Below are positions 1 through 64,000 of a stretch of DNA of 64,000 nucleotides, piece after piece. Numbering within the stretch: the stretch's first letter is position 1; every line of letters starts with the position of its first letter. The position numbers and the translations under genes are program-made. Below the pieces are notes generated by a model that had not been told where the DNA came from, made no database searches, and worked only from the letters and a program-made list of their open reading frames with translations. Origin of the DNA: Hydractinia symbiolongicarpus (lineage: Eukaryota > Cnidaria > Hydrozoa > Anthoathecata > Hydractiniidae); contig NC_079883.1 of the NCBI RefSeq assembly GCF_029227915.1, positions 22,320,001 to 22,384,000 on the forward strand. Direction: 5' to 3'.

Positions 1-672
1 ATGGTAGAATGAAATAGAAATTTCTCAACGGAAAAAATATGCTTTTGTTGCCAATGTCAAAGCGCTAGATTTGACAGCTAAACAAATAAGAGCTAAAGGC
101 CCTGGGGACGAGGTTAGCATTTAGAAATTGAAAATATTTTACAAAACAACTCCAGGATGGACAAATTGGTTAGAAAAGTGGAGTTTTTTTATGGAAACAT
201 CAAATTTCACGTACACTTTTTTTAGTCTCAAATGTTCGTGTTTTGGTCCAAAAATTAAGGAATATATGATCAGATTTAAAACGATGATAAAAATTTTCTT
301 CGTGGAATTTATACTGAGAAAAATAACATTTAACATTTCCTAATTTTGGTATATAAACAGAAAGGCGCGTTTTTTGTCTATTTTTTAAGGACAGACTTAA
401 ATGTAGTGTCTCTGGAACAAGAAATCATGGTTTTACTTAAAATCAGTGCAACAGGTTGGCTTTAAAGGGTGAGGAAGCGATTTTATTTTTTAATTTTTAA
501 AAAAAATAATTGGCGCCAGCCATTTCTTTCCACGAACGCTTCTCACGGCACTTTTATGAACATTCACTTCATACATGCATATAACATCTACAGAGCAACA
601 CCTCATCAAACAAATTTTTTTGTCCAAAACGTGTCTGTATCATCATATGCCTAAAATCATAATCCTACCTGT
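1..672. other. AT-rich non-coding flank
   Basis: I see no supported gene here. Short open frames on both strands have low-complexity composition and no recognisable domain, and they overlap each other in opposite directions. Confidence 0.5.
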
Positions 673-757
673 TTCTTTTTCTTCTTCTTCTTCTTCTTCT
701 TCTTCTTCTTCTTCTTCTTCTTTTTCTTCTTCTTCTTCTTCTTCTTCTTCTTCTTCT
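673..757. repeat. (TTC)n microsatellite
   Basis: A nearly pure TTC/CTT trinucleotide tract of about 85 bases, broken once near 719-725. It gives false poly-Ser frames on the plus strand and poly-Glu frames on the minus strand. Confidence 0.95.
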
Positions 758-2139
758 AGCTCTTCACAGCAATCTGGACATACACGAGCACAATTTGGCG
801 GAATCTGGAAACACCTTGTCTGAACTAATATCCCATTAAGGTAAACGTAACACAAATATAACCATTGTTTGACAAATAAAAGGAATACTATTTTAAATCC
901 TATTTCTTACAAAAAATAAAGATATCATTTCGATTTTTCATCTTATTAAATTTTTCGCTTATCTTTTGATTTCTCGTCACACGATTTATTTTAGTGCGAG
1001 GCACTCAAACGTTATTTTGATCTGATATATCTTTGAAATAAAGAATCTATTTTCCTTACAAAAACTCACTCTGTTTGCGTCAATTTTGTTCTTTTTAAAA
1101 CATACAAAAGATAAACAGATAAAATTACTTGGAAAATAAATGTTGCAAAATTTAAAAAAACATCATCATATCACTCAACCACAAGTTTATTACGGTCGAG
1201 GTCTTTGCGTGGTGATCCCTTCATCACGTGATTCTTAATAAGATTTCATTAAATCAAATTTTCACGGGTTTCATAATACGTGAAATATAAAAAAGGTATT
1301 ATTTTTTAATATTTATTAGTTACAAACAATGTATTGTGGTAAATTTACATTATTTTGGGGACCAAGGGCATGTGTAAAACTTTTAGAAACCGACGAAAAT
1401 TCATCTTTGTTCGTTCGACGAATGTAAAAACGCTTACCAGAAAAAAAAATTCAATAAATTTTCTAACAATCTCAGAAATAAAGAGCTTGTATGATTTTAA
1501 ATTTCAAAAGACAAACTGGCTAATAAAATAATAAATAATTTAAAATATAATACAGAACTCTAATGGCAGGAAGACTATCGGCCTTTAAAAGTGGACTGGG
1601 TACTACAATCGCTAAGCACGGCATAAACCGAGAAAAACGAGGTTGTCACTGGGAAACGAGGTTGTCACTGGAAAATTATTTTTCTTGTATTTATGGTGAG
1701 AAATGGTATTACGTTTATTCCAAAGACAAGTAGGCTAATAAAATAAATAAATAGTTAAACAGAACTATGATGCAAGGAAGTCTACCGCCCAGTTTGATAA
1801 AAAAAAATTAGTCTTTTTATTATAGATGAACCATATGACGTCATACAGGAGTGGGGTCGGAGAGGGCAAAAGCTGTTTATTTTAAATATTTAAAAAAATC
1901 GCTCGTTTCCGTCATATGTGAATCACAAAATCAAGAAACGGAAGTGCAAATAAAACTGCCCACAGACAAGACGCAACTTACGCTCCATCACATCTTCACA
2001 ACACCCTTCTCCTATCGGTTCAAAGCTAAGAAAAAACCTGTGATACTGCTTATTTGGGGTAAATTCCCTACAAAATCGACTCTTGACATAACTCACAGAT
2101 GAAACAAGTACTAAAAATGGCGGTTTTATAAATACCAGG
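758..2139. other. Non-coding stretch downstream of NUDT14
   Basis: AT-rich with no convincing exon. A short direct repeat (AACGAGGTTGTCACTGG) occurs twice around 1635-1672. The 83-codon plus frame at 1851-2102 lies just beyond the 3' end of the minus-strand Nudix gene and shows no domain I recognise. Confidence 0.5.
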
Positions 2140-5100
2140 TTACATCCCACGTGTCATAAAAAACCAACAAAAGGCAGCTATAAACGACGCTGGTTTAGCA
2201 TAATCGTCATTAAAAACAAAATTTCTCGCTTCTTTTAAAGGAAGATAAAAAAGTTCAATAAATTCACCTTCTTCTGAATTGCCACCACCCTCGGCGACTT
2301 TCATGTCATCGGTGACTTCTGCGTAGTAAAGTGTCCCGCAGTTTCCAGCATAACCAACCGCATTATGTTTAAACAATCTTTGTATTTTATCCAATGGAAC
2401 TTGATAACCTGTTTCTTCCAGCAGCTCGCTTTGCGCAATTTCAACGAGAGGGACTTGCTTATCCACTATACCAGCACACAGCTCATATGACACGCCCCTC
2501 TCAAAGGGTGCAACGATAGATTCCTCGATGTTGTCACTACTTCCAATCATAGTGATGTCTCTCTTGCTTTCTTTCGTGTTAATATTCATATAAAGTGCTG
2601 AAAAGATTTTTGAAAGTCACGCTACACATATCCTTAAATATAGAAATAGAAAAAAATAAATAAAAAGCGCTGGATCCAGAGTTGAACAGTACACCAATGG
2701 AAGTACACCTGATTATTTTTTTCACCAAAACAATGCTTAACTTGTATCCGAAACGTCCCAGTGATACACATTTTATTTCATCGGAAGCCTGCGGATGAGA
2801 GTCGGTTTCTGAAGGTTTCTTACGTTTAACAAAAATTTAAATTTTAATGTTCTTTTAATGGAATGGGAAGCAGGGAATTGAATTGAATGAATTTGAATTG
2901 TCTTGTAAGCAAACACGCCGCTTGATTGGTCAGATTTGCTTTCGTTTTTATTTGAACCCCAGCGAACTTAGCTTTCAAGACAGGCGGTTCTTAATATCTT
3001 CCCATCCTTAGACTCAAGTTGTTTTCAATGATTGTTATTTTTTTAAAGCGGGAGAAGATGAACATTAAATCCTCTTTTTGCAAAAAATGTATTATGCTAA
3101 ATATTTATTAGAAAGAAATTCAGTTTAATCCACTGTCTTTTTATATTTAACTTTGTTTTCATGTATTATTAGCATTAGTTTGTTAGCATTTTCTTAAGCC
3201 GAATTTTACTTTACGCTTTTAAAAAATTGTTCTCAAAAAAGCCTTGCCGACAGACACTTTAGCGGACACGTCTCTATAACGAACATCATTTCAAGGTCTC
3301 GATTTACATTACCCCTAGAGCTGACCTCTCTATAGCAGTCACGCCCAAACATGGATCATTTGAAGGAATTATTTTAAAAAAATTGTCTCTTTTTAATAAA
3401 GGCAATTCTTGCCTTTTTGGTTTAGTCTGGTGGAAAGAAAAAGAGGTTTCCCCCACTTTCAGGATCAAGAAATCGAAATCTGGCAGAGATTTCTTGAGTC
3501 TGTTTTACCTTCTTAATTGAAATAGTGTATTTCAAATGACGTTTTCATTTAATTTGATTTCGCTCTTTTTTATTTTATTCTCATCCAGTTTATGCCCATA
3601 AAAATTAAAGCTTGCAGCGCTTCCCAGTCAACATTAATCCCCACAGCAGGCTTTCTTTTCTTCCTACCAGGCTCCTGACACACTTTGCTATCAATTACAC
3701 TACATTACCCCAGAGCAAACTTTTAAAGCAATAGAAACTAATTTGTATCTTCCCTTGATTTGCTTTAATATATTTTAGCTTGATTTCAAAAGGACGTGCG
3801 CTTACAGAAGATAAATCTCCGTCAGACTTTGCGTTAACTAAGCTGTGAGGGTAGCCAACAATCATGAAATTTGACGTTTGGTATTGTTAAATCAACAACG
3901 TCATCAATGAAATATCCTTAATTTTTAAGATAAACATTTTGTTTGATTAAACCCTTATTTTACAATTATCATAGAGGTATAAAACACATGCAATCATCAT
4001 GTGTTTTCTTTATGTTCAAGAGCCATTTTATAATTTAAAACCTTTAATTCTCTCGCGACAATTCTTGCGTACTTTGCGTTTCAGGTCCACACTACGAAAG
4101 CCACGAAGCAAGTATGCAGCATTGGCAAAATTGTAGCAACAGATGAAGCAAAACATCAAAAACATTTTGGTATTCTTGCTTCAAAGAATACTTCATGCTT
4201 CACGTCTGCTTCACTTGCTTTATGAATGTTCATGTAGTGCTTGCGTCCGCTTTGGCTTCATAGATGTGAACCAGGCATATATACTTCCGCTCAACGACTT
4301 TCAGAACAAGAAAAGTCTAATTCTTGTTGTTTTTGTTTTTTACTCGCTTAAGCCTGACTGTTGCTTACAAGTTGCCTCTTTTTTTCGAAGAATTTGAGCC
4401 TGGTATTGCTTTTTTTAAAAAAACGCGCTTTACGCATTTCTCAGAAACATTAAAAAAAAATTCTGAATTTCTTTATGAGAGTGTTAGGCTTACTGACATT
4501 TCCACTTGAAAACACAAATCTAAAGACAAGAAAGTCCAGGATACATAAAGAATTCAACAAACCTGGTCTAAATTGTTTTACCAAAACAAATGCTTGTCTT
4601 GTGGTGTTGAAGAGAAGAATGGCCACGCTAAAAAGAAACAGAAAACAGTTTTTTTAATAAACTTAAAACAAAAATAATTGGTAAGGTTGGTATGGTGATG
4701 GATAACCATATGGTAGGGTGAAAGTTGGTTTTGTCCACTTAAATACAGGATTTGTCAATAAAAATGTATTATTTTTTACGATGTGGGCTTTGTTACATGA
4801 GAATATAAAACTATATGTGGCAATAATTTGAACATTACCAGCAAAATTTGAGCGACGTCCCCAGATTTTTTCTTGTGAAGTCAATTTTAAATTATTTGGT
4901 AATTTCTTAGACAGGGGAGAATTATGGGTAACTGATTTTAGATCATTTAATTTTTCAAAAAAAAAATCCACAGAGATTAGTTAAAAATAGCCAAAAAATG
5001 AACAACAAAAAGTTGCCACCCACTTGATTTGAAGACAAGTGTGAAAAAAGAGAGCAGAACACTAATATGCTAAAAATATCACAAACGTCATATAACAGCT

Positions 5101-8100
5101 CAAGTATAAATGAGGAAAACTTTAAAACACAAATAGATGTAGCAATTCAAAACAGGTTATATACTTCTTATACGAACTAAAACCGATGCGGCATGAAAAT
5201 ACAGCCTTCATTCAAAAGAAATAGCAAGAGAAATAGTACAATACCATAGAAAAATATACTGAAAGTTTGAATGTTATTTTTAGTGACAAAAGCCCAATGT
5301 CAAAAGCATTGACAGACAGACTTGGGAAAGATTAATTTGTATTTCTGGCCTTAGTTGGTGCAAATTATCAAAATATATCCAAAATATTTTTTTTTAATGT
5401 TATTAGCAAGATTAGGATTGCTAAGCAAATTTAAATTTTGGATTAAACTTGAAACAGTACTCAGGTTAAAAAAAACATTTTAAAATCATCATGTTTGGCA
5501 CTTTCTTTTTACTGTGATAAATATTTTTGAAAATAAACAGAATATATTTAGATAAATTTTTACTAGTGCATTGTTTACTATATTGAATTTGGTACAGTTA
5601 GTAGGGTAGACACAAAAACTACCAAGGGACAAACGACAAGGAATTGATGCGTAGGTTAATGAAATAAATGACCATAGGTGGAGAAACAAAAATCTCTAAA
5701 AACATTTTTTTTATGTTTAGCATGCAAGTATAAAGTTGAAGCATTTAAACACTTAGTTCACATAATAGAGAAAACAAAATACATACGAATCATGTGCTTT
5801 GATGTAATCCCAGTGTCTTTTAAAACCATTCTAAAATGAAAAATGCATTATAGCTTTTATATTAGTGCTTATCTATATTTTGAAAGGTTAAATACCCATT
5901 ATATACATACTGTAAAATGTTGTAAAATAAGGGCAGCACCTATCAGCCATAATAGTAAGACTTTTGTGCACTTAAGCACAGAGGCACTTATAACCAGGTG
6001 TCGCTGATTACGTTGTTTTACAATATTATGGTGAAAACATCTCCTATTAGGTACAAAGTTGGTTCCAGCAGTAAAATTAGTCAAAGTAGTAAAAATGTAT
6101 ACAATAATTTGCCTGGGTATCAAATTTTTTCATTAATTGATTTTATGTTTTTTAGTCATAAGGCATTACAAAAATTGAAGTCATTTATATTAAATTGGAA
6201 GTCCTCGAAAGAATGAATTGATACATTTTCAGCAATGTTAGAACTGTAAGAACACTTTCATTTAAGCTTTTCTGGGCACCCTTACTAATTCCAGACTATT
6301 ACAAAAAGGCTTGGTCTACCTCTGTCTTAAGCTAAAAGTAAAAACCTTGCTAAAAGGCAATTTTAATTCATTTTTTTTAAAGGTTACCTGCCAAGGAAAA
6401 ACAAGTTGTGCTTAATAGGTAGGTAAAATATTGTTAATAAAGAAAAAACATTTTTTTTGTACTGAAAATGTTGTTTTTGAAAGATATAAGTAATTAAAAA
6501 ATACCACACTCTCACATAACTATGGACTTCGTGTCCGCCATTGCAGAGTGTTTTGAAACAAAAAAGCAAATGCGATATATCTTGTGTCCTCATCAAGAGA
6601 TTCGGCACAGACCAGATTGTTACACATAAAGTGAAGAAAATTTAATTTAAAAACTGCAATCCAGACTGAGTAAAAAATTCATTTCTCCCCTGAGCATAAC
6701 TGAGAAGAAAAAGAGTAATTTTTTTTTACTTATTGTGTGCCTTTAAAGTGGGCTTATTAGTTATGTTAGTTATTGTATACTACAGATACAGATGGATCCC
6801 TTCAATAATCAACAAACTGTATTGGTCCATTACTTGTGGGGGTAACAGAGAAAAATTGAAAGATTTCTTTCTGTTTTCTTTCACAATGCTAACAAACATG
6901 TATTTCCAGTTAAATTTATTACACATAACATTGTGACATTGTTAACACTGCTCATGTACACACTTCTGTTATGTTACATACAGGAAACAAATTATAAACG
7001 CGATCATGCTGACATGAAGAAGATGAACGAGAATTTATTTACGACGCATCGCTTTGAAAATCCGGTACTTGCAGAAAAGTATTTTTTTTAACAGAAAAAA
7101 ATGCTTACTGGCATGCAGTTAGCAGCGCTTGATCACAACAACATTATTGTCGTGATCAAGTGTGTACTTTTATTTCTATATTTGTTTTTCTGCTCAGTTC
7201 TGTAAAAAGTTAATAATACCTCCTTTTATTTTTAGGCCAAGAAGAAAAATAAGGAAGGTCAATATGTAATTCGCTATAAAATTTCTTTTTTGCGCTACTC
7301 GAAAAGATTTATCGCAACATTGCTATCGCTTCCTATTATCCAACTGTTGACAAAGATGTAGAGAAAACGAATTCTTAGCACCAACAGTACAACCTTAAAG
7401 AAGTGAAATTATAGGAGGCTCTTTAAAGTATTCGCGAATAGAAACATAGTTATGTATGTAGTAGTTTATTTAAATATTCCTATTCGCCGTCGTATCAACT
7501 TTGAGCACCCATGTCAAATTCATTTCATCTACGTAATCTCCGTCTTTGTATCCGGTGTACCTATAATCTAGAGAAGGAACCGCCTTATTCCGTACTTTCT
7601 TGTTGTTCTCTCTTGTTGCTTCAAACTGAAAACCTAAAACTGTATTTTCACCCATATCCATTTCATTCACACACGTGTTGATTAGGGCGCCGTAGATTAG
7701 CGGTTTTGTGGCACAGGCGCCATAGATTAGTGGTTTGTGGCGCCGTAGATTAGTGGCTATAGCTCTCATACTCTGTGCGGGAGACTGGGGTTTGATTCCT
7801 CTTGACAGCGATTCAACATGGGCGAGTGAATGTTACCATAGCCCCGGGTTAACCCAAGCCACCTGAAGAAAAATTGGGAAGATGGCGTACTGTGTGGGTC
7901 GTTTGATGTTGTCAGGAGTTGTCTAGTAGAGCGCGGGCCCTAATTGGGTCTGTGTAGCTTAAAATGAGCATTAAATACTGTAGGACTCCCCATCTATAAC
8001 TCATGGCCGCTCCTGGAAATAATAGACAGGGTATATCCCTCAAATATTTGTGAGGCTAGCCATGTAAAATATGCACATCTATCTATCTTATAATACAGAA

Positions 8101-8425
8101 ATACATCGTTATTTTGTCAAATAACGCGTTGTTGTGGATCATTTTAAGACAACTTATTTTTGCTCACAGAAGGAACCTTTAAAACCTTAAAAATGATGCG
8201 ACACATTTTCTTGTTGGAACATTCTTGCAATTCCTTAAAGTGATTTTAAAATAGGATTTTCCTTTTTCTTATTTTTAGACTTTATTAATGTGTATTTTTT
8301 TATACACTAGTTATAAAAAAACAATGGACATACATTACCTGGCTAAATGTTACTCTTGTTGGAGCAATAAACCTTGAGTCCACACAAGGAACAACTTTCA
8401 TATCCTTGATTTCGAGTCCATTCAT
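2140..8425 (-). CDS. NUDT14: UDP-sugar diphosphatase, NUDT14-type Nudix hydrolase (4 exons)
   Basis: Minus-strand exons are 8425-8339, 5830-5787, 4627-4563 and 2597-2140. All junctions are GT-AG and in phase, giving 217 residues; human NUDT14 has 222. Exon 1 starts at the ATG at 8425 and ends in TFSQ. Exon 2 reads NGFKRHWDYIKAHDS and exon 3 ends VLVKQFRP; both match family blocks. Exon 4 carries ELCAG and the Nudix helix SELLEETGY (about residues 108-130). NUDT14 hydrolyses UDP-glucose and related nucleotide sugars to UMP and sugar phosphate with Mg2+, in the cytosol. Oddity: the RE of the classical Nudix box is SE here (KE in human NUDT14), while the EE pair is kept. Intron 1 (2.5 kb) contains a SINE and two unassigned coding-like segments. 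Confidence in family is high; the exact 5' end rests on one exon with good homology. Confidence 0.9.
3251..3350. repeat. Possible dispersed repeat in NUDT14 intron 3
   Basis: Contains two related phrases, ACGTCTCTATAACGAAC and ACCTCTCTATAGCAGTC, about 55 bases apart. The pattern suggests a degenerate tandem or MITE-derived sequence. No ends or target duplications were found. Confidence 0.25.
6984..7269 (+). CDS. Candidate two-exon 3' end of an unknown gene (partial)
   Basis: A plus-strand segment after an acceptor (acatacag) is open from 6984. It reads ETNYKRDHADMKKMNENL, then THRFENPVLAEK, to a possible donor after 7078. An acceptor after TTTTTAG at 7235 would add 7236-7269, which reads PRRKIRKVNM and then TAA, in phase. 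It lies antisense inside NUDT14 intron 1. I do not recognise the protein, and no upstream exon was found. It is reported because its codon use and length stand out from the AT-rich surroundings; chance remains possible. Confidence 0.25.
7470..7682 (-). CDS. Unassigned terminal exon-like segment inside NUDT14 intron 1
   Basis: Minus-strand frame whose last 50 residues read like real protein (AVPSLDYRYTGYKDGDYVDE, then MNLTWVLKV). The stop TAA at 7470-7472 is followed at once by AATAAA at 7463-7468. The frame runs back into the SINE at 7684 and above, so the true exon must start below that; ATGs near 7660 or a splice acceptor near 7636 are possible. I do not recognise the family. It could be the last exon of a nested minus-strand gene, an alternative 3' end of NUDT14, or a processed remnant. 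Confidence 0.3.
   Translation of the reverse strand: MNTCVNEMDMGENTVLGFQFEATRENNKKVRNKAVPSLDYRYTGYKDGDYVDEMNLTWVLKVDTTANRNI
7684..8092 (+). mobile_element. tRNA-derived SINE with reiterated 5' head
   Basis: The head has pol III box A-like (TAGTGGCTATAGC) and box B-like (GGTTTGATTCC) motifs. A central block around GTTACCATAGCC and GGGTTAACCCAAGC follows, and the 3' tail ends in ATCTATCTATCT. The first 20 or so bases of the head are repeated about three times in tandem (7687-7755). The same head and centre recur at 11764-11936 with roughly 80 percent identity by eye. It sits in intron 1 of the minus-strand NUDT14 gene. Confidence 0.8.
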
Positions 8426-9011
8426 TTTTTTATTTACCTATCAAGAAAAGTATTTATAGAAATGTTATACAAATTATAATATAAAATAATAATGAGTTTC
8501 TTATACCTTATTTTTGCTGCTCCTACTGTTCGAAATATGTTGGATTTGCCTTAACAAGTGATTCTTGATTAATTGCATCAGACTCGTTGCAGCCTTGTTA
8601 TTGACTAAACTTGGACTGTACACCACAAAAGAATGATTTAATAAAAGAAAATTTTAACCACATAAAACACAGCAATACATGAAAAACATGAAAAAATATG
8701 AATAGCTCAGTCATGTAAAAAAAAAAAAAAAAAAAAAATGTAACCACATGCAAAGATAACCTGGTAAGGTCTCTGTTTGATATGTATTAAGCATGCTAAA
8801 AAATGATTCAGTAAAAAAACAAAGCCGTTGTTGTATAATTTTCACTTAAGATTAAATTCTGTGTTGTGTTAAAACTACTGCGTAAGAATCACACATTCAT
8901 TACCATTGTATGGACAAACGACCCATGTTTACAAACTGAGAGTTGTCTGTGCTTTGCATTTCAATTAACGCTCGAGGAAGACCAGCAAGACCTGATACTT
9001 TGTGTTAGCTA
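8426..9011. other. Upstream region of NUDT14
   Basis: Non-coding and AT-rich, and it must include the NUDT14 promoter if exon 1 is correct. A pure A22 tract lies at 8717-8738. No TATA box at convincing spacing was found. Confidence 0.4.
8717..8738. repeat. A22 homopolymer
   Basis: Twenty-two consecutive A residues. It could be the tail of an old retroposed copy, but no element body was recognised next to it. Confidence 0.9.
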
Positions 9012-10377
9012 CCGTATTTTCCGGTATATAACCCGCAGGTTATAGGTTGATTTTTATGAGTTCCACCGTTGGTGCGGGTTATATTGTGGTGCGGGTTATG
9101 TTATAATTTTATATTTTCTGTCATTTATTATGAAATTTTTAAAGTTTATACATTCAATGGAGAAAATAGTACCAACAGGATAAAATGCGTCCATTAACAT
9201 AACTGCATGCGCAATCCTATATCTATGTAATCTTACTTCAACTACGTGATTTAATTTTTTTTACACAGTGAAATAGCTTTCTTTAACTTTCTTTAGCTTC
9301 CCATTGCTAATATTACGAGCTCTCTCTGAAGCACAATTCTGGAGATCATTTTTCTTTTGTGTTGAATGTAATTCTAATCTATTTATATCTTTGCAATCAC
9401 ATTGAGCACATTGAAATGATTTGCTTTTGGTAATAGAGCAATATAGCAGGTCTCATTTTTAGGCTTAATTGACAAGTATTTCACAACCTAGTGCCCAGGA
9501 CTTAATTATTAATTCATGTTAAAAATTTTGAAAAATGTTAAAATTAAAGTATAGATAATAATTTTCTTTTTTTATCTTCGCTACCTTCGAGCAACAGGTG
9601 ACCACTGAAAATATCAAAAATAAATATAAAATACAATTAATAACACACGCAACTATCTCCTCCTCATGCCGCCATTCATTTTATAATGCACACTGTGATT
9701 GCTGAGATATAAATAGATAACAAAATTCTATAAACATTAGAAAAAAACGTTCCGTACATCGCTGTTACAGACAATCCGTGATAATTATTATGTTGTTTAT
9801 ATTTATGCCAAAAAACCTAAATATGCGTAAAAAAACAGAGATTTTACTTTAGGTTTATAACCTGATAGAATGGTTTTTTATTAGTTTGTTTGTTTAATTG
9901 CAGGAAGCAAAAGTTATTATTGGCTGAAACTAATGTCTACAAATAAAAAGAAAACAGCATTGTCTGATTTAGTACTGTCGGCATAAGCAGAAGATCGATT
10001 TGTCAAATTAATTTTAAATCATTATTATTTCGGCAATCGGTGACAAGGAGGTTAAGACTGAGAGAGTCACTAATTCAGACACTTGGTTCTCGTGTTTGGG
10101 GTTCAGCAGTTTAAACGTCCCCCACTTGTCTCCAGCATGAAAAAACTGAACACACGCACATGTTTATAAAATGATTAGGGCTAAGTAAAAATACGCTAAA
10201 TTTTTTTCTTAACACGATGCGTGTTATGCAAAGGTGCGAGTAAGTAAAACACATTGATTAAAATTTTATGCGGGTTATACGAAGGTGCGGGCTATCTGAT
10301 AGCATCTAGTTTATAACTTCCTAAAAAAGCTGAGCTGCTGGTTATACCATGTGCGGGTTATATACCGGAAAATACGG
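9012..10377. mobile_element. Non-autonomous DNA transposon, perfect 26-bp TIRs, TA-flanked
   Basis: The left end 9012-9037 (starting CCGTATTTTCCGGTATATAA) is the exact reverse complement of the right end 10352-10377, and both are flanked by TA (9010-9011 and 10378-10379). The element is 1366 bp long and has no meaningful open frame. Copies of GTGCGGGTTAT recur just inside both ends (9066-9100, 10268-10290, 10351-10360), as subterminal transposase-binding repeats would. A TA target site is typical of the Tc1/mariner/pogo group, but the superfamily cannot be fixed without the autonomous partner. Perfect TIRs suggest a fairly recent insertion. Confidence 0.88.
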
Positions 10378-10810
10378 TAATGCATCTAATTTAAGATTAA
10401 AGAATGTTATTTTATGTTTTTTTAGTTATTTTCTGTCATCTTTCTTAATTACAAGCAGTTAAAGGTTGATTTATTTTTGTATTTTTTAATTCAAAAAAAA
10501 AATAAAAATATAAAATAAAATAAAACTTTTTTGGAATTCTAAATATATCTATATAATTTTTTTATTGAAAAATGAATTAAAACTACACCTCTACAAGTAT
10601 AACAGGCCTTATCGACAATTTCAGTGTAATACTATGGCGTATTTATAATAAACAGGAGAAGCCTGAAGTGTAAAACAAAACTGTCCTTACTATTCAAAGA
10701 ATGTATATATATGCCATAAGCCATGCACATATTTACAGAGCTATAAGAACTGTAACATGCAGGGTAGGGAATCTAAATATGCTATCTATAAATGATATGT
10801 ATCTAAAGTC

Positions 10811-11690
10811 ATGCTTAGTAGCATTGCAGCCAAGCGTGACCTTGTAGTTGGAAAGTGGCCTTGTGGAGTTTGCAGGAAAGGGGTTGGTAGTAACTCAATT
10901 TTTTGTTAGACTTGCAAGCATTGGGTACACAAGAAAAAGTGCAGTAGTATTTGTGGAAGGTTAAGAGCTGACATTCAGTTTGTATGCAAGCGTTGCAAAG
11001 GTGAGATTATAGAGAATGAAGTATTTCTAGCTTTAATGATGTACAATAGTGGCTCGTTAGAGATAGTTGAAAACTTCTGTTACTTAAGTGATATGTTGGG
11101 CAGTGAAGAGGGTGTTGGAAGAAGTGTTACTTGCAGGAAAGGTTCTGCTTTGAAAAAGTTCAGAGTTACTTCCTTTGTTGACTAGCAGAGTCTTGTCAAT
11201 TGAGGTAAAAGGTAGGTTGTATGAGGCCTGTGTAAGAAGTGTTATGTTGTACGGTAGTGAGACATGGGCAGTGAAGCAGGAAGATCTTGACCGTTTAGAA
11301 AGGTATGATATGAGAATGGTTAGCTGGATGTGTAACGCCAGTCTGAGAGACAGAAAGAGTTCAGATGAGCTAAGAAGCAGGATAAGTATCCGTAGAATTA
11401 AAGATGTTATCCAGATAAGAAGACTTAATTGGCTGGGGCACTTGGTATGAATGGAGGAGGATAATTGGGTAAGAAAGTGTAGAGACTTGATAGTTCCTGG
11501 GGCAAAGACCAGAGGCAGACCGAGAAAGACTTGGCAGGAGGTTATAAGGACAGACTTGATACAGAGAAAGTTGAGTTTAGATCTAACACAGTCTAGATCA
11601 GATTGGAAGAGGATCATTAATAGACCCTGTCCAACCCATGCTAGCATGGAAAACAGAAGTCGAGAATGATGATATGGATGGTAGAGATTA
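10811..11690 (+). pseudogene. 5'-truncated non-LTR retrotransposon (LINE) 3' end
   Basis: The translation matches the C-terminal part of animal LINE polyproteins. A cysteine/histidine zinc-finger stretch comes first (CGVCRKGVGSNSIFC, then WVHKKC, then FVCKRC). Then come FCYLSDMLG, ACVRSVMLYGSETWAVK, MCNASLRDRKSSDELRSR, LNWLGHL, RGRPRKTW and RPCPTHASMEN. It is broken by stops near 10904, in the region 11160-11215 and at 11448-11450, plus at least one frame change. The last stop is TGA where an Arg codon (CGA) would fit, as expected from CpG decay. The reverse-transcriptase catalytic core is absent, consistent with 5' truncation on insertion. The clade is not fixed from this fragment. Confidence 0.85.
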
Positions 11691-11763
11691 TGATAAGTAC
11701 CAGGCCTATCAATGAAAACAAATCATTTTTTAAGAAAATAACTTTAGTGGCGGAAATGAATTT

Positions 11764-11936
11764 AGTGGTGCCGTAGTTTAGTGGTTATAGCTCACGCACC
11801 TTGTGCGGGAGACCAGAGTTCGATTCCCACTGATGGCGATTTAATATGGACGAATGAATGTTACCATAGCCTTGGGTTAACCCAAGCTATGTGAGGGAAA
11901 TTGGAGAGATGGCACACTGTGTGGGGCCTAATTTTT
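11764..11936 (+). mobile_element. tRNA-derived SINE, second copy
   Basis: The head GTGCCGTAGTTTAGTGG with box A and a good box B (GAGTTCGATTCC) is followed by the central block shared with the copy at 7684-8092 (GAATGTTACCATAGCC, GGGTTAACCCAAGC). The 3' half of the other copy is missing here, so this one is truncated or diverged. Confidence 0.8.
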
Positions 11937-12083
11937 AACCTGAAATACCAACAAACGAAATTTCATAAAAACAAGAATGTATTGATACATTAAAGCCAAA
12001 ATAAACAAATAGGTGGCTAGACAAGTAATTTATATTGAGAACATGCACTTTTGAGTTTGATTTGATGGTTTCATTCCTTCCAG

Positions 12084-14846
12084 CCTGATCCTTCTTATCC
12101 AATTGAATTGGATAAGAATGATAAACTTTTATTTAACTGCAAAATTGAACCCATGTTTACATCATTAAACGATAAAGTTACTGATGCTCATATTTTGTTT
12201 TGTCTGCAAGGTGTTCATGCAGAATGTGGTCAGACTTTTAAAGCCAACCATTTTGTGCCAGTATTATTTCTTCCTAATGGTACCAAAAGGAAACTAATTA
12301 AACATTCCAAAAAAATCTTGCCGCAGTCTAAAAAACCCTGTCTGTTCCCAAAAGATGGGAAGGTACAATCAAAGTTGTCGTTTTGGACAGACCAGTGCAG
12401 CGACAAACTTATTTTGCCTACTTGTAAGAAAAAAGACTTACCCCAAATAAAAGAGGAGCACAAAACTGTTGTTGATGTTTCTTCCATGCCTCCTTTTGCT
12501 GGTAGTAGTAAAGTTAATTCAGATACTGTTGTTTGTGATAGTGCATTGTCCAATGCACCAGACACAACTACTAGTCATCCTCTGTGTTCATCTTTAAACT
12601 ATCCTCAAACTTATTTTGATGTCTCAGATTATACAGATAAAGTTTTTCAAATAAAGGATGATCCATTAAAAGTTCATGAACTTATCCAAAATGTTTATAA
12701 ACCTGATCATTCTTATAAATTTCCGAAAACAAATAGGTCTTTTCGTTTTGAGTGGTTAACAAAGTTTTCCTGGTTAAGTTATTCACCCAAGGTTGATGGA
12801 GCTTATTGTCTGCCATGTGTTTTGTTTGGACACAAGTTTTCTTCCAAATTAAGTAAAATTAAAAAACTGTTTTCTGAACCTTTTAAGTAATGGCCTGATG
12901 CTTGTGCCAACTTTGTGAAACATGAGTCAAGTACTGGCCTTCATGCTTACACATCTGCTACGTTTACTAGTTTTATGGCTAACTATTTTGGTAATTCTCA
13001 GCCGATTGATGTGCTTCTTGATACTAACCATCAGAAGAAAATTACTGAGAACAGAAAGAAATTGATACCAATTGTTCAGGCCATTATTTACTCTGGTAGA
13101 CAAGGGCATGCTTTAAGAGGTCACCGTGATGACTCACAATATCATGGTGAATTAGGAGAATTTTCTGGTGGTCGGGTAGGAAATTTTGTTGAACTTTTGA
13201 ATTTTAGAGTACAAGGTGGAGATACAGCTCTTGCTGACCATCTTAAAACTTGTCCCAAAAATGCTACATACATTTCTAAAACTACCCAGAATGAATTAAT
13301 CAACTGTTGTGGATCTGTAATTTTGGATGAAATAATCCAAGAAGTAAAATCAAACACTTTCTTTTCTATTCTGGCAGATGAAGCTGCTGATTTATCTAAT
13401 AAAGAGCAAATGTCCTTAGTTTTACGTTTTGTTGACAGTAATTTGAATATACGTGAGGAGTTTGTTCAATATATTCATTGTGATGAGGGGCTGGCAGGTA
13501 AAGACTTGAAGTCTGTTCTCTTAAAGTCACTTCATAACCTGACTTTAAATATTAAGGACTGTCGGGGTCAAGCATATGATGGTGCAGGTGCTGTTGCTGG
13601 GTATAAGAATGGACTTTCTGCCCATATTCTTAATTTAAATAAAAAGGCTATATATGTTCATTGCAACAGTCATCGTTTAAATTTAGCAGTTGGAAAATCT
13701 TGTACAATCAGCTTAGTTGCCCATGTGATGGCTAAAATAAAACACATTTCCTATTTCTTTAACTATTCTCAAAAAAGACAGCAATCCCTTATGATTAACA
13801 TAGATAAATATAGTCCGACTTCTAAAAAAACTAAATTAAAGGATGTTTGCTGTACTCAGTGGGTTGAACGAATTACTGGTTTAGATCTCTTTCAAGAGTT
13901 ATATGTGCCTATTTATATTACTTTGGAAGAGATGAAATTAAACTTAAATCGACAGTTCAATTATGACACATCAAAACAAGCTGTTGGTTTTTTTCACCAA
14001 ATAGCTAATTTTGAATTTCTTGTCACTCTGGTGATCACAAGGAACGTATTTGACATAACACTTCCAGTTACTCAATTGCTACAAAATAGAACAATTGATG
14101 TTATGGACAGCATAGAGCTTATTCAAACATTAAAAAATGTTCTCCTTCAAACCAGAAATAATGTGGAACATTTTCATGATAGGTGGTATGAGGAGGCTCT
14201 TTCTCTTTGTGAAAAAGTGGGAATTGTGGAGGAGAAGAAGGGAACTGTTGGAAGGCAAACCACAAGAGATAATCATCCTTCTTTTTCAACTTCTGATTAC
14301 TATAAAAAATCAGTTACTAATCCTCTTTTAGACCATTTAAATAGTGAAATGAAGAATCGTTTTCAACCGTTTTCTCTAAATGCTTATAATGGCCTATGCA
14401 TTGTTCCAGCAAAAATGGTTTCTTTGATTTCTGGAGGTAAAACAAACTAGAAGGAGAAATTCAAGTCTTTTGTCTCTTTCTATGAAGATGACCTTCCAAA
14501 TATACTTGGGCTTAATGCTGAATTAGAAATTTGGGAGAAGTATTGGATTGATTTTAAAGGAAATAGACCCCAAACTATTGCTCAAACGTTGAAGTCTGTT
14601 AATCTAAATGTCTTTGTTAATTTGCATGTGGCCCTAAGAATTTTAGCCACTATTCCTGTCACCACATGTGAATGTGAACGCTCTTTCTCTGCTATGAGAA
14701 AACTTAAAAATTATACTCGCACTACTATGGTATCTGAACGCCTCAACAGGCTAGCGCTTATGTATATTCACAAAGAAATAGTGCCAGATGTTGATAAAGT
14801 TTTAAATAAATTTGCTAAAGATAAAAGAAGACTTGAATTAATATAA
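12084..14846 (+). pseudogene. hAT transposase (TTF/ZMYM-like zinc-finger type), two in-frame stops
   Basis: One reading frame runs for about 920 codons from an acceptor-like site (CCTTCCAG at 12076-12083) to TAA at 14844-14846. It is interrupted only by TAA at 12888-12890 and TAG at 14448-14450; there is no frameshift. In order it shows a TTF-type zinc-finger region (YCLPCVLFG), the RNase H-like fold with acidic motifs (FFSILADEAAD, QAYDGAGAVAG), a conserved HCNSHRLNLAV motif, and the hAT dimerisation domain (IPVTTCECERSFSAM, RLALMYIH). The protein would cut and paste its own element. The intact frame argues for recent inactivation, or for a family with readable stops. An upstream exon seems to be missing because the first in-frame ATG comes after the TTF-like leader starts. 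Confidence 0.9.
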
Positions 14847-14995
14847 ATTTTTCCACTATACAATCTAGAACAAATTAATGAATAAATAAATAAATAATTA
14901 AATCTTACCCACTCCTAATTGAAAAAAATAGTAACCATTTATATAAAATAAATTCCCTTTCCTCTTGTTTACGTTGTGTCGTTATCTTTCTGCAG
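14847..14995. other. 3' flank of the hAT gene
   Basis: AT-rich, with an AATA-rich run (14876-14895) that includes AATAAA and may serve as the transposase polyadenylation signal. Confidence 0.4.
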
Positions 14996-15140
14996 GTTCA
15001 GCTTGCTCCGGCTGATAGTACCTGTTCTAGGAGCCCCCTGTCAGGGGCTTTAATAACTTTCTATTTTTATATCAATTCCTTTTCTTTAACCCCCCCCCCT
15101 TTTCCGAGTTCGGCTTGCGCCAGCTGATAGCACTCGGTTG
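14996..15140. repeat. Direct repeat pair upstream of the ribozyme
   Basis: 14996-15028 and 15108-15140 are diverged copies offset by 112 bases (shared CTTGC, GCTGATAG and AC blocks). A short hairpin GCCCC-TGTCA-GGGGC lies between them near 15037-15052, and a C10 run at about 15090-15099. The repeat pair suggests a tandem or LTR-like unit that carries the hammerhead at its end. Confidence 0.5.
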
Positions 15141-15149
15141 ATTGGAGCA

Positions 15150-15235
15150 GACTGTCCATGTCTGGAATAGCTAATATTACGTTATTAGCTGTTTCCTAGG
15201 CATGCTGACGAGCCCTGATATTGGGCGAAACAGTC
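15150..15235 (+). ncRNA. Candidate type III hammerhead ribozyme
   Basis: All core bases are present: CTGACGA at 15205-15211, GAAA at 15227-15230, and cleavage triplet GTC at 15154-15156 (cut predicted after C15156). Stem III is open at the ends: 15150-15155 pairs with 15230-15235, and 15149/15236 adds one more A-U pair. Stem I pairs CATGTCTGG (15157-15165) with 15196-15204, including two G-U pairs. It is capped by a further perfect 8-bp hairpin, AGCTAATA (15169-15176) with TATTAGCT (15183-15190). Stem II is GCCC (15212-15215) with GGGC (15223-15226) and loop TGATATT. Hammerheads self-cleave RNA and, in animals, usually ride on retroelements or retrozyme-like repeats. Activity is not shown by sequence alone. 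Confidence 0.82.
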
Positions 15236-15403
15236 TTAAATATATGAATTTAAACCGTTGTTTTTATTTTTCCTACACTTTTTTGCAACCCTTTACAAGA
15301 TTGTTTGTGATTTTGCTGTCCATTCGAAACAAAAAACGTCTCTAACAGAGCTAATAATTTGGACATTAATTAGGCCGTTTATAGTGCGTAGAGGCTCAAA
15401 ATA

Positions 15404-15557
15404 GCGAAAGTTTCCGGGGCTGCGCTCCGGACCCCCCATGGGGGGCTTACAGCACCCCCCAGGACCCCCAGCTGTTCTGGGCGCAGCAAATTGCTGCGCT
15501 GTTTTTTGCTTCGCAAAAAAAGTGACTGACATGTTACAAATGCTGGATCCGCCCCTG
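15404..15557. mobile_element. hAT-like terminal fragment
   Basis: It ends in CTGGATCCGCCCCTG (15543-15557), the reverse complement of the CAGGGGCGGATCCAG type of end common in animal hAT elements. It is preceded by GC-rich inverted segments, e.g. GCGCAGCAAATTGCTGCGC near 15480-15499. No matching left end was seen, so this is a partial element or the right end of the hAT that begins near 12 kb. Confidence 0.45.
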
Positions 15558-15885
15558 AATTCTGCAAAATTATTCTTGTTAACCTTAGATTTGTTTTCAT
15601 TGGGAACAACAGCAATACACAAAAATAGTATTAACTTAAAATTATTTAGCTGTAATCATCGGCTTAAAGAAAAGCTTTCCTGGAAACACAATTTGAGTAT
15701 CCAGCCTTAGTTTTTAGCGGCTTATAGCTAGCGGTTCAGTAAAATAAAAGTTGTACCTCCCATTTTATAGCACCCTGGATTGGAAGGTGTTAGCTATCTA
15801 GAAACTTCATTTTTCCAACAAACATTCACCTGTTCAAATTTTTAACATGCCCCCAATCAAATCTCTTAGGTCTCTAATAAAGTGC
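15558..15885. other. Spacer between transposon remnants
   Basis: No gene or structured element recognised. The open frames that cross 15438-15710 overlap the GC-rich hAT end and have no domain. Confidence 0.4.
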
Positions 15886-16615
15886 AGCAGCCCTGTTCTG
15901 CCCGGATAATGAACATTGGCCTGATTAAGTACGGCAGCTTGCCCCGGTTAAGAACAGGGCAGAAAATACATAATCAGGGCAACATAATCGGGACAGGCCG
16001 GCTTATTACTCAAAAAATATTATTTGGCACTTTATAAAAGGAACATAATCAGGGCAGTTTATATACGACAGTGTAATATTATTTCTCACTTATTATAGAA
16101 CGAACATAATCGGGGCAGGCCGACTTATGTATGACAGTCAAATATTATTCGACAATTATAGGACTTAAATAACACAAATATAATTGGGGCTGACTGCTTT
16201 TATATCATTCGTGGCAAATACTAAATTTTGGGATTCGCAAGTTTAATAACTTTTCACCAAAATTAATTCCCGCAAAAAGAATAATTTAGGTTCCGTGAAA
16301 TTTAGTTGCTTCAAAGTATATTATGTTGAAATGTATTTACTACAAGGGTAGTTTATACTAAGAATTACGTCGACACTTTTTTATTTCGCCATGTCTAGTT
16401 TTTAGGGGTGTTCTATCTTCCAGAGAATGTTTAATTTACAAAAGCTTGAAGAAAATGCCAATCACAGCCTGTCTCCCAGCTATTTATATCAGCGTTCATA
16501 ATCCGGTCACCACGACATAACAATGCAAAAAAAACATAATCGGACCGTGCGTACATAATCCGGCTGTCCCGGTTGTAAACAGGTCGTTTTCGCAATCTGG
16601 GCAGAACAGCCCCAG
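15886..16615. mobile_element. Non-autonomous CACTA/EnSpm-like element
   Basis: The left end has CCCTGTTCTGCCCGGAT (15891 onward). The reverse complement of the right end (16615 inward) reads GGGGCTGTTCTGCCCAGAT, an imperfect terminal inverted repeat. Inside, CATAATCGGGGCAG-type phrases recur in one orientation (around 15970, 15990, 16040, 16110, 16540, 16555), which looks like clustered subterminal transposase-binding repeats. This arrangement is typical of the CACTA/EnSpm group, but no transposase gene and no clear target duplication are present. Length is about 730 bp. Confidence 0.6.
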
Positions 16616-16958
16616 TCATAGTATCGAAAAAGCTAGTATCGGGCTAGTTGCAGACCAAATTCTTGGAAAAAAACGATAACGACCCAGACTCCCGCTTGAA
16701 AATTGTGTACACTTTGCTAAAATAGAGATTAAGGGTCATGCTTTAGCTTCGCAATAATTATTTCGGCACCACGGGACAGAAAAGGGCAACAAGGCAGGAG
16801 GAGAGGAGAGAAGAGAAAGGAGTATTGCCACTGCATAACCGACCTTCAATTTTCAATACCACTACCTACCACTGTAAACAAACCAACCAAGTGCTGTTTA
16901 GCTAGGTTATTTTGGTATTTCTATTTTATTAGCTGGCTAGCCACCCCCCATCCACAAT
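16616..16958. other. Spacer
   Basis: No gene seen. A purine-rich run (about 16775-16825, GGAGGAGAGG-like) is the only notable composition feature. Confidence 0.35.
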
Positions 16959-17439
16959 CAGGGAAAAAAGCAAGTTAGGATTTCATAATCTAATTAGCTA
17001 GGCTTATTCGCCAAATTAGGATAGGAATCCCTAACTTGGCTATGCTATCCTAATTATACATTACCTTTGATACCTTTGATAATTTTTCAGTCTTCTAGAC
17101 TTCGTCTTTGTTGTGGACGTTGGCGACTACTTTTTTGCTTCAAGGGCCCTGGAAGTTAAGACACAAGAAGCAGCAGAAAGTTGTTTTAACATATCTATCA
17201 GATTGTTTGAATCAGCGGTTCCTTTTTTGATTGGCCGGGAAGATAGGGCTCATCAGGAATACTTGCAAGGATTCTGTCAAGAAGTCTTTTGAAAGAGTTA
17301 GCAGCTCCCCCAGAATGATGGTCACACCGGTGTCTTGTAGTGCATTAAAAAGTAGGGGGCTGAAATGACTTAGGCTACCAAACAGAACACATATTTATAG
17401 CAGTTTTTTAAAACTGAAATGTACATATCCTGCATAAAT

Positions 17440-18311
17440 ATTCTGATAAAAAAATAAAAAAATACATTTTTGTTTGAAGTGATTTTGGAATTTTTGTGAG
17501 GACGGGAGGGAGCTTGCATAGTCTGCCATGACAAGGGGATACAAGCGTTCTATAACTTTGTGGTCGCTTCCAAAATCTGGAACAAGTTTGGCGATTATTT
17601 TCCATACATAGATGATCTGGTATCTCTCACGTCTTCACTGTAAAGAATTGAGATTCAACCACTTTAAAGTTTCCCAATAGTCTGTAGGGTAGCTACCGGA
17701 GATCTTTCTAATAAAGCTCCATTGGATGGATTATAGAGCAGAGATTTCAGATTGTTTATACAGGCTTCAAAGTTGAGAGAATTGGTAGAAACATTGACTT
17801 CCAGAGACGGATCATGATTGCGGGTGAGCGGGTTTGGAACACACAGAGGATCCATGAAGATTCGTGTCTGCTTGACAAAATAACTTTGTCTATGTGAACT
17901 TTGAAGGATGCATTGTTGGACATAGTTACTCCTAGATCCTTATCATTTTCTTTTGCAGCTATTTGTTTGTTGTCTGATGAGAAGTAGATTTATTTCGGTA
18001 GAGAGTTATCGATGGTGTACTGGATCACTTTGAATTTTTTACTATCAAAGAACATGTTGTTTTGTTTGGCCCAGTTTTAAATCAAGCTCAGGTTGTTTTG
18101 AAGGTTGGTTGAATCAATTTCAGATTTGATCCCTTTAGATAACCGCGTATCATCAGCGAAGCTACAAAGTGTTAAGTTGAGAATTTCTGAATTTATGTCA
18201 CCTAACAAAATCAGGAATATGAGGGGCCCAAGAACACTATCTTGGAGGACTCCAGATATGACTGCAGAAGGATCTGATTTTTCACTTTCTACAATAACTG
18301 ATTGTGTTTGA
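17440..18311 (-). pseudogene. Jockey-like LINE reverse transcriptase fragment
   Basis: On the minus strand from 18311 the frame reads SGVLQDSVLGPLIFLILLGD and then CSFADDTRLSKG, which are the reverse transcriptase palm motifs including the catalytic FADD box. Then come WAKQNNMFFDSKKFKVIQY and later thumb-region remnants. Several stops and frame changes are present (for example just before NWAKQ). The upstream half of the RT and the endonuclease are missing. The fragment lies inside the outer CAGGGAAAA element and is oriented against it. Confidence 0.85.
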
Positions 18312-18647
18312 TTAGTTAAAAACTAATTAGGCTATGAAAATTTTTTAAAATCAAAAAAATCACCATTAACACACTATCGGCATCTTTATTTCACTCTTTT
18401 TGTGCGGCCAAATTTCAAAACTTTGATATTTGAAAAAATCGTCGAATTTGAATTATGGAACTAAAAGATATTGACCAAAATCGTCAAAATATTTTGCGCA
18501 TAGTCTAATTAGCATATGATGGCTTAACTACATAGATATAGGAGATTCTTTCCACAACCACTATTTTGAAAACCACATGTTTCATAATATGCAAATTAGG
18601 CTATCACTTTTTTTTAACAATGACTTTCGTGTGACATCCTTTGATAT

Positions 18648-20429
18648 CAGTACTGGAATCAGGACACCTAACATTGTGAGCGTGTATCATGCGCGACACG
18701 GACGATCCGCGATCATATTGTGACCATCGCGATACAAAAAATGTTGGCGAAATAAAAATAATTTTATCTTGAATTTATAAATGGTTGGAACAACAAAAAA
18801 ATAAAAACAACAACAATGGCGGAGGGTGTTATGACAAGCATATTTTTCTATGTATGTTTTGCTTGTATTAGCGAATTTTAAATTATTTATGTTCGATTTA
18901 ATGAAAGTTCATGGAAAAATAAGAATGTATGGTCGGAACAGCAACGAAAAAATAATAATAAAAAATAACAATGGAGGAGGGTGTTACGACAACCATTTTC
19001 TATGTATTTTTGCATAACGCACGCAGTTTATATTTTTTAGTTGCGAAGAAAAAATAATAATTTGTCTCACTAAAAAAATGTAACTAGTACTCAAGGTGAA
19101 AAGATAAAAATACTTGCATGTTAAAAAACTTGTTTTCAAAAGTTATGCAGCAAGTTTTTTGTGTTGTTTTGAAAGCTGAAAGACATACAGCAGGTTATAC
19201 TTACTCTGTTTTAAAATTTATATAGCAAGTTATTATTTTCCAATTTAAAATAATAAAACAAAATTTATTTTTATAAAAAAGTTAAGTGTTCTTTTAATGT
19301 TTTCTGCACAGTCTTGTAGAAAATTAATATTTAAGTGCAAAAAAGTTTTTATAAATAGTTTATTGACAATATTTAAAGTCTTTCGCGACATTAAAATTAT
19401 TTATTTACTTTATAACGGAGAAGGGTGTTACAAAATGCGTATTTTACGTTGTTTTAATTATTTTTAAATATTTTTGATTTAAAAAAAAAACACAAAACAC
19501 TTATCTATATAATAGTACGCCAGTTCTGTCTGTCTGTCTGTCTGTCTGTGACTTTTGCAAAGTGGAAAAAATTTCTTTGATAAAGTCTATAAAACATCGT
19601 TTATAAATTTGTTCTGTAAATTACCAAACTTTGACGTTAAAGCAATATTGACGTCAAAGGAAAGTATATTAAGATTAGTGAAGCCATTGCATTACACTTT
19701 CAAATTTAAGGCTAAATAACTTGGAAACGGGTGGAAATAACTGACTTCATCTCATGCGTAGGTAACTAGGGACCACCTGGGACCAATTTGGGTAAGTTTC
19801 CCAAAACTGGGTCCCCGAATCCGTTTCGGAATGGACGGGTTGATGACGTCACCAAAAAGCCTTCAAACCCTAATATCTCTGCAACCGTTTGTCAAAAATA
19901 CGCGATCCTATACATTTTCTTGATCAGCGTTTCAAGACCTATACAATGAAGGCAGCAGGTATACAAATTTCTAAAAAAAATTTTTTGGGGGATTTCACTG
20001 GCTATTGCTGACGTCAGCAAAATTTTAAAACCCTTATATCTCATTAAACGCTTATCAAAAAGACATGATCATATACATTTTCTTGGTCAGCGTTTAAACC
20101 TCTGCACAGTACAGGCAACGAATAAACTAAATTTCTCCAAAAATTTTTGTAATTGCACTGCTGACGTCAGCAAAAAATGTAAAACAACCTATTTTTCCAT
20201 TGTCCTTCTGCATAAGTGGATTTTTCCACGGGCCTTATCGACTAGTTCATATTTAATTGCGCTATTCTCTCATGACATTAATTACGTGATATTTATAATG
20301 TTTAAAGATGTATTATAACGATCGCGATATGGATCGTGAAAGTCACGATGCATCGTGACCTTAACGATGCTAAAAAAATTTACTATGGCAACAGCATCGT
20401 GAATCGTGCATGTCCTGATTCTAGTACTG
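18648..20429. mobile_element. DNA transposon with CAGTACT-type inverted ends
   Basis: The left end (18648-18666, starting CAGTACTGGAATCAGGACA) and the reverse complement of the right end (20411-20429, starting CAGTACTAGAATCAGGACA) match at 18 of 19 bases. Further inside, GATCGCGAT-type phrases occur near both ends (about 18705-18735 and 20318-20335). A roughly 150-base unit with GGAGGGTGTTA recurs at 18822, 18976 and 19422 (diverged). No transposase frame remains. A Helitron is nested at 19504-20245. No convincing target duplication. Confidence 0.7.
19504..20245 (+). mobile_element. Non-autonomous Helitron
   Basis: The 5' end starts TCTATATAATAGTACGCC after an A, with a (TCTG)n run close behind (19527-19550). 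The 3' end shows a hairpin GTGGA-TTTT-TCCAC, then GGGCCTTATCGA and the terminal CTAG at 20242-20245 followed by T. This gives the A/T insertion site expected of Helitrons. It is 742 bp with no Rep/helicase gene. A second copy of the 3' end lies in HAAO intron 2 (about 28785-28878). Confidence 0.85.
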
Positions 20430-20573
20430 TAGGTCATTTTCACAGGAATTTAAGTAAATGTTAGTTTTTGTTGAAATTTTGACAAGTTAGGCGTAGCATT
20501 GGTAAGAATTAAAACAACAAGTAATATGGACGTGAATGTGCTTTTTGTAAAAGTTAATAATATGATTTCATAT

Positions 20574-20624
20574 CCTAATTAGGCTATCAGCATGGCTTAA
20601 TTAGGAGATGATAGCCTAATTAGG
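20574..20624. repeat. Perfect 16-bp inverted repeat
   Basis: CCTAATTAGGCTATCA (20574-20589) is matched by its exact complement at 20609-20624 with a 19-base loop. It lies just inside the right end of the outer CAGGGAAAA element and is probably part of its subterminal repeats. Confidence 0.85.
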
Positions 20625-20653
20625 TTACATAACCTAATTTTTTGTTTTCCCTG

Positions 20654-21059
20654 ACTGACCCCTCCTATGAGGATCCTCATGCTCTTTCTGTGGTGGTGCT
20701 CTACCTCTTGTGTGCAACATGGCCTTTTCACAGTCAAACCTTCAAGATTTAGCAGCATCTAAAACATATTAAAGCTGCATAGATAAAAAAATCTCCTTGA
20801 AAAATTCAGTCTTGAATTTATAAAGGTTTGATCCACAAAAACAGCATCTTCTACAACATGCAGATTTCATAATGACTGCTTAATCTGAATACTGGTTTGT
20901 GATTGGTTTAACCAGAACAAATTCCGTCACAAGAATTATTGACTGGAGTAGTACACACAGTTGAGGTAGCACGTTAATAGCTAGTAGCTAGTTAATACAT
21001 CTTTACGATAATGCCGTAAAAAGATCTGTGCGCATCTTCTGTTCCCACCTATAGCTAGA
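20654..21059. other. Spacer between two transposons
   Basis: No gene or repeat recognised. This may be original genomic DNA between the CAGGGAAAA element and the ISL2EU element. Confidence 0.35.
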
Positions 21060-22020
21060 GGAGGTAAACAAACTGTAAATATGGCCTAGCTCTAATATTA
21101 TTTATGGAAGTATGATTAGCAACAATGTTTTCTAACTTTTAAAAAATTTCTTAAACTTTCGATAGCATATATTATAAACGTTTATATATACTTGATATTT
21201 TCGATCTATCAAATCATTGCAAGTTTGAGGAACAACAAACAGAAAGACAGGCATTCCTCGCAAAGTTGTTGTTGTTGCTGTATGCGCGGAAGAAAGAACA
21301 TGGCCTACACATGTGTAATTATGCTGATGAAACAAATGACTTTTCAAGATTTTAAAATGATGTTTATGGATAATCTAAGAGTGTTTTTATCACTACGTAA
21401 CAAGTCTCCTGAGGGTGACTTTGATACTAGTTATACTCATTTCAAGGTAATATATTATTTGAAAATACATCTTTTATTTTCAAAAATTTGCAAGAAAGGT
21501 ACAGATTTTTAAATGTAGCACATTCTATTTAGAGCATGTATGAATATATATGGCAAGAAACTTATAAATAGCAAAATTGTTTTGACTGACCCTTTCGCAA
21601 TTCCACAGGAAAAGTGGATTGGAGAACAAGATGGTTTGCAAGCCTATAGAAAGTGCATTTTTAAGAAATCTCATTACAAGAAGGGTAAAAAAAGACAAGG
21701 CTAAAGAAAATCAGGAAGCATTGTAAGCATTTTCACTTTTTTACAAAGCCCCTGAAACATGTAAAAAAATGAAGGAAAAAATTTACCATGCATTTAAGGA
21801 TTGTGTCTCTCAATTGTGATTTATCGAAATTATGAAATGCAAGAAGAAAACATCAACATCATCAAATTCATCAAACTTAATTTGTCCTAAAAAGCACTAT
21901 AGATACAGCTGAAGACTTTTTATACAAAAAACAACACACCATGCCTAAAATGTTGAATTATTTACAAACACACTTCAACTTGACTAAACACAAAGAAATG
22001 TTATTTACAATAAAACCAAA

Positions 22021-22855
22021 AAACAGGCTACCAGTGCTACATGGTCTTATTTGAGAAAAGAAAGGATAACTGCATCCAAATTTCACCAAGTTTTAACAAG
22101 AATTAACAGACTGAAAAAAAATCCTCAAGAAAATGCAGATAACTTAATTAAAAATTTGACAAAACATGCGATTGTCATGGCAGTTAATGCAAAAACAGAA
22201 CTAAAACAGAATATAACAAAGTTTCACAAAAATGTTGTTTTTACTGATCCAAGATTAAGTATTGATGGGCAGTTCCTTTTTTTGACTGCATGTTCAGATC
22301 TTGAAGGATCTTGTAAATGCTGTGGAGACTTTGCTGAAATTGAATGCCCCTATTGTATTTGTCACACTATATCATCTGCAAAAAATCTTCCATATCTTTA
22401 CTATCAAATCGAATGCAATGAACAAACAGCTGAAAAATTGAATATTACACAATACATGGATATCATTTTTTGACCCTGAAATGTGGGGAAAGATTTTGAA
22501 TAATTTGGTCTTCTTCTGGATCAAAAAATTAGCTCCTGCTTTAATAACAAACAAAACACAATCTTCAAATAATACAGAAAATCATATTAACACACAAAAT
22601 CAAAAAATTTATACCCATTTGATGAATCTTAACACAGATGGGTTTTTAATGACAGGACAGAAACAGAGGTATTCTAAAAAACACAAAAAGAATAAAAGAA
22701 TAAAAATCTACTTATGTACATCATGCAAAACAGAGTGTGTCGAACAATCTCAATCATTTGATGATAATAGTATTGCTTGTAATATTTGTCAAATGTGGTT
22801 TCATTTTAAATGTGCAGAATTAACTGATGAAAATAGATTCAAAAAGAAATTCTAA
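22021..22855 (+). pseudogene. YqaJ-like nuclease with PHD finger, degenerate
   Basis: It starts with a WSYLRKERITASKFHQV block typical of YqaJ/lambda-exonuclease-like proteins of transposons. Then comes DGQFLFLTACSDLEG, where ASPDG is expected, and EIECPYC, where the catalytic EIKCPY is expected; the metal/catalytic Lys is Glu here. The frame stops at 22471-22473 after QYMDIIF and resumes in another frame. The end is a PHD-like finger (CTSCKTEC, then ACNICQMWFHFKC). In ISL2EU elements this protein accompanies the transposase; its exact role is not settled. Lost catalytic residues and a broken frame make this copy inactive. Confidence 0.75.
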
Positions 22856-23059
22856 ATGGTTACATATGTACAACCCGAAAATAATTTTCTTATAAGCATG
22901 TTTTATTGTCATGAATTCTTTAAAACTTTTGCTTTTTATGAAACTTAAACAAATTTAAAGAGGAGGAAGATAATTTCATGCAATTGTTATGCTCATAAGA
23001 AACCATATTATTGACCATAGTATATATATGTTTATATACATTATGTTTATTTACAAATG

Positions 23060-24145
23060 TTAGTCATTAAAAATGAAATTTTTAAGATTTGTCAGACCAG
23101 CACATATTTTAACAACATTATCGATACTTCCAAGCAGTCTTATCAGGTTTTTATGCATCAGCATTTTGAAGACACTTGTTGTATAAAAATTTGCAATTCT
23201 TTTTGATTTGACTCTAGAGGGAAGCATTTGGTAAGCTCTTCTTTTTCCTGGTGGATTATATAATATATTATGGGCAAGGCATTCTTGCTCAATATTAAAA
23301 CCTTTAATTTCCATTAAAAATTTATATGGTGTAACTTTGGCTAAAATTTTGACTTGTGTAATAAAGGTTTTGGAAACCACTGCTGTTGATACTTTAAAGC
23401 GATGTGCCAGATCTGTCTCCATTAAGCTAAGTTTTATTTTCCAAGTTTTATAGTGTCATCAAAAGCTCATCTTTGCTTGACATTTTAGTTTTTCTTCCTA
23501 CCTTCTTTGTTGACTTATAACCAATGTCTTGATGTACGTAATTTCCCTCTCCATTTTCTTTTAAAGAATGATATAGTTAAATCATGCAACGCATGGAAAG
23601 AGCTTATCGTTGAACAACCTGTATAAAATAGATCGTCTTAGTCATTTTTTTTTTGAACAAACGCATCTGCTTTGTTTATTTTTGCAGATTTTTGAATGTG
23701 TTGCCTTTTTCTTGTTTTTTATGATTAGTCTTATTTTCTATTGCTTTTAAAAGCTGCTTATTGTTTTTGTCTTCAAGAGATAACTGATACAAAGCGCCTT
23801 CCATTGTCTTTTCTTCTACTATAAAATCAAGCTCAGGTGGTAAAGGCTGACACTTCAGATGGCAAACTAGCAATTCCTTTAATTAATGAAGTGTGCAAAA
23901 CAATGTTATCTAAGTCTTGTGCAGCTTCACATTTACTAGGCTTATACAGCCTGCCCATTTCATCAGTCCTAGGTCATCCAAGGTTGCAGATTAGGGTACG
24001 AAAAGTCTGCTTTGAAGTGTTCTGAACATACTCTTGGGTTCACATCAGTACTCCACAGTTTTTTGTGTTTATGTTTGTGCGGTTAATTAAGTTTTTCCAT
24101 ATTTCTCTGTCACTTGGATTTTTCTTTTTCCTAGGGAACAGATAA
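23060..24145 (-). pseudogene. THAP-DDE transposase (ISL2EU), internally deleted
   Basis: Reading on minus from about 24145: LFPRKKKNPSDREIWKNLIN, then after a frameshift WSTDVNPRVCSEHFKADF. That is a THAP-type zinc finger, including its C-x-x-H (CSEH) pair. A linker frame follows (23873-23676), then TDLAHRFKVSTAVVSKTF, the helix-turn-helix-like start of the DDE_Tnp_4 domain. The frame then jumps in phase to IKGFNIEQECLAHNI, PPGKRRAYQMLPS and VKICAGLTNLKNFIFND, the domain's C-terminus. The catalytic middle is deleted without breaking the frame. It would have cut and pasted the enclosing element. Confidence 0.75.
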
Positions 24146-25322
24146 AGCTGAAAATAAGAATAAAGCCAGGTAAAACAATGAAAAAGATGGCCACCTATTT
24201 AGCTTGTTGTTATAAAAATAATTAAATTATAAACTATCTGGATCTCAGTGCAAAATAAGTAATTAGGCAGATATAGACAAACCATAGGGTAGAGGTAAAG
24301 CAACTTACTTGATTAGTTTTTCACATGACAATTTTAAATGTGTACTTTGGTATCTCACATATAGAATTCTGCCACTTTATCGGCCTGTAATTGCCATTAG
24401 AGCAACAACTGACAGCACAATGTTTTGATATTATATATTTTTAAAAAAGATAGATATATAAGATACATATTTTAAAGATGTCTTCAATAATCAAAAGAAT
24501 GTATAGGTACTGCCTTTCAGCCTACTAAAATGAACTAAAATGGTTGCATTAAAGTTTGTTTACCTCCCATAACTTTGGCAGAATCAGTTTAGTTGTTCCG
24601 TTCAAATTCGAATTATTGGTGTATTAGGCTAACTACAGAGTGGCCTAATACACAGTTTCAGAAATAGCCTACAATTAGCCTCTTCTTTTTAGCACTTTTG
24701 TATGTTTCACTACTGAGAATGGAGGGTTCAAAGTTCAACTTGCCCCACCTCAATAGAAAATTTAAAATGTTATCCTAATTCCGAAATCGCGTGTTAAGTC
24801 ATACATCTAGTTTGGCAACATGTTGTAGACTAACTAAGTGTTTCGTAACCTCTAATTAGGCCACTAAAAACTTAAGATGTTCCCTAAACACTCTCAACAA
24901 AAAATCACATAAAATAACAATCAGTTAGGGAAAAACGCTAAACACAGTATTCCGCAATTGGGGTATTTGTCACAATGGCACCTGTAAGCAGTACATGATA
25001 GCACAATCCATATTTTTTTAAAATTTGGTCTATTTCAATGTTCCATTCCTTTTAATTTTTTAAAATTAACTTCAAATAAATCGACCTGAAGCGTTGTCCA
25101 AAAACCCTGTTTCTGTTTTTTCCTGTCAATCACAGTTTATAACTACAGGATCCTATTTTTCACAGTTTTACTTAACTGGCAATAGATAGTCTTTGTGATC
25201 ATGATTTTAAAAAGGCTTTTTTAATCTGTGAAGGCTTTGTTGGCAATCTAGTTATATGCAAGAAAGTAACCAATTAGGTTATGTGTTGCTTATTTAGGTG
25301 CAGAATCATCTGATATTTAATT
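24146..25322. other. Gene-free, with TTAGGC-type repeat traces
   Basis: No exon recognised. Phrases like TATTAGGCTAAC (24622), TAGCCTACAATTAGCC (24667) and TAATTAGGCCAC (24853), and a CAGTTAGGGAAAAA phrase at about 24924, resemble the ends and subterminal repeats of the outer element at 16959-20653. This hints at another, badly decayed copy. Confidence 0.35.
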
Positions 25323-25540
25323 TTTTGCATAATGATGCTATTATACCATCTTTATAACTTTGTAAACTTTGATTTTGTGAAGTTTAATTTGATACATTCT
25401 TGCAATGTAAATAACTGTAAAAATTGCAATGTAAATAACTAGCATCCTGAAATTTGCACATAACCAATATGTTTTAATTTCGTGAGTCCAAAATTTTGCA
25501 TAATGACGCTATTATACCGTCTTTATAACTTTGTTAAATT
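25323..25540. repeat. Direct repeat pair
   Basis: A block of about 45 bases beginning TTTTGCATAATGA, with GCTATTATACC and TCTTTATAACTTTGT, occurs at about 25323-25370 and again at 25494-25535, differing at a few bases. A short tandem of GCAATGTAAATAACT lies between them (25403-25441). Confidence 0.7.
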
Positions 25541-25605
25541 TCGCGAGTCCAAAAACAAAAATTTTTTGGATAAATTTTCGCAAATCTACAAATTAAAAAA
25601 TTTTC

Positions 25606-25644
25606 TTTCTAACAGTATGTAAAAACTTTACATACTGTTAGAAA
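25606..25644. repeat. Perfect 18-bp hairpin with 3-base loop
   Basis: TTTCTAACAGTATGTAAA (25606-25623) is followed by loop AAC and its exact complement (25627-25644). It may be the fold-back of two abutting element ends, or a cruciform-forming scar. No function is claimed. Confidence 0.9.
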
Positions 25645-25860
25645 CAAATTGGGTTCATTGTCAAAATCACAAAACATATCAAACACATTTCTAGGCTCGT
25701 CTTCTTCCACCTCCCACGCATCGTCATCATCGTCTTCTTCGCCAGTAACCCGGTTAAGGCATACATACATTTGAAACATCATTGCTTTTATTTTTTCTAA
25801 GTTTATTCCAATCTTGTTTCGAGCGCCAGTTGTCTCTTCTTTTATCAGGAGGGCGAGCCA
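25625..25860 (-). pseudogene. Possible hAT transposase C-terminal remnant
   Basis: The minus frame reads ARNKIGINLEKIKAMMFQMY, then an acidic tail (TGEEDDDDDAWEVEEDEP) and NVFDMFCDFDNEP. Its start resembles the end of the hAT dimerisation region, and acidic tails are common there. The upstream domain is absent. The alternative is an unrelated terminal exon. Confidence 0.3.
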
Positions 25861-25899
25861 AGTGGGGGCGAGCTAAGTGAGGGCAAGTTGATAAATAAA

Positions 25900-26100
25900 A
25901 TTTAAAACAAGCTTTTTTTTAAAAAATTTTAGTGGGTAAACTTTCGTAAATCAACAATTTAGAAAGTTTGTACTGAATATACTTTCGCAAATGGCCATTT
26001 TTGAAAGTTTTGCGAGACAACTTTTCGCAAAAAAGGCTAAAAACACGAAATTTGCAAAAGTTTCTCTCGCGAAAGTTTCTCCGAATAAAGTATATAGAAA
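25900..26100. repeat. CGCAAA/CGCGAAA dispersed repeat (MITE-like)
   Basis: Dense alternation of TTTCGCAAA, TTTTGCGAG, TTTCGCGAAAG and their complements in AT-rich DNA. Related stretches recur at 25480-25600, 29285-29395, 31405-31480, 36640-36720, 41225-41300 and 44205-44470, so this is a dispersed family rather than local composition. Confidence 0.6.
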
Positions 26101-26360
26101 TACGCTTATTCTGTGAGGAAATTATACAGTTTAAAAGGGAATCCGAGGTATAAAATGATGTTGGTTTTATATTATAGAGCTTAAAAAGTTGATTAACAAG
26201 TCTTTATAAATCTTTTAAAAAGCTTTTTTCGTTCTCAAGATATTCATATTTAAAGAATTTCAGATTTAATTATGCTGCATAAATTGTGATGTCATATTTA
26301 AACCCTGTTATTGTTTTTAGGCATTGTATTTAATGTGTGCATATTAAATGGAAAATTAGA

Positions 26361-26813
26361 ATGGCAAGTTTAATAAAAGGAATGATGTACAGTAGACATT
26401 TATGGAGATTAAAATTGCAGTTACCTAATTCAAGAACAATTTTTACAACGTCGACAGTAGAAGGACTGGAGGAGTTTTTTCCACCAGGTGTATATGATGA
26501 AGGTAAATATGTTGAAGAACAACCCATCAGTGGTAGAAAGTGGAAGGCTTCTGAATTACGAATAAAAAGCAACAGTGACTTACATAAATTTTGGTATGTT
26601 CTACTTAAAGAGAAAAACATGTTATTGACATTGGATCAGGAATGCAAGAGACTAGGTGTTCCAGTGCCAGGTCCAACTCGTTTACATAAAGTAAATCAAA
26701 CAATGTGGGTGGTAATGCGAGTTTTAGAAGAAAGACAAAAAGCTATTTTGGAACTAGAAAAAGAACGGTCATACAGTTTTGATAAGGATTCTAATGTTGA
26801 AAATAATCAGTGA
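26361..26813 (+). CDS. MRPL47: Mitochondrial ribosomal protein L47 (uL29m)
   Basis: A single coding exon of 150 codons. ATG at 26361 is preceded by an in-frame TAA at 26331, and the exon opens after an acceptor at 26320, so the 5' UTR is spliced. The N-terminus (RTIFTTST) looks like a mitochondrial targeting sequence. The uL29m core spans about residues 58-125, with GRKWKASELRIKSNSDLHKF and WYVLLKEKNMLLTLDQECKR, diagnostic of MRPL47. The protein sits at the exit-tunnel side of the mitochondrial large subunit. It is shorter than the vertebrate protein (about 250 residues), lacking the basic C-terminal extension. AATAAA follows the stop by 10 bases (26824-26829). The next gene, HAAO, is on the same strand. 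Confidence 0.9.
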   Translation: MASLIKGMMYSRHLWRLKLQLPNSRTIFTTSTVEGLEEFFPPGVYDEGKYVEEQPISGRKWKASELRIKSNSDLHKFWYVLLKEKNMLLTLDQECKRLGVPVPGPTRLHKVNQTMWVVMRVLEERQKAILELEKERSYSFDKDSNVENNQ

Positions 26814-26829
26814 TACTTTAAAAAATAAA

Positions 26830-28024
26830 TTGCAGCTTTTATTGCTATGTTATTATTCATTTACATGTGTGTTGGTATTAGCAATTCGTGAATTGATGAT
26901 AAGATTTACATTGAGAGGAATTTTTTTTTTAATCATTTTATTTAATTAAGGACGTCATAACAGAATTTTTTGTTTTATTTTCTACAAAAGATTTGACCCT
27001 CAAAATAGGAAAAATTACATTAAAAAGTAGTAAAACATATCAGTGTAAAAAAGAATTTGAAAGTTACTAAAGCCTACTTGAAATTGAAATTTAAGACTGG
27101 ATCAAACCTTTCTTCAAATACCTTTAAGTTTTCCACTAAACGTGTCTTAATATGGCGAAGTGTGATTCGGTATAAAGCTGACTAAAAATTTGGTTCTCTT
27201 AGCATGGTCAGGCTCTGTTTCACTCCATACCTTTTTGGTAAACAGCTTTTAGTTATGGAAAGAACCCAGTGACTACTAAGCCCAAACTTAATATTTGCGT
27301 TCTATATTAATAGTGTAATACGAAAATAGTCAAGTTTACAAAAAGTAGTCCTATCAGCAGGTCAGACCCTTTAAAGATCTAAGCAGGGACTCGTATTAGC
27401 ATAGTGTTTTTGCTTGAGCATGACGTGGAAAAAACAAAGTACCTGTTAATTTATTATAACGCAAGAAAATCTATATAGTTTAATCATGCTGCTTGTGCTT
27501 TTCTTGCCCCATTTTTTAATAATATATATATATTTAAATGCTCATTTAGATATCATAAAATTCATTTTCAAGACTTTAAAACCTTCAAATTAAAATAGCT
27601 GAATACCTTGAAAACCTTGAATATTTAAAATTCTCCAGAAAAAGCATGAATATGATTATTTTCGAAAACATTTTTGTCTTTATTTATGAAACATTACTTT
27701 GTGGTAAGATATTGAGTTTGCACTTCTTTAAGTAATTAACTTCCCATAGGTGTAATCGTTTAACACTGCCATTTTTGAGTTTTTCTGCATCAACCTATTG
27801 TGTGGCAAGGTATCTTTGTGCTTCGAAACATAAAAATATAATAAAAAACCTTTAAAAAACACCCCCACAATCTTAAAAACATTGAAATTGTTACAAGAAA
27901 TTGGCAGACACTATGGAATACAGTTGAATCTCACATTGTTCTGGTTATACTATATTTAACTTTTCAATTGATGGAAATGTTGTCATTATACACTTATATG
28001 CTAGAAAGTAAAAAAATCGTTGGA
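26830..28024. other. Intergenic region MRPL47-HAAO
   Basis: AT-rich and without a recognised exon or element. It should hold the HAAO promoter; no TATA box at a convincing distance was found. Confidence 0.4.
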
Positions 28025-31000
28025 ATGGTTGAGGAAGCTAACATTGGAAATGTAGTTAATGTGGAAAAATGGCTAAAAAAAAAAGAAGAGAAGTTTAAGC
28101 CACCAGTATGCAACAGTATTATGTAGGTTGCATATTTTTCTTTATCTTACTTTTTGTCTTTGGTTTTTAATGTAGTGTTAATGCAACTGAATCCCTTGTA
28201 CTGTAGATGAGGTTGATGAGATGAATGACAGTATAATTGTTATTATAATCTTAAACTAGTCATCTCATCATTGAAATAAACAATATGTTGACATTTTCTA
28301 CCAGAACAGAATATTCAGGCTAAATCTCAAAGTGAAACTCAACATCGTTGTTGTTGTTGTGTCAATCATAAAGCCAAAAAAATCATTCTTGGCCTTGTTA
28401 ATGTTTTAATCTGCCATTTTCCTTTTCATGCATAAACCATTCATAAGGCAGAAACCCAGCTGCTTTGATAATTCATATGTTCTGGCATAAAATGTCAACT
28501 TAATTTCCATTTCAATGAACTATTCTACCAAATAGATCATATCTCACAGTCAATTGTCTATTCAAATAAAAAAAAAAAAAAAATGTATTTAAAAATAGAT
28601 GGGTACAAAAAATGTATTACATTTTAGGGCTGGAGGCTTTTTAAAGATTATGTTCGTAGGTGGACCAAATGTAAGAAAGGATTATCATTTGGATCAAGGA
28701 GAGGAGGTATAATGTATGACTTTTATACCGTTGCTACAATTGAGATAATAGTTGTTTACGTAGTTGTTTGTTTACATTTTTTTTGTGGATGGGTTGCTGA
28801 TGTCATCAAAATTCAAATGATGCTTCTTTTTCATTTTATCCTGCCTCAGTAGATTTTTCCACGGGCCTTATCGACTAGTTTATAACATTTTTGTATTTAT
28901 ATACAGTGGTTTTAAAGTTATCAAATCTTTATGGGTTTTATTTAAAAAATATTCCGCTATAAGATTCACCATTTTGTTTATTTTAGTTATTCTACATGGT
29001 GAAAGGGGATATGTGTTTGAAGATTATGGAGAGAGGAGAACCAAAAGATGTTCATATTAAAGAGGGAGAGGTGTGTATTCTCTCAGAAAAAGATTTTTAG
29101 TAGAAAATGTGTAGTAATTAACCCATTTATTATACTGTGTATATAATGTAGTTTTTGCATAAAAAAAAATTGCTGTATTTGTTCAAGTCAACACGTATAA
29201 TTTTTCCCTTTCATAAAATTTTCTTTTCTTACAATCAGACAAAGCATTGTAATAAATAACACTCCTAATAAACACAAACCCCCAAATAAATGGCTGCTTT
29301 ATTGAAACAAAGTTTTGCAAGGAAAAAAAATCGCAAAACTTTTTGGTAGAAACTAGCGAATTTCGCGATTAGCCAATTTTTTGCACGAATTAACTTAAAG
29401 TAAAAAAAGCAAGATTGATGTCATTGTCATTGACTTTTAATGTCAATGGAATGAATACAAAGCCCGAGTTCAAAAGTACAGACCAAGTTTGCGAGGTCTG
29501 TGCCCTTGGCCGAGGGCATTGTATTTTACAGTGCAACACCAAAACCGGTCAGTATTTGTTAAGGTCCTATTTACAAACTTTGTATCTGCACACAATTTCT
29601 TGCCTTATGGTATAACATAACATAGAAATAAAAATTTCTTAGATGCAAAAGGTGACTTAATTAATTTTTTTTTCATATACAATAATATTACAGAATTATT
29701 ACCTGACTATTACAAAAAACCGATGATTTAATTGGTTTACAGCTTATTTTAACTGGTCTTTGTGTGAAGCCGTTTTGGAAGCCATTAATAAAATGGTAAC
29801 ATAAAACGTAAACAAATAAATTTATAGCACACAAAAAATATAAAAGTGGCTCACTTAAAACCATCTTTTCGTTTTAATTTACATAAACAATGATTCGAAT
29901 TTGTTTTGTGTACTTACAAAATTTTAAAATTGCGCATACATCAAAACCGGTCAGTATCTGTTAATTATATCACAGAATAGTAGCCAGTATGGTAATAGAA
30001 GCATCATTTTCCTGTGAAGCATACTCCACTCAAAACATTGAATTTTTGATAAATTATTAACACAGCATGTACACTACTCCTAGATTCTCCTAAAATTAGT
30101 AAATCATAGTTTGTAACTTCTTGTTATCTCGTTACAGATATTTGTGCTGCCATCCCGAATTCCACATTCACCTCAAAGAAGTGCAAATACTTTAGGTCTG
30201 GTAAGAAATTTGCCTGTAAAAAGATTTGCTACCAGTGTTATAAGTGTTTTTTACTGCATGTGTGTTTTTATATTTTTTTAGGTTATTGAAAGAGAGAGGG
30301 CTGATTTGTGGGATGGGATAAGGTAATACTTTGTTGTGTTTTATCATCACTAAAAAATTAGTACAAAACAAGCACTGAAAAAGAGTAAGCAAGACCCGGA
30401 TAAATGTTCTGATTTTATTTTCAGATACTACTGTGATGATGGAAAGACAATTTTATGGCAAAAATTTTTTCACCTTCACAGTTTAGTGAAAGATTTCCCT
30501 CCAGTGATTGCAGAGTAAGTATCACCATATACATTATCTCCGAGTCTGTCACATTTTTAGTGCAAGACTTTACTACCTGTAATTTCGTTTTGAAATAGCT
30601 GTAAGACAAAATATTGTGTACATAGATGTAATGTGTTTTTTTTTTCAATACTTAACCATGTAAGCAAAGTAAAGGTTACAGTTTGCTGAAAAATTCATCC
30701 AGAAAAACTTAGATATATTAAGCAGATAATTAAAATTTAGGTTGTAACAAACCTCCTTTCAGTATAGATATAATTTCACAGTATTCCAAAATTAAAAATG
30801 CATAGATTTGTAACCTTTTAGTAACGACTTCAAAAGTACACTTATTAACCTGAAAACCAAGACATCATTTTAAGATATTTAACTTTCTTTTAGATATTTT
30901 GCTTCAGAGCAGTACAAAACAGGAAAACCAATCCCAGGTGATTGTTTAACATAAATCAGCTTTTATGAAAATCAAATAGTTTCTATTACCCATTATTTTA

Positions 31001-33894
31001 TTGAATTGTGCTTTCCAGTTTGAGTCAAAAAGCTTTAACCAACCATTTTCATTTCTAACAGTAACTTGCGTTTTGAAATAGACGCAGCTTTATCTGCCAT
31101 ATTGACTTTTGAAATTTTATCTTAATAAAAATTGTCAAAAAACCAAGTAGAAAACAAAGAGTCAGAGGACACCCTGTAAGCATATCATTAATATAACTGT
31201 AGTGACCAAGGCTAGATGTGTCCCGATGACTAATCAATAGTCTCTTCCCTGATATAAAGAAATTAAGGTATTTCTTAGGCACAACAGAGGAAGATGAAGA
31301 GAAATTTAAAGTGGATGTTGATACGGTTGTGAATCCTCCATTTTCACTCAACTCTGTATGTTTCATTTTTCACTAAAAAATTGTAACAAATTTATAACTT
31401 ATTTGTAAAATTAAATTCGCGCTAAAAAATTTTTAATAGCCAATTTGTGAAATTAATTCTGCTAAAAAAACAACCTAGTCAAGTGTTCAGTATTCCCCAG
31501 TTGCAAATCACCTTTAAAAAGCAGGCTTTGTGCCAAGGCAGGTAAATTCACCTTAAAAAATTATTTCTTAATTTTTCTCCTTTTCCTTATTTACAGAATA
31601 ATGCATATTTTCGGTAAATATATGCCGGCAAAACTATTTGAATACGATTGATTCACAAAAATAAATTCTCCAGAGTTCTAGAAAATTTTAGAATGACGCA
31701 ATCGAGATTCAACTGTAAACCAACTGTAAACTTTTGCTTTTAAATGTGCTTTGGTTAAAATCATAAGTTTCTATGACTAGCTGCTGAGATATCTCGGAAA
31801 TATGAACAATTTTCATTCACCTCTCCCAACTTTGAAAACTTCACATAACGGAAGTGTACTGTTATGACGTCTTATGTAACAGGCTTAGATGTCAGTGATT
31901 TAGTGAATTATACGTTTCCCACATAGCTAACACAAAGTTATGAGACTTTGAGTTATTTGTATACTAATTTTTATACAGTGGGTGAATGAAAATCTTGCAG
32001 AGAATTGCAGTAAAATGTTATTTGGAAACGGCGAGTTTAAGGTAAAAATAGTATTGTGTTTTGTACATGTTTTTTTTTTCTGATTATTTTAATGAAAGAT
32101 AATCCTTTACAACTTCAGAAGTGGACTAGACGGTAAACTCTTTTCTCGTTACGCGTACTAACACCACCTTGAAGTGAGGACAAACCAAAATATAAAATAT
32201 AATATGCTGTTGAGTCCCTATTGTCCTTGGTTGTAAAATATCTTGTCCGGTTTAAGGGTGTGGTCAACACCATTATCTTCATTTTTAAATTGTGCTTTCC
32301 TAGATTAGTTATCGCACAACAGTACAAAATCAGACTGCACTGTGAATGGTTTAAACCAAACGTTCGCGTTTTAAGCTCTTGTGAAGAAGCTAGAACTAAA
32401 CAAACTAAGCACCCAGCCATGAGCTATTTTTTTTAAGTGAATTTTTGCGTGTGTTTTTAGGTTTTTGTGTATGGTAAGGGCAAATACGATCTTGCGAATA
32501 AATACGAGACTTGGCTTTGGATGAAGGTAAAATTAATTTCTTTTTTTTTCCACGTAAATTTTAATTACTCAAGAAAATAAAGCGAAAGATTGCTTCTTCT
32601 ATGAAGTTTGTTAAATCAGGAGATACTATCCTTCCCGATGCTACCTTATGTTAAGCGAGTATTCTTTTCATTTGAGATTCCTAGCCAAAACAGAACAGCA
32701 GTTTTTCGTCCAATATTCGTTCAAGTTTGTTAGTCACATTTGTTATTACGCCTACTCTGTGGAATAATTCACGTCAGTGCATACAAAGCCCACAAAATTG
32801 AGGAAAATACCTTTGCTGACCTTACCAACAATTAGAAATCGAAAAGCTTTAGATATATAATTACATGTAGGGATGATCTTGCAATTTTGTGCTAATGTAT
32901 TTTATTAAGACTTTTAACCATGAATGATAGGCTGTATTTTTTGTTAGCAATTTCTTTTATAATGTGAGTTTATTATGACACGTTTCGTTTTGTTTGCGTT
33001 TGTTGTAAGATATAATGTCACTTGTGTGCTTTATCTTCAGAGCTTCATGCACCAAACCTCTTCGAATGTTTGGCACGATAACATAACAAATTAGCAGGTT
33101 GTCATCAAATATTTTAGTAGCAAGCGGAAATTCTTAGAGCCCCCAGGGCTTCTTGTTCATTTTTAATCCAGAATCACAAAGGCTAAACTATTTGCACTTT
33201 TTCAAAAAAAGTGTAAAAATGTGATAAAATGCTGGTTTGCCATCAGTCGTATCATTCTGCTCCTATTGGATGAATCAAAGATTTTTATTTACTGACGCAA
33301 AAAGCCTGAAAAAATCAATACTAGTTTTAATAAACATAAATTCCACTAACCAATCAAAATGCTTAAGCACATTCGACTTGAAGTATTCTGTTTAACCAGC
33401 TGTAGAATAGGACAACATATCCTTCTTCTGTCTGCCTTTACTTGCATAGAATATGTTGTGTGAGAGTTTAACTGCGAATTGGTTTTGATTATGTTTGGTT
33501 GTTCGTACTCCTTTACTTCATATCTAAATAAACCTACACAACGATGGGTTTTTTTGCCTTTAGAATGATAAAATATATTAAGCTTGTGTTGTATTTAATA
33601 TTACCATCTCTCTATAGGATGGATCCGCCACGGTGACTGTTAAGGGTAAAGAATTGAAGTTGTTGGGTGAAGATTCGCTGATCATTTTACCTAACGAAAA
33701 GTAACCAACTTTCACATGTTAATGTCTTTGTTTGCTTTGTTTGTTGTTGTTCGTTGTTGTTTGTTTGCTTCGTTTCGTTAATTTCATTCTTAATTGTTCT
33801 TTTGTTTTTGTTTAGAATTTCAGTGGAAGTAAATGACGTAAAAGGTTACTTGATGGAGTTTATTATGGATCCAACTGCGACACCTCAGAAGTAA
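28025..33894 (+). CDS. HAAO: 3-hydroxyanthranilate 3,4-dioxygenase (12 exons)
   Basis: Exons: 28025-28122, 28628-28706, 28987-29070, 30138-30200, 30282-30322, 30425-30514, 30894-30937, 31279-31355, 31979-32041, 32461-32526, 33618-33700, 33816-33894. All GT-AG and in phase, giving 288 residues (human 286). It opens the ring of 3-hydroxyanthranilate with O2 to the semialdehyde that becomes quinolinate, hence NAD; cytosolic, Fe(II). Visible: [52 protein letters not shown] and [12 protein letters not shown]. The predicted iron ligands are His53, Glu59 and His97 in those motifs, all intact. The cupin-like second half ([20 protein letters not shown]) is complete. In-frame ATGs at 27971, 27977 and 27998 could extend the start; 28025 fits family length best. 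Intron 2 carries a Helitron 3' end. Confidence 0.94.
28785..28878 (+). mobile_element. Helitron 3' end in HAAO intron 2
   Basis: TTTTTCCACGGGCCTTATCG followed by ACTAG and T matches the 3' end of the Helitron at 19504-20245. Upstream, TTGCTGATGTCATCAAAA matches its TGCTGACGTCAGCAAAA region. The hairpin arm is imperfect here, and no 5' end was found, so this is a truncated or diverged copy. Confidence 0.7.
29285..29395. repeat. CGCGAAA-family repeat in HAAO intron 3
   Basis: AAAATCGCAAAACTTTTTGG and GCGAATTTCGCGATTAGCC match the dispersed CGCAAA/CGCGAAA family seen at 25900-26100. Confidence 0.5.
31405..31480. repeat. CGCGAAA-family repeat in HAAO intron 8
   Basis: ATTCGCGCTAAAAAATTTTT and GCCAATTTGTGAAATTAATT resemble the same dispersed family, diverged. 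Confidence 0.4.
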
Positions 33895-34045
33895 TCTCTG
33901 TCAGATGTTGTAACTTTAGATTTTTGATTCATACGCACAGTCCTGAAGTAGCAGTTAAGTTATCAATCTTACTAAGATATAGCTGTGATCTAGTATCTTC
34001 TGTCAAGTCTCGTCTTAATAATATGTTCTGTGTTGAATGGGACAC

Positions 34046-34150
34046 GCTGCCAATGTTTCCTCCATTTCATATTATGCTGTATTTTCTGAAATACAGCATA
34101 ATATGCTGCCAATGTTTCCTCCATTTCATATTATGCTGTATTTTCTGAAA
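34046..34150. repeat. Exact 46-bp duplication with hairpin, downstream of HAAO
   Basis: 34046-34091 and 34105-34150 are identical 46-base copies (starting GCTGCCAATGTTTCCTCC), offset 59. The junction contains a perfect 14-bp hairpin: ATTATGCTGTATTT (34071-34084), loop TCTG, complement at 34089-34102. It lies 150-260 bases after the HAAO stop codon, so it may be transcribed as 3' UTR. Confidence 0.95.
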
Positions 34151-34387
34151 CTTCTTCTTTATTTAAATAATATCCACAGTTTGTCTTCAGGACTTTTTAG
34201 CTAGTTTTTAGGTAATTTTTTCAAATATAAGCATTGTTGTGCACGATTTTTTATAAATTTAAAAAGTGTTAGTGTGACATTATTTAATAATATTGTATAA
34301 ATGTAGAATAACTTAGATAGTATTTGCAACGATAGCATATGGTGGTTTGAATTTTCGTTTTTTACCGAAAGAAGAAATAAATCAATT

Positions 34388-34542
34388 CGGGAGATGGTGT
34401 AGTGGTAGCGTTTTCGACTTGTGATTATGAGGTTCCGGCATCTAGTCCCCACTCCAACTTAATTTAAATGTACTATTGTCAACACATTTCGAGCATTCGG
34501 CTGACCTCGAACCTGCTTGCTTGGCAGCCAAGCAAGTTAGAA
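34388..34542 (+). mobile_element. tRNA-derived SINE (second family)
   Basis: The tRNA-like head GATGGTGTAGTGGTAGCG has box A character and a CTTGTGA loop. A weak box B-like segment (GAGGTTCCGG, TAGTCCCC) follows, then CTGACCTCGAACCTGC and TTGGCAG. The latter block recurs inverted at 58484-58634. The alternative is a decayed tRNA gene without retroposition. Confidence 0.5.
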
Positions 34543-34762
34543 CAACGCTATATGTATCTCTGACGGTAATATAGTTGCATTGACTCAGTATGGTTGTTTG
34601 AATTTTATGATTGCACAAGGATTAGAATTAAGTCGAACGGATTTTGTTGTCTTTTCGAGTAATAAATTCTTGGAGTAGCAAAAAATTGTTTGGAAAGAAC
34701 ACTAAGCATTACAGTGATAAAAAACCATTCTAATTTTTGTTTATTTAGATTATAAATAAAAA

Positions 34763-37704
34763 ATGGCTTCTGTTCACATACCTGTCCACGATAACAGTGT
34801 ATCCGAAGAATTTATCGAAGACCCCTTTGATGAAGAACTCGATGCAACTTTTCCGCCATTGCGTTATTGTCCTATGGTGTACGCAAAACCACAGAAGAAG
34901 GTAAGAAGGGAGAGTTCAAGGGAACGTGAGAGGTTATATCGGGAACTAGTTGGACACGATCCGTATAACAAAACACCAAGACAGACAACAGTAAATAAGG
35001 AAAACGTGTTTTGGGTAACACTTGATGTGAAACACTACAGACCAGAGGAGATCACATTGAAAGTGGATGGTGAGTTGGTTGCGAGATTTTCTTCCTTTAT
35101 TTATTGTTATTTTAATTGACTTCTTTTTGGATTTCTTTGACAAATTATTTTGCTAGACTCTGATTGCTGTGGGTAAAAAAATAATACAGCATTTTAAGAG
35201 TAAAGTGTCTTTATAAGAAATATAAATATATTTCTTTTATGTCGACTCTAATCTGTATTCAACGTAAACTAAACCAATCACCATATTTACATAAAGTATT
35301 ATAATCAATTGCACAAATATTGTAATACTTGAGTGATATCTGTACCAAAATTTAGTTTACCTTTAATTCCCCTTGGTTTTAACTTGAATTCACCTTGACT
35401 CTGTCAATTTACTTAGAATCTGTCGGATTTACTTTGAATCTCCTTAAATTTATCTTTATTTTTCTTAAATTTATCTTGAATCTCCCTAAATATGAATATG
35501 CATTCACCCTAATTGTCCCCAAATTTTCCCCAAATGTTCCTTGAATCTTGTTAATTTTACCTTAAATCTATTGGATTTTTCATGACTTTTCTTGAATTTA
35601 TCTCAAAACTCCTTGAATTACCCTTTTGGTTTTAACTTGAATGTACCTTAAATCAATTGCTTTTAGTCTCCTTACATTTATGCTGTTTCTCATACCCTAA
35701 TTTTTGTTTTGTGTTTATCTTTATTTACCATGAATCTTTGCAAAATTGATTCTCCCTGAAAACAAGTTTTAGTGAATCAACTTTGAGTGTATGTTTCCAT
35801 TCATTTTCACATGACAATCTAAAAATAGCGTATATTTTTCATTGACCATTCGAATCGCCTGCAGCTTAAAGTTAGGTAAAAAGCAGCTATATATCTATTT
35901 CATAGAGCTTTTTGAAAACAACTTTGAAAGATGCGGAAGGGGTTTCCTTGCTATCCATGTTTTGTTATCCAATGAAACCAATATTGTTGACATGGGATAG
36001 CAATTGAATGATGTTTCTCCTGCTGTGTTTTTTGATCTATGGAATACTAGGATTGAATTCACATTGCAATATTTCGTCATTTAAAGTGGCTTTTTCCGCA
36101 TGTTTCCTTATTGTCATTAGTGATTAGTATTAGCTCCAGTCTATTCGTGGGAAAAATTCTTTCGTCGTCGTAAGACGTGAGTCACGCAAGAATTACTGCG
36201 TAACTTGTGTGGATACGCATTTAGGCGTGTAGAGAAGTCTGAAATGACTATCCTGTTGAGTAATAATGCGGTATACTCTCGTTATTTAAAATTATTTAAA
36301 TTCTTAAATGTCTACATTCCTAAGCCAATGGAGTTTTCGTCACTTATTCACAAACTGAGTCACTCAAATTTATTGAATAAGTCCCTAAACAGCGAGTTGA
36401 GTCTCCGTGAAATTTAGCTCATTTAAAATGTGCTTGAGCTTGAGGGCGTAATATTTTAATATGCAACTTCAAAAACTAATTACGTTGAATTACAAACCGC
36501 GTAGTTGCATGTTTTTGGCAAGACGTAAGAAAAACTTCAAGGTTAATCATTATGACCCGGCGTTGCTTAATCATGTGACAATTAATCATGTGAAGTTATT
36601 TAAGTTTTTAAATTATTGTAGTTTTTTAAGAGTATGTTAGATTAAATTCGTGAAATTTCACTACATTTATTTTTGCGGGCTTTGGCGAATTTCTCTGTTT
36701 TGAAATAAAGTCAATTTTTACACTTTAATTTTTTTCCTCAATGAAGTAAGTTCAAGTTTTTAGAGAAAATAAATTGAAAAGCTTGAAAATTTGTTTTCGC
36801 GTTCCTGTTTTTATGGTGAAAAAGGTTAAATAGGAGTTGATAATGGGAAACAATATCAATTTTAATGTGGTCGGTTTGAACAAATTAAAATTCGCAAAAT
36901 TAAATACCGTGACTAGCAGCTTGTTTCAGACTATGAATGTTATCCGAAAAAAATCTTTGGATAGCCGCATTAACTTTGACAAAATATTATTATTTTAAAT
37001 ATTCTTCATGGTTTTTAAAAATAAACGTACACTGATTGTATTAAAATGTTTGGTTGAAAATACGTGTGTTGTAATTTAAGATCTTTGAACAACTAAAAAC
37101 TCCTCTAAAATTTATTTTCCATGTGCTGGTTTATTCGAGTACCCTTCCTTTGAGTCTTGCTGGTTCATGCAAACACCCCTCTTTTGAGTGTTTGTTTCAA
37201 TTTGTTCTGTCAGGACAGCTACTGGTCGTCAGCGGTAAACATTACAACCAAACTGAGGCTGGCTACGAATCCAGTGAATTCCAACGAAATTACAACATCC
37301 CGGACAGTATCGATACACACACACTTACCTCAAATATCACCCAAGATGGAGTACTTTGCATTAAAGCCGTTAAACAGCTCTCCCACACCGATGACGAGGA
37401 TAAAGAGCAAAAGGAAAATTTTCAAGTCACTTTAGATGTGACGGGATACCAACCTGATGAGATCAGCATTAAAGTTCACGACCGCAATTTAATTATTCAT
37501 GGTGAAAGCAAGCAAGAAAAGGACAGCCACCATGGTCAAACTTCCCATCATCAACAATTTACACGACACTTTACGCTACCTAGTGATGTGGATATCGACG
37601 TTTTGTCGTCTCGCTACACTAAAGATTGCAAAATAACTGTTGAAGCACCCCGTGGGAGTGTCAGTCCTCAAACTCGCACGCTTCAAATCAAAAAGGAAGA
37701 TTAG
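34763..37704 (+). CDS. Small heat-shock protein with two alpha-crystallin domains (2 exons)
   Basis: Exons 34763-35069 and 37214-37704 join in phase (GT-AG) to give 265 residues. Domain order: a charged N-terminal region (1-79, rich in Arg/Glu at 45-62), alpha-crystallin domain 1 (about 80-158: FWVTLDVKHYRPEEITLKVD, then LLVVSGKHY, SEFQRNYNIP, ITQDGVLCIKAV), an acidic linker (159-168), and domain 2 (about 170-248: FQVTLDVTGYQPDEISIKVH, NLIIHGESKQEKD, FTRHFTLPSDVD, KITVEAPRG). These are ATP-independent holdase chaperones of cytosol and nucleus. Domain 2 has KDCKITV where the usual motif is DG-x-L-x-I. Most animal sHSPs have one such domain, about 80-90 residues. The intron cuts domain 1 after its third strand. 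An acceptor-like TTTATTTAG at 34748 suggests a 5' UTR splice or a spliced-leader site. No clear heat-shock element was found. Confidence 0.92.
35360..35760. repeat. Diverged minisatellite in the sHSP intron
   Basis: Many imperfect copies of phrases like CTTTGAATCTCCTTAAATTT, CTTGAATCTCCC, CTTGAATTTATC and CCTTGAATTACC follow at about 20-25 base spacing on a pyrimidine-rich strand. This points to an old tandem array. Confidence 0.6.
36640..36720. repeat. CGCGAAA-family repeat in the sHSP intron
   Basis: ATTCGTGAAATTTCACTACA, TTTTTGCGGGCTTTGGCGAA and nearby AT-rich flank resemble the dispersed CGCGAAA-type repeat family. Confidence 0.45.
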
Positions 37705-40700
37705 TGATTGAGTTGGATTCTCCTTTCCAGCGTTCGTAATTATTGATTTCTACTAACAGTTTTCCAATTTTTTTGGCATATTGTATAAATGGCCGCGATA
37801 ACTGACATTGCAAGTTTTTATTCTTTTAAAAATCTGTTGTTATTATGCGCTCGTTAGCTACATGTTTGGAAATGTTTACCTGTTTAAGAAATATAGAAGT
37901 GAAGTTGGAAACACCTGATAGATGTAACAGGAATTACTAGTTTGTGTTCTATATATGTTTACATGTGTTCTGTATGTGTTCTATATGTGTTACGTGTTTA
38001 CATGTGTTTCTCGTGTAATGTCCTTCCGACCTTCAACCGCGGGATAAGGTTTTTGCTACCAGAACGATTCTATGTATTTTTTACATCATTTTTATTATTG
38101 TATAATCGCATTTATCAAAATTATTTCTTAATTTGTATTTATCATATTTCAATATATTTATGTAAAATTTATCTATTCAAGGTATATACAATTTTATAAA
38201 CAGGTGGTTTTTTAATATTTTTTTAGAATTTTTTATATCAAATGGTGAATTTTTTACGTTATTGGTTTCAGTTACCCGATAATTAACTGGGTTTTTCTTT
38301 TCTGTATATTCTTTTGACAAAAATTTTTTTATGACAAAATAAATGTAATTGATGATTTTTTGCGCAATTTGCTGATACTTGAATTTCAGTTTTCCTTAGT
38401 GTGAATTGTCATATTGTCACGCTTAAATTATCCTTGTTCCCGCCTAAACTGATAGAAAACTGATAGATTTCTGATAGGATTGCACCCCTGCTTATCAAAA
38501 AGGATCATGTGGTTCTTCTTTTAATGGCCAATTGAAGAAGTCGGTAAATTTAAACAATCAATCAATCGATTTGCGAATAACCATATTCGCAAAGATTGAT
38601 CCACTTGACGTTGCAATAAATTGTGCCTTTATGTTTTTTTTAAAACGATAAGGCTTTAGAGAATCCTTCGCATGCATGCCTTTTAATGTGACATGGGTTA
38701 TTGTAATTAGACATATGTATTCTTTTATCTTACACGCAAAAAAACGATGTTCTAAATCTAAAAAACAGGGCCGTTTTATCTTATTTTCTTCAGTAAACAT
38801 AACGAAACGTTAATCTAAGCCTGGTTTGCTTGCTTATAAAAAAAACATACTTGGACTAAAAATGTCGGACAATTACGACAAAATTTTTTGGGGGTAACGA
38901 AATTTTTGCAGGTCGAATAATGATGTTCGAGACGGTTTTTTTTCGGACAGCACTCGTTTATTTTTTATTTACTTTATGAAATTGAAATAGTATTCCGCCT
39001 GTCAATTTTTGGTAAGTTTGGTGGTAACGTTTTTATGATTAATCCCGGCTCGAAAATACAATGTCACAATGCATCCGCTTAAATTTGCCAAAACAGGAGT
39101 TTCGAATTCCGCAAAACTTTTAAAAATATCGTACTTTGAACTTGTTAGTTTGTATTTCGTCATAACATAAATTTTACTGTTTATCCTCGGTTTGGCATGT
39201 GATTTACATTTTACATGTTTTAAATTTTAAGAGCAAAATGAGATTTCTTTTCATTTTAGTAATTAATAACACTCGCAAGAAGCAGAAGTTTTGGAGATAG
39301 GAAAGAAAGATTAAGAAACAAAATTACTTGTGACTGATAAAGCGAGTTCACTGCATATATATTTCACCATATTTACTCCATCCCTCTATTTTTAAAACCT
39401 ACCTTTTTGAAACTGATAAAAAAATAACGTTTTTTTTTTATAAGATACAATGTTTTTTAACTGAAGCTAAGAGTAGGGGTAACATTAAAAAAAAAAATCC
39501 TGCCTCTCCAACAATTCCACACATGGTGTTGCGATAATTGGTCTCTACCGTATCTACAGTCTCCAATATTAATAAAGACGATGAATTGGGCTACCCAACG
39601 TTACCAAAACACGAACCATCTAGGTGTTTTTCTTTAGTCAACAATGGCATCTTAAATTTTGGCAAGCTAATACTTTTGTCATAAGCTGGCGCGAATTTTT
39701 TAGAAGGGTAAAGTAAAGCTTTTGTTAAAAATAAATCTTAATTTTTCAATAAAATCTTTTTTTTTCAATCTAGTGCCTTTTAAATTTCGCGTAACGTAAC
39801 AAGAAGACGTGCATAGTCGAAACATAAATAATTCTTTTCACAAAGTAGTAAGCAGTTTTACGATCATATTTGAAGCAGAATTGTCTGTTTTTCTTCTGCG
39901 TATTACATTTGCGGTTGGGAAATTCAAAATGATTCGTACTTTTTGGATGATCACAGCTTTCAATTGATTTTCATTACATCCTGTTGAAATTCTCAAAAAA
40001 GCATTCAGTCTATGTTTTATGTCTAAGTTTATTAAAAAAGCATTAATAGACAATGCGTTATTTTGACGGAAATAAAAAAATGTGATTTTGTCCATAAAAT
40101 ATTTGGCTTTCTAATAGCAAAGTTGTTTTTTTGTGGTTTTCTATTCGTCTAAAATAAACGATTTTTAAACGTATAGAATGAGCTTTTCACTGTAACCGCC
40201 ATGGAAACGGCCTGACCATCCCTAAAATGACATATTGGAAGTTAGTAGCTACATTATAACTTATATAACTTAGTTGAAGTAACGGGAAGTTTTAACGTCC
40301 TTAGGGACTATCTTATTCTGTAAAATACTTTCTTTCTCTGTTTACCTGTCTTAAAATGACGCATCCAGGCAAAAGACTTTTGGACACATATTTAGCACCA
40401 ATTTGACAAAAAAATTTTGATCAAGTAAAAAAAGTTTTATGTGCAAAACTTACATTCAAACTTGATTCCTATAATAGTGTGTAGAGTTGTCCAAGAGAAA
40501 TTTGTGAATAATTTTGCTGTATCACTTATTTTTTCTATTGTAAGTTATCGCTTCTATGCATTCGCTTTAAAGCAACGGCAATCCAACAAAATTCGTGCAC
40601 TATGAGACTTTTTTTTCTTGCATCTTAATTTTTCCCAGAGAGCTCGGAGTTCAGTGAACAATGGAGGGATTGAAAAAAGTGATAGATAAATAACCAAAAG

Positions 40701-41224
40701 AATCAGCAATACACGTTAGGATATACGCTTTTCAAGGTGAAATGCGTCAAAAACGGAAAACCTGATTATTGCATTTTTGCGGAATCTATGAAGTTGATGA
40801 ACATCAGCACGTCATTAGTATTATTTTATAGAATTATTTTATCTTTCCGGACGACACAAATTAAAAGCTAGCGGATGCTCAATTTTCCTGGTTCGTCAAA
40901 TAAAACTACAAAATTGATTAATTTAAGGATTACTTAATAACAATTTGTCGCATCATGAAGTCATGCGTCAATTATACAAAGAATTTGCTGGTTCTATTAC
41001 ATTGCGTCTTCAGAATTAATTTCATATCAAATACTAATTTGTTACTATCATTCCTGACACAAAAGGAAACGAGGCATAGCTACATTAGATTATTAAAAAT
41101 GTCAGCAAAAATAGATTTTCACAGCTTATTTATTAATTTTTAGTAATAGATGTATGCTTTTCTTGAAATGAGGAATATGTCGATGTATTAAAGACTAGCT
41201 GAAATTCTTAATGGAAACAAGAGT

Positions 41225-41300
41225 CTTGATCGCGAAAATTAAATCTCGCGGATTTTTTTAGTGGCCGATTCTCAAAATTAATTTTGTTAAAAAAAAAATA
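41225..41300. repeat. CGCGAAA-family repeat
   Basis: GATCGCGAAAATTAAATCTC, GCGGATTTTTTTAGTGGCCG and AAAATTAATTTTGTTAAAAA match the dispersed family in order and composition. Confidence 0.5.
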
Positions 41301-44204
41301 CGCAACGGTGTTTAGTAATCCCTTTACATAAATTATCATCTTTAAAATGTTTGTTGTTTTTTAGTTTTTTGAAGTTCTGTAAATTCTTATGATTTGGCGC
41401 GAATCTGCTCGCGACAATTTTAAGCATTAAAGAAATCACGAAAACACCCTAACTTAGTTAATGGTTTATTTAAAAATATTAAATAAGAAAAACTAAGAAC
41501 GTCAAACAGAAGGCTTTTTGTTCTATTTTTACACGTTTTAATCAAATTAATACAAATTGGTTCTAGATTTTATCATTTTATTGGTTGATATGAAGTTTTT
41601 CACAAAAATAATTTTATTTCCACTATATTGTGTTTGACATCCAAAATTTAGAAAGGATATCGACGCAACACCATTAAATATTTCACGTTTCACTATTGCA
41701 ATTACAAAACTAAATTTATTTGTTTTGAAATGTCACGTTTTAAGCTTGTTTCAATTAAAATTACAGGGTTTTTAAAAGAAAAAGTCAAAAGGGAGCGAGA
41801 TGTTTTTTACTTTGAAGCTTAAATATGATCTTTAGGCGTTCTTTAGACATGATAAAGCTAAAATAAAAGCTTCTGTTGGAACATTTTGTAACGATTTTTT
41901 TATAACCACGATACAAGGATTCGTTTCTCAAATGCGAACTGATTATTCAACCAAAAGCTGATAGATTCTTCGCGTATTTTTTAATCGCGTTGCTACTTAA
42001 GTGAGCACCAAGCTTACGTTGACGAATTTTTGAGGAGACGAAAGTTAGCGTCGCCAGTGTTTTGGATCGATAAGGTTTGTGTATGTTATTGTGCCCACAT
42101 ATTGCGGGCTTAAAAACAACATATACCAATTTTTGATCAAAAATCGCAATAAATAATGACGCAAAATGTAAAAAATAGTAATCCATACGAACAAGTTTCA
42201 GTGTTTACTGTAGATTATATAAGTTCAATGGAATAATTCGTATCTATTGAAACAATAAAATTTCCAACTAAAAAATGCAGGGATAGTCCTGAAAGACATT
42301 TTCTCATTGAGAAAAAAACGTCTGAAATATTGATAAAAATTAATAAAGTCCCATTAATAGTATGCATTGAAACCGCAATAATGTCGCAAAATCAAATTTC
42401 ACCTTCAAAATAATTTTGTGTGTGAAAATTAAGCTGAGTAACCAAAAAAGTCGTTCTATGTCTAATAACATTACCCCCGCTCCCATCCCAACACCTGCAC
42501 ACAGCGAAAGCGCCCAAAATAAAAACGCCACACAATCTGATGCCACACAAGTGATTGGCTATTGGCTACGAAAAAAATACTACATGTATTTTTTTTTTTT
42601 TACTTTGTATAAAACATTGACGAAGATCACACTTGCAGTAATTGGGTACCTTGACATAAAAATATTTGGCAGACTTGCAAAATTTAACAATGGAAATCTT
42701 GTAGGGCATTTAATTCATTGCATCATAAATTAATTGTGTTTTTCTTCCAAGATATGAATTCAAAATATCTTTTAAAGTTAAAAATTCCTTTTGAACAAAG
42801 ACGTTCTGAAATGATAAAATCATTATGATCGAACTTATAAAACTTCGTGTGAATCTTAATTGGTTTACAACCACAAATCACAGTCGATATGGATATTTTT
42901 ATATCTCAATTAAAAATAGAACAAACCACTTTATCATTGTCCGGGAGTATTTTAATGTCAGTAAACAAAATTTAAAGATTGGATAAACAATCGTGACGTC
43001 ATTGACAGTTGCAGAGTCACTGGTTTTGATGACTTTTTTGTCAGTGGCGAACGTTTTTATCTCGTCATTTTTTATAAGCTTAATTCTAGGTGGGAAAGTA
43101 ATCACAGAAAAACAAGATTCCATAACAAGACTTTTAATAATAAATCGTCTTTTCCATAGTTTCTTTTTTTTTCTACACTGCCTCTAATGGTATTTTAGTG
43201 TATACCATCTCATTAAATCTATACATCTTATTCATAAATTATTTTAGTTTATTAACAACGTCTATTGTTCTATTTACATTGAGTATAGGAGCTTTGCAAT
43301 GTAGCTCTGAACTAAGCGTTACGTTTTTGTCCAATTTGACCAGGGAGGTAGAAATTTCTATCTACATGGTTTGACCGTAGCCAATTAAGTGTGAAGGATT
43401 GGCGCACACACCGCCTGAATTAAAACAGATAACACAAAACGAAAAGCGAGTAGACTGTTCTTATTAAAAGCAATCCGCTTCTATTTTTGTTCGTCTCATT
43501 GTCAACAGGAACTGTTGACGGAGGGGTATACAAATTTTTTCAACAGCGCCATCAAACTATATCTTTGCGTGCAACATGATACTTACCAAAAATAAATTGT
43601 CCGAACTTCAAAAGAAAGTTATATGTGATAAATTCTACAATATATATCACACTTTTACTTGATGAAGTCAACACACATAGCATATGTACACAAAGCTCTG
43701 TGTACTTCACATCACTTATGTACACAAAGGTCTGACTACCTCCATTCATATATGATACGTCGGATAATTCACAAATATCTTTCTAACGATTAAATTTTCT
43801 TTGTGCGTTCGCCGTAAAAGGTCCACGCTAAAAAGGAGTAAATAGCTATACTTTGAACAAACAATAAGCCTTCATAAATTTTGGCAAACGATAGACAAGT
43901 AATTCGATTCTAATGTATCAAAAGAAAAAGAAATCTCTTTGTATGATGGCTGGGTATTAACTTTGAAACAATAAAGAAAATATATTTTGCACTGTAGGTA
44001 AAAAAAGTTTTTTTTGACACTTCGACAATTTTCGTAATTCGTTGTCACCAGAGTTGACATTCAAGTAGAAGTTTGGAATAGCTTCCGTTTAAAAACAGAT
44101 TTAGGCAATGGCAAATTTGGTGAGTCATGACCTTTCGTAAACACCTTGTTTCCTTAGCAACGAAGCATAGTAAAGAGAGAAAATATTTACTTGACGTAGA
44201 AATA

Positions 44205-44470
44205 AAATTAATTTTCGCGAGTTTCGCGAAATAAGAACTTAACGGCATTTATCTTGGTTTTTGGTTTTAGGGATTTTGTGCACTGCTAAAGTTGAAATTT
44301 GCATATCTATTCAGAAAAAACAAAAACAAACAAACAGTGTATAGCCATTTCAAGCTTTCCAATAATTTTCGCAAGAAATCTTTTTTTTGCAATTGGCAAA
44401 AACTCGATAAATTGGCAAAAATTAATTCACTTACGATAAATGACTCCTTTATCCGTACAATTCGTCAGTT
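44205..44470. repeat. CGCGAAA-family repeats
   Basis: AATTTTCGCGAGTTTCGCGA at about 44211-44230, and AATTTTCGCAAG with two TTGGCAAAAA phrases at 44364-44420, belong to the same dispersed family. Confidence 0.45.
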
Positions 44471-45951
44471 TTTAAATAAAAGCAGATTTCTCGTCAATTT
44501 TTACAATTAAAGAAAAACCTTTATTTAAGAAAAGCTTACGGTAAACGAAACATTTTCAAAATCTATAGGTTTTCATCAAGCAATTTTTAGTGCGAGTTTA
44601 CTTCCTTATAAGTCCTAGGAAATTAACATGCATTTAGAAAATAAATCTATGTGTGGATAAATTCCTTCTTTTTTAGCCAATCGTGTGTCGAGTTAATTTT
44701 ACGAATCAGTAATTTTCTAGAAAAACACGTGAATTTATTTTGTGAAATAAAAAAAAGAAGGGCTTTACAATATTTATTTACGAAATTATACGAAAGTTAT
44801 TAAAATAACCAAAAAATACGTGTGTTAAAGCCATCCACGACTTTCACATGAACTAAACAATTCGGATGCAACCGCGCGTTAATCACCCTGCGTATAGCAA
44901 CATTAATGCCAACTATTTGTGTTTTTTGGAAAGTTATGGCAACAAAAACGACCACTTGCGATTACTTAGTTATGTTGAAGAGCGATATGAAAAAATATGT
45001 CTCGATTTGTTTTACTATATATATGTAAACAAGCAGCATTTGTGTATTGTCTCGAAAAGCTTTTGACACTCCCATCCGAAACAAAAATAAAACATAAACA
45101 AATGATAGGGCAAAACGAATTGATATTTAATATAGGCATGGAGTTCATATACATCATTGTAAGAACGTAACCGGCTTCCATTGCAAGTTTACTGTACGAT
45201 CTAAAGAAGATTGTGGAAAATTTCGTACAAGATAGAATCTAGGTACTTGTTTTTTAAAAAGAATTACAATTTTCAGTTAGATTCTTAACGCCATGCCTAT
45301 TTCTTAAAAAAAATCTTGATATTTTACCCCACTTAAATGTTTATCGCAAATTTTTACGATGTAAAGTAATTTTCGGACCAAGTCATTTTAATCTAAATGA
45401 ATCTCACTTAAATCATGATTCTTGCAGGGTTTTTGAGCCTGCGATTCTTATATAGATACATTAACAAATAGCGTATGTATAAAATCATCTTATGTCTGTA
45501 ATTTCCTTTTAGCGGAACAAAAGATTTGCCCACAGAAAGAAGGGTATTTATTTTAAGCTAACAATGAAAGGATGTGAAAAGCTAAAACAATGGTATTAAT
45601 ATAAAATTAGTATTTGATTGTTTCATAGATCACTAATGTTATGTTCAGAATAAACAATCCAGAACCGCATAAAACTTTTTGTACACAAATCCTTGTCATG
45701 AAAAGAGAAATATCAAAATGGCAAAATATTTGGGGTGGAAACCGCAAAGTTACCTGCCACGTGACTCATTGTTTCGTGTAACAAGAAGAGAAATAACTTA
45801 GGAAATCCTATGTTTGTTTCTGTTTTACCTGATTTTAAACAAGAGATTTCGTAGTGAAGGTTACCATTTTACCTCCCATGGTGTTTATTTGTATACAAAC
45901 AAACATTGCGCAAGAAAATTTCTTTAGAGTGAAGTAGCTATCCCCGCTAGT

Positions 45952-46102
45952 CAGGGTCCACGAAATGGTTTAAAAGGTGAAGGGGCCAAGCATTTTTTGG
46001 AAATTTTTTTTTTGAAATTTAAGACCTCGAGATTGACTCACCGTTTAAATTTTAAAAAAAATTTTTTCGAAGTTTACTCTGACGAAGGTTTCGTGGGGCC
46101 TG
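45952..46102. mobile_element. 151-bp MITE with 5-bp target duplication
   Basis: It starts CAGGGTCCACGAAAT and ends in the reverse complement of CAGGCCCCACGAAAC (12 of 15 matches). CTAGT flanks both ends (45947-45951 and 46103-46107). The interior is AT-rich with no frame. The superfamily is uncertain. Confidence 0.75.
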
Positions 46103-49100
46103 CTAGTAGTAACATTAAAGAGCTGAAATATCTCATGAACTTTGATACCATCAGGACGTTTGTTGTTTAATAATCAACGAACGTCGAAGGTTTGGCTAGT
46201 TACACCCTCTTAATAACTCTAGCTACACCTTCTAAAGTTTATTAATTAAGACTGATAATTAGTTAGGTGTGACCAGAGTCGTTTATTAACCAAAAGCAAA
46301 TCCGAAAAAACAAGGCAGTGACTTACAATTTACTTGACACAAATGTTTTTAATTTAAAACTAACCAAAGGGTTGGATGAATTTGACCGACAAGGGATGTA
46401 CAAAAAAAACAGTAATTATTAACATGTATGTACATAGATTAGTATATATTTTGTGGTATTAGGATCACCATGGGAGGAAAAGAAGGCCACTGATAAGAAA
46501 AATAAGAAATTTGAATAGGAAGATATTCTAGCGTGGATATTTTGATATTACTGGTAAACCGTAAGTTGTTAGTTGTCTGATATTCGCTAAGTATTCGCCC
46601 TCTTAAATTAAATGACTAACGTTACATGATCAAGTCATATCTGAATTAGCAAAACAAGTGCACATTGTTGCAGCTTATACACGGTAAGAGCTGATAGCAA
46701 ACATTCTCTACGATCTTCCCTGAAACATCAATTTGATGCACGTAAACCTGCACATCTATACTAGCTAAAAAACAATTTTTTTCAATTATATTCCTTGAAA
46801 CAAAGCATGTTTCACTTGTTAGTTGGGAAAGTGCACTAAAAAATTTGAGTCACATTAACTCGATATCGTGACTTTCCACCTCTTCAAACCACCTCCATAG
46901 CAAGTGGCAAAGCCAATCAGCTAGCAAGCGGTAATGCCAATCAGTAAATAAGACTAGCGGACACAAACTGCGTAGTGCATACATGTAACAAGGAAAAAAA
47001 AGATATAAGCGCAGGCGTTCTCTATTCCTGTTACTAATAACAAGTAACAAGAATTAACCTTGATGTCAAGTCTGACGAAAACAATTTAAAGAAAGGTCAA
47101 AGTGTCATAAAAATGCCATCGTACTGAGTTATTAACGGTACTATTGTCAACCAGGTCCTATATAAAAACAGGAAAATGTCGATGATGCAGCTGTAAGAGA
47201 TTTACTACCTTTAAGTTTTTATGACCTAGAAGAATTTTCTAAATAATACTTTAATAGACAAGTCAGGTAATTTTGGAACTTGGGGTCATTTTACAGCAAG
47301 AAAGGTGAAATCGATCCATTTATACGTAATCCACTTATGTCCATATAAAGCATATATACGGCGAGTATAATTAGCAAGGAATTCCATCAGAGTACAATAA
47401 TTCAATCCACTTCTTTGACAATCTAAATTTTTCTTTTTTAATAAACAGAGATTATTTGACACAAATCTTTGAGAAGGAAATTGTGAATTGATTGTTGTTA
47501 CGTCAAGATTATGCATCATTTTCCGCATCTTGTGTTCTACTCAAAGAAATCAAAATACTTGATACAATGTTTTTTTGGGCGAGTACTACTTTATTTAATA
47601 ATTTTTGTTTTCGCCAGAACAGTTCTCAGTGTTATGCTATTTGTAAAATATTTTCCAGTTACTTTAATCAGGAGGGTATTCCACAGTTCATAACAATTCT
47701 TTTCCTCTTATTAAAGAATGGTAATTTATAATGTACGAAGTAGAGAAATATGTTTGACACCGATACAAACCAAAAGAGGAAAAGACAAAACTAAACAAAG
47801 TTATATGTTCCAACTGGTTGTATTTTTGGATTTTACGAGTCAATAGACTAAAATGGCATCAAAACTCTTGCATAACGACATAACTACAAGGACATTTTAC
47901 TAACTTGCAACGTTTTTGGGAATACGTAACTTTCATTAAAACCAGATTGCAATAGATAAGCTACCCTTTCTATTGATAAGAAATATTTTAACTGCAACAT
48001 CATTCGCCTTTTAGCGACCAATTTTCTCAGGATACACAGTGGGCATGTGTTGACCTTTGCAGCATTGGAGCATGGGAGAACTTTGTAAGTAATTAACTAA
48101 TGAACAAATTTAAAATATCAGCATCATCCCGTTTTGTACTATTTTGCTGATAGCGTGTCCTGTTTTTAGGATGTAAAAAAAAAACACGGGGAAACTTCAT
48201 ACTGTTTCCGTATTTCTTGACACAAAAACTTGTTTACGCGTGGTATACAATATCTATTTTGTTGGTAATTTATTTATCTTCAACCCTTATGAAAACGTAT
48301 GTCATTGCTTTTTGATTTTTGACAGTAAACATTGCCATAACACTTTCACAATGTCGAAAACTTTAGCAACCAAATTGAAATTAGTGACATTCCATCGTCA
48401 GATAAAATTAGATCAATCTCATCCTGCTGCAGAAATAAGTCCCACCTCTTTGAGGAGGTAATTAATAATTCACCCGACTTCATTAAGGATAATTAGAAGC
48501 CGAAAAACTTCTGGTCACAAATTAAGCAAGAAATTGTTTTATTTTCTTGTAACACTATTTTTATGATTTCTTTTGTGGTTTGCCATGTCTGATTTTCATT
48601 ATTGCTTTGGTACGTGCTGCTTCTATTACAGATATATTTATTTTCTGGTTAAAAATTTGAATTTATCTTCTGGTATTGCTTATAATCCTGCTACATGAAT
48701 GGGATGCAGAAATTCGACTGGTAGTCGACCTGTGTTACTTACAAATGAACTTTGACCACACCGATACATACAATCAAAAGGGGACCTCCTTTGGATATAA
48801 ATCAATGCCACTTAAATACGTCTTACTCTAGACAAGGCATCGGACGTTTTTAAGTCATGTTTACAGAAAACAAGGCACGGCTTCTTTATTCTTTCCCTTC
48901 AAGGACATGAAAGCGTGACATTTTTGACAACGTGGATTTTTCACAAAAGCTATTAACAGTAACGTCTTGTCCTTTGTTGTGACGAAAAGTTTTAAATTAA
49001 TGATGCATTTAACGCAACGTTTCCCATCAACTTAGTTTCCTTCTTATTTTGCTGATTCTCACTTTGATGACACTGCGTAAAAAAAAACGTTTTTAAAAAT

Positions 49101-51177
49101 GATCAAACTAGCAAAACTTGTCGAATTAGAAAAGGAAATACCAACGTTATCTCACTATCGTCATAAAAACCTGTGGCTGAGATATATTGCGTTAATTATT
49201 GTAACGGAACATACAAGAGATTCTTGAGAGATGTTATCAAACAACTAGTTATGGAAGATGCTTTTTAGAATACGTGATGCGGTCACGGATTTTTCTTGTA
49301 TCGCACGGTAATTTGAATACCTTCGAAATGACGGCCATTTCCACAAACGCTTTTTACATAAAAAGGTAATATTGATTAAATAAGAAAAAAAATAACTTCC
49401 CGCTTTTCTGTGAATATCGTCCATGGCATCTCATAAAAAGTTTGTTGGGGGTCTTTTATAGTTATTCTGTCAGCAACAATGCTTAAAAATGCTATTGAAC
49501 TATTTTCTGTGGTATTTTAAAGACGTTCGATGAGTTCTAGTTGATACTTCATTAGAAGTGATTACTGTCAAAAGAGACACAAATTATGTGAAACTTATGC
49601 AAACATTTTGCAGCATCCAATAAACAAATACTCCACGTCAGCCTATGAACTTTGTATAATTAATTACACTCTTCGTTATGTTGAATAGGCCTAAACATCT
49701 TATGGTTGCTTACAAAGGACGGAATCCTATCGCCTCAATATCGTGTAAATCCCAACAAAGGATCGGATCATTTGGTTAATAAAAATATAAAGCCATTCTT
49801 TCACATTTAGAAGACAGAAATGGTTTTTCCAAAAGATTATGAATATATATCTATTTAAAGATTTATAAACAACCAAGCTTGTACAATGTACACAAAATTG
49901 AAGACTCACAGTGTTCGGGCGATTTATCCCATCTATGATTAATATACACCGATGTTTTTTCAGCCATTGAATAATGAACTTCAAAAACGTTCTCACGGCT
50001 TATCAGACTGTGTTATGAATCAGTATCGAATAAAATATTTTCCGACGTCGCCATAAAAAATTTTTATACGCCTCAATAAGTTTTTTAAACGCCTCAATAA
50101 AATTTCTGAGACAGAAAATATTAAAATCGATCTTTGCTTAATTTGTTTATCCATAATGGTAGCCTGAACTGTGACTAGCACTTTTTGGTATTCCTTTTTT
50201 TTTCGTCACATATTCCCACAACGGTTGTTTATTAATCTGTGGTTACTTGTTTGGGAAATGTTTCCTTGCGTTGCTATGATAACTAAGAAGGGAAATTCAC
50301 AATCAAAAATCAACACAGGCAGCCCACATAAAAGGAAACATTTCACCCTCTTATAGTCATTTATATTCCGTAAAGTTTTTGGCATCGAATCAAAAGCTGA
50401 CCTCATGTCATCCATTTTACAAAATCTGGCTAATGATTTCTTGAAAGTTCAAAAAGTGCATAGCCGGTGAGAAAAGGTTAAAATTAGGTCAAAAATTTTT
50501 AAGACTTTACATACGGTAGTCAGTTACATCCTGGTTCACGAGTAATTACCAAGTTCCATTTAAAACATAAGAATCATTAAACAGATTAAGAAATACAGAA
50601 AACATTTTCATTAATTACTTCGTCACAATTATAATCCATAAATCTTTTCTACAACAGCGTTCTATACCAGGAATAGATTTTCAGCGTTTCTACTGTTTCC
50701 TTAATGAGGCACTGCATATCCAAATATACATTCCTTAGTCTTACCCCACGCTTAATTTGTTTTCCTGTGAACCATCAAAATGATGAGTAATTTTAGAAAC
50801 ACTTGACAGTGCTTTCCTATACTACACATCTAGCAATGTTTTCATTTACAGGAATACAAGTGTTTTGTTGTAAACATTAGCCTGCTACAGGTTTCTCTTT
50901 CGTTTAATTCTACTTTTTTGACATGTTTTTAAACATAAGATGTTCAGGATAATTTATTACACTTAAATACTCGGTAGACATAAATTCATGTAAATACAAA
51001 AGAGGTCATTAATTATGTAATTATGTCAATGCATGGTTTAAAGATCGCATAATTCGTTAAGAAAACAGTGTGTCATCATTATATTGAAAAACAAACGACT
51101 TTTAAAGACGTCTATTAAACCGAGTATTTATTAATTTCCGAATTACGACACTAGATTTTTAATGAGTGTTAAAACTG

Positions 51178-51213
51178 TATATAAAGAAGCTGGGCATGCA
51201 TCTAAAATCATTT
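51178..51213 (+). promoter_or_regulatory. FGF core promoter: TATA box and initiator
   Basis: TATATAAAG at 51178-51186 is followed by TCATTT at 51208-51213, which matches the initiator consensus TCAKTY. With the start site at A51210 the TATA box begins at -32, the normal spacing. The resulting 5' UTR is about 141 bases and contains a 15-codon upstream frame (51235-51282). Confidence 0.65.
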
Positions 51214-51234
51214 ACACTCAATCAGTGCAAGTGA

Positions 51235-51282
51235 ATGCACGTGCCTCAAATAGTTCATACAGTACAAGAAAGAAAAAAATAA
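51235..51282 (+). promoter_or_regulatory. Upstream open reading frame in the FGF 5' UTR
   Basis: ATG at 51235 opens 15 codons and ends with TAA at 51280-51282, 68 bases before the FGF start. If the predicted start site is right, ribosomes meet it first, which could lower FGF translation. Confidence 0.4.
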
Positions 51283-51350
51283 TTAAACTCATACTAGGTT
51301 ACAAACAAAGAATACATATTGAAATTATTTAGTTGATATATATTAATAAA

Positions 51351-54300
51351 ATGGAATTTAGTATGTACATTCATTGCATCATATTTATTTATTTAACCAT
51401 GGAGTCGTAAGTAATTCTTTTTTTTTATATATCTATATTATGTATAATTTATTTTTCCTGGCATAACCTGGTGATTTTAATTTTAACTTCTTATACTTAC
51501 GTTATGAAGATCGAGAGTGATTTTCATTCAAACATTTTCGTGGATTTTTAACATTCATGTTTCCAGATGCTCAGCCAGTGTCAATAATTACAGTTAGAAC
51601 AGAAAAAGCAAAACAAAGCGGGACTTCAAAGGCCTGTAAAAACAGTAGCGAACGTGAATTGTTGACAGCATCTATTTGGAATTGATTTAAAACTACTTTG
51701 AAATATATCTAGTTTGTTGTCTTTCCGCTTCACTTAACTTTAAATGTTTACATAAAAAAACTGAACCAGCAAAACATTGACCCTCTTTTTCGCATTTATA
51801 GGTTGGTATTATCGAGACCAAGCGCAACCGATTACTATACATCAACAACCGTAAGTTTTGTGTTTGGGTACTTATTCTTATATAGGCAGCTTATACAGAG
51901 TGTCTGATGTCTCCTTGGGCACATAAGTTTGGCGCGACCAGCATGTGAAATATATCGTAGTGGGGTATTTAAATACCACACGCCGCCTTCATGTATGCCT
52001 TATGTAACATGAACACACACATTTTAAATATCTTTTTTCATAAGAAACACAAAAGCAAACTTTCTCGTAGGTCTATCACATTTCCGACATTAATCCGACC
52101 GCAAGTAATTATCGTGATAAACTTAAGCATTTTATGAAACGTACAATGCAAGGCGTATGCAGGACGCGACACTTCTAATATGACGAAGATGTGGCAGCGA
52201 CCACCAAAACAGCAGTGCATTTAATGAACATTATTTGTAAAAAATTGACACTTTTGACAAAAATATACAAGAATTCCGTCAGGGAAATACCTCATGTGGA
52301 CTAACACAGAACAACTCTATAGTAAATAAATTGAAAAAAAATTCCTCAAATATTCCTATAATTCATAGTTGAGGAAAATACCTATGTTTTTCTCCTTTCA
52401 TTTCCGCGTATTACAGACTGCTGACAAAAAAATATCCATTACAATCTTATAAAAGGCTTAAAAGACGTCAGAATTATAAATACATTCTTGCAAAAAAAAT
52501 GTTATCTACATAGCTCATCTACAAATTAATAGGACAAATTTAGACTAGATTCCGAGTTAGAAAAACTCAAAAACCGAAATAAAACATGCCCAGACATGAA
52601 AGAGACGGCAAAAAAACACGCTAATTTTGGTAAAGACTTTTTAATGAATGTTGACGAATGTTGGTCAAATTTTATGCGTTTGTTATTTGCTACATGAGAA
52701 AGTAGCAATTAAAAATCGCTCAATTTTTGTTATTGTCGCCCATCATCAAAATTTTTTGCGCGTTTGTGGAAGATCATAAATTAGAAAAACTCGATTCGTA
52801 ATTGCTAATAGCCTGTGAAATTCCTTCCTCATGTTATCAGGATGTCTAATTTAAACCTATGTCTATTAAACGTAAACAAATATTAAAAACAGATAAAAAC
52901 AGTTAATTCTTAAATGAAAGAAACTTTCGAGAATTTCATGGGCAGTTACAAGACTTTTATTTTACCGCCCTATGTACTCGTATCTCTTTCTCCTCATTCT
53001 TTTTAACTTAACACTTTACATGCGACGGCGCTGGGGACTTTTTTTATTGAAAAAAGAAAAACTTTCATAGAAAGTTTATCAACTGTTACACGAGCCAGCC
53101 ACGGTACTACACAATGAAACCGCTTGATCCCGTCATGAAAAGTCGAAGTTATTTTAATCTTTATAAAATAATTCCTTATCACAAAATTGACATTAAAATT
53201 AATGATTACTTATTATCTGTTTTTCACTTGCCGCTTCGTTTTTCAACATTAAGGAGACGTTTAAAAATTGTTTCTTTATTGAAAACGCGGGACTGTTTTG
53301 AAGTTAACACACACAACATATCCGTCTTTTGCGAAACAATCTGGTGGAGAGTTGTGATCTACCATCCAGTACTGTAGAAAAGATTTACAACACTCCTTCT
53401 TACATCTTCTTTTGACGTCATATTTACCTTGCTTCTTTTAGGTTAATCCACATGAGTTATCAACTACAAAAATGAATGTCTCCAGACGAAGAAAAGTCAG
53501 GCTGCGCTCAATGAAGAGCAAACAATATATACAAGTATTCGATAAGCAAGTGGATGCAAAGGGAGATGAGACTTCTATATATGGTAAGCGTAATTTTTCA
53601 GCTGGCCAAACTTCTGTTTGACAGTGAGGGACAGTTTGGTTAAAACTGATATTAAAAATAGCGAGTAAACAATAACACAAGCTAAACAAGAGCTATTACT
53701 AAACCAGACTTATCTACCGCAAAATGCAACGGTGGGTTATTCGCAACCACGTTTTATTATGTGAGGGTTATAAACTTTATTGAATGCTGAAAAGTGAAAG
53801 AGTTAAACAATCTTATTGAGCTTTTATGTTGTGTGACACTTGAGTTTCAATGAGCTGAAATTTGATACGAATGTAACAACAATAACAACAGAATTTTAAG
53901 TCCCAGTTAAACAAGAAAATTGCAACTTGACATTAAATAACCTATAAACTGTGCGCATGCGTAGTCATCCACATGTATAGTTCAATTTATAACACGTTTC
54001 GCGTTACATCGTGGTGTTTTTTAAAAAAATACTTTCCTTTCTTCTTCACCTGACATTTCACGAGAACAATAAGGATTTTGGCTCCAAAATTGGAGTAACA
54101 TAGGAAATCTTATCACACAAATAAACAAAAATTCTGTCACTAAATTGGAGGGTTCCAAGTACATCAAATAAAATTTAACTGCTTCTCCTTTGAGCACGTT
54201 TAGCCTCACTTATTTAGTCTCGCTGTCCTATCAATCTCTACTCTTGTATATATTTATTTCTAATGCAACTCGCGTTAGAATATATTTAATTGCTGCTTGA

Positions 54301-54764
54301 ATTGATTGATTTACTTTTTTATTTTAGCTAACCTCAGCTTAGAGTCAGTTGGATTCTCAGGAAAAATTCGTATTCGGGGTATTAAAGCAAACCGTTACAT
54401 ATGCTTCAGTAGAAAACACGCCAAGCTTATCACAAAGGTAAGTCGAATTTGCAATACACAACTTCGGATCCAGACCTCACAAAAAAAGGAAAGCATTGAA
54501 ATAACATAAATTTCTTTCTTATTTTAGCGTACTGGAAACAGCGCACATTGCGTTTTCACCAAGCATAGCGATAATAGGAATGAAATAGTGTTCCAATACA
54601 CGAAGAAAAATAACAGACACTGGTACGTAGCCTTCAAAGGGAGCGGCAAACCAAGGAAGGGGAACCAATTCAGTAAGCATCACCATCAAGCAGATGCTAG
54701 AGGAGAAATCCCCAGAAACGCTACCTTTAGATTTAAAGAAATATTTTGGAAGAACGAAGAATGA
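51351..54764 (+). CDS. Secreted fibroblast growth factor (5 exons)
   Basis: Exons 51351-51406, 51802-51850, 53442-53583, 54328-54437 and 54528-54764 join by GT-AG in consistent phase to 197 residues. Residues 1-28 form a likely signal peptide (hydrophobic core MYIHCIIFIYLTM, then SRPSA). The FGF beta-trefoil spans about 50-185: RLRSMKSKQYIQVF, ANLSLESVGFSGKIRIRGIK, ANRYICFSRKHAKLITK, AHCVFTK, HWYVAFKGSGKPRKGNQF. The GKPRKG loop is the heparan-sulfate/receptor contact region and, with Cys108 and Cys127, recalls the FGF8/17/18 group. Subfamily assignment is tentative. FGFs signal through receptor tyrosine kinases in development. AATAAA lies at 54771, only 7 bases after the stop. The gene stands alone between large gene-free regions. 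Confidence 0.92.
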
Positions 54765-57700
54765 GCTGGTAATAAATAGATATATATTTAAACAAAACGA
54801 AAAACTAGATAATTATATAAAAATATGCAACTCCTTTTAGGAAGTTATTTTAAAGCGAGGAAGGATAGCCAGCTTCCGTGAAGGAGTTGACATTCGCTAA
54901 TATATATTATCAGATAATAAGAGCTATTTTGAAACGGTAAAGTGATGTTATATAACAAGTCATTTATTAAAGAAAAACATCTATGTGAACGACAAAAAAA
55001 TTACATAAAACAGATAATCAAAGCTTGAAAAAAAATTAACTGTTTCAAAATATAGCTTATACGTTCTTCCTTTTAATTCTTTTTCTGCTGGCCAGGAAAA
55101 GGTTTTCTGTTATTTCTACGCTTTCCCATAAATCAAAAAAAAAACACCACATTGAAAAAAAACAAAAGGACGAACGAAGTTTTTACTTGTTTATTCAAAC
55201 TTATATGAATTTACGCAATGTTGACTGTCTGAATAAGCAAGTAAAAAAAAATATTAAATATATTATTTGACCACTGGAATTTATTTATTTTTTTATATCT
55301 ATGTAAATGTATATAACTTAAATTATTTGTCTCCGCATATATTTTGTTAAAACCATTGAATGGTAAGAAGAATTTTATAAAATTTCATTGTTTTTTTCTC
55401 TCCCTTTTCCCTACCTGCAACAGACACTGGAAACTTAGTACTAGACAACGCAAAATTTAGAAAAATTTTGTAACCAGAGAAAAAAATATAGTTTTTGATA
55501 ATAAAAAGAATATGTTTAAAATATGTTTTAAAACATAGCAAAAATTTATTGTAGTGTACAATGGACATAGGACAGGAAATTAAATAAATACATGTTTTTA
55601 TAACAAACATGCCCGGGTTTTTCCAACGAACAAAAACCTAGTTACAAAAAAATTGTTGAAATTAAAAGTAGGAAAAGTTAAACCATTAGAAATGGAACCA
55701 ACAGCCAAAGAGGTTCCAAAACAAAATTCAAAGTTATGAAGCCTAAGAAGCAAAGTTGCAAATTCTTGGTTCATAGCCATTGGTATCGTCAATGCTGCCA
55801 GTAGGCTTTATTGGAACAGAATAGATATTTTTACTTTTTTAGTCAGTCGATAACTATGCAGCCAAAACCAGTCCATCCTGAGGTCGAAACATGTCAACAT
55901 ATTTTAAATTGTTACACAGAAGGATAAGAGTGCCTATGACGACACAGATTCGTGCCATTCCTTCACTTGACATGTCATATGCAATCGTATAAAAGCATAA
56001 TAATTAATTGTTGAAGTGTAAGCCAAGTACAGAAGTAGACCTACTTTTCTTTGACAGCGAATAACAAGTGTGTATTGAAGGAGGCGTTATACAGGACAAG
56101 GAATAATCGATTCCTTATCACAGCGATTGAAACCGCAAGATTCTTCTCCATTTTAAACCAACCACAAAGCTGTCATACTGAAAATGAGGACTAACAAACT
56201 TTCAACCGACTCCATCTCAGCTAAGATGTGTCTTCTCAAAACAAGCAACATAAACACTTCGAAAGAAGTTGTATTGTTTCGTGCATATTTTACATGATGA
56301 GTATGTCTTGTCGTTCGAACGAAAACTTGTAGTGTTTGGTTATCTAATTTCAACATGGTGGACATGTATGGAGACTGCTCTCAAGAGCGATATTTACTCA
56401 CATAACAGGAAAATATTGTCAGATGTAATTGCAAATCACGCGTTTGACGTTTCATCTATCGCGTTTCGTGCGCAACATGTCGCACCTTAGTTAACAACCT
56501 CAATTTTAGACAAGGATAGCCAATCAAAGAGCTTAAAAATATTCCACAGTTATTACCGTCTGCTCCCAGCAAAAACAAAATTAATTATTTTCAATAAAAT
56601 GTTTTTATTAATTTGCTATTTCGCTTTCTTTATCAAGTACATACCATCGCTGGTTTTCAGTTTTTTTAAATACTTAGAAATATAAATCCAATGGCATATC
56701 AACTCATTTTTATTTGAATGCTATATATCATATTTTTGGTTTCAAATAAATAAATATACAAACAAACAAAAAAGAAAACAAATAAAAAAACAATTATAAA
56801 AAAAACAAAAACAAACATAAAGACAACCAAACACGAACAAACAAAAAATGGACTCTTTAATAATCTACGTAACATTTTCACGGCTGCCATAGTTACATAA
56901 GCAGAATTTCAATTCCATGGTTTCGACGTGAACAGAAAATACATGCAGACGACTCTTCAAAATCATGTTTACTCACACAATAAGTAAATGTTTCTCTTCT
57001 ACTTGACCAGGTAATTGCAAACCACGAAGCAAAAATAGCTGTGTGTTTGGCAGAATATGGAAAGATGAAAATAGTACGGCCTACGACACACCAACAGTAC
57101 AAGCTCCTGTTGCGTTATGATGGCGCATTTTGGCTCCTGCAGCAGTAAAAGCACTCAATTGTGACGTCATTATGGTTGGAGCATACTAAGTGTCTTAATT
57201 TTTGTTAAAATAATTTTTATCTTTTTAAAACAGTTTTAGATAAAAATAGTATTAGATGAAATTATGTCAACTAGTATTTTCGGTATGCTTTATTTATTCC
57301 CCCGCCAACGCCCCCGCCCCTCCCAGTTTTACCGTTTCGATAAATTTTGACAAAAATGGTTTCAGGATAAACAAATTGGAGAGTAGTTGCTCACTATCCC
57401 TTTTATTCAACATTCTGATTGGCTAATATATGGGGCAAAAATGAAAATTTTAATGCCCCTACACTTTTTTTATAAACAATGCCAAATTTAAACAATAAGT
57501 GGTAAAGTATAAATGAAATAAAGTGCAAAATCCACGGGTGTGCCCGCTTTTTTAAAACCGCATTGCGTGCTTGTCGCTACTCTCGGTACCATTTTGCGTG
57601 ACAGAGGGACAGACGTATACGGGTATTATAATATAGATAATTTAAAAATAAACAATTTACCTAATAAACCCAGGTAAATAATGACTATTTGGGGAATTTT

Positions 57701-58385
57701 TTCCTGAGTAGCTAATCCATGTTTGAGGTGAAGTGCAAAAATAAATAGTTTTCATAAAACAGTATATCATGTTTGAAAGACAAAACACATTGTTACTTAA
57801 TGAGACCAATTGTGGTTTCGAGTTACGGGTAGTACAGGCCTTAATTTTAAACACGTTTCTTCTAAGCGTAAGTTCAAAATAGAAACAACTCCTCGTCGCA
57901 GCTAATTTTTACAAATACTTCAAACGAACACAACGTTTAAAAATAGATCCGAAAGGTACAAAAAATACACTTGAAACGTTTTGCTATAATCACCTCCCTA
58001 ATTTGTTCAAACTCTGGCCTATTAGAGGATGATTTAAAAAGCACGTCCGCGGTTTTTATATTCCGATTACCCGTTTAATAATACAACTTCCGATGCTTAA
58101 AAACTTTTTATTTGCCCGTTTAACTTCACCTTGAAAGTTATGGACAATCTTTACAGAGGATTGATGTTTTAAACAGCTGCAAAAAAAGTACAATGTTATT
58201 TGAATTTTTCGAATTTTAATTTTAAATTTGAACCAACGAATTCTATTTCATAAATATGCTTTATCCCAGATTCCACTCTTTAAATCCCTTCCTTTTAGAT
58301 TTCTTTCCTCAGGCTCCTCCCCTTAGCCTTCCTTCTTTTTTAGCTCTTCTGATTTCCCTTTCAAGTCCCCTTTCTCCTGTGAGGA

Positions 58386-58472
58386 ACTCAGACTCCAAAT
58401 TCCCGATCTCAGACTCCTGTCCTTCGACTCCCGACATCAGACTCCCGGCATAAGAATCCCGACATCAGACTC
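58386..58472. repeat. Short minisatellite (CAGACTCC-based)
   Basis: Four or more units built on TCAGACTCC followed by a CCCGA-type block (58386, 58409, 58436, 58463), each about 21-27 bases, on a pyrimidine-rich strand. The open frames here are artefacts of the repeat. Confidence 0.75.
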
Positions 58473-58483
58473 CTTTCCTCAAC

Positions 58484-58634
58484 ATTACAACACATGCCCG
58501 CCTGCCACGCTTGCTGGTTCGAGGTCAGTCCATGGCTCCAAATAGACTGGCAAAGCTGCATACAAATTGAGCAGACGAGAGGTACAAACCTTTCTTGCAA
58601 GTTAAAACGAAATGCGCTAACCACAGTATAGCAG
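58484..58634 (-). mobile_element. tRNA-derived SINE copy (same family as 34388)
   Basis: On minus, the head CTGTGGTTAGCGCATTTCG has box A character and is followed by AAAGGTTTGTACC, a weak box B. The distal block CTGACCTCGAACCAGCAAGC and TGGCAG matches the copy at 34388-34542. Confidence 0.45.
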
Positions 58635-61600
58635 AAGTATTGCCGTACGCATAGACATCACGTCAAAGTAAAGTTAGACATTCACATGCGGTTAGCTATT
58701 ACATGCAACACATTTAAACATGCCAAATTACCGTCCTAATAACTTCACACGTAATCACAAGGTCGTAACAATAATCCACACAAAAAGCTGCAGCAAAAAA
58801 GCATCAAAGCGGCGCGGCAGTCACAGAATCTTAATTGCTTATAATCAGAAAAACTAAAAATACCCTACACATGTTCCTTTGAAGACTAATCATTGGTTAT
58901 TATTATCAAGTCGGAAAAAAGTGAAAAACATAAATATCCATAAATTGTATCTAAGAACAAAATAGACCACAGAAAAGAAAATGCAGACATGATGCGACAT
59001 GCAAGAATTTGATATTTAGACACACTTTATAAAAGGATACATTTTTTTTTCACAATGAGCAAAAATTTGGCAAGTATAAGGCAACCTATTGACAAATGAA
59101 CAATCACAACAAGTTTTATTGCCATATTTAACTCGCAGTTTAATGGTCGCTGTGGAAAAAAAGTAATTTGGATGGAGTTAAATCAAAGAGTCGATTGAAA
59201 AATGACGTAGCAAAAGTCATTCCAACTTTTTGTACTTCCTGTTAAAATAATCAAATGGGAGGTGCTACGTTTGTCTTCTTTAACTGCGACACAAAAACAA
59301 GACCTTTATGTCTGAAAAATTTACGTTCTCTAACCTTACAGTTACAACACTATATAAATTGAACTTTCTGTTTCCATAGTTACCTCATTGGTGAAAAAAA
59401 TCGGCGGAAGAAAAAGGCGGGAAATTTTTTAATCGGCGAAAATATTGTTACTTGTACATTTTTATTTATATCTATTGTAAATCGAAACCAAAGGTATCTA
59501 AACTTTGTATTTTTGAGAAATTCTTGCTCTAAAAAAAACGAAAGCCAAAAATCGGCGAAAAAATCTTGGAAATAAATAAAGTCGATAAATGTATTTGTTC
59601 AGTAAAAAAAACAAACGGGTACAAAAAACTTTCCTTTTTTTCCTTTTTTCTTCTTTACAGACAAAGTAACTGAACAATTACTAATAATTTGTTATCACCC
59701 GCTCACTCAAGTAACCTCGTAGTTTTTTCTTGACTACATTCATTTTTTGAACAACTCGAAATATTCGAAGAATATATGCTCTCCCATCTTAATAAGTTTT
59801 AAATCCAAATTACCGCTGTTGTTCAAAACGAGTTAGTAGAAAGGATAAGACAAGAGATTTTGCTTGTTGAATTTAATGTGTATATGTGGCAATACCTGGG
59901 GGAATATACATAATTTCCAATTGATCATATCCCCCGTCACATATAATATGCAGTAAATTAATAACGCGACAAAAAACTATCTGTCGACATATCGCACCAC
60001 AAAGCAAAGTAAATATTTTACCAAAAAAAAATACGCTCATTCAGTGAGAAAATAAGTAAATAAATGACCAATCCGTTACTAAACGAGGCTACCAGGTGAA
60101 ATCAAGGAAGACCTTGCTAACGGGAGATGTTTGACAACAAAAAAAAATCAGCTCTTACGTTAGATACAATCCTTACCAGCGAAAACCCTTCTTAGAAGAG
60201 ATCCATTTTTTAATTCGTGATCTATTTTTTGTACTTTGTACCATGACATGATCATAGGTTACACAGAGATAACATATGTGCAACTACATAAGCGCTACAC
60301 ACTCATTCAAAATCAGTTAATTTTGTTTTATTTTAAATGCCACTGAGAACTGAACCAAAACTATGTAACACACGAGCACAATCACGCGCAAAAATTTCGC
60401 ACGCGTTATTTTTTCGCGCAATACTTTTTTCAATAAAGAATCGTTTTGTATTTTATTCAAAACAATGAAAACACGTATATTTTTTAAGGGGTGGGGGGGG
60501 GGATGTTTAAAAAATCTTTTGGAAAACTTTCCACTCATTCTTCGCCATTATGTGAAAATTAACACGCGCATAAAATGTTGATAATTTTGATTTTCTCAAG
60601 ACAAAACTCCTACATAGCGTGACAACTTTTTTTTAATGAAATCTTTGGCATCTACCATCAAAAGTTCGTGTTTTGAATGCAAAATCAGTATTAACCATCT
60701 ATTATCAAGATCGTAACGCGATTTAATATGTAGTTGCTCATAAAAACACAAATTGCGCGATGAATTAAGCTAAATGATTTTTAAACGTTCGTTAACATGT
60801 TTTAGATTTACAATTTATTTTTCCTGGCTGAAAAAAGGAAAAACAGCTTGTTATCAATTTTTTTAAAATTCCGTCAACTTAAACTGCGGAGTCATGATAT
60901 GGTCATAGGTTACATGCTGGAAGCTTCTCTCATTTACAACAGTCATAAAACGTTAGGTAGGCGTCCACGAGGTCTGGATCTTGTGATTCACAATTGTATG
61001 ACACATACCCACGATACTAAGACTTCCTTTTAACTCTTATGGTATACTCCAAATATCGGGGCCGGTATAATGCAATTTCTTTTTTTAGTTTGCATATAAC
61101 TGCGTATGTCGTCTTTTTGTCACGTCGGCAATTACCGATGACGTATGATAGACGTGTTCAATGTTTCAGTTCTACCCTAATTTTCACACCACATAATTTG
61201 GAGAAATTAAGCTTATAACGCCAAAAAATCGCCGAATGTGCAGAAATAATTTGTAATGACTTGCGAATATGCAGAAAATTCGACATGACACGAACATCGA
61301 AACTAAATAACGCAGCAACATCGAGATAGCACGTCAAATTCACCTCGCCAAAGTCGATTCAAAATTTACGTCACAGAAAAACCGACATTGTATTAGGTTG
61401 CAATTGCGGATGCGAAACCAAATATTATTAGTGTTGGAATGTTTTTGCTCTCCTGTTTTTGAAGCAAAAACATGATGACGTTTTTAACATGATGAGAAAG
61501 AAAATCATTAAGAAACTTTAAAAAACGAGAATAAACGACAAGCCACACGACAACTCAACGAAAATTAACGAGAATAATACGTTAATTAGGGTCATAATTT

Positions 61601-62737
61601 ATGACTCGAAAGATTATGTAGAAGGCCCACGTTGTGGTTTCTCTGTACCGACTTTTAAGTCCGACTTTTTAAAGCAGTTGAAGCAGATGTTAATAAATTT
61701 TATTACTTTTAAAATAATAAAAAGGAATTTTATGTTAAAACAGGGAAAATCAAAAAACACGAGGGGAAGTTGTAGCGAAAGGGAATTATGATTTTCAACC
61801 GATCAAGAAAAATTCTTAGAAAAAGGGTAATACCAGGAATTTATTTCACTGCAATTTATTCTGTAAATTGAAAGTTTTATCTATTTCTTAACAACGCTTA
61901 CCTCAAACATATAATTTATTTATTTTTTTTTAAAAAAAGGCACACTGAAGACACAACTGAACAACACTTAAAAACGCTGCAGGTGCAAAAAGTACTTATA
62001 TTAAAACAAAAACAATTTTCCATAATAATTTTTTCAATTACTTAATCATTTCGTGATACTACTGATAACAAAATTAGAAACTTTAGTAAGCTTTCACAGC
62101 GAGGAACTAATGTAACAACACATTGACGTCATTTTTTCTCTGTCGGAAGTAGCATCGCACGTCGTGCTTTATAGTGTGTCGATTTTATAAATGCCCGTGC
62201 ATTACAAGGACATTTAAGGCGATGTTATCCTTCAAACAAGGGTACTTGTGTAAGTTGACAAAAAGCATTGTTGCGCAATTCCTGATGATAAGAGTTAACC
62301 AATACACGCCTATTCTTTATAAGAACATATTTTATAAGATTATCAGACTGGAATTTCAGATTACGAACAATAGGGCTATTGTTTAGAACAATACAGAATT
62401 AAATATAATGAAAAGCCTGGTTAGAAATTCTATTCTATCCTTATAAAAAAAAGAAGCGTGTATTGTACAAAAGCGTTACAATAAATGATTACATTAATCC
62501 TTCAGAAGAAAGGAACTTTATTAGGGTGCCAAGTGATGCTAACAAAGTCGATATAAGTGGGCAGCACAGAGGATATCCTGTGCAATTTGAGATGATACAA
62601 GGCGTGTTCAATATGACAAAGATAAAATAATGCAATTAAATATCGAGACATTGTTTATTTATAAAACTTAACTCAACACTGCTCCGTAGATTTGTAAAAA
62701 CTACTGCCTTTTTTGGTTAAAAAATATTAAAGGGGCG

Positions 62738-62800
62738 TCTCCCTTAAACGAACGCCCCCACCCCCTTTCGCAAAAGAGAACCCGAGGGGCGGGGGCTCAT
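62738..62800. repeat. GC-rich patch with inverted GGGGCG runs
   Basis: GGGGCGTCTCCC, GAACGCCCCCACCCCC and AGGGGCGGGGGC occur within 60 bases in otherwise AT-rich DNA. This looks like the end of a decayed dispersed repeat. The class is unknown. Confidence 0.35.
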
Positions 62801-63494
62801 TTCAGCTCGAAGCAACTCTCTTGTTTTTAACAATCTACGAAGATGCCTTAAAGTAAATAAACGTTAAATTTTTTCAATGGTGTTGCACATATTTAAAATC
62901 TCGACATTGAATGACCTCATCTTCAACAATAGAAAAGACTGCCACTTTTCTCAAACACCAGAAATACCTGCACAGTTTGAGTTCATTTTAATCCTATTCA
63001 GGCCGGACTTTTGGAGGCTCAGAAAAGCCGGGGGAAGGGGACCCCTCCAACTGCAAAAGTTTACAATCAGTTTGTCCATGGAGTTACATGGTAAAAGTGA
63101 TATATCTAGAGTAATGTTAATCCACTAACGCACAGTATTTATAAGTTAAGCGGATTGGATTTTCACTAATACGCCTTTCTAGTCGGCGTTGCAATTGCCG
63201 ACGCAAAAATCGACGTGTTAACAAAGCAAGTAGACGACATATCATGCCTGTACTTTTTACTGACGCAAAAAAAAAAAAGAATTAGAAGGGTTATACACGA
63301 GTTAATACTAAGTGATAATTTTAAAATTTTTGGTTCCACTCGAACTTTTTATTATCTTTGCTGATGTCATCATTTTACAACAAAAAGCTTAGAGGCAACT
63401 ACATATCGCCTTAATAGTCACGGAAACTTCTACAGCCTAAACAACCAACTCTACGTAGAAAGCAAGTCTAGTTAGTTAAGACTGTACTTACAGT

Positions 63495-63844
63495 CTAGAG
63501 CAGCCCTTGTCTCGATAAGTCATCGTACGTCTTTTTGTTCACAACATTACCGATCGAGTCTTCGTATTCTTCCTCGTTGTCCGGTTGAAACATCTCCTTT
63601 GCTTTTTCTTTTTTCAGTTTTTCCCACAACGCAAGAGCGTCCTTGATGTTCGTTACGTTTGCAAAGTGAGCGGTATTTGGTATTTGGAGTGTACGCATTC
63701 CATGCGCATGTCGCCATTCGGAAAAGTGACGTTGAAAGGCCTTGGGTCCTCGGTATTGTTGGTCGCCACATATTTGACAGTTGTAGTATATATTTAAACC
63801 GTGTAGTTTGTACAGCCAATAAGGAATAGGCTTGCCATCCCATC
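63495..63844 (-). CDS. SF3A3: Splicing factor 3A subunit 3 (SF3a60), last exon
   Basis: Minus-strand terminal exon from the acceptor at 63845-63846 (TTAAATAG) to TAG at 63495-63497; it enters in phase after two bases. It encodes the C-terminal 115 residues: WDGKPIPYWLYKLHGLN, then the matrin-type C2H2 zinc finger (CQICGDQQYRGPKAFQRHF, SEWRHAHG), IPNTAHFANVT, EEYEDSIGNVVNKKTYDDL, RQGLL. This is a near-exact family match. The protein belongs to the SF3a part of the U2 snRNP and helps dock U2 at the branch point in the nucleus. The 5' part of the gene lies beyond the window edge; 63847-64000 is intron with no further exon recognised. Confidence 0.96.
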
Positions 63845-64000
63845 CTATTTAAAAAAGAAAACCGATAACTTATCTGGAATAAGCAAGATTTAAAAGGGAT
63901 AGTACCGCCGTATTAATTCAGAGAACGAGTTTATCACTGTAGGCATGCCACAATCTATCTCCCTTAGGTTGAAAAATGCTATTTTTGATAAAGTTTTGTG

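Follow-up and report, generated by a model that had tools for sequence, protein, structure and literature searches.

A predicted type III hammerhead ribozyme with an extended stem I in a group of hAT-like DNA transposons of Hydractinia symbiolongicarpus

Our analysis of the genome of Hydractinia symbiolongicarpus indicates that a group of hAT-like DNA transposons very probably carries, as an integral and inherited component, a type III hammerhead whose stem I is extended. Animal hammerheads are mostly known from elements copying through RNA, and for this reason a hammerhead in a DNA-only transposon was unexpected. To our knowledge, these would be the first cut-and-paste transposons with a catalytic RNA.

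In the window (the whole stretch of 64,000 nucleotides that was analysed), a hammerhead scan of both strands demanding exact CTGANGA and GAAA gave 15149-15236 as the sole match. Free folding of 15144-15240 returned the hammerhead structure at -37.9 kcal/mol (z -5.3), and none of 200 shuffles folded as well. When 64-kb windows were simulated by a first-order Markov model and both strands were scanned, 0 of 150 reached a stem III of at least 7, a stem I of at least 7 and a stem II of at least 4 bp; stems of at least 5, 5 and 4 bp (III, I and II) appeared in 1 of 150 and the loosest setting was reached in 2 of 150. The motif has the CUGANGA and GAAA core, a U-H cleavage site and three helices, of which stems I and II are closed and stem III is open. 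Thus, 15149-15236 was confirmed as a type III hammerhead, predicted from the sequence to be self-cleaving. The full core, the three stems, the second hairpin on stem I and the type III topology had all been claimed in the original prediction and were borne out by scan and folding, and its cleavage site after C15156 is supported by the scan together with the rules known for hammerheads. The parts, all on the plus strand, are as follows.

15149-15236, plus strand: type III hammerhead ribozyme with extended stem I (core and stem scan, free folding, copies, covariation)
15149-15155 with 15230-15236, plus strand: stem III, 7 bp (folding)
15156, plus strand: cleavage-site nucleotide C17, after U15155, with the predicted cut between 15156 and 15157 (scan and hammerhead rules)
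15157-15204, plus strand: stem I, 7 bp, then a U bulge (15197) and a long distal hairpin (15168-15191)
15205-15211, plus strand: core CUGACGA (scan)
15212-15226, plus strand: stem II, GCCC/GGGC (15212-15215 with 15223-15226), loop UGAUAUU
15227-15236, plus strand: core GAA(A) and 3' strand of stem III, with GAAA at 15227-15230

At the gathering cut-off, Rfam gave no match in the whole window. With a relaxed E-value, Hammerhead_3 (RF00008) reached 20.5 bits of the 48.5 required (E 0.088), aligning only 15186-15236, and in the whole genome RF00008 gave no match at gathering among 68 scored of 47427 candidates. An Rfam covariance-model score above threshold, by which the prediction was to be checked, was therefore obtained neither in the window nor among the genome candidates scored. 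The limited match in the window is probably due to the short stem I of the Rfam family, which mismatches the extended stem I found here. Since the Rfam type III model misses the Hydractinia hammerhead at threshold, more of them may be hidden.

The ribozyme lies within a transposon copy with the following features.

12111-15557, plus strand: hAT-like DNA transposon copy with its left end missing (homology to other family A copies up to the right inverted repeat)
12111-14846, plus strand: transposase gene remnant, DUF4371, last stop at 14844-14846
14881-14952, plus strand: AATAAA/ATTAAA poly(A)-type signals starting at 14881, 14885, 14889, 14897 and 14947, between transposase stop and ribozyme (similar in the complete copy L041)
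15544-15557, plus strand: right terminal inverted repeat TGGATCCGCCCCTG, ending at 15557

Complete family A copies (L041, 5100 bp; L043, 5111 bp) start with CAGGGGCGGATCCA, the inverse of the right end TGGATCCGCCCCTG, so that the element has short terminal inverted repeats (CAGGGGCGGATC) as expected of hAT. Judged against the 5100-bp L041, the window copy is without about 1.66 kb at the left; the family A homology spans 12111-15557, with gaps in several of the fetched copies compared. In the window the transposase is broken by two in-frame stops (12888-12890 and 14448-14450). The protein scored above cut-off for both DUF4371 (85.0 bits) and the hAT C-terminal dimerisation region, Dimer_Tnp_hAT (PF05699; 40.6 bits, cut-off 21.4), the latter being scored in the sister copy L041. 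In public annotation, a protein 99% identical (85% covered) to the transposase piece at 12891-14447 (P0121) is named Hydractinia symbiolongicarpus zinc finger MYM-type protein 1-like; this entry is probably a case of a transposon mistaken for a host gene. Related transposases are present in Hydra, Clytia and octocoral genomes. The poly(A)-type signals lie 35-101 nt downstream of the transposase stop. The ribozyme is on the transposase strand, about 310 nt past the stop and about 200 nt past the last of the AATAAA-type signals, and the right inverted repeat follows about 0.4 kb further on.

Identical 5-bp target duplications flank all eight elements of which both ends were read (L041, L043, L044, L049 (the same as L019), L015, the A copy split over L060 and L045, L029 of family B, and the C element): AATTT, CTCAT, AAACG, ACCAG, ATATT and GTGAA in family A, CTCCT in B and ATCTT in C. 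L017 was left out of this count, its left-end-like match 2 kb past the right end not being its own partner. The usual hAT target duplication is 8 bp. The element has its transposase domains (DUF4371) and short inverted repeats in common with hAT DNA transposons, whereas it differs from them in the 5-bp duplications and in the hammerhead near its right end; because its duplications are 5 bp and not 8 bp, we call it hAT-like rather than hAT. The animal genome and transposon context of the original prediction were upheld, but its suggestion of a retrozyme-like or retroelement family was not: the host is a cut-and-paste element with inverted repeats, 5-bp duplications and a single ribozyme, which rules out a retroelement or retrozyme. 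Scanning of three complete A copies (L041, L043, L044) gave one ribozyme per element and no tandem copies, so the two or more hammerheads that bound a repeat unit in a retrozyme are lacking, and the covariance-model searches gave one hammerhead per locus, except at L045, where two elements are present.

The ribozyme recurs in the 481-Mb assembly, in copies that we sort into five families (A-E). With 14950-15300 as query, among 40 scored of 156 candidates, we found 11 copies at 96-100% identity (family A, window copy counted) and 29 further matches at 90-93% that start at or just past 15146 (family B). Of the 20 family B copies that were compared, 10 share pieces of the leftmost 1.8 kb (at 67-97% identity, mostly 70-87%) as well as the part from the ribozyme onward, and they lack most of the transposase. 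A covariance model built on 31 A and B copies and run over 15 sources then revealed a divergent hammerhead in L045 (66.5 bits, E 1.7e-14), which belongs to a 4454-bp element, family C, with inverted repeats of the same kind as A. This complete C element sits inside a family A copy (L045 with L060), and therefore its 5-bp duplication and the order of the two insertions in time could be seen directly. The A and C proteins match in two stretches, 34 and 41% identical. Family C has 37 near-complete copies at 93-100% among 41 matches listed, with 40 scored of 76 candidates. When a 32-base core pattern was run over the genome with up to 3 mismatches allowed, it hit 153 places (77 forward, 76 reverse), and the reversed pattern, used as a control, matched none on either strand. 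By eye, among the matches listed, 23 have the loop UGACAUU (family D) and 9 start with GCAAGCTGATGAG (family E). Nearly all copies were gathered with ribozyme-containing queries, so these counts concern elements that carry the ribozyme; the exception is the C element in L045, which is an insertion in an A copy and was flagged by the model afterwards.

Among the 11 core-pattern places fetched, de novo folding gave the hammerhead in 5 of 5 E copies and 4 of 5 D copies. Each of the families A-E has representatives that fold in this way. L071, which is nearer to A and B, folds otherwise, though its segments still mostly pair. Downstream, an inverted-repeat-like end is clear in 9 of the 11 places, weak in L068 and missing in L071; wherever an end was found, the core lies about 204-374 nt from it on the same strand. 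Families D and E are assigned to the same kind of element by the right end, because this end alone was read. In total 49 of 53 examined copies parse as a hammerhead when CUGANGA and GAA are required, including L025, which has G at the fourth place of GAAA. Four copies are broken: L039 and L059 by changes in the core, L057 and L066 by loss of the 5' half. In L057 (C) and L066 (D) this half was deleted or replaced, and the two copies are natural dead controls. All 49 parsed copies have a helix II of 4 bp with the loop UGAUAUU, UGACAUU, UGUUAUU or UGGUAUU. An AAUA/UAUU pairing of stem I with loop II, which suits A and most of B but not C, was dropped.

Our comparisons revealed that the ribozyme is kept where much of the surrounding DNA is not. 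Between A and B, identity is 93.7% in the ribozyme and then, stretch by stretch towards the end, 90.1, 86.4, 84.0, 74.1 and 77.1%, figures that are biased because the copies had been picked with a ribozyme-containing query. For six of the ten family pairs (A-C, A-D, B-C, B-D, C-D and D-E), the terminal DNA can be aligned only around the ribozyme (48-102 nt) and, in some of these pairs, at short blocks near the end. The tails of A and B align throughout at 82%, those of A and E throughout at 68% and those of B and E in two longer blocks; between C and E only the inverted repeat was reported at the alignment setting used. In nine rows from the five families, which were representatives picked by the analyst, 162 of 162 cells are paired. 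Copies with compensatory changes, which the original prediction had called for, are present: each helix has one two-sided change, namely A-U to G-C in stem III (C), A-U to U-A in stem I (E) and C-G to U-A in stem II (C). When the 3' partners of the nine rows were shuffled, three changed pairs occurred in 9 of 500 trials and the covariation score was reached in none of 500, and slid structures paired 27-46%. With 21 rows, there were 2 changed pairs, not above the shuffles (205 of 500), while changed cells and score were above them (0 of 500). Within A and B alone no covariation was found. Three compensatory changes are few events.

Several kinds of hammerhead are known with which this one can be compared. 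In the accessible parts of the literature, animal hammerheads occur in retrozymes, Penelope-like elements, Terminons, SINE-like repeats, introns and HDV-like agents, and type III is rare among them (PMC7936874, PMC7229834, PMC6155905, PMC7761336, PMC3088659, PMC11121367, PMC8490949, PMC6431247). No report of a hammerhead in a DNA transposon with a transposase was found in the accessible text of the same papers (PMC7936874, PMC7229834, PMC6155905, PMC7761336, PMC3088659, PMC11121367, PMC8490949, PMC6431247). Among the titles and abstracts listed for hammerheads together with hAT, DNA transposons, transposase, Hydra or Hydractinia, mostly outside the subscription literature, none reports such a case either. 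The nearest likeness, as far as the available text describes it, is to the extended type III hammerheads that occur in HDV-like RNAs of toads and termites and in the genomes of termites and dipterans, which share the topology, the distal hairpin on stem I and the occurrence of motifs in animal DNA (PMC7936874). However, in those the first stem is 5 bp, the internal loop 6-10 nt and helix II 6 bp long, and the loops pair through GCCR and YGGC, whereas the Hydractinia ones have 6-7 bp, a bulge of 1-2 nt, a helix II of 4 bp with the loop UGAUAUU or UGACAUU, and no YGGC in loop II (compared with the accessible part of PMC7936874). None of the 49 parsed copies combines a GCCR stem I loop with YGGC in loop II, or has the helix II of 6 bp, by which the HDV-like subgroup is recognised. 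Around the termite genomic motifs no recognisable ORFs were found within 2 kb (PMC7936874). Plant LTR retrozymes, according to accessible text, also carry a type III hammerhead in a mobile element, but they are retroelements with dimeric hammerheads and circular RNAs of 600-800 nt, whereas Hydractinia has one copy in a DNA transposon (PMC7229834, PMC7761336). Animal retrozymes (present in cnidarians), Penelope-like elements and Terminons are again hammerhead-bearing animal mobile elements, but they are retroelements, unlike the Hydractinia host; the hammerheads of retrozymes and Penelope-like elements are described, where the sources could be consulted, as type I, in tandem repeats of about 300 bp or in terminal repeats (PMC7229834, PMC7761336, PMC6431247).

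Taken as a whole, these observations lead us to lean towards an integral hammerhead that would cut RNA running past the transposase poly(A) signals. Its likeliest role, which we propose tentatively, may be self-cleavage of RNA that passes these signals or enters from a host promoter. A type III hammerhead cleaves as a monomer, according to the available part of PMC6155905, and for this reason RNA past the signals should cut itself. Such RNA would fold and be cut after C15156, so that the upstream piece ends in a 3' cyclic phosphate and the downstream piece begins with a 5'-OH. The read-through RNA would then be ended within the element or destabilised, the transposase message would be kept out of host sequence, and the two inverted repeats would be kept out of a single RNA. 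It is nearly an even question whether this DNA-transposon group relies on a self-cleaving ribozyme, selected as part of its life cycle, that acts on RNA to set the 3' ends of its transcripts or to get rid of them. The B copies and the C copy that were read are without most of the transposase, so the ribozyme there cannot act on a transposase message of the same copy; if it acts in them, it would do so on read-through RNA, or it may be merely inherited.

The strongest alternative, which we regard as unlikely, is that an ancestral hAT-like element once took up a copy of a retrozyme or of a circular RNA with a hammerhead, which has been carried since without a role in transposition. In its favour, type I hammerhead repeats are known in cnidarians and type III hammerheads in HDV-like agents and some insect genomes, as far as the sources could be consulted (PMC7229834; PMC7936874), and the loss of the core or the 5' half in some copies agrees with it. 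However, no second hammerhead was found in the complete A copies that were scanned, and the retention of little but the ribozyme in 6 of 10 family pairs, with compensatory changes, is not expected of neutral cargo. Less probable still is that the ribozyme limits transposase by removing poly(A) tails from messages that use a downstream site, so that expression stays low: its position on the transposase strand, 3' of the stop, suits this function, but the poly(A)-type signals come first and thus the main message may escape. Binding of hAT transposases to subterminal repeats is known, and a block 0.4 kb from the end whose stem I is a strong palindrome could be such a binding site with only an apparent hammerhead likeness, but this DNA-level role is very improbable, as the part that varies most is the palindromic distal hairpin, and the unpaired letters CUGANGA and GAAA are retained together with the greater part of loop II.

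Hammerheads in animal mobile DNA have so far been explained via RNA, by retroelements, circular RNAs or HDV-like agents, and a type III hammerhead that forms a conserved island of several DNA-transposon families calls for another reason to exist. Such elements are a possible route for the spread of hammerheads as DNA, and could explain why isolated type III motifs that have no host element are reported in animals. The hydroid host is a laboratory animal, in which transcripts and 5'-OH ends can be mapped.

Some further features were noted near the ribozyme. The diverged direct repeat pair originally described beside the hammerhead proved to be real, as a 21-nt hairpin motif with a mean of 0.00 in 100 shuffles.

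14998-15018, plus strand: hairpin repeat 1 (TCRGCTTGCKCCRGCTGATAG), in family A copies
15110-15130, plus strand: hairpin repeat 2, in family A copies

The outer stems of these bulged hairpins (TCRGCTTGCKCCRGCTGATAG) differ by matched changes, CAGGT/ACCTG versus CGAGT/ACTCG. They were rejected as a part of the ribozyme, being upstream of it and absent from 20 aligned B copies, and found no support as a known SINE domain in a comparison without any such domain sequence. A scan of contigs for the hairpin repeat gave one match (L001), within a bacterial reading frame resembling a chemotaxis receptor, which was taken as chance. In viral contigs there were no matches for the hairpin repeat or for two ribozyme patterns, and none of 4 matches for the transposase pattern was confirmed. 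ARAGORN found no tRNA in the window, including 11766-11850, which we take to be a tRNA-like stretch with A- and B-box-like words, perhaps a SINE. Near the right end, a G+C-rich palindromic block (15413-15500) is shared in part with D and E and is the most gap-rich stretch between copies. A repeat in three diverged copies with a spacing of 61 bp lies at 15971-16118, and an MRPL47 gene in the window has its nearest named match in Hydra.
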